From NCBI GenBank assembly GCA_016861105.1, contig BOKS01000005.1:186001-250000 (forward strand): a stretch of DNA of 64,000 nt, given 5' to 3'. Position numbers and translations under genes: made by a program. This stretch comes from Betaproteobacteria bacterium (GTDB lineage Bacteria > Pseudomonadota > Gammaproteobacteria > Burkholderiales > Casimicrobiaceae). The notes beneath the pieces are model-generated. The model was not told the origin of the DNA and searched no databases. It was given only the letters and a program-made list of their open reading frames with translations. Below are positions 1-64,000 of this stretch, piece after piece; the first letter of the stretch is position 1; every line of letters begins with the position of its first letter.

Positions 1-504
1 GTGGCGGGAGCGCGTCTCGCGATCATCGTCGCCGTCGCCGCCAACGGGACGATCGGCGCGGCGGGCACGCTGCCGTGGCGGCTGCCCGCCGACCTGCGGC
101 GCTTCCGCGAGGTCACCAGCGGTCACGCGATCGTCATGGGCCGGCGCACGTGGGCGTCGATCGGCCGTGCGCTGCCGGAACGCCAGAGCATCGTCGTGAC
201 GCGCACGCCGGGGTTCGCGGCGCCCGGCGCCGACGTCGTCCGATCGCTCGACGAGGCGCTCGCCGCCGTGCGCCGGCCGCTGCCGGCGTTCTGCATCGGC
301 GGCGCGGAACTCTACGCCGCCGCGCTGCCGCGCGCGGACGTCCTGCTCGTGACCGAGATCGCGCGCGCGATCGACGGCGACACCGCATTTCCGCCGATCG
401 ACCGCGGCGCGTGGCGCGAGATCGCCCGCGAGCCGCACGCCCCCGACGGGCCGCAGGCGCTGCCCTTCGCCTTCGTCACCTACGCGCGTGACGATCGGCG
501 ATAA
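1..504 (+). CDS. folA: Dihydrofolate reductase
   Basis: Reduces dihydrofolate to tetrahydrofolate with NADPH in the cytoplasm, supplying one-carbon carriers. The 167-residue length is normal for the chromosomal enzyme. Visible family motifs are LPW at residues 24-26 followed by the catalytic acidic residue Asp31 (in PADLRRF), the NADPH-binding segment GRRTWASIG at 47-55, and IGGAELY near 99-105. The reading frame opens with GTG at the very first base of the window, so a start slightly upstream cannot be excluded, although the N-terminus aligns as a complete protein. It is followed within 10 bases by tRNA-Leu on the same strand; the tRNA promoter probably lies at the 3' end of this gene. Confidence 0.95.
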   Translation: MAGARLAIIVAVAANGTIGAAGTLPWRLPADLRRFREVTSGHAIVMGRRTWASIGRALPERQSIVVTRTPGFAAPGADVVRSLDEALAAVRRPLPAFCIGGAELYAAALPRADVLLVTEIARAIDGDTAFPPIDRGAWREIAREPHAPDGPQALPFAFVTYARDDRR

Positions 505-505
505 T
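500..505 (+). promoter_or_regulatory. Possible -10 box for tRNA-Leu
   Basis: GATAAT spans the folA stop codon and ends 8 bases before the first tRNA nucleotide, the right distance for a tRNA start. No convincing -35 box is seen, so the call is tentative; readthrough from folA is the alternative. Confidence 0.3.
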
Positions 506-513
506 GGCCGCGC

Positions 514-600
514 GCCGGGATGGCGGAACTGGTAGACGCAGCGGACTCAAAATCCGCCGGTAGCGATACCGTGAGGGTTCGAGTCCCTCTCCCGGCACCA
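514..600 (+). tRNA. tRNA-Leu (anticodon CAA)
   Basis: The acceptor arms GCCGGGA (514-520) and TCCCGGC (590-596) pair perfectly, followed by discriminator A and an encoded CCA (598-600). The anticodon stem GCGGA/TCCGC closes the loop CTCAAAA, giving anticodon CAA, which reads UUG. A long variable arm and the T-arm GGTTCGAGTCC fit a class II leucine tRNA. At 87 nt the length is typical. Confidence 0.97.
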
Positions 601-607
601 TCCGCGC

Positions 608-633
608 GGCTGCGCGCGCAGGCGCGCGCAGCC
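608..633. terminator. GC-rich hairpin between tRNA-Leu and the convergent gene
   Basis: A perfect 12-bp inverted repeat (GGCTGCGCGCGC and its complement) with a 2-base centre lies 8 bases after the tRNA CCA and 15 bases before the stop codon of the convergent hydrolase. Its position suits a bidirectional terminator or tRNA 3' processing boundary, but neither side has a clear U-tract. Confidence 0.5.
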
Positions 634-647
634 GCTCGCTCTGGGGG

Positions 648-2828
648 CTAGTCGGGCACGTACAGCGTCCCGCGCCGGAACTCGATGCGGTCGGCGGCGG
701 CCGGCGCGTCCGCGATCGGGGGCACGTTCGACGCCTCCAGCGGCGGCGCCGCCGCGCACGCCGGATCGGCGCAGCGCGGCACCGCGCGCACCACCTGCGA
801 CGGCGGCAGCGGTGCGCCCTGCGTCAGGTGCGCGTACATGCGGTCGAGCGCCTCGATCAGGTAGACGTGCAGCGGCACGAAGCGCTTCTCGTAGCCCGCG
901 AACGCGCCCCCGGGGAGGAACGCGTCGAAGTGCTGCGCATTCGTCACCTCGATGTAGCGCAGGCGCGACACGCCGGGCGCGGCCGCCTGGTTCGCGGCGT
1001 AGTAGGCGCGCGACGCGTGGTTGACCGGCACCAGCGCGTCGGCGCGTCCGTGCACGACGATCGCCGGCGTGTGCTTCAGCCGCGCGCCCAGCTGCACCTC
1101 GGCGATGCCTGCCCGCACGCGGTCCGACGCGGCCTTCGCCGCCCCCGTCAGCGGCGCGCCCGTGACGATGTCGCGGCCTTCCGCGAGGTTGCGGTGGCAG
1201 ATCGCGCCGTCGAGCGCGAAGTCGGCGGCCCCGGTCGACGGCGAGACCCCCTGCAGGTCGAGGAGCGCCCCGCCCAGCGAGTCGTTGTAGACGACGTTGA
1301 CGCCGGACGTCGGCGGCACGCCGTTGCCGGTGCCGAAGATGTTCGCCTGCACGACCGCGATCTGCGGCGCGACGCTGCCGTCCGAGTTCGGAACGAACAC
1401 GTTGCCGGCCGTGTTGGCGAAGCTGAAGCCGCAGACGTCGTCCTCGACGCCGAAGCGCCCGTGCGCATTGGCATAGGTCACCGCGATCGCGTTGGTGGCG
1501 AAGCGGTAGTGCGACGCGTGCAGCACGTCGCTGTCGGGCAGCCAGCCGTAGTCGCGCAGCTTCCGCAGCGCGTCGGCCGACCACGCTGCGACGTCGCCGC
1601 CGGCGACCAGGCCCTTCGCCGCCAGCCCCGCGCAGCGTTGCGCCGGACCGGCCGCATTGGGCAGGAACAGGAAGCCGAACGACGGGGCAGCCGCACCGAC
1701 GGCGAGCGAGGCGCACGGCTGGTAGAGGTTCGCCCACGTGAAGTAGTCGTAGAGCGGCCGGCCGATGACGGGAGCTTCCTCCGATCCCTGCACGATGCGC
1801 AGGCGCCTCGCGTCGGCCGGCTGGACGTTGGGCTCGGTCACGGCGACGCCGTCGACCAGGCCGTGCTTGTCCTGCTCGGCCGCCGCGACCGCCCCGCCGG
1901 CGCCGTTCGAGATGCCTGACGCGATGACGATGGTGTTGCGCGTGTCGAGGACGACGCGCTTCTGCCCCCGCGGGCCCGGCGTGCCGTACTTCTCGTTCAG
2001 CACGTAGAACGCGAAGACGATCGACTGCAGCGTGTTGCGTCCCCAGTCCCGCTCGGGGTTCTGCCTCGAATGCGCGTGCTTGAACGCGACGCGATGCGGG
2101 GTCGCGGCGTTGAAGGCCGCGCGCTCGGCGGCCGACAGCGCCGCGGTGAAGTGCGAATCGGCGCCGGCCGTCGTCGCATCCACGCGCGTGCCGTCGATCA
2201 GGCCCACGACGTTCGTCATCAGGTCGTGCAGGCCGTTGCCGGTGCCCTTGTCGGTATACGCGACCGCGCAGCCGCGCTTCAGTCCCCACTCGCCCGAGGC
2301 GCCGATCGCCCCGTAGACGCCGCGCGAGCCCGACGACGTCGCGGTGACGATGCACGCGCGCGCGGGGTCGAAGGCGGCGGGGACCTGCACCATCAGGGTG
2401 ACGTTCCTGCGCCCGCTGCCGTCGTCGGCGAACGCCAGGTGTTCGTCGCCGGCGATCTTGCCCGCCCCGGGCGTGAGGTCCACCGACCCGTCGAGGCGCA
2501 CGTTCGGCCCGTACAGGCGGCCGTAGCCGCCGGCCGGCGTGATGTCGAGCACGGCGCGGTAGTTGGTGTGGATGGCGCGCTTGCGGAGCTCGGCGGCGCC
2601 CGGGGCGGGACCCGGCGGCACCGGGAAGTTCGCGAGCAGGCCGTCCCATCCGAGGCCGCCGGTGAGGAGGTCGTCGCTCGCGCCGTCGTACGCCGCGCTG
2701 CGGATCTCGCCGAGGAAGGCGGGCCGGACATTGGGCGTGCCGGCCGGGCCGACCTTGAGCTCGGGGCCGTGGGCTGCGGCCGGGGTGGCGAGCGCGACGC
2801 ACAGCGCCGCCGGGAGGAACGCATGCAT
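648..2828 (-). CDS. D-(-)-3-hydroxybutyrate oligomer hydrolase, secreted
   Basis: Hydrolyses 3-hydroxybutyrate oligomers released from poly-3-hydroxybutyrate to monomers (3HBOH family). The protein has 726 residues, in the family range. Residues 1-20 form a signal peptide ending in PAAAHG, so a periplasmic or extracellular site is likely. The serine nucleophile is in a lipase box GISNG at 305-309 (Ser307). An Asp in HGRADALVPVNH and a His in NAQHFDAF near the C-terminus complete a plausible triad. The ATG at 2828 was chosen because it directly precedes the signal peptide; the open frame runs further upstream without protein-like features. It converges on tRNA-Leu. The upstream region carries a strong -35 box and a dyad, described separately. 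The family call is from recognition, not a search. Confidence 0.88.
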   Translation of the reverse strand: MHAFLPAALCVALATPAAAHGPELKVGPAGTPNVRPAFLGEIRSAAYDGASDDLLTGGLGWDGLLANFPVPPGPAPGAAELRKRAIHTNYRAVLDITPAGGYGRLYGPNVRLDGSVDLTPGAGKIAGDEHLAFADDGSGRRNVTLMVQVPAAFDPARACIVTATSSGSRGVYGAIGASGEWGLKRGCAVAYTDKGTGNGLHDLMTNVVGLIDGTRVDATTAGADSHFTAALSAAERAAFNAATPHRVAFKHAHSRQNPERDWGRNTLQSIVFAFYVLNEKYGTPGPRGQKRVVLDTRNTIVIASGISNGAGGAVAAAEQDKHGLVDGVAVTEPNVQPADARRLRIVQGSEEAPVIGRPLYDYFTWANLYQPCASLAVGAAAPSFGFLFLPNAAGPAQRCAGLAAKGLVAGGDVAAWSADALRKLRDYGWLPDSDVLHASHYRFATNAIAVTYANAHGRFGVEDDVCGFSFANTAGNVFVPNSDGSVAPQIAVVQANIFGTGNGVPPTSGVNVVYNDSLGGALLDLQGVSPSTGAADFALDGAICHRNLAEGRDIVTGAPLTGAAKAASDRVRAGIAEVQLGARLKHTPAIVVHGRADALVPVNHASRAYYAANQAAAPGVSRLRYIEVTNAQHFDAFLPGGAFAGYEKRFVPLHVYLIEALDRMYAHLTQGAPLPPSQVVRAVPRCADPACAAAPPLEASNVPPIADAPAAADRIEFRRGTLYVPD

Positions 2829-3160
2829 TCGTTTCACGACTTCGCACCTCGCTGTTCGTTCCGGTGACGGGGACGGCTCGGGCAGCCGCCGCGGGGCGGT
2901 CGCGCCGGCCGCGTGCACCTGCGGGGACTCTACCGCGGACCCGCGGTGCGATGTCAATGTCATCGCGCGCTGCTGCAGTGCGTCATCGCGTCGATCGGCC
3001 GGCATCCTCGCAGCGGCAAGAATCCATGACGTAGCCATGGTCATTTCCCCACGTATTCGGCATGGACGTCGCGCGCGGTTTGGGTCGAGAATGCGCCCGA
3101 ACAAGCCCCGCGGGCGACCGCGGGTCCGCGGGCCGAGGTCCACTTCGGGAGGACATCGCC
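2829..3160. other. Divergent intergenic region between the hydrolase and the oxidase operon
   Basis: About 330 bases without a credible gene. It holds the putative hydrolase promoter and dyad (2927-2957). On the plus side, a GGGAGGA ribosome binding site at 3147-3153 fixes the oxidase subunit II start at 3161. No strong promoter for the oxidase operon was recognised; GAGAAT near 3090 is a weak candidate. Confidence 0.6.
2927..2957 (-). promoter_or_regulatory. Putative hydrolase promoter with a dyad in a 19-bp spacer
   Basis: On the minus strand a perfect TTGACA (plus 2952-2957) and TAGAGT (plus 2927-2932) are separated by 19 bp. Within this, ACCGCGG-AC-CCGCGGT (plus 2932-2947) is a perfect 7-2-7 inverted repeat. 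A long spacer containing a dyad is the arrangement used by MerR-family activators. Whether a MerR-type regulator acts here is inference; none is encoded nearby. The predicted leader to the ATG is about 90 nt. Confidence 0.45.
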
Positions 3161-4513
3161 ATGGGCATCGCCATCGTGTTGGTGCTTCTCGTCGCGGGCT
3201 CCGTGCTGTTCCATTTCGTCAGTCCGTGGTACTTCACGCCGATCGCGTCGAACTGGAGCGCGATCGACGACACGATCGCCATCACGTTCTGGGTCACCGG
3301 CATCGTGTTCGTCGCGGTGAACCTCTTTCTCGCGTGGTCGGTGTACCGCTACCGCAACCGCGCCGGTGCCCGGGCGGCCTACGAGCCGGAGAACAAGAAG
3401 CTCGAGTGGTGGCTGCTCGTCGTGACGGCCGTCGGCGTCGCGGCGATGCTCGCGCCGGGACTCGTCGTGTGGGCGAAGTTCGTCGACGTGCCCAAGGGCG
3501 CGCTGGAGGTCGAGGCGCTGGGCCAGCAGTGGCACTGGATGTACCGCTTTCCCGGCGCCGACGGCAGGCTAGGCACGGTGGACGCGCGCCACGTGACCGA
3601 CGCCAACCCGTTCGGGATGAGCCCGACGGATCCCCACGGCCAGGACGACGTGCTCGTCGCCCATCCCGAGGTGCGCCTGCCGCTGGGCAAGCCGGTCAAG
3701 GTCCTGCTGCGCTCGAAGGACGTCCTGCACAACTTCTCGGTCGCGCAGATCCGCGTCAAGATGGACCTGGTGCCGGGGCTCGTCACCTACGCCTGGTTCA
3801 CGCCGACCCGCACCGGATCGTTCGACCTGCTGTGCGAGGAGCTGTGCGGCATCGGCCACTTCGCGATGCGCGGCCGCATGGTGGTCGAGGAGGAGCCCGC
3901 CTTCGACGCGTGGCTGAAGGCGCAGCCCACGTTCGCCCAGCTGCAGGCACGGCCCGCCGCGGACGCGGCGGCGGGGCGCGCGCTGTACGCCGCCTGCGCG
4001 GCCTGCCACGGCGCCGAAGGCGAGGGCAACGTGGCGCTCAACGCCCCCAGGCTCGCCGGCCAGGGGACGTGGTACCTCGAGCGGCAGCTCGCGCACTTCA
4101 AGCACGGGGCGCGCGGGCAGAACGACAAGGACACGTGGGGGAAGGTCATGGCGCCGATGGCCGCGGTGCTGCAGGACGACGCCGCCATCGCCAACGTCGC
4201 GGCCTACATCGCGACGCTGCCCGACCGCCCGCAGGCGGCGACGGTGCAGGGCGACGCGCGCGCGGGCAAGCAGCGCTACGCGACCTGCGGCACCTGCCAC
4301 GGCGCCGACGGCATGGGGATCGCGGCGACGAACGCGCCGCGGCTCAAGGGCATGAGCGACTGGTACATGGTGACGCAGCTGCGGAACTTCCGCGACGGCG
4401 TCCGCGGCTCGCATCCGCAGGACATGCACGGGTCGCAGATGGCCCTGCTGGCCGCGATGCTCGCCGACGACCGCGCGATCCGCGACGTGGTCGCCTACAT
4501 CAACTCGCTGTGA
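3161..4513 (+). CDS. ctaC: Cytochrome c oxidase subunit II with two C-terminal cytochrome c domains
   Basis: Carries the CuA electron-entry site of a haem-copper oxidase and tethers its own cytochrome c. The 450 residues include three hydrophobic segments (about 2-20, 41-62, 84-106) and the aromatic stretch QQWHWMY at 122-128. CuA ligands are His190, Cys225, Glu227, Cys229, His233 and Met236. Two haem-c sites follow, CAACH at 279-283 and CGTCH at 376-380. Ordinary subunit II ends after the CuA domain, and classic caa3 enzymes add one haem-c domain, so this is a diheme version. The start was chosen because GGGAGGA sits 7 bases upstream of ATG 3161 and the first residues form a membrane segment. 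It is the first gene of the oxidase operon. Confidence 0.93.
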   Translation: MGIAIVLVLLVAGSVLFHFVSPWYFTPIASNWSAIDDTIAITFWVTGIVFVAVNLFLAWSVYRYRNRAGARAAYEPENKKLEWWLLVVTAVGVAAMLAPGLVVWAKFVDVPKGALEVEALGQQWHWMYRFPGADGRLGTVDARHVTDANPFGMSPTDPHGQDDVLVAHPEVRLPLGKPVKVLLRSKDVLHNFSVAQIRVKMDLVPGLVTYAWFTPTRTGSFDLLCEELCGIGHFAMRGRMVVEEEPAFDAWLKAQPTFAQLQARPAADAAAGRALYAACAACHGAEGEGNVALNAPRLAGQGTWYLERQLAHFKHGARGQNDKDTWGKVMAPMAAVLQDDAAIANVAAYIATLPDRPQAATVQGDARAGKQRYATCGTCHGADGMGIAATNAPRLKGMSDWYMVTQLRNFRDGVRGSHPQDMHGSQMALLAAMLADDRAIRDVVAYINSL

Positions 4514-4629
4514 ACCCGCGCGGCCCGCAGCGCCCCGCGGACGGTGCATCCGCGCAACGACCGCCAGACTTGCCGGCAGTACGACACTTGCTGGCCACGT
4601 GCCCCCGAACCTGGGAAGGGTGAAGGTCC

Positions 4630-6411
4630 ATGCCAACGTACGTCGCCCACGACGAGTCCGATTACGCGCCGCCGACGGAAGTCGCGGAGGTCGAGCTCTA
4701 CCATCCGAAGACGTTCCTCGGGAAGTACGTCTGGAGCCAGGACGCGAAGATCATCGCGATCCAGTACGGCGTCACCGCGATCGGCGTCGGCGTGATCGCG
4801 CTGGTGCTGTCGTGGCTGATGCGCCTGCAGCTCGCCTACCCCAACCAGTTCTCGTTCATCGACCCCTCGAACTACCTGCAGTTCGTCAGCATGCACGGCA
4901 TGATCATGGTCGTGTACCTGCTGACGGCGCTGTTCCTCGGCGGGTTCGGCAACTACCTGATCCCGCTGATGGTCGGCGCGCGCGACATGGTGTTCCCGTA
5001 CGTCAACATGCTGAGCTACTGGGTCTACCTGTTCGCGGTGCTGCTGCTCGTCGCCAGCTTCTTCGTGCCCGGCGGGCCGACCGGGGCCGGGTGGACGCTG
5101 TACCCGCCGCAGGCGATCCTCGACGGCACGCCGGGCGCGAGCTGGGGGATCATCCTGATGCTGGTCTCGCTCGCGTTCTTCATCATCGGCTTCACGATGG
5201 GCGGCCTCAACTACGTCGTCACCGTGCTGCAGGCGCGCACGCGCGGCATGACGCTGATGCGGATGCCGCTGACGATCTGGGGCATCTTCATGGCGACGAT
5301 CCTCGCGCTGCTCGCCTTCCCGGCGCTGTTCGTGAGCGCGATCATGATGATCCTCGACCTGACGCTGGGCACCAGCTTCTTCATGCCCGCGATCGTCTCG
5401 AAGGGCCAGGCGCTGAGCCACGACGGCGGCAGCCCGATCCTCTTCCAGCACCTGTTCTGGTTCTTCGGCCACCCGGAGGTCTACATCGTGGCGCTGCCCG
5501 CGTTCGGCATCGTCTCCGACCTGATCGCGGTCCACGCGCGCAAGAACATCTTCGGCTACCGCATGATGGTGTGGGCGATCGTCGCGATCGGCGGGCTGTC
5601 GTTCATCGTCTGGGCGCACCACATGTACGTCAGCGGCATGAACCCCTACTTCGGGTTCTTCTTCGCGACGACCACGCTGATCATCGCCATCCCCACGGCG
5701 ATCAAGGTCTACAACTGGGTGCTCACGCTGTGGCGCGGCGACATCCACCTGTCGGTGCCGATGCTGTTCGCGATCGGCTTCATCTTCACCTTCGTGATCG
5801 GCGGGCTGACCGGCCTGTTTCTCGGCAACGTCGTCGTCGACCTGCCGCTATCGGACACCATGTTCGTCGTCGCGCACTTCCACATGGTGATGGCGATCGC
5901 CCCGATCCTCGTGGTGTTCGGCGCGATCTACCACTGGTACCCGAAGATCACCGGCCGCATGCTCCACGACGGCATGGGCAAGTTCCACTTCTGGATCACC
6001 TTCGTCGGCAGCTACGCGATCTACTACCCGATGCACTACCTCGGGTTCATGGGCGTCCCGCGGCGCTACTACGCGGTCACCGGCACGAACTTCATCCCGG
6101 ACTCCGCGCACTCGCTCAACGTGGCGATCACGATCGCCGCGCTCGTCGTGGGCGCGGCGCAGGTCGTGTTCCTCTACAACCTCGTGCGCAGCTACTACCG
6201 CGGCGCGCCGTCCGGCGGCAACCCGTGGAACGCGACCTCGCTCGAGTGGCAGACGCCGCACACCCCGCCCGAGCACGGCAACTTCGGCAAGGAGCTGCCG
6301 GTCGTCTACCGCTGGGCCTACGACTACAGCGTGCCCGGCGTCAGGCACGACTTCATCCCGCAGAACGTGCCGCCGAGCGAGGTGCCGTCCGGCAGCTGGG
6401 CGAAGCCGTGA
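4630..6411 (+). CDS. ctaD: Cytochrome c oxidase subunit I
   Basis: Catalytic subunit that reduces O2 to water and pumps protons. The 593-residue protein has about twelve membrane segments. Haem and copper ligands are visible: His89 (low-spin haem), HPEVY at 281-285 with the His-Tyr pair, HH at 330-331 (CuB), and HFH at 416-418. Glu in HPEV marks the A1-type D-channel. A purine-rich Shine-Dalgarno stretch precedes ATG 4630. It lies 116 bases after ctaC and 34 before the next oxidase gene, so they are probably co-transcribed. The N-terminal 35 residues before the first helix are longer than in many relatives. Confidence 0.96.
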   Translation: MPTYVAHDESDYAPPTEVAEVELYHPKTFLGKYVWSQDAKIIAIQYGVTAIGVGVIALVLSWLMRLQLAYPNQFSFIDPSNYLQFVSMHGMIMVVYLLTALFLGGFGNYLIPLMVGARDMVFPYVNMLSYWVYLFAVLLLVASFFVPGGPTGAGWTLYPPQAILDGTPGASWGIILMLVSLAFFIIGFTMGGLNYVVTVLQARTRGMTLMRMPLTIWGIFMATILALLAFPALFVSAIMMILDLTLGTSFFMPAIVSKGQALSHDGGSPILFQHLFWFFGHPEVYIVALPAFGIVSDLIAVHARKNIFGYRMMVWAIVAIGGLSFIVWAHHMYVSGMNPYFGFFFATTTLIIAIPTAIKVYNWVLTLWRGDIHLSVPMLFAIGFIFTFVIGGLTGLFLGNVVVDLPLSDTMFVVAHFHMVMAIAPILVVFGAIYHWYPKITGRMLHDGMGKFHFWITFVGSYAIYYPMHYLGFMGVPRRYYAVTGTNFIPDSAHSLNVAITIAALVVGAAQVVFLYNLVRSYYRGAPSGGNPWNATSLEWQTPHTPPEHGNFGKELPVVYRWAYDYSVPGVRHDFIPQNVPPSEVPSGSWAKP

Positions 6412-6445
6412 CGCGGACCCGCGGACGCGGGCGGACGCGAGCGCC

Positions 6446-7153
6446 ATGACCATCACGCTGCTGTTCCTCGCCGGCCTGATGGGCGTGGTCGTCTGGTGGC
6501 TGCTGCGCGAGAGCACGCGCGTGCAGCCGTGGGCGGTGCAGGGGCCGGTGCCGGACGTCCACACGGCCACGCTGCCGCGGCACGCGGCGAAGACCGCGCT
6601 GATCGTCTTCCTCGCCGTGGCGACGTCGCTGTTCGCCCTCTTCATCAGCGCCTACGCGATGCGCATCCGCCTGCTCGACTGGAGCCCGCTTCCGCAGCCG
6701 CGGCTGCTGATGGTGAACACGGCCGTGCTGGTGCTCGCCAGCCTGGCGATGGAGTGGACGGCGTTCGCCGCGCGCCGCGGCGACCAGGACCGCGTCCGCG
6801 CCGGCCTCGCGGCGGCGGGCCTGCTCACGGTCGCGTTCGTCGCCGGGCAGCTGGTCGTCTGGAGCCAGCTCGCCGGTGCCGGCTACTTCGTCGCCACGAG
6901 CGCGGCGACCGGGTTCTTCTACCTGCTGACGGCGGTGCACGGGCTGCACGTGCTGGGGGGTCTGGTGGCGTGGATGCGCCCGTACGCGCGCGCACGAAGC
7001 GGCCGCGACGCCGACGCCGCGCGCCTGCGGCTCGGCGTCGAGCTGTGCGCGATCTACTGGCACTTCCTGCTGGCGGTGTGGATCGTGCTGCTGGCCGTGC
7101 TCGTTTCGAAGGACCTGGGGCTGTCGATCTGCTCGACGGCCGTTCCGCTTTGA
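6446..7153 (+). CDS. Cytochrome c oxidase subunit III-like protein (first copy)
   Basis: An integral membrane protein of 235 residues with about six to seven hydrophobic helices. The C-terminal half shows COX3-family signatures, HGLHVLGG and a later YWHFLLAVW segment, so it belongs to the subunit III superfamily that stabilises subunit I and its proton uptake. The N-terminal third (a single helix, then a short soluble stretch) is unlike the second subunit III encoded next door at 7195, and the two are clearly different sequences. It starts at ATG 6446, 34 bases after ctaD. Two subunit-III-like genes in one operon is not the textbook arrangement; this copy could be an extra, divergent subunit. 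Confidence 0.8.
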   Translation: MTITLLFLAGLMGVVVWWLLRESTRVQPWAVQGPVPDVHTATLPRHAAKTALIVFLAVATSLFALFISAYAMRIRLLDWSPLPQPRLLMVNTAVLVLASLAMEWTAFAARRGDQDRVRAGLAAAGLLTVAFVAGQLVVWSQLAGAGYFVATSAATGFFYLLTAVHGLHVLGGLVAWMRPYARARSGRDADAARLRLGVELCAIYWHFLLAVWIVLLAVLVSKDLGLSICSTAVPL

Positions 7154-7194
7154 CGACCGGCGCAGGCGAAGGCCGCGAGGGGAGGCACGAAGAC

Positions 7195-7917
<723 letters not shown>

Positions 7918-7930
7918 CGGGAGGCCGGTC

Positions 7931-8326
7931 ATGAGCCATGGGGATGCGCACCACGCGGCCCACGCCGAGGCGCCGGCGGCCGCGCACGAGTCGGGGCAGC
8001 AGCACCCGCTCGGCGTCTACTTCAAGATCTGGGGGCTGCTGTTCGTGCTGTCGATCGCGTCGTACCTGGTCGACTACTTTCACGTCCAGGGCATGCTGCG
8101 CTGGACGCTGATCCTGGTGTTCATGTTCCTGAAGGCCGGGCTGATCGTGGCCGTCTTCATGCACATGATGTGGGAACGCCTCGCGCTCGTGTACGCGATC
8201 GTCGTGCCGCCGCTGCTGCTCGTCACGCTGATCGCGATCGGCGCGCTCGAGGCGCTGTACACGCACGACACGCGCGGCGTGTTCTTCGGACCGACGCAGG
8301 CCGCGCCCGCGCCGGTCAGGCACTGA
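7931..8326 (+). CDS. Cytochrome c oxidase subunit IV (CyoD/CtaF-like)
   Basis: A small membrane protein of 131 residues. A His-rich N-terminus of about 25 residues is followed by three helices (about 35-52, 56-78, 84-107), as in the prokaryotic COX4/CyoD family that assists assembly of the CuB site. Features seen are KIWGLLFVLS at the start of helix 1 and FLKAGLIVAVFMHMMWE in helix 2, both typical of the family. It is last in the plus-strand oxidase operon, 13 bases after subunit III, and converges on the gene ending at 8459. Confidence 0.85.
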   Translation: MSHGDAHHAAHAEAPAAAHESGQQHPLGVYFKIWGLLFVLSIASYLVDYFHVQGMLRWTLILVFMFLKAGLIVAVFMHMMWERLALVYAIVVPPLLLVTLIAIGALEALYTHDTRGVFFGPTQAAPAPVRH

Positions 8327-8361
8327 CCCGGGCCGGGCGCGCGCCCCGGCGGGTTCGCGAC

Positions 8362-8377
8362 GCGGCGTCGACGCCGC
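8362..8377. terminator. 16-bp palindrome between convergent genes
   Basis: GCGGCGTCGACGCCGC is a perfect palindrome lying between the convergent ends at 8326 and 8459. It could fold as a hairpin and end transcription from either side, but there is no U-tract and GC-rich DNA forms such repeats by chance. Confidence 0.3.
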
Positions 8378-8458
8378 CGCGCGCGGCCCCGCGCCGGGGA
8401 TGCCCCCGGCGCCGGCGCGGCGACGGCCTGGCGGCGGTCGTGCCGCGCTCCGATCCCG

Positions 8459-9019
8459 TCAGGCGTGCCGCATCGTCCCGAGCTTCTGCTGCAGCGAGAC
8501 GATCCAGTGCTGGACCGGCTGGCCGGTGCCGGCCGGCTCGACGCGCGCGTGCGCGCCCAGCACCTTCTCGAGGACCGCTTCCTGCCCGGGCTCGAGGTCG
8601 ACGAAGAACACGTGCTTGCCCTCCTTCAGCGCCTGCGCGAAGCGCGTGAAGTTGTGGTTGGGCCGCTGGATGCCGGCGAGGCCGCCCTCCCACGTGCAGA
8701 AGCCGAGCACGATGATCGCGAGGAACACGAAGGGGATCCAGCCCGCGGCGGTCTGCGTCCACCCGGCGAAGTAAGCGACGACGAGCACCAGGATCGCGGC
8801 CGGCACGCCGATCAGCGCGCCGCGCGTGGTGGAGTGCACGAGGTCGCTCTTCATGAACGACTGCACCTCGTGCAGGTGAGTGTGCCTGGCGAGCTCCGCG
8901 TCGTCGTTGCTGAGCACGTGGATCTGCGGCGTCGAGATGCCGGCCGCCTCCAGCTGCCGCTCGAGCGCCTCGAGATCGTCGAGGTCGTCGCTGATCATGT
9001 AGTGCCGGTGCATCTTCAT
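8459..9019 (-). CDS. Membrane protein of unknown function
   Basis: 186 residues. The first 70 are soluble and charged (MISDDLDDLEALERQLEAAG, a predicted helix with regular acidic and leucine positions). Two hydrophobic helices follow at about 67-86 and 91-109, then a soluble C-terminal part with KEGKHVFFVDLEPGQEAVLE. The layout resembles DUF1269-like or general-stress membrane proteins in which a soluble fold flanks a glycine-rich hairpin, but no specific family is claimed. A strong GGAGGAG site lies 6 bases upstream of ATG 9019. It sits between the oxidase operon and ctaB on the opposite strand from the oxidase; a link to respiration is only positional. Confidence 0.75.
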   Translation of the reverse strand: MKMHRHYMISDDLDDLEALERQLEAAGISTPQIHVLSNDDAELARHTHLHEVQSFMKSDLVHSTTRGALIGVPAAILVLVVAYFAGWTQTAAGWIPFVFLAIIVLGFCTWEGGLAGIQRPNHNFTRFAQALKEGKHVFFVDLEPGQEAVLEKVLGAHARVEPAGTGQPVQHWIVSLQQKLGTMRHA

Positions 9020-9079
9020 GTGGCGCTCCTCCTTCTCGTTGTCGTCGCTTGCTGCGTCGTGCTGCGCTCCGTCAGGCGT

Positions 9080-10030
9080 TCACGAGGCGTGAACGAAGGC
9101 GATCGGGGACACGAGGGCGCCGAGCGCGCTGCCGTAGCGGTCGAGCAGCAGCAGCGCGAACAGCGCGGCGAGGTAGTGGATCGAGAAGCGGAACGTCCTG
9201 CGCGCCAGCGCGTCGCTGTAGTCGCGATAGAGGCGCCACGCGTAACCGACGAAGGCGGCCGAGAGCGCGAGCGCGCCGGCGAGGTAGGCGCCCCCGCTCA
9301 TTCCGGTCGCGAACGGGAGCGCCGCGACGGCCGCGAGCACGAGCGTGTACGCGAGGATCGAGGCGCGCGTGTAGCGGCTGCCGTGCGTGAGGGGCAGCAT
9401 CGGAATCCCCGCGGCCGCGTACTCGTTGCGGCGGTAGAGCGCCAGCGACCAGAAGTGCGGCGGCGTCCACACGAAGACGATCAGGAAGAGCAGCAGCGCG
9501 TCGAGGCCGACCTCGCCGGTCACTGCGGTCCACCCGAGGACCGGAGGCGCCGCGCCGGCCGCGCCGCCGAGGACGATGTTCTGCGGCGTGAGCGGCTTGA
9601 GGACCACGGTGTAGACCACCGAGTAGCCGACGAGCGCGCACAGCGTCAGGACGGCGGTCAGCGTGTTCACGCCGAGCACGAGCGTGGTGCCGGCGAGGAC
9701 CGCGAGCACGACCGCGAACCCGACGGCCTGGCGCACGGACAGCTGGTGCGTCGGCAGCGGACGCGCGCGCGTGCGCGCCATCAGGGCGTCCGCCCGCCGG
9801 TCGAGCACGTGGTTGAAGGCGGCCGCCGAGCTCGCGGCCATCGCGATGCCGAGCGTCGCCGCCAGCACGACGGCAGGCGACGGCGCGCCCGGCGCGAGCA
9901 TCATGCCGACCACTGCCGTGAACACGATGAGCGCGACGACGCGCGGCTTGCCGAGCTGCAGGTAGGCCGCCGCCCCGGCGGCGACGCGTCGCCGGCCCGA
10001 TGCCGACAGCGCGGGCGACGGAACGATCAC
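9080..10030 (-). CDS. ctaB: Protohaem IX farnesyltransferase (haem O synthase)
   Basis: Adds a farnesyl chain to protohaem to make haem O, the precursor of the haem A used by the neighbouring oxidase. This UbiA-superfamily membrane protein has 316 residues. The prenyl-diphosphate/Mg motif NHVLDRRADALMARTRARPLP-like region lies near residues 72-93 with the Asp pair expected for the family. About eight to nine hydrophobic helices follow. The start codon is GTG at 10030, preceded by a purine-rich stretch. The downstream gene (8459-9019) is 60 bases away on the same strand. No haem A synthase (ctaA) or ctaG is in the window. Confidence 0.94.
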   Translation of the reverse strand: MIVPSPALSASGRRRVAAGAAAYLQLGKPRVVALIVFTAVVGMMLAPGAPSPAVVLAATLGIAMAASSAAAFNHVLDRRADALMARTRARPLPTHQLSVRQAVGFAVVLAVLAGTTLVLGVNTLTAVLTLCALVGYSVVYTVVLKPLTPQNIVLGGAAGAAPPVLGWTAVTGEVGLDALLLFLIVFVWTPPHFWSLALYRRNEYAAAGIPMLPLTHGSRYTRASILAYTLVLAAVAALPFATGMSGGAYLAGALALSAAFVGYAWRLYRDYSDALARRTFRFSIHYLAALFALLLLDRYGSALGALVSPIAFVHAS

Positions 10031-10454
10031 GAGCCCCCCGGCCTCGTGTCGAGGACCGGCGCGTTGCCCGACCCGTGATGGCGTGCGCGGTTCACGATGC
10101 GTGGACCCGCCCCGTCGAGATGATGGCGGGACACGTTACCGGATCGGCCATGGCGAGGCAACGCGCTTCGGAGGATTTCGTGCGTCGATACCGAGCGCAA
10201 AACCCATGTCGCGCGCATTGTTATTCGCGCGCCCCCGGCGCGCGTCATGCGGCGATTGATGTTCGCGGTGGCCGGGTGTAGAACTGCCATCGTCGACGTC
10301 CTCGCTCCGGAGCGCACAGCGGTCGCGTTCCCCGCGACGACGCGACGTCCCGCGCCGACGCGCCACCGCCAGTGCGCGACCGTCTTCGGCGGCGAGCGTC
10401 CGGGGCGTGCATCGGCGCACGGCAGGCGAACCTTCATGCGGGAGGTGGGCCATC
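10031..10454. other. Divergent intergenic region, 424 bases
   Basis: No credible gene was seen. It separates ctaB from a plus-strand membrane protein. A less GC-rich patch at about 10195-10260 includes GCGCGC arms (10211-10216, 10227-10232) flanking ten bases ATTGTTATTC, a possible protein-binding site or hairpin. GGGAGG at 10440-10445 is the ribosome binding site for the next gene. Promoters for the two flanking genes probably lie here, but none is convincing. Confidence 0.5.
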
Positions 10455-10970
10455 GTGGAGACGACATCGAAGCTCGTGCGCGACGAGCGCCGGCCGGACT
10501 GGCCGGCCGCGGCGGTCGCGGGATTCGCCGCCGGCGCGGTGCTGATGGTGCTGGACCTGCTGTGGTCGGTCCTGGTCGTCGGCGCGAGCCCGTGGGCGAA
10601 CGCGCACCGGATCGCGGGGATCGTCATGGGCCCGCCGGCCGCCGACGCGACCGCCTTCGACGCGGTGGTCGTCGCCGTCTCGCTCGCCGCGCACTATGCG
10701 CTCGGCATCGCGTTCGGACTCCTCCTCGCGGCCGTCGTCACGCCGTTCGGCCTCGATGCCGCGCCCGGCACCGCAGCGACGGTGGGTGCCGTCTTCGGCG
10801 TCGCGCTCTACTTCGTGAACTTCCACGCGATCGTGCAGCTCTTTCCGTGGCTCGCGGCGATCCGCGGCTGGGCGACGCTGATCGGCCACGTGGTCTTCGG
10901 CGTCTGCGCGGCGCTCCTCTACTGGAAGCTTTCGCGGCGCCCGGCGGCGCCGGGCGCGTTGACGCGCTGA
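10455..10970 (+). CDS. Integral membrane protein of unknown function
   Basis: 171 residues with about four to five hydrophobic segments (about 16-36, 60-90, 100-122, 132-150), a short basic N-terminus and a basic C-terminus. I do not recognise a specific family. The GTG at 10455 was chosen over an ATG 48 bases upstream because GGGAGG ends 9 bases before it, while the extension is unlike protein. It stands alone between divergent ctaB and the convergent FAD oxidoreductase, so neighbours say little about its job. Confidence 0.7.
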   Translation: METTSKLVRDERRPDWPAAAVAGFAAGAVLMVLDLLWSVLVVGASPWANAHRIAGIVMGPPAADATAFDAVVVAVSLAAHYALGIAFGLLLAAVVTPFGLDAAPGTAATVGAVFGVALYFVNFHAIVQLFPWLAAIRGWATLIGHVVFGVCAALLYWKLSRRPAAPGALTR

Positions 10971-10983
10971 TGCGGCCGGGCGT

Positions 10984-11003
10984 CGCGCCGCGCGCGCGCG
11001 GCG
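10984..11003. terminator. 20-bp GC palindrome between convergent genes
   Basis: A perfect 20-base palindrome made only of G and C lies between the stop codons at 10970 and 11008. It could act as a bidirectional terminator hairpin. No T-run follows, so support is positional only. Confidence 0.35.
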
Positions 11004-11007
11004 CGCC

Positions 11008-12195
11008 TCACGACACCGCGCCCTTGCCGTAGAGGCCGGCGAGCAGCGCGCCCTCGGCGAAGCGCTCGTAGCGGTAGGGCGCGAGCGGCACGTCGGTGGC
11101 AAGCCCCAGTGCCGCCTGCGCGAGCAGGCGACCCACTTCGGGCGAGAGCTTGAAGCCGTGGCCGGAGAAGCCGAAGGCGACGACGAGGCCCTCCCACCCC
11201 GGCAGCGGACCGAGCACCGGGTTCCAGTCCGGCGTGACGTCGTAGAGCCCCGTCCACGTCGACGCGACGCCCGCGGTCTCGAAGGCGGGCAGGCGGTGCG
11301 CCGCCTGCGCGCCGACGTCGGCCACCACGTCGAGCGACACGTCCGCCTGCTGCTCGTCAGGACTGGTCGGTTGCCCTTCCAGCCCGGCGCTCACGAGCAG
11401 CTGCGAGGTCCCGTAGCCGCGCGCGTACAGCATCGACGGCGACGCCATGTCCTTCAGCACCGGGTAGCGCGGCAGGTACGGCACCTGCGCCTGCAGCGCG
11501 ATCACCTCGTGGCGCTCGGCGACGAGCGGGATCGGCAGCCCGGTGGCCCGCCCGAGCAGCCCGTTGCTCCAGACGTTGAGCGCGCACACCGTCGTCGCCG
11601 CGGCGTAGGTCGCGCGGTCGGTGCGCACGCCGGTGACGCGCGCGCCGTCGACGGCGAGGTCGGTCACGGTCTCCCCGAGGTGGAACGCGACGCCGAGGCG
11701 GCGCGCCGCGCGCGCGAACGCCGTTGCCGTGAGATACGGATCGGCGTGGCCGGCCGCGGCCTCGTAGCCGAACGTCGCGAGGTCGTCGGTGCGCAGCAGC
11801 GGCAGGATCTCGCGCGCCTGCGCAGCGTCGATCTCGACGGCGTCGATGCCCAGCGCCCGCTGGCGCGCGAGCGAGGCGCGGATCGCCTCCGACCGGGCGC
11901 CCGCATCGCCGACGACGAGGTAGCCGCAGACCACGAGGCCGCAGTCGGCCTCGGGATCGCCGAGGTAGTCGCGTAAGCCGGCGAACGCCGCGTACGAGCG
12001 CCTTGCGAGGTCCACGTTCTCCGGCACCGAGTAGTGCGTGCGCAGGATGCCGCTCGACTGCGAAGACGTCCCCTCGGCGATGCCGTTGCGCTCGATCACC
12101 AGCACGCGCTTCGCGCCGAGCCGCGCGGCGTGCCACGCCGTCGAGCAGCCGATCACGCCGGCGCCCAGCACGATGAGGTCGTAGGCTTCCGTCAC
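11008..12195 (-). CDS. FAD-dependent oxidoreductase, DAO/sarcosine oxidase beta-like
   Basis: 395 residues. An N-terminal dinucleotide-binding fold has GAGVIG at 11-16, an acidic residue ending the second strand (VIERN) and the following SSQSSG loop. The C-terminal part has a second FAD contact, FGFSGHGFKLSP, typical of the D-amino acid oxidase/sarcosine oxidase family. Such enzymes oxidise secondary or primary amines with O2 or another acceptor; the substrate here is not predictable. The start is GTG 12195. Only 9 bases separate it from the stop of the glycosyltransferase-like gene upstream, so they probably share a transcript, although a functional link is not obvious. Confidence 0.87.
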   Translation of the reverse strand: MTEAYDLIVLGAGVIGCSTAWHAARLGAKRVLVIERNGIAEGTSSQSSGILRTHYSVPENVDLARRSYAAFAGLRDYLGDPEADCGLVVCGYLVVGDAGARSEAIRASLARQRALGIDAVEIDAAQAREILPLLRTDDLATFGYEAAAGHADPYLTATAFARAARRLGVAFHLGETVTDLAVDGARVTGVRTDRATYAAATTVCALNVWSNGLLGRATGLPIPLVAERHEVIALQAQVPYLPRYPVLKDMASPSMLYARGYGTSQLLVSAGLEGQPTSPDEQQADVSLDVVADVGAQAAHRLPAFETAGVASTWTGLYDVTPDWNPVLGPLPGWEGLVVAFGFSGHGFKLSPEVGRLLAQAALGLATDVPLAPYRYERFAEGALLAGLYGKGAVS

Positions 12196-12204
12196 CGCTC
12201 CACT

Positions 12205-13623
12205 CTACTCGACCGCGACCAGCCGCATCGTCAGGTCGGCGTCGCGGTAGGCCGTGCGCTGCGCACGGTCGAAACCCTCGTAGAGATAGGGCGCGAAGCC
12301 GAGCGGATGCGGCGCACGCAACAGCTCCCGCGCGCCCTGCGGCACGCCCGACGGCTCCGGCATCGGCCACATGAACTTCGCATTGACGAAGCGGTAGCGG
12401 CCGCTCGTGGCATCGACCGCTGGCGGGACCCCGCCCTGCGCGGCGACCAGCGCCCGCCCGCGCGCGACGAACTCCGCGGGAAACGTGAGGCGCAGCGGCG
12501 CGGCGAAGTTCGACGCCGCGATCGCGGCCAGCGCGAGCGCGCCGGCGGGAACGCGCCAGCGCGCGGGCGCACGGTGCCGCCACGGCCCGAACAGGACGTA
12601 GGCGAGCAGCAGCGACAGGAAGGGGATCGCCTGGCGCGTCAGGCGCCCGTAGACGACGAACTGGCCGGCGAAATTTGAGCCGGCCACGAGCGCGGCGAGC
12701 ACGCCGAGGGCGCATCCGAGCCACCACCAGGCGCGCCGGTCGACCTTCGCGCCCCGCAGCGCGGCGAGCGCGAGCACGGCCGCGGCGGCGAGCCAGGCCA
12801 GGGCGAGCAGGCGCTCGGCGTCCCACAGGTAGCCGAGCACCACGCCGTGGCCGTCGTCGAAGTCGCCCTGGTGCACGGTCGTCGCGAAGCCGCGCCACGA
12901 GGCGATGACGTCGGCGCCGACGATGCCGCGCACCGCCAGCACCACGGCGGCGCCCGCCAGCGCGAATCCGGCCGCCAGCAGGGCCGCGCGGCGCGCTGCC
13001 TCGCGGACGTCGGGCAGCCCCGCGATCACCGGCAGCGCGAAGGCGACCGCGACCAGCGTCCAGTAGCCGTTGTAGGTCGCGAATGCGGCGAAGCCCAGCG
13101 CGCCGGCCGGCAAGAAGCCGGCGCCGCGCGCCCCCGGTCGCAGGCCGGCGAGGAGCGCGGCGAGCGCGAAGGCCATGGCGAGGTCGTAGGGCATCAGGTG
13201 CCGCGACCAGTAGAACATCGCGTTCGAGCAGGCCATCGCGAAGGCGGCGCCCAGTGCCTCGACGCCGTCGGCGCCGGCCCGGCGCGCGATCAGGAACACG
13301 AGCAGGATGTCGAGCACGGAGGCGAGCGCGAGCATCGCGGCAGCGGCGCCGAGGCCGAGCCCGAGCGCGTGCTGAACGGCAGCCGGGACGAGCGCGATCA
13401 CCTTGAAGCCGAGGTGGTCGGCCGTGCCGGCCACCGCGTGCCATGCACCGGGTGCATCCCCGGCGGCGAACAGGCGCACCGCATCGAGGGCCTGCAGATA
13501 CCGCGACTCGTCGGCCCAGAACCACTGGCCGCCGCCGGCGATCAGCGCCACGCGCAGTGCGTACGCGCCCGCGAGCAGCGCGAGCAGCGCGACGGCCACG
13601 GGGCGGCCACAGGCGCGGATCAT
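12205..13623 (-). CDS. GT-C-type glycosyltransferase-like membrane protein
   Basis: 472 residues with about eleven hydrophobic helices. Just after the first helix is WADESRYLQ (about residues 36-44), the Asp-Glu motif in the first external loop that marks GT39/ArnT/PMT-like glycosyltransferases using polyprenyl-phosphate sugars. A later loop has SRHLMPYD. The C-terminal 120 residues are mostly soluble and presumably outside the membrane. The likely role is adding a sugar to an envelope lipid, glycan or protein; donor and acceptor are unknown. A TAGAAT -10-like hexamer lies 33 bases upstream (plus 13657-13662). It is divergent from an acyltransferase and a DUF6056-like gene, suggesting a small surface-polysaccharide locus. 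Confidence 0.75.
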   Translation of the reverse strand: MIRACGRPVAVALLALLAGAYALRVALIAGGGQWFWADESRYLQALDAVRLFAAGDAPGAWHAVAGTADHLGFKVIALVPAAVQHALGLGLGAAAAMLALASVLDILLVFLIARRAGADGVEALGAAFAMACSNAMFYWSRHLMPYDLAMAFALAALLAGLRPGARGAGFLPAGALGFAAFATYNGYWTLVAVAFALPVIAGLPDVREAARRAALLAAGFALAGAAVVLAVRGIVGADVIASWRGFATTVHQGDFDDGHGVVLGYLWDAERLLALAWLAAAAVLALAALRGAKVDRRAWWWLGCALGVLAALVAGSNFAGQFVVYGRLTRQAIPFLSLLLAYVLFGPWRHRAPARWRVPAGALALAAIAASNFAAPLRLTFPAEFVARGRALVAAQGGVPPAVDATSGRYRFVNAKFMWPMPEPSGVPQGARELLRAPHPLGFAPYLYEGFDRAQRTAYRDADLTMRLVAVE

Positions 13624-13714
13624 CGGCGGTCGGCGGCAGGTCGCACGGGCGCCGCCATTCTACGGGCCCTGCGCCGGGCGCTCCGCGACCGGCGCCTCCG
13701 GCCGGGCCGACCGG

Positions 13715-13743
13715 TTGGCCACGCGTGCGCCGCTTCGTATACG
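13715..13743 (+). promoter_or_regulatory. Candidate sigma-70 promoter for the acyltransferase operon
   Basis: TTGGCC (13715-13720) and TATACG (13738-13743) are separated by exactly 17 bp. Each matches four of six consensus positions. If real, transcription begins near 13750, which excludes the GTG at 13725 as start codon and favours the GTG at 13770. Confidence 0.4.
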
Positions 13744-13769
13744 CTCCGACCCAGCCGCCGCCCCACGCC

Positions 13770-14983
13770 GTGCCGACCCCGCCCCCGCCCCTCGCCGACG
13801 CGCTCGCGAGCGCGACCGCCGCCGTGCCGCGCGCGATCGCGCCGCCGTCGGCGACCGCCCGCTTCTACCTTCCGCACCTCGACGGGCTGCGCTTCGTGGC
13901 CTTCCTGCTCGTGTTCGCGCACCACCTGCCGCAGGCGCCCGAGGGCCGCGGCGCGGAGGCGCTCGGCACCGTGCTGCGCACCGTGCAGGCGTGGGGCTGG
14001 ACGGGCGTGGAGATCTTCTTCGCGCTCTCGGCCTACCTCGTCACGGCACTCCTCCTCAAGGAGCACGCCGCGACCGGACGCATGTCGGTCTGGCGCTTCT
14101 ACGTGCGACGCAGCCTGCGCATCTGGCCGCTGTACTACTTCGCGCTCCTGCTCGGCTTCGCGGTCCTGCCGGCGCTGGAATGGCCGCCGGTCGACCACGC
14201 CGACCTCCTGCGCGAGCACCTCGCCGCGTTCGTCGTCTTCGCCGGCAACCTCGCCACGGCGATCCACAGCTATCCGCCCGGCTACGTCCTCAACCTGCTG
14301 TGGTCGGTGTCCGCCGAGGAGCAGTTCTACCTCGTGCTGCCGCTGGCCGTGCTCGCGCTCGCGCGCGCGCCGCTGCGCGCGTGGGTCGGCGTCGCGGCCG
14401 CCGTGTCGCTCGCCGGCCTCGCGCTGCGCGCCGCGGCGCTCCACGGGCAGTGGCCGCACCCGGCGATCTGGGTGCTGCAGTTCCTGCGCCCGGACGCGTT
14501 CCTCGCCGGGATCGTGGTCGCCGTGCTGCACGTGCGCGGCGACCTCGCGCGGATCGTCGCCTCGCCCGCCACGGCCGCGGCGCTCGCGCTGGCGGGCGCG
14601 GCGGCGATCGCCTCCATCACGCCGTTCCCGAACCTGCACACCGGCTCGTGGCACGCGCTGTGGCAGTTTCCGGCGATCGCGCTGGGCGCCGGGCTGCTCC
14701 TCGCCGCCCTCGCGGGCCCGCACGTCCCGCGCACGCTCGCCCGCACGCTCGGCAGCAGCGCGCTCGCGTGGCTGGGAAAGGTGTCGTTCGGGCTGTACGT
14801 CTACCACTACCTGGCCGTGCGCAGTACGCAGGCATTGCTCGCGCACTGGAGCCCGCTCGACGCGGCCGCGTGGCCGGGCTGGATCGTGCACGCCGCCGTC
14901 GCGCTGGCCTGCGCGGTCGCGATGGCGGCGCTCTCCTACCGGCTGCTCGAGCGCCCGTTCCTCGATCTCAAGACGCGCTACGA

Positions 14984-15008
<25 letters not shown>
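13770..15008 (+). CDS. Acyltransferase 3 family membrane protein (OafA/YrhL-like)
   Basis: Predicted to transfer acetyl or similar groups to surface polysaccharide. About 412 residues, with HLDGLRFVAFLLVFAHH near the N-terminus (the conserved His in helix 1), an FFALSAYLV segment and a FYVRRSLRIWPLYY stretch, all hallmarks of the family, plus about ten helices and a terminal LERPFLD motif. The start is uncertain: GTG 13725 and GTG 13770 are both in frame without strong ribosome binding sites; 13770 is chosen because a candidate promoter overlaps the earlier codon. The last 25 bases overlap the next gene, so they are co-transcribed. Confidence 0.85.
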
Positions 15009-18566
<3,558 letters not shown>

Positions 18567-18602
18567 CCGCCTCCCGGCCGGCGGGGTCCCGGCGCCGCGC
18601 GA

Positions 18603-18611
18603 TGGTAGAAT
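18603..18611 (+). promoter_or_regulatory. Extended -10 promoter ahead of yajC-secDF
   Basis: TG-G-TAGAAT is an extended -10 with a five-of-six hexamer, lying 37 bases after the tgt stop and about 108 bases before the yajC start. No -35 box is evident. It would allow yajC-secD-secF to be expressed apart from queA-tgt. Confidence 0.5.
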
Positions 18612-18719
18612 GCGCGGTTCCCGAAAAACCGGTCCGCGACCCGTCCGCACGGGGCGGATCCGGGCCTCGCGCCGGGTGTCGCACCCGCGTCCGGGCCCGC
18701 CTTCCTGCCGGAGACCCCC

Positions 18720-19040
18720 GTGATATCGACCGCCTACGCGCAAGCCTCGTCCGCCACCCCCGGGGGCGACCTGATGGCGTTCCTGCCGATGATCCTGATC
18801 TTCGTCGTCTTCTACTTCCTGCTGATCCGCCCGCAGCAGAAGAAGGCGAAGGAGCACCGCACCATGCTGGCCGCGCTGCAGAAGGGCGACGAGGTGGTGA
18901 CCGCCGGCGGCGTGGTGGGCCGCGTGGCCAAGCTGACCGACCAGTACGCGGCGATCGAGATCGCGCCGTCGGTGGAGATCAACGTGCAGCGCTCGGCGAT
19001 CGCCCAGCTGCTGCCGAAGGGAACGATCAAGGCGCTGTAA
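18720..19040 (+). CDS. yajC: Sec translocase accessory subunit YajC
   Basis: A small inner-membrane protein that associates with SecDF. 106 residues: an N-terminal segment containing AYAQA, one membrane helix (about 20-37, MAFLPMILIFVVFYFLLIRP), then RPQQKKAKEH and the GDEVVTAGGVVGRV motif that defines the family. The start is GTG 18720, with GGAGA at 18710-18714 as ribosome binding site. It is the first gene of the yajC-secD-secF unit. Confidence 0.95.
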   Translation: MISTAYAQASSATPGGDLMAFLPMILIFVVFYFLLIRPQQKKAKEHRTMLAALQKGDEVVTAGGVVGRVAKLTDQYAAIEIAPSVEINVQRSAIAQLLPKGTIKAL

Positions 19041-19149
19041 GGCAGCGGGCGAAGGCGGAGCTGCCCTGCCTGCACGCGGGGCCCTCTCCCGCGACCGCCC
19101 CGCCGCCGTCCCGCTGGCTCCACGCCCCTCTTCCCTCGCCCCCCGTTCG

Positions 19150-21015
19150 ATGAACCGCTATCCCGCCTGGAAGTACGTCGTCATCGCGATCGCGATCGCG
19201 ATCGGACTGCTCTACACGCTGCCGAACTTCTTCCCCGAGGTTCCCGCGGTCCAGGTGTCGACCTCGAAGGCCACGATCGACGTCGACCAGACGACGCTCG
19301 CCACCGCCGAGACCGCGCTGCGCTCCGCGAACGTGCCGTTCACCGGGTCGCTGGTGGACGCCACCGGCGTCAAGATCCGCTTCGCCGACACCGACACGCA
19401 GCTGCGGGCGCGCGACGTCCTGCAGAAGCAGTTCGGCAACGACTACATCGTCGCGCTCAACCTGATCTCGTCGTCGCCGGGGTGGCTGGCCGCGCTGGGC
19501 GCGCTGCCGATGTACCTCGGCCTCGACCTGCGCGGCGGCGTGCACTTCCTGCTCGAGATCGACATGAAGGGCGCGATCGACAAGGCGGCGGACCGCTACA
19601 CGACCGACATCCGCTCGCTGATGCGGGAGAAGCGCGTGCAGTACGGCGGCGTCGGTCGCGAGGGCCAGAACGTCGTGCTGCGCTTCCGCGACGCGGGCGA
19701 GCGCACCAAGGCGCGCGTCGAGATCGAGAATTCGTTCCCGGACCTCGTGGTGCGCGAGCAGGACGCCGCCGGCGGCGAGCTGCGGCTCGTCGCGGCGCTC
19801 AAGCCGGAGGCGCAGAAGCGCATCCAGGACGGTGCGGTGCAGCAGAACATCACGATCCTGCGCAACCGCGTGAACGAGCTCGGCGTCTCCGAGCCGATCG
19901 TCCAGCAGCAGGGCGCCGACCGCATCGTGGTGCAGCTTCCGGGCGTGCAGGACACGGCCCGCGCCAAGGACATCCTCGGGCGCACGGCCACGCTCGAGAT
20001 CCGCATGGTCAACGACGATCCGGGCGCGCTCGAGGCGGCGCTCGCCGGGCAGGTCCCGTTCGGGTCGGACCTGTTCACCGAGCGCGGCGGCACGCCCGTG
20101 CTCGTGCGCCGGCAGGTGGTGCTGACCGGCGACCGGATCAACGATGCGCAGCCCGGGTTCGACCAGCGCACCAACGAGCCGGCCGTGCACGTCAACCTCG
20201 ACGGCACCGGCGGGCGCATCTTCAAGGAGGTGACGCGCGAGAACGTCGGCAAGCGGATGGCGATCGTGCTGGTGGAGCGCGGACGCGCGGAGGTCATCAC
20301 GGCACCGGTGATCCGCGAGGAGATCGGCGGCGGCCGGGTGCAGATCTCCGGGCGCATGAGCACGCGCGAGGCCAACGACGTCGCGCTGCTGATGCGCGCG
20401 GGCGCGCTCGCCGCCCCGATGGAGATCGTCGAGGAGCGCACCGTCGGGCCGTCGCTCGGCAAGGAGAACATCGAGCGCGGCTTCAACTCGGTGCTCTACG
20501 GGTTCATCGTGCTCGGCCTGTTCATGTGCGCCTACTACGTGCTCATGGGGCTGATCTCCACGATCGCGCTCGTGGTCAACATCGTGCTGCTCGTGGCGCT
20601 GCTGTCGATGCTGCAGGCGACGCTGACGCTGCCGGGCATCGCCGCCATCGCGCTCACGCTCGGCATGGCGATCGACGCCAACGTGCTGATCAACGAGCGC
20701 ATCCGCGAGGAACTGCGCTGGGGCGCGACGCCGCACGCCGCGATCCAGGCCGGCTACGAGCGCGCGTGGAACACGATCCTGGACTCGAACATCACCACGC
20801 TGATCGCCGGCATCGCGCTCCTCATCTTCGGCAGCGGGCCCGTCCGCGGGTTCGCCGTCGTGCACTGCCTCGGCATCCTGACGTCGATGTTCTCCGCGGT
20901 GTTCGTCTCGCGAGGCATCGTCAACCTGATCTACGGCGGCCGCAAGAAGCTGGACCGGATCTCGATCGGCCAGGTGTGGAAGCCGGGGCCGCCGGCCGGA
21001 ACGCCCGCGAGGTAG
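19150..21015 (+). CDS. secD: Protein translocase subunit SecD
   Basis: An RND-superfamily membrane protein that uses the proton gradient to finish export of proteins across the inner membrane. 621 residues: a first helix at about 7-24, a large periplasmic domain (about 30-440) including LDLRGGVHFLLEIDM near residue 118, and five more helices from about 450, with GMAIDANVLINERIREE in helix 4, the functional Asp region. It begins at ATG 19150, 109 bases after yajC; this spacer shows nothing notable. A 168-base repeat-containing spacer separates it from secF. Confidence 0.97.
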   Translation: MNRYPAWKYVVIAIAIAIGLLYTLPNFFPEVPAVQVSTSKATIDVDQTTLATAETALRSANVPFTGSLVDATGVKIRFADTDTQLRARDVLQKQFGNDYIVALNLISSSPGWLAALGALPMYLGLDLRGGVHFLLEIDMKGAIDKAADRYTTDIRSLMREKRVQYGGVGREGQNVVLRFRDAGERTKARVEIENSFPDLVVREQDAAGGELRLVAALKPEAQKRIQDGAVQQNITILRNRVNELGVSEPIVQQQGADRIVVQLPGVQDTARAKDILGRTATLEIRMVNDDPGALEAALAGQVPFGSDLFTERGGTPVLVRRQVVLTGDRINDAQPGFDQRTNEPAVHVNLDGTGGRIFKEVTRENVGKRMAIVLVERGRAEVITAPVIREEIGGGRVQISGRMSTREANDVALLMRAGALAAPMEIVEERTVGPSLGKENIERGFNSVLYGFIVLGLFMCAYYVLMGLISTIALVVNIVLLVALLSMLQATLTLPGIAAIALTLGMAIDANVLINERIREELRWGATPHAAIQAGYERAWNTILDSNITTLIAGIALLIFGSGPVRGFAVVHCLGILTSMFSAVFVSRGIVNLIYGGRKKLDRISIGQVWKPGPPAGTPAR

Positions 21016-21030
21016 GGCGCGCAACACCGA

Positions 21031-21192
21031 TTCATGGACTTCCCGGCGGCCCCGTGACCCGAAGGACGACGGCGGGCGTAGGCCCCACCCACCCGCAGAG
21101 GCCCGTTCATGGAGTTCCGGGCGGCCACGCGACCTGAAGGTCGGTGGCCGCAGAGAACACCACTCACTCGCAGAGGCTCGTTCATGGAGTTC
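21031..21192 (+). repeat. 75-bp tandem repeat ending at the secF start
   Basis: Two tandem 75-base units (21031-21105, 21106-21180) match at about 56 of 75 positions, and a third partial copy (21181-21192) is the secF start itself. Each unit begins TTCATGGA, so two decoy copies of the secF start context lie upstream. The second unit keeps an open frame continuous with secF; the first has a stop codon after eight codons. The period is exact, with no gap needed. The best-conserved parts are the start-codon end and the segment CCGCAGAGGCnCG just before the next copy. Confidence 0.85.
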
Positions 21193-22122
21193 TTCCGCAT
21201 CCGGCGCGACATCCCGTTCATGCGGTACGCGCTGGTGTTCAACGTGATCTCGGTGGTCACGTTCCTGCTCGCCGTGCTGTTCCTCGCCCTGCGCGGCCTC
21301 AACTTCGGCGTGGACTTCCGCGGCGGCACCGTGATCGAGGTCGCCTACGGCCACGCCGTCGACTTCACGCGCCTGCGCGGTGCCGTCGACACGCTGAACC
21401 TCGGCGAATACTCGGCGCAGGCCTTCGGGAGCTCCGACACCGCGCTGATCCGGCTGCCGCTCAGGGAAGGCGTCTCCAGCGCGCAGCTCTCCGAGCAGGT
21501 GATGGCGACGCTGCGCGCCGACGACCCGTCGGTGACGCTGAAGCGCGTCGAGTTCGTCGGCCCGCAGGTCGGCCGCGAGCTCTACGAGAACGGCGCGCTG
21601 GCGCTGCTGCTGGTGATCGCCGGCATCATGGCCTACCTCGCGCTGCGCTTCGAGTGGCGCTTCGCCGTCGCCGCGATCCTCGCGAACCTGCACGACGTCG
21701 TCATCATCCTCGGGTTCTTCGCGTTCTTCCAGTGGGAGTTCTCGCTGCCGGTGCTTGCCGCCACGCTCGCGATCCTGGGTTACTCGGTCAACGAGTCGGT
21801 GGTCATCGCCGACCGGATCCGCGAGAACTTCCGCAAGATGCGCAAGGCATCGGTGACGCAGGTCATCGACAACGCCATCACCAGCACGATCTCGCGGACG
21901 ATCATCACTCACGGCAGCACGCTGATGATGGTGCTGTCGATCCTGTTCTTCGGCGGCGAGACGCTGCACTACTTCTCGCTGGCGCTCGCCATCGGCATCC
22001 TGTTCGGCATCTACTCGTCGGTGCTGGTGATGGCGCCGCTGGTGCGCTGGCTCGGCGTGTCGCGCGAGGACCTGGTGAAGCCCGACCGCAAGGCGATGTC
22101 GGGCGAGAAGATCCTTCCCTGA
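21184..22122 (+). CDS. secF: Protein translocase subunit SecF
   Basis: Partner of SecD in the SecDF export motor. 312 residues with six helices; the first is at about 13-33, followed by the short periplasmic domain containing GVDFRGGTVIEVAY. GYSVNESVVIADRIRENFRK near 200 is the SecF counterpart of the SecD functional helix. ATG 21184 was chosen because MEFFRIRRDIPFM is a normal SecF beginning. An in-frame ATG 75 bases upstream (21109) is the start-codon copy in the second tandem repeat and would add 25 unrelated residues. Which of the two ribosomes actually use cannot be told from sequence. Confidence 0.95.
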   Translation: MEFFRIRRDIPFMRYALVFNVISVVTFLLAVLFLALRGLNFGVDFRGGTVIEVAYGHAVDFTRLRGAVDTLNLGEYSAQAFGSSDTALIRLPLREGVSSAQLSEQVMATLRADDPSVTLKRVEFVGPQVGRELYENGALALLLVIAGIMAYLALRFEWRFAVAAILANLHDVVIILGFFAFFQWEFSLPVLAATLAILGYSVNESVVIADRIRENFRKMRKASVTQVIDNAITSTISRTIITHGSTLMMVLSILFFGGETLHYFSLALAIGILFGIYSSVLVMAPLVRWLGVSREDLVKPDRKAMSGEKILP

Positions 22123-22137
22123 CGGCGCGCCCCGGCG

Positions 22138-22794
22138 ATGCTCGACACGCTGGCCGCGCTCGTCCAGGCCGTCCTGGCGCTGGACGAGACGCTGACGCGC
22201 CTCGCCGCGGAGTACGGCGCGTGGATCTACGCGCTGCTCTTCGCGGTGATCTTCGCCGAGACCGGCCTCGTCGTCTTCCCCTTCCTGCCCGGCGACTCGC
22301 TGCTGTTCGTCGCGGGCACCGTCGTCGCCGGGTCGGCGGGCGCGCTCAACGTGCACCTGCTGGTGGCGCTGCTGATCGCCGCGGCGATCGCCGGCGACAG
22401 CGTCAACTACGCGATCGGCCGCTACGTCGGGCCGAAGGTGTTCGAGCACGAGTCGCGCTGGATCCGGCGCGAGCACCTCGAGCGCACGCAGGCGTTCTAC
22501 GACCGCTACGGCGCCGTGACGATCATCATCGGGCGCTTCGTGCCCATCGTGCGCACCTTCGCGCCCTTCCTCGCGGGCGTCGCCGGCATGCACTACCGTC
22601 GCTTCCTCGCCTACAACGTCGTCGGCGGCGTGCTGTGGATCACCTCGCTCGTGTACGCGGGCTACGCATTCGGCAACATCCCGTGGGTGAAGGACAACCT
22701 CACGCTCATCGTGATCGGGATCGTCGTCGTCTCGCTGATTCCCGCGGTCACGACGTTCCTGCAGGAGCGGCGGCGCGCCGCCGGGCGGGCCTGA
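22138..22794 (+). CDS. DedA family inner-membrane protein
   Basis: 218 residues, matching the DedA/SNARE-associated family implicated in flipping undecaprenyl phosphate or phospholipids and in membrane homeostasis. Seen are the family stretch FAETGLVVFPFLPGDSLLF near 42-60, the amphipathic glycine-rich motif GRFVPIVRTFAPFLAGVAGM near 142-160 (with the conserved Arg residues), and about five to six hydrophobic segments. It begins at ATG 22138, 15 bases after secF, and is probably the last gene of that transcript; purB converges from the other side. Confidence 0.9.
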   Translation: MLDTLAALVQAVLALDETLTRLAAEYGAWIYALLFAVIFAETGLVVFPFLPGDSLLFVAGTVVAGSAGALNVHLLVALLIAAAIAGDSVNYAIGRYVGPKVFEHESRWIRREHLERTQAFYDRYGAVTIIIGRFVPIVRTFAPFLAGVAGMHYRRFLAYNVVGGVLWITSLVYAGYAFGNIPWVKDNLTLIVIGIVVVSLIPAVTTFLQERRRAAGRA

Positions 22795-22833
22795 GGGCGC
22801 CGCGGGCCGGTGCGGTCGGCGCGGCGCGGGCCG

Positions 22834-26484
<3,651 letters not shown>

Positions 26485-26513
26485 TCAATCGCAGTCTAGG
26501 TCCGCCGACGGGC

Positions 26514-26535
26514 CGTGTCAGACGCCTCTGACACG
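26514..26535. promoter_or_regulatory. 9-4-9 perfect inverted repeat upstream of the secreted protein
   Basis: CGTGTCAGA and TCTGACACG flank CGCC, a perfect 9-bp dyad with a 4-base centre. It lies about 55-75 bases upstream of the possible start codons of the minus-strand secreted-protein gene and about 90 bases beyond the terminator of the symporter operon. It is an operator candidate; a second hairpin is the alternative. Confidence 0.45.
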
Positions 26536-26626
26536 AGGCGCCGCAACGACGCCTAACGGCGTGTGGACTACCGTCGGGCGCGGGATTTGCGGCACCGCGC
26601 CGAGACGTTCCGGGGCGACCGCAACG

Positions 26627-26657
26627 AAAAAGGCCCGCGGATCGCTCCGCGGGCCTT
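26627..26657 (-). terminator. Rho-independent terminator of the symporter operon
   Basis: Read on the minus strand, an 11-bp GC-rich stem (AAGGCCCGCGG with its exact complement, loop AGCGAT) is followed by a run of five T. It begins 21 bases after the symporter stop codon. This is a textbook intrinsic terminator. Confidence 0.92.
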
Positions 26658-26678
26658 GGAGGGACGGCAGACCGCAGG

Positions 26679-28802
26679 TCAGGTGGCCCGCGTGTCCAGC
26701 GTGTCGCCCGCGAGGTTCGGGTAGCGGACGTGCTCGACCAGCTCCTGCGTGGAGCGGTCGGGCGCCGGCGTCAGCAGGCTCACGATGATGATCACCGCGA
26801 AACCGAGCGGGACGCCGAACAGGCCGGCCGAGATCGGCTGGATGTCCCACCACAGCGTCACCGGGGCGGAGCGCGGCGTGCCGAACACGAGCTCGCGCAT
26901 CCACACCTGCGTGGTCGCCATGTAGTAGAACGTGATGCCCAGCCCCGCGATCATCCCCAGCGTCGCGCCCCACTTGTTGGCGCGCTTCCAGAAGATGCCG
27001 AGCACCAGCGCCGGGAAGAACGCCGCTGCGGCGAACGAGAACGCCGCCGACACGAGGAACAGGATGTCCGCCGGCTTCTGCGCCGCGGTGAACGCCGCGA
27101 GCAGCGCGACCACGAGCAGCAGGCTCTTCGAGATCGTCACGCGGCGCGCCGTCGACGCGTTCGGGTCCAGCATCTTGTAGTACAGGTCGTGCGAGAGCGC
27201 GTTGGCGATCGTCAGCAGCAGCCCGTCGGCGGTCGACAGCGCGGCCGCGAGGCCCCCCGCCGCCACCAGGCCCGAGATCACGTACGGCAGACCGCCGATC
27301 TCGGGCGTCGCCAGCACGACGATGTCGCCGCCGATCGCGATCTCGGCGAGCTGCACGATGCCGTCGCGGTTGACGTCGGTGATCGACAGCAGTCCCGGAT
27401 CCACGCGCGACCACGACGCCACCCACTGCGGCAGCTTCGCGAACTCGGTGCCGACCAGCATCGTGTAGACGTCGAACTTCACGAGCACCGCGAGCGCCGG
27501 CGCGGTGAAGTACAGCAGGAAGATGAAGAACAGCGACCAGAACACGCTCTCGCGCGCCTCCTTCACCGACGGCGTGGTGTAGTAGCGCATCAGGATGTGC
27601 GGCAGCGCCGCCGTGCCGACCATCAGGCAGAACACCAGCGCGAGGAAGTTCCTGCGCGAGACGTCGCGCGCCTTCTCGTCCTTGCCGGGGAAGGCCTCGG
27701 CGTGGCGCAGCGGCGGGTTCGCGCGCGCCGCGGCGCCGGCGTCCTTGGTCCACGCGGCCCTGGCCGCGTCGGCGCTGGCCGGCGCCTTGTCGAGCGCCGA
27801 CTGCGCGGCGCGGACCTGGTCCTCGGGCGCGTTCGCCGCCTTGAGCTCGTCCACGCGCTTGGTCAGCGCGGCGCGCTCGGCGTCCAGCGACCCCGGCAGG
27901 CCGGCGATCTTCGCCTTCGCGTCGTCGGAGCGCGCCTTGAAGATCGCGCGGACCTCCTTCTCCTTGGCGTCGTCGATCAGCTGCGCTTCGCGCGCGGTGA
28001 CCTTCTCGAGCACCTTGCCGTACACGAGCTGCGGCACCGGGATGCCGGTGTGCTTCACCGACAGCCAGACGACCGGGATCATGTAGGCGATGATCAGGAT
28101 GATGTACTGCGCCACCTGCGTCCACGTGACCGCCCGCATGCCGCCGAGGAACGAGCACACGAGGATGCCGCCCAGCCCGAGGAAGATGCCGAGCTCGAAG
28201 GGCACGCCCGTGAGGCGCGTGGTGATCAGGCCCACGCCGTAGATCTGCGCCACGACGTACGTGAACGAGCACAGGATCGCCGCGAGGATGCCCACGAAGC
28301 GCGGGATGTTGCCGCCGTAGCGCGCGCCGAGGAAGTCGGGGATCGTGAACTGCCCGAACTTGCGCAGGTACGGCGCGAGGAACAGCGCGACGAGGCAGTA
28401 GCCGCCCGTCCAGCCCATGATGAAGGCGAGGCCGCCGTAGCCGGTGAGGTACAGCGTGCCGGCCATGCCGATGAACGACGCCGCGGACATCCAGTCCGCG
28501 CCGGTCGCCATGCCGTTGAACACCGCCGGCACGCGGCGCCCGGCGACGTAGTACTCGGCCGCGTCCGACGTGCGGCTCATGATGCCGATGCCGGCGTAAA
28601 GGCCGACCGTGGCGAGCAGGAAGATGTAGCCGATCCAGTTGCGCGGCAGCCCGATCGCCTCGAGGATCGCGAGCGCGATGACGAAGACGATGAAGCCGCC
28701 GGTGTAGAAGGTGTAGACCTTCTTGAGCTGCGCGTTGAACGCCTTCTGCGAGCCCGCCGTGAAGACGTTCGTCGGGGTCTTGGGTGCAGGTGCGCCGGCC
28801 AT
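26679..28802 (-). CDS. Sodium:solute symporter, VC_2705/ActP-like (probable acetate uptake)
   Basis: A 707-residue sodium:solute symporter family protein with about thirteen helices. GADWMSAASFIGMAG near 101-115 and the later AALSTADGLLLTIANALSHD are family hallmarks. The VC_2705 subfamily is nearly always encoded just after a DUF4212 small protein, exactly as here, and is linked to organic-acid, mainly acetate, uptake. Between helices at about 255 and 385 lies a charged, Ala/Lys/Glu-rich insertion (about 262-383) predicted as helical or coiled-coil, absent from ordinary ActP. The start overlaps the stop of the small gene by one base (TGATG), so translation is coupled. Acetyl-CoA synthetase is encoded 1.8 kb away on the same strand. 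Substrate assignment is by family and context. Confidence 0.87.
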   Translation of the reverse strand: MAGAPAPKTPTNVFTAGSQKAFNAQLKKVYTFYTGGFIVFVIALAILEAIGLPRNWIGYIFLLATVGLYAGIGIMSRTSDAAEYYVAGRRVPAVFNGMATGADWMSAASFIGMAGTLYLTGYGGLAFIMGWTGGYCLVALFLAPYLRKFGQFTIPDFLGARYGGNIPRFVGILAAILCSFTYVVAQIYGVGLITTRLTGVPFELGIFLGLGGILVCSFLGGMRAVTWTQVAQYIILIIAYMIPVVWLSVKHTGIPVPQLVYGKVLEKVTAREAQLIDDAKEKEVRAIFKARSDDAKAKIAGLPGSLDAERAALTKRVDELKAANAPEDQVRAAQSALDKAPASADAARAAWTKDAGAAARANPPLRHAEAFPGKDEKARDVSRRNFLALVFCLMVGTAALPHILMRYYTTPSVKEARESVFWSLFFIFLLYFTAPALAVLVKFDVYTMLVGTEFAKLPQWVASWSRVDPGLLSITDVNRDGIVQLAEIAIGGDIVVLATPEIGGLPYVISGLVAAGGLAAALSTADGLLLTIANALSHDLYYKMLDPNASTARRVTISKSLLLVVALLAAFTAAQKPADILFLVSAAFSFAAAAFFPALVLGIFWKRANKWGATLGMIAGLGITFYYMATTQVWMRELVFGTPRSAPVTLWWDIQPISAGLFGVPLGFAVIIIVSLLTPAPDRSTQELVEHVRYPNLAGDTLDTRAT

Positions 28803-29062
28803 CACTCGTCTCCCTCGTGAACGTCGTACTCCCGGTCGAGGTTGTTCATGTACCGGGCGTAGTACCAGATGATGACGACGTAGATGATCAGCGCGCCCTG
28901 CGCGCCCATCCAGAACGCGAACGGCCAGCCGAAGAAGTCGAACGACAACTCCCGCGCGAAGAAGCCGACGACGAAGGTGACGACGAACCAGATGGCGAGG
29001 AGTATCGCCGTGATGCGCAGATTGCGACTCCAGTACTCCTGGTGCTTTGCAGTGAGCTGCAT
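28802..29062 (-). CDS. DUF4212 small subunit of the sodium:solute symporter
   Basis: 86 residues, two membrane helices (about 15-36 and 46-70). HQEYWSRNLRIT at the N-terminus and FWMGAQGALIIYVVIIWYYA in helix 2 are characteristic of DUF4212, the small partner that precedes VC_2705-type symporters. A strong AGGAGGAGT (plus 29067-29075) lies just upstream of ATG 29062. The stop codon overlaps the ATG of the large subunit. The two proteins are expected to form one transporter. Confidence 0.9.
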   Translation of the reverse strand: MQLTAKHQEYWSRNLRITAILLAIWFVVTFVVGFFARELSFDFFGWPFAFWMGAQGALIIYVVIIWYYARYMNNLDREYDVHEGDE

Positions 29063-29363
29063 GACCACTCCTCCTGACGCACAACGTGCAAACCGTCCCC
29101 GGCCGGTGGCGGGCTCGCGCTCTCGCGGCGCGGTGGCCGGGCCATCGGGTGAGCCGTGCCGCGCTTCTGGACTGGCGGCGCGTGACGGCTCGCGGCGCCG
29201 CCCGCGGGCTGGCGGGCGGCAAATTTGGCGGAGTATAGCCAGCGATTTTTGCCGCGTGCAACAGATTTCCGCCGAGCAGAAAGGGCGGGGCGCACCGGTC
29301 GCATCGCCTTGCAACGCAGCAACGTCGCCATGGCGACAGTCGGCGCCGCGCGGTGGGAGGCGG
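29063..29363. other. Intergenic region upstream of the symporter operon
   Basis: About 300 bases between the small symporter gene and the TPR gene, both on the minus strand. It contains the strong ribosome binding site at 29067-29075 and a candidate promoter at 29232-29261. The stretch 29221-29275 is visibly less GC-rich than its surroundings. No gene was seen. Confidence 0.6.
29232..29261 (-). promoter_or_regulatory. Candidate promoter of the symporter operon
   Basis: On the minus strand TTGCAC (plus 29256-29261) and TATACT (plus 29232-29237, five of six) are separated by 18 bp inside an A/T-richer patch. The resulting leader to ATG 29062 would be about 165 nt, long enough for post-transcriptional control. 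Confidence 0.5.
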
Positions 29364-29939
29364 TCACGGCCGCGGCGGCGGCGGGAAGCCGGTCTCGCGC
29401 GCGAGCTGCGCGGCGACCTTCGGTTCGAACTTCGCCAGGTGGGCGATGATCGCCTCGGTCTTCTCGGGCTTGCCACGGTCGAACTGCACGCGGCCGAGCT
29501 GGTACCACCCGTAGGGGCTCATCGGCTGCAGCTTCGTGTTGCGCTCCAGCGGCGCCACCGCCTCGTCGAGGCGGCGCAGCGCGATCAGGGACAGCGCAAG
29601 CCCGTACAGGGCGCGGTCGTGATCCGGATTCGCCGCGAGCGCGGCGCGAAAGGCCTCGATCGCGCCGTGGTGATCGTTGAGCTGCTGCATCAGGTACGCG
29701 CGGTTGAAGACGATCTCCGCGTCGCCGGGCTTGCGCTCGGCCGCCCGCGTCATCAGCGCCAGGGCCTCGCGCCAGCGCTTCTCCTCGGCGTAGTGGAAGC
29801 CGAGCTGCACGAGCACGGCCGGGTCGTCGGGATACTCGTCGCGCAGCGTCTCCAGCATGCGCTGCGCCACCGCCTTCGCGCCGAAGACGCGCGCCCATCC
29901 GGCGAGCCGCAGCAGGCCTTTGCGGCGCAGTGCCTGCAT
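29364..29939 (-). CDS. TPR-repeat protein
   Basis: 191 residues built largely of tetratricopeptide repeats between about 25 and 175: recurring pairs of helices with patterns such as LGFHYAEEKRWREALALMTRAAERKPGDAE-type, AxxxxPDHDRALYGLALSLIALRRLDEA, and GWYQLGRVQFDRGKPEKTE. No signal peptide or membrane helix, so presumably cytoplasmic, acting as a protein-interaction scaffold. It starts 4 bases after the stop of the small membrane protein gene, so the two are one unit. Specific partner unknown. Confidence 0.85.
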   Translation of the reverse strand: MQALRRKGLLRLAGWARVFGAKAVAQRMLETLRDEYPDDPAVLVQLGFHYAEEKRWREALALMTRAAERKPGDAEIVFNRAYLMQQLNDHHGAIEAFRAALAANPDHDRALYGLALSLIALRRLDEAVAPLERNTKLQPMSPYGWYQLGRVQFDRGKPEKTEAIIAHLAKFEPKVAAQLARETGFPPPPRP

Positions 29940-29943
29940 CCGC

Positions 29944-30285
29944 CTACCCCTGTCGCTGCAGGCACTCGCGCAGCGGCAACCCCAGTCCCACGCAGGTCTG
30001 GACGATGGCGAGCAGCGTCGCGATGTAGGCGGCCGCCAGCAGGCCGAAGACGGCCCACGGCAGGTGGCGGTCGGCGACGACGCGCGGCGTGATCAGGCGC
30101 ACGAGCCGCGTGAACGGGGAGACGATCACCTCCAGCGTGCGATGGAACACGTTGCGCGACGGGTCGGCGCCGACGGCGCGGATCAGCACCCAGACCACGC
30201 CCTGTCCGAGCAGCGCCAGCAGCGCCACCTCGAGCACGAGCTTGACGATGCGCAGGAAGAACAGCGTGGAGCCGGGATCGGACAA
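29944..30285 (-). CDS. Small two-helix membrane protein
   Basis: 113 residues with hydrophobic helices at about 8-34 and 74-96, separated by a basic segment (NVFHRTLEVIVSPFTRLVRLITPRVV). The pattern of two helices with a conserved-looking SPFTRLVRLITP loop recalls YggT-like proteins, though I do not claim that family. The apparent start is TTG 30285, downstream of an extended -10 box (30344-30352). It is translated just ahead of the TPR protein, which may be its partner. Confidence 0.75.
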   Translation of the reverse strand: MSDPGSTLFFLRIVKLVLEVALLALLGQGVVWVLIRAVGADPSRNVFHRTLEVIVSPFTRLVRLITPRVVADRHLPWAVFGLLAAAYIATLLAIVQTCVGLGLPLRECLQRQG

Positions 30286-30343
30286 GCGGGGCGCCCTGTC
30301 GTGACGGTCGGCGGCCGCTGCAGACGACGGCGCCGCCGCCCGG

Positions 30344-30352
30344 GTTGTATCA
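30344..30352 (-). promoter_or_regulatory. Extended -10 promoter for the two-helix/TPR gene pair
   Basis: On the minus strand TG-A-TACAAC lies about 60 bases before the TTG start at 30285. No -35 box is evident. Confidence 0.35.
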
Positions 30353-30558
30353 CAGCGACGGCGCGGGCGGGCCGCGGCCCTTCCGGCGTCCCGTGCGCGG
30401 CCGTCCCGCGGCGCCGAACGCCTGCTGCCGCGGGGCTCGCAGCGCTGCGTCGTCCGCCGGCGAGCGGCGCCCCGGCGCGGCCCCGGGGCGACGTCACCCG
30501 GCGGGCGCGCCCCGCGGAACGGGGACCCGTGCCGCGCCGGCGGAACGGTCGACGTCGT

Positions 30559-32523
30559 TCAGTTCACTTGCTTCAGCTGGTCGAGGATCGCCGGGTTCTC
30601 CAGCGTCGAGGTGTCCTGCGTGATGTCCTCGTCCTTGGCGATCGAGCGCAGCAGCCGGCGCATGATCTTCCCCGAGCGCGTCTTCGGCAGGTTCTCGCCG
30701 AAGCGGATGTCCTTCGGCTTGGCGATCGGACCGATCTCCTTGGCCACCCAGTCGCGCAGCTCCCGCGCGATCTTCTCGGCCTGCGCACCCTCCGGGCGCG
30801 CCTGCTTGAGCACGACGAACGCGCACACGGCCTCGCCGGTCATGTCGTCGGGGCGGCCCACGACCGCAGCCTCGGCGACGTGCGGATTGGCGACCAGCGC
30901 GGACTCGATCTCCATCGTGCCGAGCCGGTGGCCCGAGACGTTCAGCACGTCGTCGATGCGCCCCATGATCCAGAAGTAGCCGTCGAGGTCGCGGTTCGCG
31001 CCGTCGCCGGCGAGGTAGAGCCTGCCGCCGAGGTCGTCGGGGTAGTACGACTTGCGGAACCGGTCGGGGTCGCCCCAGATCGTGCGGATCATCGCCGGCC
31101 ACGGCTTCTTGATGACGAGGAAGCCGCCCTTGCCCCACTCGACGTCGTGTCCGGTCTCGTCGACGATCGCCGCCTGGATGCCGGGCAGCGGGAACGTGCA
31201 CGAGCCCGGCTTGAGCGAGGTGGCGCCGGGCATCGGCGCGATCATGTGGCTGCCGGTCTCGGTCTGCCACCACGTGTCGACCACCGGGCAGCGCGACCCG
31301 CCGACGTGCGTGTAGTACCACATCCACGCCTCTGGATTGATCGGCTCGCCCACCGAGCCCAGCAGCCGCAGCGACGAGAGGTCGAACTGCTTCGGCAGGT
31401 CGGCGCCGAGCTTGATCAGCGAGCGGATCGCCGTGGGGGCCGTGTAGAAGATCGTGACCTTGTGGCGCTGGATCATCTCCCAGAAGCGCGAGGCCGACGG
31501 GTAGGTCGGCACGCCCTCGAACATCACCTGCGTGGCGCCGCACGCGAGCGGCCCGTAGGCGACGTAGGTGTGGCCCGTGACCCAGCCGACGTCCGCCGTG
31601 CACCAGAAGACGTCCGAGTCCTTCACGTCGAACGTCCACTTCATCGAGGTGACCGCGCCGAGCAGGTAGCCGCCGGTGGAGTGCTGGACGCCCTTCGGCT
31701 TGCCGGTCGAGCCCGACGTGTAGAGGATGAACAGCGGGTGCTCGGCCTCGACCGGCTCGGCCGGGCAGTCGTGCGGCAGCCCCGTCACGAGGTCGTGCCA
31801 CCAGATGTCGAGCTTGTCGTTCCACGCGAGCCCGCTCGCCCCGGTGCGCCGGTAGACGACCACCGCTTCCACCGATGCGCAGCCGCCCATCGCGAGCGCC
31901 TCGTCGACGGCGGGCTTGAGCGCGATCTGCTTGCCGCCCCGCCACTGGCCGTCGGCCGTGATCACGAGCCGCGCGCCGGCGTCGGCGATGCGCTCGTTGA
32001 CGCTCTTGGCCGAGAAGCCGCCGAACACGACCGAGTGGATCGCGCCGATGCGCGCGCAGGCCTGCATCGCCACCACGGCCTCGATCGACATCGGCAGGTA
32101 GACGAGCACGCGGTCGCCCTTGCGGATGCCGAGCTTGCGCAGCCCGTTCGCGAACTGGCAGACGCGCTCGTAGAGCTGCTGGTAGCTGACCCGCGTCACC
32201 GTGCCGTCGTCGGCCTCGAAGATGATGGCCGTGCGGTTCGGGATCGTCGTGACGTGGCGGTCGAGGCAGTTGTAGGACGCGTTCAGCGTGCCGTCCGCGA
32301 ACCACTTGTAGAACGGCGCGTTCGACTCGTCGAGCGTCTGCGTGAACGGCTTGTGCCAGATCAGGAGGTCGCGCGCCAGCCGCCCCCAGTAGCCGCCGTA
32401 GTCCTTGTTCGATTCGGCGACGAGCCGGAAGTAGTCGTCGCGCCGCAAGTGCGCCTGCGCCTGGAACGACGCCGGCGGCTCGAAGAGCCGGGTCTCGTTC
32501 AGCACCGATTCGATCGTGGACAT
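30559..32523 (-). CDS. acs: Acetyl-CoA synthetase
   Basis: Activates acetate with ATP and CoA, via acetyl-AMP, to acetyl-CoA. 654 residues, the usual length. The adenylate-forming P-loop [12 protein letters not shown] lies near residue 262, the WWQTETG core in the middle, and the C-terminal catalytic lysine in [15 protein letters not shown] near 610; this lysine is the site of regulatory acetylation in the family. The N-terminal [17 protein letters not shown] and [20 protein letters not shown] are typical of Acs. A GGAGGAGG site lies about 9 bases upstream of ATG 32523. With the nearby DUF4212/VC_2705 symporter it forms an acetate uptake and activation neighbourhood. Confidence 0.97.
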
Positions 32524-32969
32524 GCCTGATGCCTCCTCCGAAGGTCCGCCCCACCGCGCCCCGGGCGCGCAACGTGCCGATCTGCCGTGTGAGCGCCCGA
32601 GTCTACCGGCGGCGCCTCGCCCTCCGCAACGCGAAGCCTCCGCTGCGGTGCGGGGCGGCCAGCCGCATCCTCCCGCACGACGCCCGTCCGGGACCGTCGG
32701 GCGCGATTCCCGGCAACCCTGCGCCGGATCCGCAACATGCATCGACGCCGTTGCGGTGCCGGCGCCGCCGCGGCTTGCGCGCGTCGCGGCGCCCTGAAAG
32801 AATGCCCGCGACTCGCAGTCGGCTGCGAGCGTCGCGACCCGCGGGCGACGGGGGGCGCGGCCGGGCCGGCAGCGGGGACCAGGCCGATCACCACGACACC
32901 GACCGCCACGCGGCCCCGGCCGACAGGGCACGGGCGCGGACGGCGGTGCGCACGCGAGGAGAGACCCGC
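32524..32969. other. Divergent intergenic region between acs and the DUF1302 gene
   Basis: 446 bases without a credible gene. A 7-bp perfect hairpin (CTCGCAG at 32812-32818 and CTGCGAG at 32823-32829, loop TCGG) lies in what would be the leader of the plus-strand operon, with a weak extended -10-like TG-A-AAGAAT just upstream near 32795. GAGGAGAG at 32956-32963 is the ribosome binding site of the next gene. No clear acs promoter was recognised. Confidence 0.5.
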
Positions 32970-35000
32970 ATGACCCGACGTTCCCGCCGAACGCCGTTGC
33001 GCCCCTCCGGCGTCGCGGCCGCAGTGGCCTGCGCGCTGGGCGCGATCCCCGCCGCGCAGGGCTTCGAGTTCTCCCACGGGGAGGTGACGGGCAGCCTCGA
33101 CACGACGGTGTCGGTCGGCGCGCTGTGGCGCACGCAGGGCCGCGACCCCTCGCTGATCGCCATCTCCAACGGCGGCACGTCGCGCGACCCCAATGCGGAC
33201 GACGGCAACCTCAATTACGACAAGGGCGACCTGACGTCCCTCGCCTTCAAGACCACCGTCGACCTGTCCCTCGAGTGGCGCGACTACGGCCTGTTCGTGC
33301 GCGGCACGGCGTTCTACGACGCCGAGGTCGACCGCAAGGACGGCCTCGGGAAACGTGCCCGCGACCGGCTGGTGAGCGACGCGGAGTTCCTCGACGCCTT
33401 CGTGTTCGGGAAGTTCTCCGTCGCCGGCCGCACGCTCAATGCGCGCGCCGGCAACCAGGTGCTGAGCTGGGGCGAGAGCACGTTCATCCCCAACGGCATC
33501 AACGTGCTGAATCCGGTCGACCTTTCGCGCCTGCGCCAGCCTGGTTCGGAGCTCCGGGAGGCCTTCATCCCGACGCCGATGCTCTGGGCATCGCAGGAAC
33601 TGACCGACACCACGACCATCGAAGCGACGTGGATGATCAAGTGGGACAAGACGCGGATCGACCCGCGCGGCGCGTACTTCAGCACCAACGACTTCGTCGT
33701 CGACGACGGCGACCTCGCGTACACCGGCTTCGGGCGCCGCAACGACCAGCACAATCCCGCCGGCGTCTTTCCGGTGACGCCCACCGCGCACCTCGTCGCG
33801 CCGCGCGGCGAGGACCGCAATCCCGACGACAGCGGCCAGTTCGGCGTGGCGCTGCGGCAGTTCGTGCCCGACTGGAACAACACCGAGTTCGGGCTCTTCT
33901 ACGCCAACTACCACAGCCGCACGCCGTACGTCTCCGGCTACCGCGGGGGGCTCACCGCGGCGCAGACGATCTCGCAGAACCTGACGCCGCAGCAGGTCGC
34001 CGCGCTCACGGCCGCACGGATCCCGGCCGTCGCCGCCGGCAGCCCCGCCTGCCGCGCGCTCAACATCCCGACGTTCGGAGCGCTGCACACGCCGGCGAAC
34101 ATCGCGGCGCTCGCGCCGATCGTCGGCGGCGTGGCGAACGCCACCGCCCTGTCGGCGCTCAACGCCACCAACGCGGCGTGCGCGACGGCCGCGGGCCGCG
34201 CGGGGACCTACTTCGTCGAGTATCCGGAGGACATCCACCTGTGGGGCCTCTCGTTCAACACGGCCGGGCCATGGGGCGTCGCGCTGCAGGGCGAATACTC
34301 GTACCGGCCGAACCAGCCGTTGCAGGTGCCCTCCGCCGAGCTGCTGCTGGCGGCGCTGGGGCTCGCCAACCAGCTCACGAGCACCGATCCCGCCACGGCC
34401 GCGGCGGTGCCGTACGGCACCGAGATCTCGGGCTACCGCCGCGTCAAGATGCACCAGCTGCAGATGACGGGCACGAAGGCGTTCGGCCCGACGCTGGGCG
34501 CCGAGCAGTTCATCCTGGTCGGCGAGATCGGCTGGACCCACCTCGACCTGCCGGGCGACCTCAAGTTCGCGGGGCCGGGGTGCCACCTGCCGCAGCCCGG
34601 TTCGTCCGGCAGCTCGGCGTTCAACTCGTTCGACACCGACTGCTTCGCGACGCGCAACTCGTGGGGCTACCGGCTGGTCGGCCGCCTCGACTACCCGAAC
34701 GTGTTCGGCGCGACCGTCTCGCCGCGGCTCGTCTTCTCGCACGACGTCGACGGCGTCGGCCCGACGTTCAACGAGAGCGCCAAGGCGGCCACGATCGGCG
34801 TGAGCGTCAACTACCAGCAGAAGTGGACGGCCGATCTCGCCTACACGAGCTTCTTCGGCGGCCGCACCTACGGCGGCACCGATACGCCGAGCGCGGCGTC
34901 CGGCCCGCTGCCGCCCGGCCAGAGCGCGGACTACGCGAGCAACTCGAACGTGCTGCGCGACCGCGACTTCGTGTCGTTCAGCATCAGCTACGCGTTCTAG
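32970..35000 (+). CDS. DUF1302 family outer-membrane protein
   Basis: 676 residues. A signal peptide (cleavage near [10 protein letters not shown]) precedes a long beta-rich protein ending in an aromatic residue after alternating hydrophobics (SFSISYAF), the classic outer-membrane barrel C-terminus. The N-terminal [25 protein letters not shown] pattern and [24 protein letters not shown] are typical of DUF1302. Start ATG 32970 is supported by GAGGAGAG 6 bases upstream. The next gene is DUF1329 after 28 bases; these two families regularly co-occur with an RND/MMPL protein and a YCF48-like protein, as here. Function is unproven; transport of hydrophobic compounds across the envelope is the usual suggestion. 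Confidence 0.88.
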
Positions 35001-35028
35001 CGCGCGCCGCGCCGATCAGGAGAGCACG

Positions 35029-36357
35029 ATGAGCAAGAGGGCGATTCGCATCATGGCGGCAGGACTCGCGCTGGGCGTGGCCGGCGCGGCGCTGGCGCAG
35101 GGCCGCACCCCGATGGGCGCCGAGGCCGCCGGAAACGCGGCCGGGACCATCCCGGCGTGGAACGGCGGTCTCGTCGCGCCGCCGGCGGGCTTCACCCCCG
35201 GCGGCCACTATCCGGACCCGTTCGCCGCGGACAAGCCGCTGTTCACGATCACCGGCGCCAACGCCGACCAGTACAAGGCGCAGCTGTCGCCCGGACAGCA
35301 CGCCATGCTGAAGAAGTACCCCACGTGGAAGATGGTCGTCTACCCGACGCGGCGCTCCGCCGCGTATCCGAAGGCCGTCTACGACGAGACCGCCGCCAAC
35401 GCCGGCAAGGCGCGGCTGTCGCCCGGCGGCAACGGCGTCACCGGCGTGCGCGGCGGCCTGCCGTTCCCGGCCCCGAAGGACGGGCTGGAGGCGATCTGGA
35501 ACACGGTACTGCGCTACCGCGGCGACACCTACGCGACCAAGTGGGCGCAGGCCGCGGTCACGCGCGACGGCAGCTACACGCCGGTCGCCTTCGACTACGA
35601 GTACGACTTCCACTACGGCAACCTCACCAAGCCGGAGAAAGACCGCGAGGACAACAAGCTCGCGAACTTCCTGCAGGCCACCACGGCGCCGGCGCGCCTG
35701 GCGGGGCAGATCCTGCTGGTGCACGAGACGGTGGACCAGGTCCGGGAGCCGCGCAGCGCCTGGACCTACAACCCCGGCCAGCGGCGCGTGCGCCTCGCGC
35801 CCAACGTGGCGCACGACAACCCGGGAACGGCCGCCGACGGCCTGCGCACGAGCGACGACTTCGGCATGTGGAACGGCTCCACCGACCGCTACGACTGGAA
35901 GCTGGTCGGCAAGCAGGAGCTCTACGTTCCCTACAACTCCTACCGGATCAGCAGCAACGCGGCGAAGCTGGCGGACGTGCTGAGGCCCGGCCACCTCAAC
36001 CCCGACCTCACCCGCTACGAACTGCACCGCGTCTGGGTCGTCGAGGCGACGCTCAAGCAGGGGACCAGCCACATCTACAAGAAGCGCGTGTTCTACATCG
36101 ACGAGGACAGCTGGATGGTCGTCGTCGTCGACAAGTACGACGCGCGCGACGAGCTGTGGCGCGTGGCCGAGCAGCACTCGATCGTCCTCTACGACGTCCC
36201 GATGATCTACGCCACCGTCGAGGTGCACCACGACCTGCAGTCGGGCCGCTACATCGCGATGGGCCTGCTCAACAACGAGGCGAAGGTCATGGAGCGCATC
36301 AAGCGCGACAAGGCCGACTTCACGCCCGCGGGCCTGCGCGGCATCGGGACGCGCTAG
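35029..36357 (+). CDS. DUF1329 family exported protein (LolA/LolB-like fold predicted)
   Basis: 442 residues. A signal peptide (MSKRAIRIMAAGLALG, cleavage near ALAQG) is followed by GAEAAGNAAGTIPAWNGGL, the conserved DUF1329 opening. Later blocks include GLPFPAPKDGLEAIWN, YNPGQRRVRLAPNVAHDNPG, FGMWNGSTDRYDWKLVGKQELYVPYNSYRI and RRVWVVEATLKQG-type text, all typical. No lipobox was seen. Members are thought to shuttle or bind lipophilic ligands in the periplasm with the DUF1302 partner; this is inference from fold and context. ATG 35029 follows GGAGAGC. Confidence 0.9.
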   Translation: MSKRAIRIMAAGLALGVAGAALAQGRTPMGAEAAGNAAGTIPAWNGGLVAPPAGFTPGGHYPDPFAADKPLFTITGANADQYKAQLSPGQHAMLKKYPTWKMVVYPTRRSAAYPKAVYDETAANAGKARLSPGGNGVTGVRGGLPFPAPKDGLEAIWNTVLRYRGDTYATKWAQAAVTRDGSYTPVAFDYEYDFHYGNLTKPEKDREDNKLANFLQATTAPARLAGQILLVHETVDQVREPRSAWTYNPGQRRVRLAPNVAHDNPGTAADGLRTSDDFGMWNGSTDRYDWKLVGKQELYVPYNSYRISSNAAKLADVLRPGHLNPDLTRYELHRVWVVEATLKQGTSHIYKKRVFYIDEDSWMVVVVDKYDARDELWRVAEQHSIVLYDVPMIYATVEVHHDLQSGRYIAMGLLNNEAKVMERIKRDKADFTPAGLRGIGTR

Positions 36358-36423
36358 CCGCCGGCCGCGGTGCCCCTGCACGGCGGCGTCGCGGTCGGCT
36401 CCCGGTTCCCGGACCCGCGGGCG

Positions 36424-37374
36424 ATGAACTGGCCGGCCGGCATCGTCCTGGCGCTGGCGACCTTCGGGGCCGCGCTCTTCGCGTTCGCGCCGCGGCCGCT
36501 GCCGACGTTCCCGGCGACGGAGGTCGCCGCATCGCGGCTCCTCGTCCTCGGCGTCGCCGCGGCGGGCTCGCGTGCGGTGGGTGTCGGCGAGCGCGGCGTC
36601 GTCGTGCTCTCCGACGACGCCGGCCGGACCTGGCGCACCGCGCGCTCGCCGACGCAGTCGACGCTGACCGACGTGCGCTTCGCCGACGCGAAGCTCGGGA
36701 TCGCCGTCGGCCACGACGAGGTGATCCTGCGCACGGAAGACGGCGGAGAGACGTGGACGCAGGTCCACGCGGCGCCGGACCAGGAGCGGCCGCTGCTCGC
36801 GGTCGCGTTCGTCGACGGCGCGCGCGCCGTGGCCGCCGGCGCCTACGGCGCGTGGCTGGAGAGCCGCGACGCGGGCCGCAGCTGGCAGCGCGGGAAGCCC
36901 TTCGAGGGCGACCCGCACCTGAACGCGCTCGCGCCCGGCCCCGGCGGCGCGCTCGTCGTCGCCGGCGAGGCGGGGTTCTTGGCGCGCTCGGCCGATGGCG
37001 GGCGCAGCTTCGCGCCGCTCGCCTCCCCTTACAGGGGCTCGTACTTCGGCGCGCTGGCGACGCCGGACGGCGGGCTGCTCGTGTACGGGCTGCGCGGCAA
37101 CGCGTACCGGTCGGCGGATGCCGGCGCGAGCTGGACGCGCGTCACGCCCGACGGCGTGCAGGCCACGCTGCTCGGCGGCGCGGCGCTGCCGGACGGACGC
37201 GTGGTGCTCGTCGGCCGCGAAGGCGTCGTCCTCGAGAGCCGCGACCAGGGCCGCTCCTTCGCGGCGACGAAGGGCGCCGACGGCAGGACGCTCGCCGCCG
37301 TCGGCGTGCTGCCCGACGGCACGCGCATCGTCGGCGGGGACGGCGGCGCGGCGCGCGCGGGCGAGCGCGGCTGA
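36424..37374 (+). CDS. YCF48/BNR-like beta-propeller protein
   Basis: 316 residues. A single N-terminal hydrophobic anchor or signal (MNWPAGIVLALATFGAALFAF) is followed by six or more repeats of about 40 residues with the SxDxGxTW Asp-box pattern: SDDAGRTWR, TEDGGETWTQ, SRDAGRSWQ, SADGGRSF, SADAGASWTR and SRDQGRSF. This predicts a beta-propeller on the periplasmic side. An in-frame GTG at 36370 would add 18 residues without features, so ATG 36424 was preferred. It lies between DUF1329 and the RND protein and is likely an accessory of that exporter. Confidence 0.83.
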   Translation: MNWPAGIVLALATFGAALFAFAPRPLPTFPATEVAASRLLVLGVAAAGSRAVGVGERGVVVLSDDAGRTWRTARSPTQSTLTDVRFADAKLGIAVGHDEVILRTEDGGETWTQVHAAPDQERPLLAVAFVDGARAVAAGAYGAWLESRDAGRSWQRGKPFEGDPHLNALAPGPGGALVVAGEAGFLARSADGGRSFAPLASPYRGSYFGALATPDGGLLVYGLRGNAYRSADAGASWTRVTPDGVQATLLGGAALPDGRVVLVGREGVVLESRDQGRSFAATKGADGRTLAAVGVLPDGTRIVGGDGGAARAGERG

Positions 37375-37394
37375 CCGGACGCGGCGGGACGGCG

Positions 37395-39767
37395 ATGGCG
37401 CGACCACGGGCAGCGTTCGACCGGTTCGTCGCCGCCCTCGCCCACGCGATCTTCGTCCGGCGCGTGCCGCTGCTCGCCGCCTTCGCGGTCGTCACGGCCC
37501 TGCTCGTGGCGTCGGCCACCACCCTGCGCGTGGACGCGGGCTTCAACAAGATGGTGCCGCTCGGGCACGAGTACATGCGCACGTTCACGGCCTACCAGAA
37601 GGTGTTCGGCGGCGCGAACCGCGTGCTGGTCGCGCTGCGCGTGCGCGGCGAGGGCGACATCTACACGGCGGACTTCATGCGCTCGCTCAGGGAGGCCACC
37701 GACGACGTGTTCTTCATCCCCGGCGTCGACCGCGCGACCGTGACGTCGCTGTTCACGCCGAACGTGCGCTTCATCGAGGTCGTCGAGGAAGGGTTCGCCG
37801 GCGGGAACGTCGTGCCCGCCACCTTCCGCGGCACGGCGGACGACCTCGCCGTCGTGCGCGAGAACGTGCTGAAGTCGGGCAGCGTGGGGCGGCTGGTGGC
37901 CAACGACTTCCGCGGCGCGCTGATCCGCGCCGAGCTGCTGGAGGTGGACCCCGGGTCGGGCGCGAGGCTCGACTACCGCGCCGTCGCCGAGCGGCTCGAG
38001 GCCGTGCGGGCGAAGTACCAGGCGCAGGGCGTCGACGTGCACGTCATCGGGTTCGCCAAGGCGGTCGGCGACATCACCGAGGGCGCGATCGGCGTGCTCG
38101 CGTTCTTCGGGCTCGCGTTCCTGATCACCGCGCTGCTGCTCTGGTGGTACACGCGCTCGCTGCCGCTGACCGCGATCGCGCTGGTCTGCGCGCTGATGCC
38201 GGTCGTCTGGCTGCTCGGCGTACTTCCGCTGCTCGGCTACGGCATCGACCCGATGTCGATCCTCGTGCCCTTCCTCATCTTCTCCATCGGCGTCTCGCAC
38301 GCGGTGCAGATGACCAACGTCTGGGCGGACGAGGTCGCCGCCGGCGCCGACCGGCTGCACGCGGCGCGCGCCGCGTTCCTCAAGCTGTTCGTACCGGGGA
38401 CCGTCGCGCTGGTCTGCAACGCGCTCGGCTTCCTGGTGATCATGCACATCAGGATCGACGTCGTGCGCGAGCTGGGGATCACGGCGAGCGTCGGCGTGGC
38501 GCTGATGATCGTGACCAACAAGGTGCTGCTGCCGATCCTGCTGTCCTGGCTGCCGGCGCCGGCCGCGCCGCGGCCCACGGCCAGCCCTCGCGTCGAGCGG
38601 CTCTGGTGGTCGATCTCCCGCTTCACCGAGCGGCGCGTCGCGCTCGTCGCGCTGCTCGCCGCCGGCGCGCTGCTCGCCGCCGGCAGCATGAAGGCGCGCG
38701 AGCTGCGCACCGGCGACCTCGGCAAGGGCATCCCCGAACTGCACGACGGGTCGCGCTACAACCGCGACAACGCCGCGATCGTCGACAACTTCTCGATCGG
38801 CGTCGACGTGCTGTCGGTGATCGTCCAGACCCGGGACATCGACGGCGCGTGCACCGACTTCGCCGTGATGGACGCCGTCGACCGCTTCGACTTCCACATG
38901 CGCAACGTCCACGGCGTGCAGTCGGTGCTCTCGCTGCCCGGCGTGGCGAAGGTGGTCAACGCCGGATGGAACGAGGGCAGCCCCGACTGGCGCGCGCTGT
39001 CGCGCAACCCCGACGTGCTGGCGCAGTCGGTGACGCCGATCGACACGGCGACGGGGCTCCTCAACACCGACTGCAGCGCGATGCAGGTGCTGGTGTTCAC
39101 GCGCGACCACCAGGGCACGACCATCGCGCACATCGTGCGCGAGGTGAAGCGCTTCGCCGCCGCGAACGCCACGCCGAACGTGGAGTTCCGGCTCGCCAGC
39201 GGCAACGTCGGCGTGATGGCGGCGACCAACGAGGCGGTCGACGCGGCCGAGGTCACGATGCTGCTCGCGCTGTTCGGCGCGATCATCCTGCTGTGTCTCG
39301 TCACGTTCCGGTCCGTCGCCGCCGTGCTGTGCATCATCCTGCCGCTGACGCTCGTGTCGATCCTGTGCAACGCGCTGATGGCGACGCTGGGCATCGGGCT
39401 CAAGGTCTCGACGCTGCCGGTGATCGCCCTCGGCGTCGGCGTCGGCGTCGACTACGGGATCTACCTCTACGAACGGATGAAGCACGAGCTGGAGGACCGC
39501 GGCGCCCCGCTGCGCGAGGCGTTCCACGAGGCGCTGCGCAGCCGCGGCACGGCCGCGGTGTTCACCGCCCTCACGATGGGCATCGGCGTCGGGACCTGGA
39601 CGTTCTCGGCGCTCAAGTTCCAGGCCGACATGGGCCTGCTGCTCGCGTTCATGTTCGTGGTCAACATGCTCGGCGCGATCTTCGTCCTGCCGGCCCTGGC
39701 GGCTTTCCTGCTGCGGCCCGCGCCTCGTCCGCAGGGCGAGGCGCCGCTCCCCGCGCGCGCGCCTTGA
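37395..39767 (+). CDS. RND/MMPL family transporter
   Basis: 790 residues in two similar halves. Each has one helix, a large periplasmic loop and a cluster of five helices, i.e. about twelve helices in total (helix 1 about 24-42, cluster about 225-390, helix 7 about 415-432, cluster about 620-775). Helices such as SILVPFLIFSIGVSHAVQMT and VIALGVGVGVDYGIYLYERM contain the polar and acidic residues of the MMPL/HpnN-like subgroup. The C-terminus is Pro/Ala-rich. ATG 37395 is 20 bases after the YCF48 gene. No membrane-fusion protein or TolC-type channel is adjacent, so the DUF1302 and DUF1329 proteins may serve as its envelope partners. Confidence 0.9.
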   Translation: MARPRAAFDRFVAALAHAIFVRRVPLLAAFAVVTALLVASATTLRVDAGFNKMVPLGHEYMRTFTAYQKVFGGANRVLVALRVRGEGDIYTADFMRSLREATDDVFFIPGVDRATVTSLFTPNVRFIEVVEEGFAGGNVVPATFRGTADDLAVVRENVLKSGSVGRLVANDFRGALIRAELLEVDPGSGARLDYRAVAERLEAVRAKYQAQGVDVHVIGFAKAVGDITEGAIGVLAFFGLAFLITALLLWWYTRSLPLTAIALVCALMPVVWLLGVLPLLGYGIDPMSILVPFLIFSIGVSHAVQMTNVWADEVAAGADRLHAARAAFLKLFVPGTVALVCNALGFLVIMHIRIDVVRELGITASVGVALMIVTNKVLLPILLSWLPAPAAPRPTASPRVERLWWSISRFTERRVALVALLAAGALLAAGSMKARELRTGDLGKGIPELHDGSRYNRDNAAIVDNFSIGVDVLSVIVQTRDIDGACTDFAVMDAVDRFDFHMRNVHGVQSVLSLPGVAKVVNAGWNEGSPDWRALSRNPDVLAQSVTPIDTATGLLNTDCSAMQVLVFTRDHQGTTIAHIVREVKRFAAANATPNVEFRLASGNVGVMAATNEAVDAAEVTMLLALFGAIILLCLVTFRSVAAVLCIILPLTLVSILCNALMATLGIGLKVSTLPVIALGVGVGVDYGIYLYERMKHELEDRGAPLREAFHEALRSRGTAAVFTALTMGIGVGTWTFSALKFQADMGLLLAFMFVVNMLGAIFVLPALAAFLLRPAPRPQGEAPLPARAP

Positions 39768-39795
39768 TCCTGCGCAGTGCCCCGCGTGGCGGCGA

Positions 39796-39804
39796 TGCTA
39801 GAAT
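39796..39804 (+). promoter_or_regulatory. Extended -10 promoter for the UPF0114 gene
   Basis: TG-C-TAGAAT is an extended -10 with a five-of-six hexamer, 35 bases before ATG 39840. It marks the end of the envelope cluster and the start of a new transcript. Confidence 0.5.
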
Positions 39805-39839
39805 CGCCCGCCGTTCTCCCCTCCGCAGTCCGCCCCCCG

Positions 39840-40475
39840 ATGCCGACGACGCCCGACCCGCTTTCGCTCGCGAGCGCGAGGATGAGGCCGCTGCCGCACC
39901 TCATCTTCATGAGCCGGTGGCTGCAGCTGCCGCTGTACCTCGGCCTCATCGTCGCGCAGGGCGTCTACGTGTGGCACTTCTGGGTCGAGCTCGTGCACCT
40001 CGTCGAGGCCGTGTTCGGCAACGCGGAGGCGATGGAGGCGATCGTGACGGCCGTGACCCCGCCGGGGCAGGCGGGCTCGGCGGTGAAGATGCCGTCGGAG
40101 ACGGTGATCATGCTCGTGGTGCTCGGCCTGATCGACGTCGTCATGATCAGCAACCTGCTGATCATGGTGATCGTCGGCGGCTACGAGACGTTCGTCTCGC
40201 GCATGCGCCTCGAAGGACACCCGGACCAGCCCGAGTGGCTGTCGCACGTGAACGCGAGCGTGCTGAAGGTCAAGCTCGCCACCGCCATCATCGGCATCTC
40301 GTCGATCCACCTGCTGAAGTCGTTCATCAACGCGCAGGCCTACGACGAGAAGACGCTGCTCTGGCAGACGGCGATCCACATCACGTTCCTGCTCTCCGCG
40401 ATGGCGATCGCGGCCACCGATCGCCTGATGCCCGCCGCGGCCGGGCGCAGGCACGGCGCGCAGGTCCCCCACTGA
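39840..40475 (+). CDS. UPF0114 (YqhA-like) membrane protein
   Basis: 211 residues with four hydrophobic segments (about 25-45, 79-105, 140-160, 178-195). The stretch [18 protein letters not shown] and the later [17 protein letters not shown] and [11 protein letters not shown] match the UPF0114/TIGR00645 family, whose function is unknown. ATG 39840 is chosen over an upstream in-frame ATG because it follows the extended -10 box and begins the conserved region. Fumarase follows after 37 bases and may be co-transcribed. Confidence 0.85.
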
Positions 40476-40512
40476 CCACGGGCGTGCCGCGCCGCGCCCT
40501 CGGAGCACCGCC

Positions 40513-42027
40513 ATGACCACGATCCGCCAGGACGACTTCGTCGCCAGCGTCGCCGACGCGTTCCAGTTCATCAGCTACTACCACCCGGCCGACTACGTCC
40601 GCGCGCTCGCGCAGGCCTACGAGCGCGAGGCCTCGCCGGCGGCGAAGGACGCGATGGCGCAGATCCTCATCAACTCGCGGATGTCCGCCGAGGGGCACCG
40701 GCCGATGTGCCAGGACACCGGCATCGCCATCGCGTTCGTCCGCGTGGGCATGGACGTGCGCTGGGACGCGAAGCTCTCGCTGCAGCAGATGGTCGACGAG
40801 GGCGTGCGCCGCGCCTACACCGACAGGGACAACCCGCTGCGCGCCTCGGTGCTGGCCGACCCCGACGGCACGCGGACCAACACGAAGGACAACACGCCCG
40901 CGGTCGTGCACGTCGAGCTCGTTCCCGGCGACGAGGTCGAGGTCATCGTGGCCGCGAAGGGCGGCGGGTCGGAGAACAAGTCGAAGTTCGCCTGCCTGCT
41001 GCCCAGCGACAGCATCGTCGACTGGGTGCTCTCCGTCGTGCCGACGATGGGCGCGGACTGGTGCCCGCCCGGCATCCTGTCGCTGGGCGTCGGCGGAACG
41101 CCCGAGAAGGCGATGCTGCTCGCGAAGTGGGGCATGATGGACCCGATCGACATGCAGCAGCTGCTCGCCCGCGGCCCGTCGAGCCACGCGGAGGAGTTGC
41201 GCATCGAGCTCTACGAGAAGGTCAACGCGCTGGGCATCGGCGCGCAGGGCCTGGGCGGGCTCACCACGGTGCTCGACGTCAAGGTCGCCGACTGGCCGAC
41301 GCACGCCGCTTCCAAGCCGGTCGCGCTGCTGCCCAACTGCGCAGCGACGCGCCACGCGCACTTCGTGCTCGACGGCTCGGGGCCGGCGCGCCTCGCGCCG
41401 CCTTCGCTCGACGACTGGCCGAAGCTCGCGCTCGACTTCGGCGCGAGCCGCCGCGTCGACCTCGACACGCTGACGCGCGCGGACATCGCCGCGTGGAAGG
41501 CGGGCGACCGCCTGCTGCTCAGCGGCAGGCTGCTGACGGGGCGCGACGCCGCGCACAAGCGCCTCACCGAGATGCTCGCGCGCGGCGAGACGCTCCCGGT
41601 CGACTTCCGCGACCGCTTCATCTACTACGTCGGCCCGGTCGACGCGGTCCGCGACGAGGCGGTGGGGCCCGCCGGGCCCACGACCTCCTCGCGCATGGAC
41701 AGGTTCACCGAGACGATGCTGGCGCAGACGGGCCTGATCGGGATGGTGGGCAAGTCGGAGCGCGGTCCCGCAGCGGTGGAGGCGATCCGCAGGCACGGCG
41801 CCGTCTACTGCATCGCCGTGGGCGGCGCAGCGTACCTCGTGTCGAAGGCGATCAAGCGCTCGAAGGTGCTCGCCTTCGGCGACCTCGGCATGGAGGCGAT
41901 CTACGAGTTCGAGGTGCAGGACATGCCGGTGATCGTCGCCGTCGACGCGCAGGGCGCTTCCGTGCACCGGAGCGGTCCGGCCGAGTGGCGCGCGCGCATC
42001 GGCCGAATTCCCGTCGCCGTCGCGTGA
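40513..42027 (+). CDS. Fumarate hydratase, class I (iron-sulfur)
   Basis: Interconverts fumarate and malate in the TCA cycle using a [4Fe-4S] cluster. 504 residues. Likely cluster ligands are Cys66 (in RPMCQDTG), Cys184 (in DWCPPGILS) and Cys276 (in LLPNCAATRHAH); their spacing of 118 and 92 matches E. coli FumA. Other blocks are GGGSENKSKFACLLPSD, QGLGGLTTVLDVK and SSRMDRFTETMLAQTGLIGMVGK, all typical. Oxygen-sensitive class I enzymes are usual in this group. A CGGAGCA ribosome binding site precedes ATG 40513. Confidence 0.95.
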   Translation: MTTIRQDDFVASVADAFQFISYYHPADYVRALAQAYEREASPAAKDAMAQILINSRMSAEGHRPMCQDTGIAIAFVRVGMDVRWDAKLSLQQMVDEGVRRAYTDRDNPLRASVLADPDGTRTNTKDNTPAVVHVELVPGDEVEVIVAAKGGGSENKSKFACLLPSDSIVDWVLSVVPTMGADWCPPGILSLGVGGTPEKAMLLAKWGMMDPIDMQQLLARGPSSHAEELRIELYEKVNALGIGAQGLGGLTTVLDVKVADWPTHAASKPVALLPNCAATRHAHFVLDGSGPARLAPPSLDDWPKLALDFGASRRVDLDTLTRADIAAWKAGDRLLLSGRLLTGRDAAHKRLTEMLARGETLPVDFRDRFIYYVGPVDAVRDEAVGPAGPTTSSRMDRFTETMLAQTGLIGMVGKSERGPAAVEAIRRHGAVYCIAVGGAAYLVSKAIKRSKVLAFGDLGMEAIYEFEVQDMPVIVAVDAQGASVHRSGPAEWRARIGRIPVAVA

Positions 42028-42280
42028 GCGCCGCCGGCCGCGCGGCGGGGCCGCCACCCGTCGCCAGCGCGGCCGCGGCAAGCGAGTTCGCGTCCGCCCT
42101 CCGCGCGTAAACCCCGTACCGGATGGGCGGCGCGGAGGGCTCGTGCGGCACGGTGTATCCTTCGCGGACGCCGGAGCTTCGCGACCCCGCGGGCGCGTCC
42201 GCGTCGCACGGCGCGCCCCGCGCGCGCCGGGACGCCCGCTCTCGACCGGCTCGAAGAGGCCGCCCCCAGCACGCCACCAC

Positions 42281-43240
42281 GTGGAGCCTGTGCCCGACGC
42301 TTTCCGGACACGCCGGCGGGGCCTTTCCGCCGTCGCCGGCCGTCCCGGTCCCTGCGCTTCCCGCAGCCGCGCTGCCGCGCTCGCCCTCGCGGCAGCGGTC
42401 GCGCTCCCCGCGGGTGCCCAGTCCGCGCGCCTGCTCGTCGTGCAGTCGGCGGACTCGCCGCGCCTCGTCCGCACGCTGGCCGCGCTGCGCGAGCGCTCGC
42501 CGCTCCCCGTCGACGTGGTTCCGCTGCCGCACGACGCCCACGAGCTGAGCCGCGAGTGGTCGCGCAGCGGCCGCGGCAGCGTGCTCGTCGCGCTCGGCCC
42601 GCGCGCGAGCGACGCCGTCGTCGAGGTCGGGCTCGGCGGGGCGGCCGTCCACTGCCTCGCCGGCGCCGACGCGTTGCGCGCGGGGCTCCCGGCCGTGCCG
42701 TCGGAGGTCCCGGTCGACCAGCAGGCCGCGTGGCTCGGACGGCTGCTGCCGCGCGCGCGCACCGTCGGCCTGCTCTACGACCCGGCGATCAACACGCGCC
42801 GCGCCGAAGCGCACGCCGCCGGGCTCGCGCTCGCCGGCTACCGCACGCTGCAGCAGCCCGTCGCGTCGCCCGCCGACCTGCCGCACGGGCTCGAGCGGCT
42901 CGCGGGCCGGGCCGACGTGCTGCTCGCGCTGCCCGACGGCACCGTCTACACCCACGAGTCCTCGCGCGGCCTGCTGCTCTACAGCTTCCGCAAGCGCATT
43001 CCGCTCGTGGGCCCCGGCGAGCAGTGGGTGAAGCGCGGCGCGCTCTACGCGCTCGACTGGGACTACGCCGACGTCGGCGCGGCGTGCGCCGCGCTCGCCG
43101 CGCGCGAGTCGAACCCGCGTGCGCCCGCCGCGGTGGCGCAGCCGCGCATCCGCGTGTCGGTGAACACGAAGAGCGCGGGCCACTTCGGCGTCGCGTGGCC
43201 CGACGACCTGCTGCGGCTGGTCGACGCGCGCCATGAATGA
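42281..43240 (+). CDS. Orphan ABC-type periplasmic binding protein (ABC_sub_bind-like)
   Basis: About 319 residues from GTG 42281; GTG 42290 is an alternative and neither has a strong ribosome binding site. A signal sequence (AALALAAAVALPAGAQSA) precedes a two-lobe binding-protein fold of the ABC_sub_bind/TrpX type: repeated LVALGPRASDAVV, RARTVGLLYDPAINTRRA and DVLLALPDGTVYT, then KRIPLVGPGEQWVKRGALYALDWDY. No permease or ATPase gene is nearby. The last 8 bases overlap the start of the GGDEF-EAL gene, so the two proteins are made together and this one probably senses a ligand for it. The ligand is unknown. Confidence 0.8.
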   Translation: MEPVPDAFRTRRRGLSAVAGRPGPCASRSRAAALALAAAVALPAGAQSARLLVVQSADSPRLVRTLAALRERSPLPVDVVPLPHDAHELSREWSRSGRGSVLVALGPRASDAVVEVGLGGAAVHCLAGADALRAGLPAVPSEVPVDQQAAWLGRLLPRARTVGLLYDPAINTRRAEAHAAGLALAGYRTLQQPVASPADLPHGLERLAGRADVLLALPDGTVYTHESSRGLLLYSFRKRIPLVGPGEQWVKRGALYALDWDYADVGAACAALAARESNPRAPAAVAQPRIRVSVNTKSAGHFGVAWPDDLLRLVDARHE

Positions 43241-45596
43241 CTCCGCGGCCCCGCAGCCGGGCGTCCCTCCGCTCGACGCGCCGTCGGACGGCAGGCGCGG
43301 CGGCATCCGCCGCCTGCGCAAGCACCTGCTGCCGCTCGCCTCCGAGTCCATGTCGCCGATCGACCTGCCGCCGGTGCGATCGGGCCTGCTGTTCAAGCTC
43401 AACCTCCTGACCGTCGGCCTCATCGTCCTCACCGCGGTCGCGATCTCCTCCTACTACTTCTGGTTGCAGTGGGGAAGCGAGGACCGCGAGCTGCGCCAGC
43501 GCGCGGCCTCGCACGTCGGCATCCTGAGCGAGCTCGCCGAGTTCGCCGTCTACACGTCGGACCGCGCGTCGATCGACCAGCTGCTGCAGGGCCTCTCGAT
43601 CAACCGCGACGTCGCCTACGCGATGGTGCTCGACGCGAAGCTCGCGCCGATCGCCCAGCGCCGCTTCGGCGAGACCATCGGGGAGCGGCCGATCCCGGCG
43701 CCGGCCCCCGACGTCGCGCCGCCCAAGGTCGGCGAGATGCACGAAGTCGAGCAGGCGATCGGCGGCCGGCGCTATCTCGAGCTGTTCGCCGCGATCGGCG
43801 GCACGCCGAACGACGACGCGCGTGCGCTCTCCGCGGCGGCGGCCGAGGCCGGCGGCCGGTCGGCCGCCGGCGGCGCGCCGATCGGCTACCTGCGCCTCGG
43901 CATGTCCTTCGAGCGCCAGCGCGACGAGATGGTCGCCCGCATCCTCGGCACGCTGACCGTCGTGCTGCTGCTCACCGTCGTCGCCGTCATCGCGTCGCTG
44001 CTGCTGACGCGCCGCCTGGTCGCGCCGATGCGGCGCCTGATGCGCGCGGCGCGGGCGGTCGGCGCCGGCCGCCTCGACGTCTACGTCCCCGCGTCGTCGT
44101 CCGACGAGCTGGGCCTGCTGACGCACACGTTCAACCACATGACGCAGCGCCTCTCCGAGTCGCAGGCCGAGGTCGCGAACTACCAGCGCACGCTGGAGGA
44201 CAAGGTCGCGCAGCGCACCCGGGAGCTGGAGGTGGCCACGGCGCACGCCTACAAGCTCGCGCAGCACGACATCCTGACCGGGCTGCCGAACCGCAGCCTG
44301 CTCAACCAGCGGCTGCGCCAGATCTTCGCGCAGGCGCAGCGCAGCGGGCTGCAGGTCGCCTGCCTGTTCCTCGACTTCGACCACTTCAAGCGGATCAACG
44401 ACACGCTCGGCCACGACGCCGGCGACCAGCTGCTGCAGTCGATCGCGCAGCGCCTCACCAACGCGGTGCGCGAGTCCGACACGGTGGCCCGGCTCGGCGG
44501 CGACGAGTTCGTCGTGATCCTCCCCGGCCTCGACCCGGCGCACGCGACCTTCGAGATCATGACCGTGCTGCAGCGCGTGCGCGACTCGTTCCACGCGCCG
44601 TTCCGCCTCGCCGACCAGACCCCGACGCTCACGTGCTCGATCGGCGTCTCGGTCTACCCGCTCGACGCCGTCGACGCCGTCACGCTCATCAAGCAGGCGG
44701 ACACGGCGATGTACGCGGCGAAGGAGGCGGGACGCAACTCCTACCGCTTCTACACGGCGGACATGAACGCGCGCGTGCAGCAGAGGCTCCAGCTGGAGAC
44801 CGACATGCGCCGCGGTCTGATGGACGACGAGTTCTTCCTCGTCTACCAGCCGCAGATCGACCTGCGCAGCGGCCGCGCCTGCGGCGTCGAGGCGCTGCTG
44901 CGCTGGCGCGACCCCACGCGCGGCGTGGTCTCGCCGGCCGAGTTCATCCCGATCGCCGAGGAGTCGGGCATGATCCAGGCGCTCGGCGCCCGCGTGCTGC
45001 GCGACGCCTGCCGCCAGGTCATGCAGTGGCACAAGTCGAGCATGCCGCTGCGGCTCGCGGTCAACCTGTCGGTGCAGCAGCTGCAGCACGAGAGCTGGCT
45101 GTCGGTCGTCGAGGAGGCGCTGGCGTCCACCGGCCTGCCGTCGCACTACCTCGACCTCGAGATCACCGAGAGCGTCATCATCACGCATCCCGAGCGCGCG
45201 GTCGCGACGCTGGTGCGCCTGAAGCAGATGGGCGTGTCGATCACCGTGGACGACTTCGGCACCGGCTACTCGTCGCTTTCCTACCTCGCGCGGCTGCCGA
45301 TCCAGGGCGTGAAGATCGACCAGCGCTTCGTGCGCGGCCTCGAGCAGAACCGCAACGACGAGGCGATCACGCAGGCCATCATCGCGCTCTCGCACTCGCT
45401 GGGACTGCGCGTGATCGCCGAGGGTGTGGAGACCGTCGCGCAGCTCGAGTACCTGAAGCGGCACGGCTGCGAGGAAGCGCAGGGCTTCCTGATCGCGCGC
45501 CCGCTCGAGGAGCCGGAGCTGCGGCAGTGGTTCCACCGCACGGAGGCCGAGCGCGCCGCGGCGCAGCCGCAGCCGGACCTGTGGACGGGGAGTTGA
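43233..45596 (+). CDS. Membrane GGDEF-EAL protein with periplasmic sensor domain
   Basis: 787 residues: a basic cytoplasmic tail, helix 1 (about 52-79), a periplasmic domain (about 80-235), helix 2 (about 237-259), HAMP (about 260-312) and a short coiled coil. The GGDEF domain (about 340-510) has LGGDEF at 421-426 and an I-site RESD at 413-416 exactly five residues before it. The EAL domain (about 525-770) has EALLRW at 553-558, NLSVQQ, ITES, DDFGTGYSS and AEGVET. Both c-di-GMP synthesis and hydrolysis motifs look intact, so output direction cannot be told from sequence. It overlaps the upstream periplasmic binding-protein gene by 8 bases, suggesting that protein docks on the periplasmic domain. 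Confidence 0.93.
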   Translation: MNDSAAPQPGVPPLDAPSDGRRGGIRRLRKHLLPLASESMSPIDLPPVRSGLLFKLNLLTVGLIVLTAVAISSYYFWLQWGSEDRELRQRAASHVGILSELAEFAVYTSDRASIDQLLQGLSINRDVAYAMVLDAKLAPIAQRRFGETIGERPIPAPAPDVAPPKVGEMHEVEQAIGGRRYLELFAAIGGTPNDDARALSAAAAEAGGRSAAGGAPIGYLRLGMSFERQRDEMVARILGTLTVVLLLTVVAVIASLLLTRRLVAPMRRLMRAARAVGAGRLDVYVPASSSDELGLLTHTFNHMTQRLSESQAEVANYQRTLEDKVAQRTRELEVATAHAYKLAQHDILTGLPNRSLLNQRLRQIFAQAQRSGLQVACLFLDFDHFKRINDTLGHDAGDQLLQSIAQRLTNAVRESDTVARLGGDEFVVILPGLDPAHATFEIMTVLQRVRDSFHAPFRLADQTPTLTCSIGVSVYPLDAVDAVTLIKQADTAMYAAKEAGRNSYRFYTADMNARVQQRLQLETDMRRGLMDDEFFLVYQPQIDLRSGRACGVEALLRWRDPTRGVVSPAEFIPIAEESGMIQALGARVLRDACRQVMQWHKSSMPLRLAVNLSVQQLQHESWLSVVEEALASTGLPSHYLDLEITESVIITHPERAVATLVRLKQMGVSITVDDFGTGYSSLSYLARLPIQGVKIDQRFVRGLEQNRNDEAITQAIIALSHSLGLRVIAEGVETVAQLEYLKRHGCEEAQGFLIARPLEEPELRQWFHRTEAERAAAQPQPDLWTGS

Positions 45597-45629
45597 CGGG
45601 GGCCGCGCCGCGGTCGCCGCCGCCCGCCG

Positions 45630-46205
45630 TCAGAGGTCACCCGGCCGGTCGACGTCGCGCAGCACGCCGGGGTCGTCGACGTCGATGCGCAGCGTCGCCC
45701 CCTCGTGGGCGGCGAGGATGCGCTTCGCGCCTTCGTCGCCGCCGAGCGCCATCAGATCGCCGCGCAGTCCGCTCGCGAACCCGACCGGGTGGCCGCGGCG
45801 CCCCTCGAACCACGGCGCGACGATGGACGCGCCGCCCGCCAGCGCGGCCGCCACGCGGGCGTGGGTGCGCGTCTCGATCCACGGCATGTCGGCGAGCGCA
45901 ACGACGTAACCCGCCGCCTCTCCCGCAGCCGCCACGCCGGTCGCGAGGCTCGCCCCCATCCCCTCGTCCGCGCGGGCGGCGCGGATCACGCGCGCGCCCT
46001 CCGTCGCGAGCGCGTCCGCGAGCGCATCGTCGCCGGGACGGACCACCGCGACGACGTCGGGAACCGCGGCGCGAAGCGCGCGCAGCGCCGCGACGCCGAG
46101 CGGAAGCGACGAGCCGTCCGGCCGGCGCAGCGGCGCGAGCAGCTTGCCGCCGCCGAAGCGCTCGCCGCGCCCGGCGGCGAGCAGGATGCCGACGATCCGT
46201 GCCAC
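45630..46205 (-). CDS. MobA-like nucleotidyltransferase (molybdenum cofactor cytidylyl/guanylyltransferase type)
   Basis: 191 residues from GTG 46205. The N-terminal LLAAGRGERFGGGKLLAPL is the nucleotide-binding loop of MobA/MocA enzymes, followed by ADEGMGASLATGV, the metal-binding ALADMPW and GRRGHPVGFASGL. MocA and related proteins attach CMP to molybdopterin for xanthine-dehydrogenase-type enzymes; none is encoded nearby, so the exact substrate is open. An upstream in-frame GTG (46262) would add 19 basic residues unlike the family. Confidence 0.8.
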   Translation of the reverse strand: MARIVGILLAAGRGERFGGGKLLAPLRRPDGSSLPLGVAALRALRAAVPDVVAVVRPGDDALADALATEGARVIRAARADEGMGASLATGVAAAGEAAGYVVALADMPWIETRTHARVAAALAGGASIVAPWFEGRRGHPVGFASGLRGDLMALGGDEGAKRILAAHEGATLRIDVDDPGVLRDVDRPGDL

Positions 46206-46275
46206 GCGCTCGCGACGCGTCAGCCCGCGTGAGCGCCCGTGACGCCCGGCACCGGCACGCACCGGCGCCGCGGCG

Positions 46276-47418
46276 TCACTCCGGCAGCAGGCGGAACCGG
46301 CCGTCCTTCACGGTGACGAGCACGCGCGCGCGCTCGTCCATGCCGTTGTGGTTGGACGGGCTCATGTTGAACACGCCCTGGCAGCCGACGATCTCGCGCT
46401 CCCGCTCGATGGCGTCGCGCAGCGCCGTGCGGAAGGCCTCGGTGCCCGGCTTCGCCAGCTTCGCCGCCGCGGGGATCGCGCGCTCGAGGATGATCCACGC
46501 GTCCCAAGTGTTCGCGCCGAACGTCGCCGGCTTCTGCCCGAAGCGCGCCTCGTAGGCCGCGATGTAGCGCTTCGCGACCTGCTTGACCGGGTTGGCGTCG
46601 GCGATCTCGTCGATCACGAGCATCGGGCCGGCGGCGAGCACCGTGCCCTCGACCTTCGCGCCGCCGAGACGGATGAAGTCGTCGGTGGCCACCCCGTGCG
46701 TCTGGTAGATCGCGCCCTTGTACCCCTGGTCGCGCAGCGTGATCTGCGGCAGCACGCCGGGCCCGCCGACGCCCGCGACGAGCACCGCGTCGGGCTTCGC
46801 GGCGATCAGCTTCAGCGACTGCCCGGTCACGCTCTGGTCGGTGCGGTTGTAGCGCTCGACCGCCGCGAGCTTCAGCCCCGCCTTCTCGGCCAGCGCGCCG
46901 AACACGCGGAGCCAGTTCTCGCCGTAGGGATCGTTGAACCCGACGAAGCCGACGCTCCGCACGCCGCTTCGCGTCATGTGCTTGATCAGCGCGGCCGCGA
47001 TCAGGTCGTCGTTCTGCGTGGTCTTGTAGACCCAGCGCCGCTTCGCGTCGAGCGGCTCGACGACCGACGAGGTCCCCACGGTCGCCATCAGCGGCACCTT
47101 CTGCTCGGCGACGAGGTCGAGGATCGCCAGCGCGATCGGCGTCGTCGACGGCCCGATCAGCGCGTCGATGTTGTGCTCCTGCAGCAGCTTCTTCGCGTTC
47201 TGCACGCCGCGTGTGGTGTCGCCGCCGTCGTCGAGCTGGACGTACTCGATCGCGAGCCCGCCCAGGCTGCGCGGCAGCAGGTCGCCGGTGTTCTTCTGCG
47301 GGATGCCGATCGCCGACGTGGGGCCGGTGGCGGAGACCATCAGGCCGATGCGGACCTGGGCGGCGGCGGGGAGCGCCGCGAGCGCGAGCGCGGCGGCGAG
47401 GACGGCGATGCGGACCAT
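46276..47418 (-). CDS. Branched-chain amino acid-type ABC substrate-binding protein (LivK-like)
   Basis: 380 residues. A signal peptide (cleavage near LPAAAQV) is followed by the Peripla_BP_6 fold: IGLMVSATGPTSAIGIPQKN at the N-terminus, DDGGDTTRGVQNAKKLL, ALIGPSTTPIALA and VGFNDPYGENW. Related proteins bind branched-chain amino acids, amides or aromatic acids. No permease or ATPase gene adjoins, so it is either an orphan or its transporter lies elsewhere. It is divergent from a methyltransferase gene with 83 bases between the start codons. Confidence 0.9.
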   Translation of the reverse strand: MVRIAVLAAALALAALPAAAQVRIGLMVSATGPTSAIGIPQKNTGDLLPRSLGGLAIEYVQLDDGGDTTRGVQNAKKLLQEHNIDALIGPSTTPIALAILDLVAEQKVPLMATVGTSSVVEPLDAKRRWVYKTTQNDDLIAAALIKHMTRSGVRSVGFVGFNDPYGENWLRVFGALAEKAGLKLAAVERYNRTDQSVTGQSLKLIAAKPDAVLVAGVGGPGVLPQITLRDQGYKGAIYQTHGVATDDFIRLGGAKVEGTVLAAGPMLVIDEIADANPVKQVAKRYIAAYEARFGQKPATFGANTWDAWIILERAIPAAAKLAKPGTEAFRTALRDAIEREREIVGCQGVFNMSPSNHNGMDERARVLVTVKDGRFRLLPE

Positions 47419-47489
47419 GGCGCGGAGCCCTGGGGGAACGGGAGTCGCATGCTAACGCACATCCGCGCACGGCGGCGCGGCGCGCGCCC

Positions 47490-47495
47490 TATACT
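47490..47495 (+). promoter_or_regulatory. -10 box immediately before the methyltransferase start
   Basis: TATACT (five of six) ends 6 bases before ATG 47502. Transcription would begin at or within a base or two of the start codon, predicting a leaderless message. No -35 box is obvious. Confidence 0.45.
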
Positions 47496-47501
47496 GCCCG
47501 C

Positions 47502-48254
47502 ATGTGCGCCAAAGCGTCGACGCCGGCCCGCGATGCCGCACCCATGCGCATCGCCGCGGACGATCCGGGGCCGCTGCGCCGCGAGCTCGACCTGTGCGCC
47601 GAGCTGGTCGCCCCGGAGCGCGCCGACGTGCTCGAACTCGGCTGCGGGCGCGCGGAGTTCACGCGCGCCGCAGCGGAGCGGTTCCCCGCCGCGCGCTTCG
47701 TGGCGCTGGAGGTGGACGCCGTCCAGCACGAGCGCAACGTCGCGTCGCCGCACCCGGGTAACCTGCGCTTCGCGCTCGGCGGCGCGCAGGCGATTCCCGC
47801 ACCCCCGGCGAGCTTCGACGTCGTGCTGATGCTGAAGTCGCTGCACCACGTGCCGGCGGGTCTCATGGACGCCGCGCTCGACGAGGTCGCGCGCGTGCTG
47901 CGCCCCGGCGGGCGCGCCTACGTGAGCGAGCCCGTCTGCGCGGGCGACTTCGACGCGCTGATGTCCCTGTTCCACGACGAGCGCGCGGTGCGGGCCGCGG
48001 CGTTCGACGCGCTGCAGCGGGCGGCGGCGCGCGGAAGGCTCCGCCCCGCGGGCGAGCACTTCTGGCGCGCGCGCCGCCACTACGCGAGCTTCGACGACTT
48101 CGCGCAGCGCATGATCCACGTCACGCACACCGAGCACCGGCTCGCGCCGCGGACGCTCGCCGCCGTGCGCGAGCGCTTCGCGCGCCACGCCGGCAGCGAC
48201 GGCGCCGCGACGTTCGAGCAGGCCATGCGCACCGACGTCCTCGTGCGCGCCTGA
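47502..48254 (+). CDS. Class I SAM-dependent methyltransferase
   Basis: 250 residues. The SAM-binding motif I is VLELGCGRAEFT (ELGCG at 45-49), followed by an acidic residue in VALEVDA, the SFDVVLMLKSLHHVP motif and ARVLRPGGRAYVSEPV, as in Methyltransf_11 enzymes. The C-terminal 90 residues (FWRARRHYASFDDFAQRMIHVTH) probably bind the substrate, which is unknown. There is no Shine-Dalgarno sequence; TATACT 6 bases upstream suggests a leaderless transcript. It is convergent with dnaJ. Confidence 0.85.
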   Translation: MCAKASTPARDAAPMRIAADDPGPLRRELDLCAELVAPERADVLELGCGRAEFTRAAAERFPAARFVALEVDAVQHERNVASPHPGNLRFALGGAQAIPAPPASFDVVLMLKSLHHVPAGLMDAALDEVARVLRPGGRAYVSEPVCAGDFDALMSLFHDERAVRAAAFDALQRAAARGRLRPAGEHFWRARRHYASFDDFAQRMIHVTHTEHRLAPRTLAAVRERFARHAGSDGAATFEQAMRTDVLVRA

Positions 48255-48272
48255 GCGCGGCCGGGGCGCGGG

Positions 48273-49403
48273 TCAGGAGGAGAAGAACTCCTTCACCTTG
48301 TCGAAGAAGCCCTTGGACCGCGGCGTGTGCGCGGCCGGATCGGTCTGGCTGATCGACTCGAACTCGCGCAGCAACTCCTTCTGGCGCGCGGTGAGCTTGA
48401 CCGGCGTCTCGACGGCGACGTGGCAGTAGAGGTCGCCGGTGACCGACCCGCGCACCGGGCGGATGCCCTTGTTGCGCAGGCGGAACACCTGCCCGGTCTG
48501 CGTCTCGGCCGGAATCTTGATCTTCGCCTGCCCGTCGAGCGTCGGGATCTCGATCTCGCCGCCGAGCGCCGCGGTGGCGAAGCTGATCGGCATCTCGCAG
48601 TGCAGGTCGGCGCCTTCGCGCTGGAACACCGCGTGGGGCTTGATCTGCACGACGACGTAGAGGTCGCCGGCCGGTCCGCCGTTGACGCCGGCCTCGCCTT
48701 CCCCGGCGAGGCGGATGCGGTCGTCCTGGTCGACGCCCGGCGGGATCTTCACCGAGAGCGTCTTGTGCTTGCGCACGCGGCCAGCGCCCTCGCATGCGTG
48801 GCAGGGGTCGGAGACCACCTTGCCGCCGCCGTGGCACGTCGGGCAGGTCTGCTGGATCGAGAAGAACCCCTGCGAGACGCGCACCTCGCCGCGCCCGCCG
48901 CAGGTCGTGCAGGTCTTGGGATGCGTGCCCGGCCGCGCGCCGCTGCCGTGGCAGGTGCCGCACTGCTCCAGCGTGGGAATCCGGATCTTCGCGTCCGTGC
49001 CGAACGCCGCTTCCTCGAGCGTGAGGTCGAGGTTGTAGCGCAGGTCCGCGCCGCGGAACATGCCGCTGCCGCGCGCGGCGCCCCGGCCCTGCCCGAAGAT
49101 CTCGCCGAAGATGTCGCCGAACGCGTCCGCGAAGCCGCCGAAGCCCTCCGGGCCGGCGCCGCCGCGCCCGCCCATGCCGTCGACGCCCGCGTGGCCGAAC
49201 TGGTCGTAGGCCGCGCGCTTCCGCGGGTCGGCGAGGACCTCGTAGGCCTCCTTCGCCTCCTTGAATTTCTCCTCCGCGCTCTTGTCGTCCGGATTGCGGT
49301 CCGGATGGTGCTTCATCGCGAGCTTCCGGTAGGCCTTCTTGAGGTCCTCCTCGGAGGCGTCGCGCGAGACCCCGAGCACCGTGTAGTAGTCGCGCTTTGC
49401 CAC
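48273..49403 (-). CDS. dnaJ: Chaperone DnaJ
   Basis: Hsp40 co-chaperone that delivers clients to DnaK and stimulates its ATPase. About 376 residues: J-domain with HPD near 33-35, a Gly/Phe-rich region, and four CxxCxGxG zinc repeats ([32 protein letters not shown]) near 140-210. The GTG at 49403 is preferred because it gives the usual start MAKRDYY and a GAGG stretch lies about 8 bases upstream; a GTG 9 bases earlier (49412) has that stretch directly abutting. It is last in the minus-strand grpE-dnaK-dnaJ unit. Confidence 0.96.
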
Positions 49404-49549
49404 TTCGCTCACCCTCGCTGCAGCGGCGCCGTCACGCGCAAAGGCCGGCCGGAGCGACGCCGCTGGCGTTCGCCCCGATCCGGCCGGATGTCACGCGGCG
49501 CTCCGCCGCGGGCCGGGCTTGCGTCCGGCCGGCGGCGGCCCCTCGTCAC

Positions 49550-51505
49550 CTACTTGCGATCCTTGACTTCCGTGTACTCGGCGTCGACGACGTTCTCGTC
49601 GCCCTTCGACCCGCCGCCCGAGGCCCCGCCCGCCTTCGGCCCGGCCCCGGCACCCGCCTCGCTGCCCGCCGCCTGCTGGGACGCAGCGTACACCGCCTCG
49701 CCCAGCTTCTGCGCGGCCGCCTGCAGCGCCTGCGCCTTCGCGTCCAGCGTGTCCTTCGTCGCCTCCGGCTGCTTCAGCGCCTCCTCGGCGTCCTTGATCG
49801 CGGCCTCGATGCGCGACTTCTCGTCGGCGCCGACCTTGTCGCCGTGCTCGCCCAGCGACTTGCGCACGCTGTGCACCAGCGCGTCGAGCGCGTTGCGCGA
49901 TTGCGCGAGCTCGAAGCGGCGGTGGTCCTCCGCCTTGTTCGCCTCGGCGTCGCGGACCATCCGGTCGATCTCGGCCTCGGAGAGGCCCGAATTGGCCTTG
50001 ATCGTGATCTTGTTCTCCTTGCCCGTCGCCTTGTCCTTCGCGTTGACGTGCAGGATGCCGTTGGCGTCGATGTCGAACGTCACCTCGATCTGCGGCAAGC
50101 CGCGCGGCGCTGGCGGGATACCCTCGAGATTGAACTGCCCGAGGCTCTTGTTGCCGCCGGCCATCTCGCGCTCGCCCTGCAGCACGTGGATCGTCACCGC
50201 GCCCTGGTTGTCGTCGGCGGTCGAGAAGACCTGCTGCGCCTTCGTCGGAATCGTCGTGTTCTTCTGGATCAGCTTGGTCATCACTCCGCCCAGCGTCTCG
50301 ATGCCGAGCGACAGCGGCGTGACGTCGAGCAGCAGCACGTCCTTGCGCTCGCCGGCCAGCACGGACCCCTGGATCGCGGCGCCGACGGCCACGGCCTCGT
50401 CCGGGTTGACGTCCTTGCGCGGCTCCTTGCCGAAGAAGGACTTCACGGCATCCTGCACCTTCGGCATGCGCGTCATGCCGCCGACCAGGATCACGTCCTG
50501 GATGTCGGACAGCGACACGCCGGCGTCCTTCACCGCGACCCGGCACGGCTCGATCGTGCGCTCGATCAGCTCCTCGACGAGGCTCTCGAACTTGGCCCGC
50601 GTCAGCTTGATCGACAGGTGCTTCGGCCCCGACTGGTCGGCGGTGATGTAGGGCAGATTGATCTCGGTCTGCTGCGTCGACGACAGCTCGATCTTCGCCT
50701 TCTCGGCGGCGTCCTTCAGACGCTGCAGCGCGAGCACGTCGTTCTTGAGGTCGACGCCCGCTTCCTTGCGGAACTCGGTGACGACATAGTCGATGACGCG
50801 CTGGTCGAAGTCCTCGCCGCCGAGGAACGTGTCGCCGTTGGTCGACAGCACCTCGAACTGCTTCTCGCCGTCCACGTCGGCGATCTCGATGATCGAGATG
50901 TCGAACGTGCCACCGCCGAGGTCGTACACGGCGATCTTGCGGTCGCCCCGCGCGGCCTTGTCGAGCCCGAAGGCGAGCGCCGCCGCGGTCGGCTCGTTGA
51001 TGATCCGCTTCACTTCCAGGCCGGCGATGCGGCCGGCGTCCTTGGTCGCCTGGCGCTGCGAGTCGTTGAAGTACGCGGGAACGGTGATCACCGCCTCGGT
51101 GACGTCCTCGCCGAGGTAGTCCTCGGCCGTCTTCTTCATCTTGCGCAGGACCTCCGCGGACACCTGCGGCGGCGCGATCTTCTTGCCCCGGACCTCGACC
51201 CACGCGTCGCCGTTGTCGGCGCGCACGATCGCGTAGGGCATCAGCGCGATGTCCTTCTGGACCTCCTTCTCCTCGAAGCGTCGCCCGATCAGCCGCTTGA
51301 CGGCGAACAGCGTGTTCTTCGGATTGGTGACGGCCTGGCGCTTCGCCGGCGCCCCGACGAGGATCTCGCCGTCCTCCTGGTAGGCGACGATCGAGGGCGT
51401 CGTGCGCGCGCCCTCCGAGTTCTCGATGACCTTCGGCTGCCCGCCTTCCATGATGGCGACGCAGCTGTTGGTGGTGCCGAGGTCGATGCCGATGATCTTG
51501 GCCAT
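49550..51505 (-). CDS. dnaK: Chaperone DnaK (Hsp70)
   Basis: ATP-dependent folding chaperone. 651 residues from ATG 51505: [15 protein letters not shown] at the N-terminus, [15 protein letters not shown] and [15 protein letters not shown] in the ATPase domain, the linker [16 protein letters not shown] near 390 and the substrate-binding domain. The C-terminus is unusually Gly/Ala/Ser-rich before [14 protein letters not shown], the conserved EEVD-like tail of bacterial DnaK. AGGGA lies about 8 bases upstream. It follows grpE by 78 bases and precedes dnaJ by 146. Confidence 0.98.
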
Positions 51506-51583
51506 GGGGATCCCTGAGTGCGGTGGAGCGTTGGTCTGTCCTGAGATGGGGTGGCGCGCGGGCCGGCGCAAGGGTGCGCGGCG

Positions 51584-52138
51584 TCAGGCCTCCGGCGACT
51601 TCGCGACGGTCACCATCGCCGGCCGCAGCACCCGCTCGTTCAGCAGGTAGCCCTTCTGGACGACGTCGACGACCGTGTTCGCCGGCTGGTCGGAGGGCAC
51701 CACCTGCATCGCCTGGTGGCGGTGCGGATCGAACTTCTCGCCCTTCGGGTCGACCTCGGCGATCTGCGCGCGCGCGAACACCGCGGCGAGCTGGCGGAGC
51801 GTCAGCTCCACGCCGGCGCGTAGCTGGTCGGGGGTCGCGTCGACGGCGAGCGCCTGCTCGAGCGCGTCCTTGACGGGCAGCAGGTCCTCGGCGAAGCGCT
51901 CGATCGCGAACTTGCTCGCCTTCGCGACGCTGTCGGCCGCCTGCCTGCGGACGTTCTCGGTCTCGGCGCGGGCGCGCAGCCACGCGTCCTTCAACTCGGC
52001 CGCCTCGGACTCCGCGCGCCGCAGGCGCTCGTCGGTATCCGCGACGTCGTTCGCCGCCGCTGCCGCGTCCCCGCCCGGGGCGGACGCGGCGGCGCCCGGG
52101 GGCAGCGGCTCGGCCGGACGGGTGTCGTGCTCCTGCAT
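51584..52138 (-). CDS. grpE: Nucleotide exchange factor GrpE
   Basis: Releases ADP from DnaK. 184 residues: an acidic and Ala/Pro-rich tail (1-40), a long helix (about 40-80, [27 protein letters not shown]-type), then the beta domain with the GrpE signature ending [23 protein letters not shown] 52138 with GAGGAA about 9 bases upstream is preferred over an in-frame TTG 30 bases earlier. A sigma-32-type promoter lies 45-70 bases upstream, so this is the first gene of the heat-shock unit. Confidence 0.95.
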
Positions 52139-52181
52139 CGCTTCGCGTTCCTCGTGTTCGGATCCCAAAGGACCCTCTCGA

Positions 52182-52209
52182 CGTTGGGGAGCGGCTTCCG
52201 GATTTCAAG
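52182..52209 (-). promoter_or_regulatory. Sigma-32 (RpoH) heat-shock promoter of grpE-dnaK-dnaJ
   Basis: On the minus strand CTTGAAA (plus 52203-52209) and CCCCAACG (plus 52182-52189) are separated by 13 bp. This matches the RpoH consensus (CTTGAAA, about 13-14 bp, CCCCAT-type) closely. It lies 44 bases before the grpE ATG. No CIRCE operator overlaps it. Confidence 0.8.
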
Positions 52210-52348
52210 GGCCGCGGCGACCGCGGCAGACGCGACCGGGGACGCGAGCGGCCGCGGCGCGCAGCGACGCCGTCGCAACGGCAACTGCGGGCCGCCGGGC
52301 GAGCCGCGCCGCTCCGGGCCCGCGGGCGCGACGCGTCGTTCGCTCGGC

Positions 52349-53458
52349 CTACCGCGGCGCGCCGAGCCCCTTCGCGCGCAGCTGCGTGAGCTCGCGCGCC
52401 GCGGCGTCCGGCGGGGGCACGAGCCACCCCTGCAGCTGGCGCCAGGCGAGGTCGGCCAGCGCCGCGATCCACGCCGGGTGCTCGTTCAGGCACGGGATCG
52501 CGTGGAACTCCCGGCCGCCGGCCCGCAGGAACGTGTCGCGGCCCTCGATGCCGATCTCCTCGAGCGTCTCCAGGCAGTCGGCGACGAAGCCCGGGCAGGC
52601 GACGTCGACGCGGCCGATCCCCTCGCGGCCAAGCGCCGCGAGCGTCTCGGCGGTGTAGGGCTGCAGCCACTCGGCCCTGCCGAACCGCGACTGGAACGTG
52701 ACGAGCCACTGCTTGACGTCCAGGCCGAGCTCCTCGGCGACCAGGCGCGCCGTCTTCCGGCACAGGCAGTGGTAGGGGTCGCCCAGGTCGAGCGTGCGCC
52801 GCGGCACGCCGTGGAACGACAGGACGAGCCGGTCGGGCCGGCCGTGCTTCGTCCAGTAGTCGTTCAGGGACTGCGCGACGGCGTGGACGTAGCCGGGGTC
52901 GTCGTGGAACGTCTCCACGAAGCGCAGCCCGGGGACGCGCCGAAGGGTGCCGAGGTGCGCGGCCACGGCGTCGAACGCCGTCGCGGTGGTGCTGCCCGCG
53001 TACTGCGGATACAGCGGCAGCACCAGCAGCCGCTCGCACCCGGCCGCCCGCAGCGCGTCGATCGCCGCGGCGATCGACGGCGTCCCGTAGCGCATGCCGA
53101 TCTCGACGGGGCACAGGTCCGCGGGCAGGCCCGCCTTCTTCAGGCGCTGCCCGAGATAGCCCAGCAGCAGCGAGCGCTGCCGCGCCGAGTGCACCGCGAG
53201 CGGCGAGCCGTCCTTCGTCCAGATCGCGCGGTACTTCGCGGCCGACTTCGCCGGCCGCACGCGCAGGACGACGGCGTGCAGGATCGGCTTCCACACCGCC
53301 GCCGGGATCTCGACGACGCGGGGGTCCGACAGGAACTGCGCGAGGTAGCGCCGCACGGCGGCCGGCGTGGGCTCGTCGGGCGTGCCGAGGTTGACGAGCA
53401 GCACCCCCACCTTCGGGGCGCGATCGTGCGAGAAGTCCTTTTCCGGGGTGAAGGCCAT
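52349..53458 (-). CDS. hemH: Ferrochelatase
   Basis: Inserts Fe2+ into protoporphyrin IX, the last step of protohaem synthesis. 369 residues, in the family range. [21 protein letters not shown] at the N-terminus, the catalytic His in [25 protein letters not shown] and [15 protein letters not shown] are the standard motifs. It is 90 bases downstream of hrcA on the same strand; an hrcA-hemH pair ahead of grpE-dnaK is a recurrent betaproteobacterial arrangement. It supplies haem for the oxidase encoded earlier in the window. Confidence 0.96.
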
Positions 53459-53548
53459 GGCGGGCGGCGGCGGGCGCCGCGGCCGTGCTGGAAAGCGCCG
53501 GGTCAGCCTCGGCGCGGCACGCGGGCAGCGGTCACGGGATCGTCGCGG

Positions 53549-54571
53549 TCAGCCGGCACGGTGATGCGCCAGCGCGTTGGACAGCAGCTTCGCGGTCACG
53601 TCGACGATGGGGATGACGCGCTCGTAGGCCATCCGCGTCGGGCCGACCACGCCGACGGTGCCGATCACCTGTCCTTCGACCTCGTAGGGCGCGGTCACCA
53701 CGCTCATCTCGTCGAGCGGCACCAGCCCCGACTCGCCGCCGATGTAGATCTGCACGCCCTGCGCCTGCTGCGACACGTCGAGCAGGTGCATCAGCGAGGT
53801 CTTCTGCTCGAAGACCTCGAACAGCCGCTTCAGCCGGTCCATGCTCGACACCAGTTCGCCGGAGAACAGGTTGCGCTCGCCGGCCACCACGACGCTCTCC
53901 GCGTTGGCGATCGCGCCTTCCCCCGCCTCGACGGCCGCGCTCATCAGCGACGCCACGTCCTCGCGCACCTTGCGCAGCTCGGCGGCGAGCCGGTTGCGCA
54001 CCTCGGAGAGCGGCAGGCCGGCGAACTGCTGGTTGAACAGGTTCGTCGCCTCGACGAGCTCGGCCTGCGTGTACGGGCGCGCCGTGTGCAGCACGCGGTT
54101 CTGCACCTCGCCCTCGGGCGTCACGATGATGAGCAGCACGCGGTGATCGGACAGCCGCAGGAACTCGAGGTGGCGGAACGCGGCGTCGCGCCGGCGCGGA
54201 ACGGCGACCACCCCGGCGAAGCGCGTGAGCTGCGACAGCAGCGTCGCCGCCGTCGCCACCAGCTCCGTGGGCCGCTCGGCCGTCAGCTCGCCCTCGAGCC
54301 GGTGGATCTCGATCTCGTGCAGCGGCTGCACCACCAGCAGGCTGTCGACGAAGAAGCGATAGCCCTTCGGCGTGGGCACGCGGCCCGCCGACGTGTGCGG
54401 GCTCGCGATGTACCCCAGCTCCTCGAGGTCGGCCATGACGTTGCGGATCGTGGCCGGCGACAGCTCGAGGCCCGACACCCTCGACAGCGCGCGCGAGCCG
54501 ACCGGCTCGCCCTCGGCGATGTAGCGCTCGACGAGCGATTTCAGCAGGTGGCGGGCGCGCGCGTCGAGCAT
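53549..54571 (-). CDS. hrcA: Heat-inducible transcription repressor HrcA
   Basis: Represses heat-shock genes by binding CIRCE operators. 340 residues: a winged-helix N-terminus ([26 protein letters not shown] then [19 protein letters not shown]), the [17 protein letters not shown] block and C-terminal HrcA domains. No CIRCE element (TTAGCACTC-9-GAGTGCTAA) was found anywhere in the window, so its targets, for example groESL, must lie elsewhere. The -10 box TAGAAT is only 9 bases from the ATG, suggesting a leaderless or nearly leaderless message. Confidence 0.96.
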
Positions 54572-54580
54572 GGTCGCCCG

Positions 54581-54586
54581 ATTCTA
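54581..54586 (-). promoter_or_regulatory. -10 box next to the hrcA start
   Basis: Minus-strand TAGAAT (five of six) ends 9 bases before ATG 54571, predicting a transcript that starts within about three bases of the start codon. No -35 box was recognised. Confidence 0.45.
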
Positions 54587-54658
54587 GCCGACCGGGGCCG
54601 CGGCGCGGGCCGCGCGCCGCGTCGGCCGGCCAGCCGATGCGGCCACCGTGCACCGCTG

Positions 54659-54667
54659 TGGTTTAAT
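54659..54667 (+). promoter_or_regulatory. Extended -10 next to the nadK start
   Basis: TG-G-TTTAAT, an extended -10 hexamer, ends 6 bases before ATG 54674, so the message would be leaderless. The spacing is identical to that at the methyltransferase gene (47490-47502). Confidence 0.5.
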
Positions 54668-54673
54668 CCGGCC

Positions 54674-55588
54674 ATGCCCGCGCCTCCCGCACGCTTTCCC
54701 CGGATAGCGCTGGTCGGCCGTCCGTCGAGCCCGGGCATGGAGGTTCCGCTCGCCCGCCTCGCGGACTTCCTCGCCGCGCGCGGCCACCAGGTGGTCGTCG
54801 AGGAGGAGTCGGCGGCGCAGGTCGCCGCGCGGCGCTACGCCGTGACCCCGGCAGCGTCCATCGGGGCGCACGCCGACCTCGCCATCGTCGTCGGCGGCGA
54901 CGGCACGATGCTGGCGATCGCGCGGCGCCTCGCCGCGATCGACGTGCCGCTGATCGGCATCAACCAGGGGCGCCTCGGCTTCCTCACCGACATCCCGCTC
55001 GCGCGCATGGAGACGACGCTCGAGGCGATGCTCGCCGGCCGCTACCTCGAGGAACGGCGCACGCTGCTCGACGCTACGGTGACGGCGCACGACGGCGAGC
55101 CGCAACGGGCGCTCGCGCTCAACGACGTCGTGATCAACCGCGGGTCGCTCGGCACGATGATCGAATGCGGCGTCGACATCGACGGGCGCGCCACCTTCAC
55201 CATGCGCGCCGACGGCATGATCGTCGCCACGCCCACCGGCTCCACGGCGTACGCGCTGTCGGCGGGCGGGCCGATCCTGTCGCCGACCGTCCCGGCGTGG
55301 GCGCTCGTCCCCGTGGCGCCGCACGCGCTCACGCACCGCCCGATCGTCGTGGACGACCGCTCGACGATCCGCGTGACCGTGATCCGCGGACGCGACGCCG
55401 CCGCCCACTGCGACGGACAGGTGCGCTTCCCGCTGGCCGAGGGCGAGAGCGTCACCGTGAAGCGCGCCGCCTTCACTGCGCGCTTCCTGCACCCGGAAGG
55501 CCACGACTACTTCGCGATGCTGCGCGAGAAGCTGCACTGGAGCGAGACGCCGGAGCGGCTGCGCAGCCGCCCGCCGCACGACGCCTGA
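54674..55588 (+). CDS. nadK: NAD kinase
   Basis: Phosphorylates NAD to NADP. 304 residues, normal length. VGGDGTMLAIAR has the catalytic GGDGT at 74-78, then GINQGRLGFLTD, an ALND motif (the family usually has NE or ND here) and ATPTGSTAYALSAGGPI. ATG 54674 has no Shine-Dalgarno sequence; an extended -10 box lies 6 bases upstream. It is divergent from hrcA and followed by recN 26 bases later, a common betaproteobacterial order. Confidence 0.96.
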   Translation: MPAPPARFPRIALVGRPSSPGMEVPLARLADFLAARGHQVVVEEESAAQVAARRYAVTPAASIGAHADLAIVVGGDGTMLAIARRLAAIDVPLIGINQGRLGFLTDIPLARMETTLEAMLAGRYLEERRTLLDATVTAHDGEPQRALALNDVVINRGSLGTMIECGVDIDGRATFTMRADGMIVATPTGSTAYALSAGGPILSPTVPAWALVPVAPHALTHRPIVVDDRSTIRVTVIRGRDAAAHCDGQVRFPLAEGESVTVKRAAFTARFLHPEGHDYFAMLREKLHWSETPERLRSRPPHDA

Positions 55589-55614
55589 CCCGCTCCGCGC
55601 GAGGTCGACCCGCG

Positions 55615-57294
55615 ATGCTGCGTCATCTTGCGATCCGCAACTTCGTCCTGGTCGACGCGCTCGAGGTGGAGCTGGACGGCGGATTCGCGGTGCTCACCGG
55701 CGAGACCGGTGCCGGCAAGTCGATCCTGGTGGACGCGCTCGGGCTGCTGCTCGGCGACCGCTTCGAGCCGCGGCAGCTGCGCGCCGGCGCCGAGCGCGCG
55801 GAGCTCGCCGCGGCGTTCGACGTCGGCGAGCGGCCGCAGGTAGGCGCCTGGCTCGCCGAGCAGGGCTTCGACGGCGACGACGGCGAGGTGCTGGTGCGCC
55901 GCGTGCTCGACGCGCAGGGGCGCTCGCGCGCGTTCGTCAACGGCCACCCGGCCACGCTCGCGCAGCTCGCCGCGCTCGGCGAGCGCCTCGTGGACCTCCA
56001 CGGGCAGCATGCGCACCAGTCGCTCGAGCAGCCGGCCGCGCAGCGTGCGCTGGTCGACGCCTTCGGCGGCTTCGTGACGCTGGCACGCGAGACCGCGCAG
56101 GCCTGGCGCGCGTGGCGCACCGCGGCCGAGCGGCGCGATGCCGCGCAGGCGGCGGCGCAGGCCACGGCGGCGGAGCGCGACGCGCTGCGCGAGCGGCAGC
56201 GGGAGCTCGCGGCGCTCGCCGTCACCGGGGAGGAGTGGTCCGCCCTCGTCGCCGCGCAGGCGCGGCTCGCGCACGCGGCCGCGCTGATCGAGGCCGCGGT
56301 CGAGGGCGAGGCGCTGCTCGCCGACAGCGACGACGCCATCACGCGGCGTGTCGCCCGGCTGATGCAGCGGCTCGACGCGGTGGCGGCGCACGACGCGGCG
56401 CTGCGCGAGATCGTCGCCCTCCTCGAGCCGGCGGCGATCCAGCTCGGGGAGGCCGCGCGCGGCCTGCGCGACTACCGACGGCGGCTCGACCTCGATCCCG
56501 GCGAGCTCGCGCGCATCGAGGAGAGGCTCGCCGCGGTGCACGACGCCGCGCGCCGCCACCGCGTCCGGCCCGAGGCGCTGCCGGCGCTGCTGGCGGAGAC
56601 GGAAGCCCGCCTCGCGCTGCTCGACGCCGCCAGCGACGCCGAGGCGCTCGCGCGCGCGGCCGCACAGGCGGAGGCGCGCTACGTCGCGCTCGCCGGCGAG
56701 CTGACGGCCAAGCGCCGCCTCGCCGCGATGGAGCTCTCGCACAAGGTGACGTCGGCGATGCAGACGCTCGCCATGCCGGGCGGCCGCTTCGAGGCCGCGC
56801 TCGTGCCGCTCGGGCAGCCGGCGAGCCACGGGCTCGAAGGCATCGAGTTCCGCGTGGCCACGCACCCCCGGCAGCCGTCCGGTCCGCTCGCGAAGATCGC
56901 GTCCGGCGGCGAGCTGTCGCGCATCGCGCTCGCCGTCCAGGTCGTCTCCAGCGAGGTCGGCGAGGTGCCCACGCTCGTCTTCGACGAGGTCGACGCCGGC
57001 ATCGGCGGCGCCGTCGCGGCGACCGTCGGGCGCCTGATGCAGGGGCTCGGCGAGCGCCGGCAGGTGCTGTGCGTCACGCACCTGCCGCAGGTCGCGGCGT
57101 TCGCGGACCACCACTATCGCGTGAGCAAGGAGGGCGACGGCGAAGGCGTCCGCAGCACGCTGGTGCGGCTGACGCGCGCGCAGCGCCAGGACGAGCTCGC
57201 GCGGATGATGGGCGGCAGCGCGATCACCGCGAAGACGCGCGCGCATGCCAGGGAGCTGCTCGACCAGCACCGCCGCCAGGGAGGATCGCCATGA
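55615..57294 (+). CDS. recN: DNA repair protein RecN
   Basis: SMC-like ATPase acting in recombinational repair of double-strand breaks. 559 residues. Walker A is GETGAGKS at 29-36; the long Ala/Arg/Glu-rich helical middle (about 155-390) forms the coiled coil; the C-terminus has KIASGGELSRIALAVQ (signature) and LVFDEVDAGIGGAVA (Walker B). GQHAHQSL is the conserved RecN segment after the first lobe. ATG 55615 starts 26 bases after nadK. Its stop overlaps the next ATG (ATGA). Confidence 0.96.
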   Translation: MLRHLAIRNFVLVDALEVELDGGFAVLTGETGAGKSILVDALGLLLGDRFEPRQLRAGAERAELAAAFDVGERPQVGAWLAEQGFDGDDGEVLVRRVLDAQGRSRAFVNGHPATLAQLAALGERLVDLHGQHAHQSLEQPAAQRALVDAFGGFVTLARETAQAWRAWRTAAERRDAAQAAAQATAAERDALRERQRELAALAVTGEEWSALVAAQARLAHAAALIEAAVEGEALLADSDDAITRRVARLMQRLDAVAAHDAALREIVALLEPAAIQLGEAARGLRDYRRRLDLDPGELARIEERLAAVHDAARRHRVRPEALPALLAETEARLALLDAASDAEALARAAAQAEARYVALAGELTAKRRLAAMELSHKVTSAMQTLAMPGGRFEAALVPLGQPASHGLEGIEFRVATHPRQPSGPLAKIASGGELSRIALAVQVVSSEVGEVPTLVFDEVDAGIGGAVAATVGRLMQGLGERRQVLCVTHLPQVAAFADHHYRVSKEGDGEGVRSTLVRLTRAQRQDELARMMGGSAITAKTRAHARELLDQHRRQGGSP

Positions 57295-57917
57295 AGGTCG
57301 CCATGTTCGGCGCCACCGGCCGCACCGGGTCGCGCGTGCTGCGCCGCCTGCTCGACCGCGGCGACCGCGTGCGGGCGCTCGCCCGGGACCCGTCGCGCCT
57401 CGCGTCGCATCCGGCGCTCGAGGCCGTCGCGGGCGACGCCGGCGACGCCGCCGCGGTCGCGCGCACGCTCGCGGGCGCGGACGCCATCGTCGTCTGCCTC
57501 GGGATGGACGACATCACGCGCCCGGGCACCGCGTTCTCCGACGCCGTCCGCGGCATCGCGGACGCGGCCGGAGCCGCGGGCGTGCGCCGGCTCGTGGCCA
57601 TCGCCTCCGCGGGCGCGCTGCCGCACCACGGCGGCGGCCTGCGCGGCGAGCAGGGCGGCGGCGGTCCCTACGCCAACGTCAACGCGGAACACGCCCGCAA
57701 CTACCGCACGCTCGCAGGCTCCCGCCTCGACTGGACGCTCATGTGCCCGGTCGACCTCGTCGACGACATCCCCGCCGGCCGCGCGCGCTGGGCGTACGAG
57801 GCGCTGCCCGCCGGCAGCAGCCAGACCGGCTACGACGACCTGGCGGCGACGATCGTGGCGCTGCTCGCCGAGCCGGCGTCGTACCGGCAGCGGGTGGGCA
57901 TCGTCAGCGTGCGCTGA
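57291..57917 (+). CDS. NAD(P)-binding protein, atypical SDR (NAD(P)H-binding family)
   Basis: 208 residues with a Rossmann fold: FGATGRTGSRVLRRLLDRG carries the GxTGxxG dinucleotide loop at 7-14. Later motifs are VVCLGMDD and VRRLVAIASAGAL in place of the usual catalytic Tyr-Lys stretch, so it is probably an atypical SDR related to flavin-reductase/NmrA-like proteins, with no predictable substrate. AGGGAGG at 57278-57284 precedes ATG 57291, which overlaps the recN stop, so it is translated with recN. A role in DNA repair is only suggested by that coupling. Confidence 0.85.
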   Translation: MKVAMFGATGRTGSRVLRRLLDRGDRVRALARDPSRLASHPALEAVAGDAGDAAAVARTLAGADAIVVCLGMDDITRPGTAFSDAVRGIADAAGAAGVRRLVAIASAGALPHHGGGLRGEQGGGGPYANVNAEHARNYRTLAGSRLDWTLMCPVDLVDDIPAGRARWAYEALPAGSSQTGYDDLAATIVALLAEPASYRQRVGIVSVR

Positions 57918-57931
57918 CGGCGGCCCCGCAA

Positions 57932-57948
57932 GGACGCAGCGCGCGTCC
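57932..57948. terminator. Hairpin between convergent genes
   Basis: GGACGC (57932-57937) and GCGTCC (57943-57948) can pair around a 5-base loop between the convergent stops at 57917 and 57953. There is no U-tract, so support is modest. Confidence 0.3.
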
Positions 57949-57952
57949 GCAC

Positions 57953-58909
57953 TCAGCGCGCGCGCGAACGCCGCGGCGGTGCCGCGTTGAACGAGCCGCG
58001 CACCGGCCCGCCCGACACGCGCTTGCCCGGGGCGGAAGCCTTCGCCGCCGGGCCCGCGCCGCGCGCGACGGCGCGCAGCGGCAGGGCGTCGCCGGTCTCC
58101 AGCCAGTGCCGGATGCGCTCGGCGTCGCCGAGCCGCGTGTACTTGCCGATCGAGTCGAGCAGCACGATCACCACCGGCCGGCTCGCGACGTTCGCCAGCA
58201 TGACGAGGCAGCGCCCCGCCTCGCGGATGTAGCCGGTCTTCTGCAGCAGGATCTCCCAGTCGGACGAGGCGACCAGGCGGTTCGAGTTGTTGAAGCCGAC
58301 GATGCTGCCGGCCGGATCCACCTCGACGTAGTGCGACGGCGTCGTGGAGAACTCGCGGATCAGCGGATACTCGGCCGCCGCGCGCACCATGACCGCCAGG
58401 TCGTTCGCCGTCGACACGTTCTTCGGCGAGAGGCCGGTCGGATCGTCGAAGCGCGTGCGCTTCATGCCGAGGGCGATGGCCTTCGCGTTCATCGCGGCGA
58501 CGAAGCTGTCGAGGCCGCCGGGATAGTGGCGCGCGACCGCCGACGCCGCGCGGTTCTCGGACGACATCAGCGCGAGCCGCAGCATCTCGCGCCGCGGCAG
58601 CTGCGTGCCCAGGCGCAGCCGCGAGCTGCTGCCCTTCAGGAAGTCGAAGTCCTGGATGTCGACTGCGACCGGCTCGTCGAGGGACTGGCCGCCGTCGAGC
58701 ACGACCATCGCCGTCATGAGCTTGGTCAGCGAGGCGATCGGCGTGACCTCGTTGGCCGCCTTCGCGAAGATCGGCCGGCCGGTGGACGCGTCGTAGACCG
58801 CGGCGTTCGCGGAGGCGAGCTGCAGCTTGCCGGGGTCGCGCGGGTCCGCGGCGGCCGCGTGGACACCCCAGAAGCACGCGAAAACAACGAGAAGGACGCG
58901 CTTGATCAT
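57953..58909 (-). CDS. pbpG: D-alanyl-D-alanine endopeptidase/carboxypeptidase (PBP7-like)
   Basis: Low-molecular-weight penicillin-binding protein that trims or cleaves peptidoglycan peptides in the periplasm. 318 residues. A signal peptide (MIKRVLLVVFACFWGVHAAAA) is followed by the peptidase S11 triad: SLTK at 60-63, SEN at 117-119 and KTG at 224-226. The C-terminal 40 residues are basic and Pro/Ser-rich and could contact the wall or membrane. An extended -10 lies just upstream of ATG 58909. The gene symbol is by similarity to PBP7; PBP5-type dacA is longer. Confidence 0.88.
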   Translation of the reverse strand: MIKRVLLVVFACFWGVHAAAADPRDPGKLQLASANAAVYDASTGRPIFAKAANEVTPIASLTKLMTAMVVLDGGQSLDEPVAVDIQDFDFLKGSSSRLRLGTQLPRREMLRLALMSSENRAASAVARHYPGGLDSFVAAMNAKAIALGMKRTRFDDPTGLSPKNVSTANDLAVMVRAAAEYPLIREFSTTPSHYVEVDPAGSIVGFNNSNRLVASSDWEILLQKTGYIREAGRCLVMLANVASRPVVIVLLDSIGKYTRLGDAERIRHWLETGDALPLRAVARGAGPAAKASAPGKRVSGGPVRGSFNAAPPRRSRAR

Positions 58910-58932
58910 GTGGAACCTGAAGGACGCCCGAC

Positions 58933-58941
58933 CTTATAGCA
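58933..58941 (-). promoter_or_regulatory. Extended -10 promoter of the PBP7-like gene
   Basis: Minus-strand TG-C-TATAAG lies 24 bases before ATG 58909. No -35 box was recognised. The remaining 256 bases up to the next gene at 59198 show nothing else. Confidence 0.5.
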
Positions 58942-59197
58942 CGCCCCCTCCGGGACTGCCAATCCCCTCGTCGGCGGCGCGGTTGCCCGGCCTCGCGGGG
59001 ATGGCTGCCGCGCGGGCGGACGGGCGCCTTCCGCAAGTCCCGTGCCCGGCCGGCCGGGGCGGGCCCCCGCGCGGTGCGTCGCGTCCGCGTGCGGCGCCCG
59101 CGGGCCGCGCGTCGCGGACGCGCTCCCGCGCCGCGCCGGTGACGCCGGGCGTCGGGTCCCGCCGCCCGCGGTCAGGCGCGCTCCGCCCGCGGGCCCG

Positions 59198-61042
59198 TCA
59201 CCCCTCTTCCCCCCGCGCGGCGAGGGCCGCGCGCGTGCGCAGCGCCTCGTCCTGCTGCAGGCGCCACATCCGCGCGTAGGTCCCCCCGGCGGCGAGCAGC
59301 GCGAGGTGCGTCCCGCGCTCGACGATGCGGCCGTGCTCGAGCACGAGGATCTCGTCGGCGTCGACGATCGTCGACAACCGGTGCGCGATGGTGAGCGTCG
59401 TGTGCTCGCGCGCGATGGCGCGCAGCTCCGCCTGGATCGCCTTCTCGGACCGCGAGTCGAGCGCCGACGTCGCCTCGTCGAAGATCAGGATCGTCGGCCG
59501 CTTGAGGATGGCGCGCGCGATCGCCACGCGCTGCTTCTCGCCGCCCGAGAGCTTGAGGCCGCGCTCGCCGACGGGCGTCGCGTAGCCCTCCGGCAGGCGG
59601 CTCACGAAGTCGTGGATCTGCGCGAGCCTGGCGGCCGCGACGATCTCGTCGTGCGTCGCGCCGGGCCGGCCGTAGGCGATGTTGTACTCGATCGTGTCGT
59701 TGAACAGCACCGTGTCCTGCGGCACGATGCCGATCGCCGCGCGCACGCTCGCCTGCGTCACCTCGCGCACGTCCTGTCCGTCGATGGTGATGCGCCCGCC
59801 GGTGGCGTCGTAGAAGCGGTACAGCAGCCGCGCGAGCGTCGACTTGCCCGACCCCGACGGCCCGACGACCGCCACCGTGCGCCCCGCGGGGATCGCGAAC
59901 GAGACGTCGCGCAGGATGCGCCGGTTCGCCTCGTAGGCGAAGTCGACGCGCTCGAAGCGGACCTCCCCGCCGGCGAGCGCGAGCGGCGGCGCTCCCGGCC
60001 GGTCGCGGATCTCCGCGTGCTCCTCGAGCAGGCCGAACAGCCTCTCCATGTCGGCCAGCGCCTGCTTGATCTCGCGGTAGAGCACGCCGAGGAAGTTGAG
60101 CGGGATGTAGAGCTGGATCATGAACGCGTTGACCAGCACGAGGTCGCCGATGGTCATCGTGCCGTCGACGACGCCGACGGTGGCGCGCCACATGATCAGC
60201 GTGACGGCGATCGCGATGATCGCGCTCTGCCCGATGTTCAGCGCGGACAGCGAGGTCTGGCTGCGCACGGCGGCCTTCTCCCAGCGCTGCAGGCTCTCGT
60301 CGTAGCGCTGCGCCTCCCAGGCCTCGTTGCCGAAGTACTTGACGGTCTCGTAGTTGAGCAGGCTGTCGATGGCGCGCGTGTTCGCCCGGCTGTCCAGCTC
60401 GTTCATCGTGCGCCGGAACTGGGTGCGCCACTCGGTGACCGCGACGGTGAACGCGATGTAGCAGGCGAGCGCCGTCACGGCGATGGCCACGAACGTCCAG
60501 TCGTAGCGGGCGACGAGGATCCCGCAGACGAGCGCGATCTCGACGAGCGTCGGCAGGATCGAGAACAGCGCGTACTGGATCAGCGTGGAGATGCCGCGCT
60601 GTCCCCTCTCGACGTCGCGCGTGAGCCCGCCGGTCTGGCGCGCGAGGTGGAAGCGCAGGCTGAGGCCGTGCAGGTGCCGGAACACCTGCAGCGCGATCTT
60701 ACGCACGGCGCGCTGCGTGACCTTGGCGAAGAGGAACTCGCGCAGCTCGGTGAACGCCGTCGTGGACAGGCGCAGCAGGCCGTAGCCGGCGAGCAGCGCG
60801 AGCGGCACTGCGAGCAGCGCGACGTCGCGGTCGAGGCCGTCGACGATCTCCTTCATCACGAGCGGCACGCCCACGTTCGCGAGCTTGGCCGCGACGAGGC
60901 AGGCCAGCGCGGCCGTCACCCGGGCCTTGTACTCCCACAGGTACGGCAGGATCTGCCGGGCGGTCGCCCAGTCGCCGCGGGACGTGCGGGGCACGCCCTT
61001 GTCGGCGGGCAGGGGAAGCGTGGAGGAGCGGGAGCCGCGCAT
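59198..61042 (-). CDS. ABC exporter of the Atm1/HMT1 type
   Basis: A 614-residue half-transporter. The membrane domain (about 35-340) has six helices and the segment NYETVKYFGNE at 230-240, a hallmark of mitochondrial Atm1 and bacterial relatives that export glutathione-linked sulfur or metal compounds. The nucleotide-binding domain has Walker A GPSGSGKST at 394-402, signature LSGGEKQRVAIARAIL and Walker B ILIFDEATSALD. It works as a homodimer in the inner membrane. ATG 61042 is 33 bases after a TACAAT -10 box. Substrate (glutathione conjugates, metals or iron-sulfur precursors) is by family only. Confidence 0.92.
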   Translation of the reverse strand: MRGSRSSTLPLPADKGVPRTSRGDWATARQILPYLWEYKARVTAALACLVAAKLANVGVPLVMKEIVDGLDRDVALLAVPLALLAGYGLLRLSTTAFTELREFLFAKVTQRAVRKIALQVFRHLHGLSLRFHLARQTGGLTRDVERGQRGISTLIQYALFSILPTLVEIALVCGILVARYDWTFVAIAVTALACYIAFTVAVTEWRTQFRRTMNELDSRANTRAIDSLLNYETVKYFGNEAWEAQRYDESLQRWEKAAVRSQTSLSALNIGQSAIIAIAVTLIMWRATVGVVDGTMTIGDLVLVNAFMIQLYIPLNFLGVLYREIKQALADMERLFGLLEEHAEIRDRPGAPPLALAGGEVRFERVDFAYEANRRILRDVSFAIPAGRTVAVVGPSGSGKSTLARLLYRFYDATGGRITIDGQDVREVTQASVRAAIGIVPQDTVLFNDTIEYNIAYGRPGATHDEIVAAARLAQIHDFVSRLPEGYATPVGERGLKLSGGEKQRVAIARAILKRPTILIFDEATSALDSRSEKAIQAELRAIAREHTTLTIAHRLSTIVDADEILVLEHGRIVERGTHLALLAAGGTYARMWRLQQDEALRTRAALAARGEEG

Positions 61043-61074
61043 GCGCGAGGGAAGCGGCAGGCGCCGCGCCCGCC

Positions 61075-61080
61075 ATTGTA
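61075..61080 (-). promoter_or_regulatory. -10 box of the ABC exporter
   Basis: Minus-strand TACAAT (five of six) lies 32 bases before ATG 61042. No good -35 box. Confidence 0.4.
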
Positions 61081-61155
61081 CGGCGCACCCCGCGGGCGCG
61101 AGGGACGGGGGTCGCCGCGGCCGCCGGCGCGGGACGGCGCCCCCGCGCCGCGGAC

Positions 61156-62388
61156 CTACTTGCCCCCGCGCGTGATGCGCGAGATCGTCTCGCCGAAGCC
61201 GTGCCGGCCGCGCCGCCGGCCGCGCCACCACTCGTTGCCGCCGTAGCCGAGGAAGCCCATCGCGACGCGCACGAAACCGTACGCGGCCCACGACAGGGCG
61301 CGGGCGAACACCGGACGCGCCGCCCAGTGCTGCGGACCGACGCGCCGCGCGCCGGTCTGCACCATCTGCAGCAGCTCGAAGCGCAGCTGCGCGGCGAACC
61401 CCGCGTCGCGCACGAACAGGTTGGCCTCGCGCGACATGAGGAGCGAATAGGGGTCGATGTTCGACGAGCCGACGGTCGCCCAGCGCTCGTCGACGACCGC
61501 CACCTTCGCGTGCAGGAACGAGCGGTGGTACTCCTCGATCGCCACGCCCCCGGCGAGCAGCTGCCCGTAGAGCGCCCGCGACGCGTAGTGCAGCAGGCGG
61601 TACTCGACGCGGTGCTGGAGCAGCAGCGTCACCTGCACGCCGCGCGCCGCGGCGTCGATCAGCGCGCGGCGGAAGCGGACGCCCGGGAAGAAGTACGCGT
61701 TGGCGATCAGGATCTCGCGCCGCGCGGTGCGCACCGCGGCGAGGTACGCGCGCTCGATGTCGCGCCGGTGCGAGAGGTTGTCGCGGATGGTGAACTTCGC
61801 GGTCTGTCCGCCCACTCGCGGCACCGGCCTCGGCTCGGGGAACAGCGGCACCTCGCGCGTGCGGAACTGGACGAGCTCGCACAGCGCCCACACGCGCGCC
61901 ATCGTCTGCACGACGCCCGCCACCACCGGGCCCTCGACGCGCACGGCGTAGTCGACGCGCGGCGGGCGCTGGCCGGGCGTGTTCATGTCGTCGATCAGGT
62001 TGATGCCGCCGACGAACGCCACGCGGCCGTCGGCGTGGGCCAGCTTCCGGTGCAGCCGCCGCAGCCGGTGCGAGCGGAACTGCCACGGCGCGACCTCCGG
62101 CCGGTACTTGAGCAGGCGCACGCCGCCGTCCGCGAGCATCCGCTCGAGCGCCGGCGTCAGGTAGTGCTTCGCCCCCCAGCCGTCGACGAGGACGCGCACC
62201 GTGACACCGCGCTGCGCCGCCGCGACCAGCGCTTCGCCGATCGCGCGTCCGGACGGGTCGTCGGCGAAGATGTAGGTCTCGATCCACACCTCCGCGCGCG
62301 CGGCGTTCACGGCTTCGGCGAGGGCAGCGAAGTACTCGGTGCCGCTGCGCAGCAGGCGCACGGCGTTGCCCGGCGTGAAGCGGTTCAC
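61156..62388 (-). CDS. Phospholipase D-family cardiolipin synthase (ClsB-like)
   Basis: 410 residues from GTG 62388. Two HKD motifs, HRKLAHAD at 113-120 followed by VAFVGGIN, and HAKVAVVD at 293-300 followed by WATVGSSN, define a PLD-superfamily enzyme. There is no N-terminal membrane pair, so it fits the ClsB/YbhO group that joins phosphatidyl groups to make cardiolipin. The start is placed at GTG because RLLRSGTEYFAAL begins the conserved domain and upstream sequence belongs to the structured element. The C-terminal tail is Arg/Gly-rich. Confidence 0.85.
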   Translation of the reverse strand: MNRFTPGNAVRLLRSGTEYFAALAEAVNAARAEVWIETYIFADDPSGRAIGEALVAAAQRGVTVRVLVDGWGAKHYLTPALERMLADGGVRLLKYRPEVAPWQFRSHRLRRLHRKLAHADGRVAFVGGINLIDDMNTPGQRPPRVDYAVRVEGPVVAGVVQTMARVWALCELVQFRTREVPLFPEPRPVPRVGGQTAKFTIRDNLSHRRDIERAYLAAVRTARREILIANAYFFPGVRFRRALIDAAARGVQVTLLLQHRVEYRLLHYASRALYGQLLAGGVAIEEYHRSFLHAKVAVVDERWATVGSSNIDPYSLLMSREANLFVRDAGFAAQLRFELLQMVQTGARRVGPQHWAARPVFARALSWAAYGFVRVAMGFLGYGGNEWWRGRRRGRHGFGETISRITRGGK

Positions 62389-62543
62389 GGCGGCCGCCCG
62401 TCGCGCGGAACGCCGTTCATGGCGCGACGCTCGGAACCGGGGCGACGCGGGGGCGCGCTGGACGCCGTCCGCCGCCCGACCGCGATGCCACCGTCGGTCA
62501 CCGTCCGGGGCGTCCGGCGCGCGGGCGCGCCCCTTCCCTACGG

Positions 62544-62645
62544 GCTGCGGCGAAAAGGGCCGTGGGCGTTGTTGCAGGTCCTCTCCGGGTTCCCGACCCG
62601 CCTTGCGGCCTTGCGCCTCGCCCACGGCCCTTTTCGCTTCGCAGC
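62544..62645. repeat. Large imperfect inverted-repeat element (structured RNA or REP-like)
   Basis: A 19-base perfect arm (62550-62568) and its complement (62619-62637) are extended to 25 bp by GCTGCG/CGCAGC with a 2-base bulge. The 50-base loop holds a further stem CGGGT-5-ACCCG (62586-62600). The two main arms carry AAAA and TTTT next to GGGCC. The flank at 62645-62676 runs into the stop codon of the endonuclease-family gene. It lies between two minus-strand genes. A terminator, a small RNA or a dispersed repeat are all possible. Confidence 0.7.
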
Positions 62646-62673
62646 GCGCTTGTGTCCATAGCGTGAACAGGCC

Positions 62674-63450
62674 CTAGGCGGACGCGCGCCTCGCGGCGCG
62701 CACGCCTCGCGTCTCGAACGTCGCGGCGAGCGCGGCGTGGTCGGACAGCCGGCCCGCGGGGAAGGCGCAGTGGACGTGCGCCTCGCGCACCTCGAGCCCG
62801 CGCGCGTAGATGCGGTCGAGGCGGAACAGGGGCATCACCGAGGGGAACGTGCGGGCCGGCCGCCCGGTGACCGCCTCGAAGACCTCGACGACGCCGAGCT
62901 GGTCGCAGAGCGTGCGGTTGGCACGGTGCCGCCAGTCGTTGAAGTCGCCGGCGATCAGCAGCGGCGCGTCGTCGGGGACCGTGGCGCGGATGCGCTCGCA
63001 CAGCGCCCGCACCTGCCACTCGCGGCCGCGCTCGAACAGGCCCAGGTGCACGTTGAGGCAGTGCAGCTCGGGCTCGCCCTTCCCCAGCCCCACGACGCAG
63101 TGCAGCAGGCCGCGCGACTCGAACGGATGCGCCGAGATGTCCTCGTTGTCCTGCGCGACGATCGGGAACCGCGACAGCAGTGCGTTGCCGTGGTGCCCGT
63201 CGCGGTAGACGGCATTCTTGCCGTAGGCGAGCTCGGTCCAGCGCTCGCCGGCGATGTACTCGTGCTGCGGCTTGCGCGGCCAGTCGGTGAAGCGGCCCGC
63301 GTGGCGCTCGTGCACGCCGACGACCTCCTGCAGGAACACGAGGTCCGCGTCGAGCCCTTCCAGCCGCTGGCGCAGGTCGTGGATCACGACCCTCCGGTTG
63401 AAGTGCGAGAAGCCCTTGTGGATGTTGTAGGTGGCGACGGTGAGGCGCAC
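62674..63450 (-). CDS. Endonuclease/exonuclease/phosphatase family protein
   Basis: 258 residues from GTG 63450. The EEP fold is shown by LTVATYNIHKGF at the N-terminus, LVFLQEV (metal Glu), a GNALLSRFPI block, LLIAGDFNDW (catalytic Asp-x-Asn) and the terminal SDHAAL (Asp-His pair). Such proteins cleave phosphodiesters in DNA, RNA or lipids; ClsB-type genes often adjoin an EEP gene, as here. Its stop codon abuts the inverted-repeat element. An upstream open frame is rejected because it lacks protein-like features. Confidence 0.85.
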   Translation of the reverse strand: MRLTVATYNIHKGFSHFNRRVVIHDLRQRLEGLDADLVFLQEVVGVHERHAGRFTDWPRKPQHEYIAGERWTELAYGKNAVYRDGHHGNALLSRFPIVAQDNEDISAHPFESRGLLHCVVGLGKGEPELHCLNVHLGLFERGREWQVRALCERIRATVPDDAPLLIAGDFNDWRHRANRTLCDQLGVVEVFEAVTGRPARTFPSVMPLFRLDRIYARGLEVREAHVHCAFPAGRLSDHAALAATFETRGVRAARRASA

Positions 63451-63532
63451 GGCGTCCTGGGTCGGGTGGCTGCGGCGACCCCGTATGGTAGCGAAACGCG
63501 GCGCGCGCACGCGTCGGCGCACGCCGCGCCCG

Positions 63533-64000
63533 TCAGCCGGCGCGCGCCGCTCCTGCCGGCATGTCGCTCCCCGCGAGGTGGCGCAGCTCGCGCAGCGCGA
63601 CCGAGAGCATCGCGAGGTCGGGGGTGGCGGCGGCGCGCACCTCCTCCAGCACGCGGGCGGCGCGGTCGCGCGGCACCCGGCTCCCCGCTTCCCACGCCTC
63701 GATGCGCGCGGCCGCCGACCCGGTGCCGCCACGCGCAAGGACCTCGCGCGTGAGGGCACGCTGCAGCCCGGCCACGTCGTCGCGCAGCGCGTTGCGGGCG
63801 AGCGCGCTCCAGTGGCCCTGCGCGGGCAGCGCGCCGGTGCGCTGCGCCAGCCAGTCGAGCCCGAGACGGTGGCCGAGCAGGAAGTACACGCCCGCGACCT
63901 CGTCGACGTCCCGGTCCTGCGCGAGCGCCACCTCGACGACGTCGAGCGCCCCGCCCAGTGCGTCGAGCGCCGCGGCGCGGCGCGCGAGGTCCCCGGGAAC
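63533..64000 (-). CDS. NAD-specific glutamate dehydrogenase, C-terminal part (truncated by window)
   Basis: The last 155 residues of a protein whose 5' part lies beyond the window end. LARRAAALDALGGALDVVEVALAQDRDVDEVAGVYFLLG followed by LGLDWL and HWSALARNALRDDVAGLQRALTREVL matches the C-terminal region of the about 1600-residue bacterial NAD-glutamate dehydrogenase, which deaminates glutamate to 2-oxoglutarate. The tail ends in Ala/Gly-rich sequence. The assignment rests on this end only. It is separated by 83 bases from the endonuclease-family gene on the same strand. Confidence 0.75.
   Translation of the reverse strand, partial: VPGDLARRAAALDALGGALDVVEVALAQDRDVDEVAGVYFLLGHRLGLDWLAQRTGALPAQGHWSALARNALRDDVAGLQRALTREVLARGGTGSAAARIEAWEAGSRVPRDRAARVLEEVRAAATPDLAMLSVALRELRHLAGSDMPAGAARAG

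Follow-up and report, generated by a model that had tools for sequence, protein, structure and literature searches.

The locus analysed here raises the question whether a periplasmic binding protein, encoded in overlap with a membrane-bound enzyme of c-di-GMP turnover, forms one sensory unit with this enzyme. To our knowledge, only few binding-protein-gated c-di-GMP enzymes are known, i.e., NspS/MbaA and ScrB/ScrC, and we know of no identified signal for most c-di-GMP enzymes. The original prediction for this DNA proposed a unit analogous to NspS/MbaA built from a different binding-protein family. Within the window, i.e., the whole stretch of DNA of 64,000 nucleotides, the following genes and domains were assigned:

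40513..42027, + strand: class I fumarase, the upstream neighbour, used as locus marker in relatives and standing outside the mechanism (Pfam, relatives' loci)
42281..43240, + strand: TrpX-like periplasmic binding protein of 319 aa, family PF04392 (ABC_sub_bind) (ORF, Pfam and PDB profile matches)
42704..43216, + strand: PF04392-matched C-terminal half of the binding protein (Pfam; better predicted half of the structure model)
43233..45596, + strand: 787-aa HAMP-GGDEF-EAL membrane sensor, predicted to be a c-di-GMP enzyme with both activities (ORF, Pfam, motifs)
43440..43925, + strand: periplasmic Cache-like domain, approximately residues 70-231, between two membrane helices (structure model, fold matches)
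44001..44156, + strand: HAMP domain (Pfam)
44259..44738, + strand: GGDEF domain with RESD I-site (Pfam, motif check)
44802..45503, + strand: EAL domain (Pfam, motif check)

The frame of the binding protein runs from a GTG start at 42281 to a stop at 43238-43240 and that of the enzyme from an ATG at 43233 to a stop ending at 45596, so that the genes share 8 bases (43233-43240), as had been described for an exported ABC_sub_bind-type protein ending inside the enzyme start; the N-terminal signal peptide was called by eye. The gene downstream of the enzyme encodes a MobA-like protein on the opposite strand. The binding protein scores 39.6 bits against PF04392 (cut-off 25.9), the match covering only its C-terminal half, and no other Pfam family was found in it at E-values up to 0.01. 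Its best PDB profile matches are 3lkv (E 2.6e-24) and 3lft (E 3.2e-17), which are also the best PDB matches of its structure model, in which the N-lobe is of low confidence (mean pLDDT 63). The solved PF04392 member 3lft contains Trp. With the TrpX model NF041285 the protein reaches 31.1 bits, far below the cut-off of 390 bits.

Full-length Pfam matches in the enzyme are HAMP, GGDEF and EAL. Its key residues are intact, as originally read: RESD ends five residues before GGDEF, and EAL, VNLS, EITES, DDFGTG, VKID, AEGVE and AQGF were all found, which together with RESD we take to be the motifs that matter in GGDEF-EAL enzymes. The periplasmic part matches no Pfam family at E 0.01; at a loose cut-off CHASE8 appears with E 0.018, below the family threshold, and a CHASE4 structure is among the fold matches of the domain. 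For sCache_4 (PF09984) the window enzyme gives no match, while the relatives' sensors L031, L025 and L107 lie above the cut-off. A parallel to IsmP/ImcA, with ImcA taken to be periplasmic, was considered and dropped, as the accessible part of the source describes a six-helix cyclase.

The argument for a functional pair starts from its conservation. In a wider sample of 80 relatives' loci, consisting mostly of high-scoring matches, the binding-protein gene lies directly before a membrane-sensor gene in 77, with gaps of -37 to +26 bases, and a gap of -4 is found in 55 of 76 counted junctions. One further locus has the sensor approximately 370 bases beyond the binding protein, and two have the binding-protein gene before an ABC permease and ATPase. 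In the host family (Casimicrobiaceae), nine of ten other strong homologues are followed by a GGDEF(-EAL) gene at -46 to +136 bases, and the tenth (G048) lies at a contig end. Conserved adjacency, which the original prediction had suggested searching for, thus exists in the host family, the order and other groups, and the opposite picture, a family sitting mostly beside permeases with the pairing unconserved, was not found (77 sensor-adjacent versus two permease-adjacent loci). At the level of the order, profile matches occur in 144 of 399 genomes, part of them not linked to a sensor; lower-scoring matches beyond the 80 are also permease-linked and form a clade of their own. In a tree of 99 binding proteins, from which the loci L096 and L101 with permease-type flanks were left out, the nine permease-linked proteins form one clade with support 100.

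Among 70 partner proteins scanned, domains were found as follows: GGDEF in 49, EAL in 35, HisKA in 21, HAMP in 64 and, at E 1e-5, sCache_4 in 61. The kinase label requires 11 changes on the tree of 99, at least three of them forced by strong branches; only GGDEF-versus-kinase swaps were used for this, because pattern-based EAL labels undercount compared to Pfam. The pair in the window is, as far as these sequence comparisons reach, a member of a widespread sensing cassette with apparently interchangeable outputs (a histidine kinase, or GGDEF either alone or together with EAL). Upstream, a TonB barrel was detected in 56 of 79 proteins scanned in relatives' loci, suggesting uptake of a molecule. 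The TonB receptor of the relative L123 weakly resembles TOL_0244 (192 versus 645 bits), for which a role in alkane uptake was proposed in the part of the source available. Such a gene is missing from the window, where no remnant of a TonB receptor was found either, and the host genome, in an assembly 85% complete, has only distant TonB receptors (best E 2.3e-17). The usual upstream TonB receptor and the histidine kinase as possible output are points that the earlier reading lacked.

That reading had also pointed to the absence of ABC permease and ATPase genes nearby. The absence stands, for approximately 13 kb rightward and, by motif scan, leftward: a looser motif pattern and tblastn bring up a single ABC ATPase in the 64 kb, of exporter type (MsbA-like) and located at approximately 59.2-62.3 kb on the minus strand, and no TrpX-type permease or ATPase homologue was found near the pair. 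As evidence, however, it says little, because for the five other PF04392 genes of the host genome, too, neither an ABC ATPase nor a TrpX-type permease lies closer than approximately 6 kb. For P. aeruginosa AgtS and AruS, the available part of the source reports that a kinase gene lying next to a binding-protein gene was no sign of activation (PMC11113362), which counts against reading adjacency as activation.

Co-variation goes beyond position. Divergence of the binding protein correlates with that of the sensor domain when GGDEF is controlled for (partial r 0.82, n = 61; 0 of 2000 shuffles as high) and hardly with that of GGDEF when the sensor is controlled for (0.08, n = 61); within the host family alone (n = 10) the two values lie closer (0.72 and 0.50). 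Of four wrong-frame or permease entries, the alignments A4 and A5 include L154 and L175 in corrected form and leave out L167 and L172. Two elements emerged as candidate docking site:

42989..42991, + strand: codon of Arg237, through which the binding protein is proposed to dock (conservation, charge co-variation with sensor residue 103)
43539..43556, + strand: residues 103-108 (EFAVYT) where the first long helix ends, candidate docking motif (motif versus binding-protein presence)

Arg237 is present in 14 of 14 window-clade proteins and in 95% of 65 other sensor-linked proteins and is not the consensus in the nine permease-linked ones. The charges at sensor residue 103 and binding-protein residue 237 are complementary in 83 of 90 pairs, with two clashes. 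In all five rows with a basic residue 103, from reversed lineages, residue 237 is acidic, and 0 of 20000 shuffles reach these five rows. Among column pairs with at least three rows per orientation, 103/237 ranks first (52,992 pairs examined); a stricter filter allowing at most one clash removed every column pair, 103/237 among them. A second set of 42 new pairs gave mixed results, as 12 pairs were complementary, 3 clashed and 27 lacked a charge on at least one side, so that the apparent Glu103/Arg237 charge co-variation is supported only partly by it.

In 18 of 29 host-family genomes with the sensor-enzyme no binding-protein gene precedes it, and in 15 of these 18 loci the same fumarase lies directly upstream. 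In 15 of the 18 the enzyme retains all nine motif patterns, suggesting that it can serve without the binding protein; the exceptions are L217 (minus two motifs), L229 (minus one) and L228 (frame stopping before EAL). The NspS/MbaA-like unit of the original prediction is therefore supported in part: conserved adjacency, a clade apart from transporters and co-variation with the sensor speak for it, and these enzymes without a binding protein speak against it. They also favour the reading that the enzyme senses via its own Cache-like domain and that the binding protein, as ligand buffer or for delivery, has an accessory role that can be dispensed with and is being lost, as does the alike sensor/output divergence ratio (4.98 with and 4.80 without the binding protein). 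We nevertheless regard this as rather unlikely, since the decay of the EFxxYT motif in the absence of the binding protein, together with the co-variation in its presence, points to direct contact. Of 14 enzymes with a binding protein 13 keep the motif, which is gone from 17 of 18 without; for this motif, picked after inspection of the data, the Pagel test gave p 0.0003, with some fitted rates going to extremes. Approximately 2 of 3 independent tree pairs follow the expected direction and none the opposite, the pairs being too few for significance. For the docking columns, 287 of 1000 entropy shuffles scored as high, which is not significant, and 0 of 2000 frequency-difference shuffles did, which is; both tests ignore relatedness.

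Less probable still is a YfiR-like role, in which the binding protein would inhibit the enzyme without any small ligand and the envelope state would free it. An enzyme that has lost its inhibitor would still work, as in the 18 genomes, several window-type sensors show sub-threshold CHASE8 matches and the DgcN/YfiN model is matched in part (205 bits against a cut-off of 325), but PF04392 is a ligand-binding family and the usual upstream TonB receptor suggests uptake of a molecule. That the binding protein works for an ABC transporter encoded far away, with its own gene position being incidental, appears very improbable, as the TrpX homology behind this reading stays far under the model cut-off and stands against direct adjacency in 77 of 80 loci, the swapping of outputs and the separation from the permease-linked clade.

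The exported binding protein thus probably docks on the membrane c-di-GMP enzyme. In the mechanism that we consider fairly likely, both form one sensory unit: the PF04392 protein would be exported to the periplasm and bind a small molecule there, its C-terminal lobe around Arg237 would dock on the Cache-like domain where the first helix of this domain ends (EFxxYT, Glu103), and the docking signal would be relayed via the membrane helices and HAMP, shifting the balance of GGDEF and EAL activity. The two genes would be the remnant of a three-gene cassette of TonB-dependent outer-membrane receptor, binding protein and sensor with swappable output. Sequence comparison shows the pairing, the separation from the transporter clade, the swapping of outputs, the co-variation and the decay of the motif; small-molecule binding by the PF04392 protein is inferred from its family, and the physical contact and the sign of control are inferred as well. 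Towards a broader proposal we lean only just: a large unnamed cassette of Pseudomonadota would combine TonB import, PF04392 capture, co-evolving salt-bridge docking on a Cache-like tip and c-di-GMP or kinase output, and the host family would be dismantling it stepwise, from TonB receptor to binding protein to docking motif. If true, this family would present, as a series found in nature, gated and free-running versions of a single enzyme, including natural variants with the binding protein gone and the enzyme kept. The frequent cassette offers a candidate contact open to charge-swap testing, and the TonB receptor in relatives may betray the ligand. A literature text search returned no paper joining PF04392 or ABC_sub_bind with GGDEF, and a broader search, judged by titles and the starts of abstracts, returned work on NspS, ScrB and SBP-kinase systems and no such cassette; in the searches made, no earlier description of it was found.

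Compared to known systems, the pair is unlike YfiR/YfiN in that its partner is a PF04392 protein, the YfiR-type partner being DUF4154, and in that CHASE8 stays below the cut-off. With BarA/GacS-type proteins (sCache_4-HAMP), whose sensor domain we take to be sCache_4, the relatives' partner sensors share this domain in 61 of 70 cases, and the kinase partner of L123 aligns with the BarA model along its length, below the cut-off (237 versus 890 bits). In contrast, the cassette sensor is encoded with a binding protein and often has a GGDEF/EAL output, and the window domain has no sCache_4 match. TrpX-type ABC binding proteins (3lft, 3lkv, 6hni) belong to the same PF04392 family and are the best structural matches, but their relatives lie beside permease and ATPase in a separate clade lacking the Arg237 consensus; by its NF041285 score, its neighbourhood and its clade, the window protein is not classed as a TrpX transporter component. 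NspS binds polyamines and belongs to a different family from PF04392. As in NspS/MbaA, a binding-protein gene lies beside a GGDEF-EAL sensor gene; unlike there, the window pair has a PF04392 protein with no polyamine (PotD)-type match, and its relatives have a TonB partner and swappable outputs. For NspS/MbaA of Vibrio cholerae, with homologues in Sinorhizobium meliloti, the available part of the source reports that the ligand state of NspS sets the cyclase or phosphodiesterase activity of MbaA (PMC8967002). In ScrB/ScrC of Vibrio parahaemolyticus, as far as the source is available, a periplasmic binding protein passes a signal to its GGDEF-EAL partner (PMC11315295), a combination that the window pair would share; the ScrABC operon, however, includes the signal synthase ScrA, whereas the window neighbours are a fumarase and a MobA-like protein and no synthase. 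The pair is best read as a TonB-less, reduced member of a modular family that would work like NspS/MbaA with other parts.

In the window, the gene of an exported PF04392 (TrpX-like) binding protein overlaps by 8 bases the gene of a membrane-bound sensor-enzyme. The features that bear on this pair are:

42281-43240, + strand: exported binding protein, GTG start, 319 residues
43233-45596, + strand: membrane protein (sensor-enzyme), 787 residues
46276-47418, - strand: Peripla_BP_6 binding protein, close behind the pair, without adjoining transporter genes
59198-62287, - strand: exporter-type ABC protein, MsbA-related by its best NCBIfam matches, which are under the cut-off

The PF04392 match is confined to the C-terminal half of the binding protein. 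The enzyme has a periplasmic domain between two membrane helices, followed by HAMP, a GGDEF domain with a RESD I-site and an EAL domain with the expected motifs. The original prediction of a signal-bearing binding protein overlapping a HAMP-GGDEF-EAL sensor was thereby confirmed in coordinates, overlap and domains. The pair is preceded by genes for a UPF0114 protein and a class I fumarase and followed, on the opposite strand, by those for a MobA-like protein and the unrelated Peripla_BP_6 protein; ORFs resembling the latter occur near the pair in two related loci (L031 and L032). It had also been pointed out that no ABC permease or ATPase is nearby, and the sole ABC ATPase found in the window is indeed the exporter-type protein ~14 kb to the right. 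As evidence this absence is hardly telling, because the ~6 kb around each of the other five PF04392 genes of the same genome is likewise free of ABC ATPases and TrpX-type permeases.

Conserved adjacency with sensors, a search for which had been proposed, was found both in the family and beyond. Among 64 Casimicrobiaceae genomes searched, 11 including the window genome encode a strong homologue of the binding protein (E ≤ 6.7e-45) and four more show weak matches only. In 10 of the 11, window counted, an orthologous GGDEF(-EAL) protein comes next, at a spacing of -46 to +136 bases (at L034 the contig stops after GGDEF). In the eleventh genome, G048, the contig stops behind the binding protein, and the enzyme is found on a different small contig (L230); the contig end (L029:9487-9779) consists of 125-base direct repeats, which may be the reason for this separation. 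Outside the family, two Methylomonas records carry the same pair, and in an Ectothiorhodospiraceae record the binding protein is followed by a hybrid kinase whose sensor part is related.

Within the order, a profile built from 14 binding proteins (A1, cut-off E 1e-15) matched in at least 144 of 399 genomes, and within the phylum in at least 66 of 398. From the matches listed, 80 places in 74 genomes were taken (70 from the order list, 10 from the phylum list), and a sensor lies directly behind the binding protein in 77 of them, which is not a base rate over all matches, as mostly high-scoring places were fetched and others left out. At L175 the sensor follows after ~370 bases, and at L167 and L172 (two of the 80) a permease and an ABC ATPase stand behind the PF04392 gene. 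In the flanks of 56 loci (L051-L106), a multi-helix permease was found behind the gene at nine lower-scoring places outside the 80 (L092, L093, L096, L098-L102 and L105). In a tree of 99 binding proteins, made by a quick method and with several long branches flagged, the nine permease-linked proteins included form a single clade (support 100) and the 90 sensor-linked proteins lie on the other side.

The 70 partners scanned carry GGDEF (49), EAL (35), HisKA (21), HAMP (64) and sCache_4 (61) domains; 23 further partners (A5, window family included) add GGDEF 12 times, HisKA nine times and SpoIIE once, the SpoIIE phosphatase being a further output type on the same input module. On the tree the kinase label requires 11 changes, at least three of them forced by strongly supported branches, and the GGDEF-linked L120 and L129 group with the kinase-linked L110, L111 and L115. 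Upstream, 79 proteins were scanned: the 80 places contributed 75 ORFs with a minimum length of 200 residues (five places have none), and L026, L027, L029 and L032 contributed four. A TonB-receptor barrel was found in 56, and an RNase_T (DnaQ-like) exonuclease, not a TonB receptor, in 10 (e.g., L113, L116, L119, L131, L135, L159). The frequency of the TonB barrel and the mixture of GGDEF, EAL and HisKA outputs argue that the usual form comprises three genes and that the output is exchangeable.

Three comparative results point to a contact between binding protein and sensor. Firstly, in 61 GGDEF-type pairs the binding-protein distances correlate with those of the sensor domain at r 0.89 versus 0.62 for the GGDEF domain; as partial correlations these become 0.82 and 0.08 (0 of 2000 shuffles as high), and 0.72 versus 0.50 within the family only (n=10). 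Secondly, the columns most decayed in 18 family enzymes without versus 11 with a binding protein are Tyr107, Glu103, Glu227 and Thr108, the top difference being reached by 0 of 2000 label shuffles. Of 14 enzymes accompanied by the binding protein (11 from the family, three from elsewhere), 13 have the motif E103, [YF]107, [TS]108, against 1 of the 18 unaccompanied ones (Pagel test, p 0.0003); this motif was picked post hoc, independent tree pairs are too few, and an entropy shuffle of its columns was non-significant (287/1000). Thirdly, the residues at column 103 of the sensor and column 237 of the binding protein are oppositely charged in 83 of 90 pairs and clash in 2; five rows from two separate clades (L108, L109; L180-L182) have a basic residue 103, and all five an acidic 237. 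Out of 52,992 column pairs examined, 103/237 comes top of those in which each orientation occurs in three or more rows; no column pair survives a tighter filter that allows at most one clash.

This column pair was retested on new material with a second profile, A8, which matched in 20 of 78 and 117 of 369 genomes, not all sensor-linked, and gave 45 loci and 42 usable pairs. Twelve were complementary (seven Glu-Arg; three Arg-Glu, from the class of L180-L182; two Arg-Asp, from another subfamily, L261 and L273), three clashed (L247-L249) and 27 were not both charged. This mixed result leaves the putative 103/237 contact with good support in the branch to which the window belongs, and shows it not to be universal. 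A subfamily in the class of genome G467 (L243-L249) pairs Gly, Ser, Gln or Arg with His, Lys or Arg; since the charge pair is missing there, its docking should differ from that of the window branch. A gammaproteobacterial subfamily with an SxLxLL-type sensor motif (18 loci between L257 and L283) has an acidic 237 in 12 of 18 pairs, and most of its partners show kinase motifs.

Modelled from 5 sequences, the binding protein reaches a mean pLDDT of 63, with a good C-lobe and a poor N-lobe; the model's best structural matches, read with that poor N-lobe, are the Trp-bound 3lft and 3lkv. In the sensor model (mean pLDDT 69), a long first helix that ends at residue 107 precedes another helix and a sheet, an arrangement from which residues 103-108 are predicted to lie at the membrane-distal end. 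Among the model's Foldseek hits are the sensor domains of CitA and WalK.

At the window locus no TonB gene or remnant was found, and TonB receptors elsewhere in the genome are distant ones only. Within the family, fumarase, TonB receptor and binding protein are consecutive in G048 (L029), as are TonB receptor, binding protein and enzyme in G050 (L032); the receptors at both loci, like those in the two Methylomonas records, share 42% identity with the L107 receptor. A search with the enzyme's periplasmic part found the enzyme in 29 of the 64 family genomes. Eighteen of these have no strong binding-protein match, and in the regions fetched from them tblastn with 14 binding proteins found none; the gene immediately before the enzyme is that of fumarase in 15, that of the UPF0114 protein in one and neither in two. 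On the output-domain tree, binding-protein presence needs five changes, at least three of them forced. As the three-gene form occurs outside the family and twice inside, we infer this direction of loss, with the TonB gene going first and then the binding protein, from a set in which some assemblies are incomplete. With or without the binding protein, the periplasmic part of the enzyme is ~4.5-5 times more diverged than the GGDEF-EAL part (window family, L212-L229 and relatives).

The proposed analogy to NspS/MbaA thus gains from the conserved pairing, the clade apart from permease-linked proteins and the sensor co-variation, and is weakened by the 18 of 29 enzymes without a binding protein. 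It is fairly probable that the pair is one sensory unit, in which the binding protein would dock on the sensor ligand-dependently and thereby alter how its GGDEF and EAL activities are balanced. The wider reading, a TonB-fed PF04392 cassette with salt-bridge docking and c-di-GMP or kinase output that was dismantled stepwise in the family, is favoured by a narrow margin. The selection of places and the failed strict charge filter weigh a little against both.

A published caution on reading adjacency as function comes from P. aeruginosa, where neighbouring SBP and kinase genes showed no joint action in the cases tested (PMC11113362). According to a survey with PF04392 among its profiles, 13 of 22 SBP families found are known to act on receptors and more are expected (PMC9602780). 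No description of a PF04392-sensor cassette was found in the open-access papers searched. The window pair would work along the lines of NspS/MbaA (PMC8967002) and ScrB/ScrC (PMC11315295). The principle is known already; the novelty would lie in which family supplies the binding protein, in the TonB partner, in outputs that can be swapped and in the probable gradual loss of genes.
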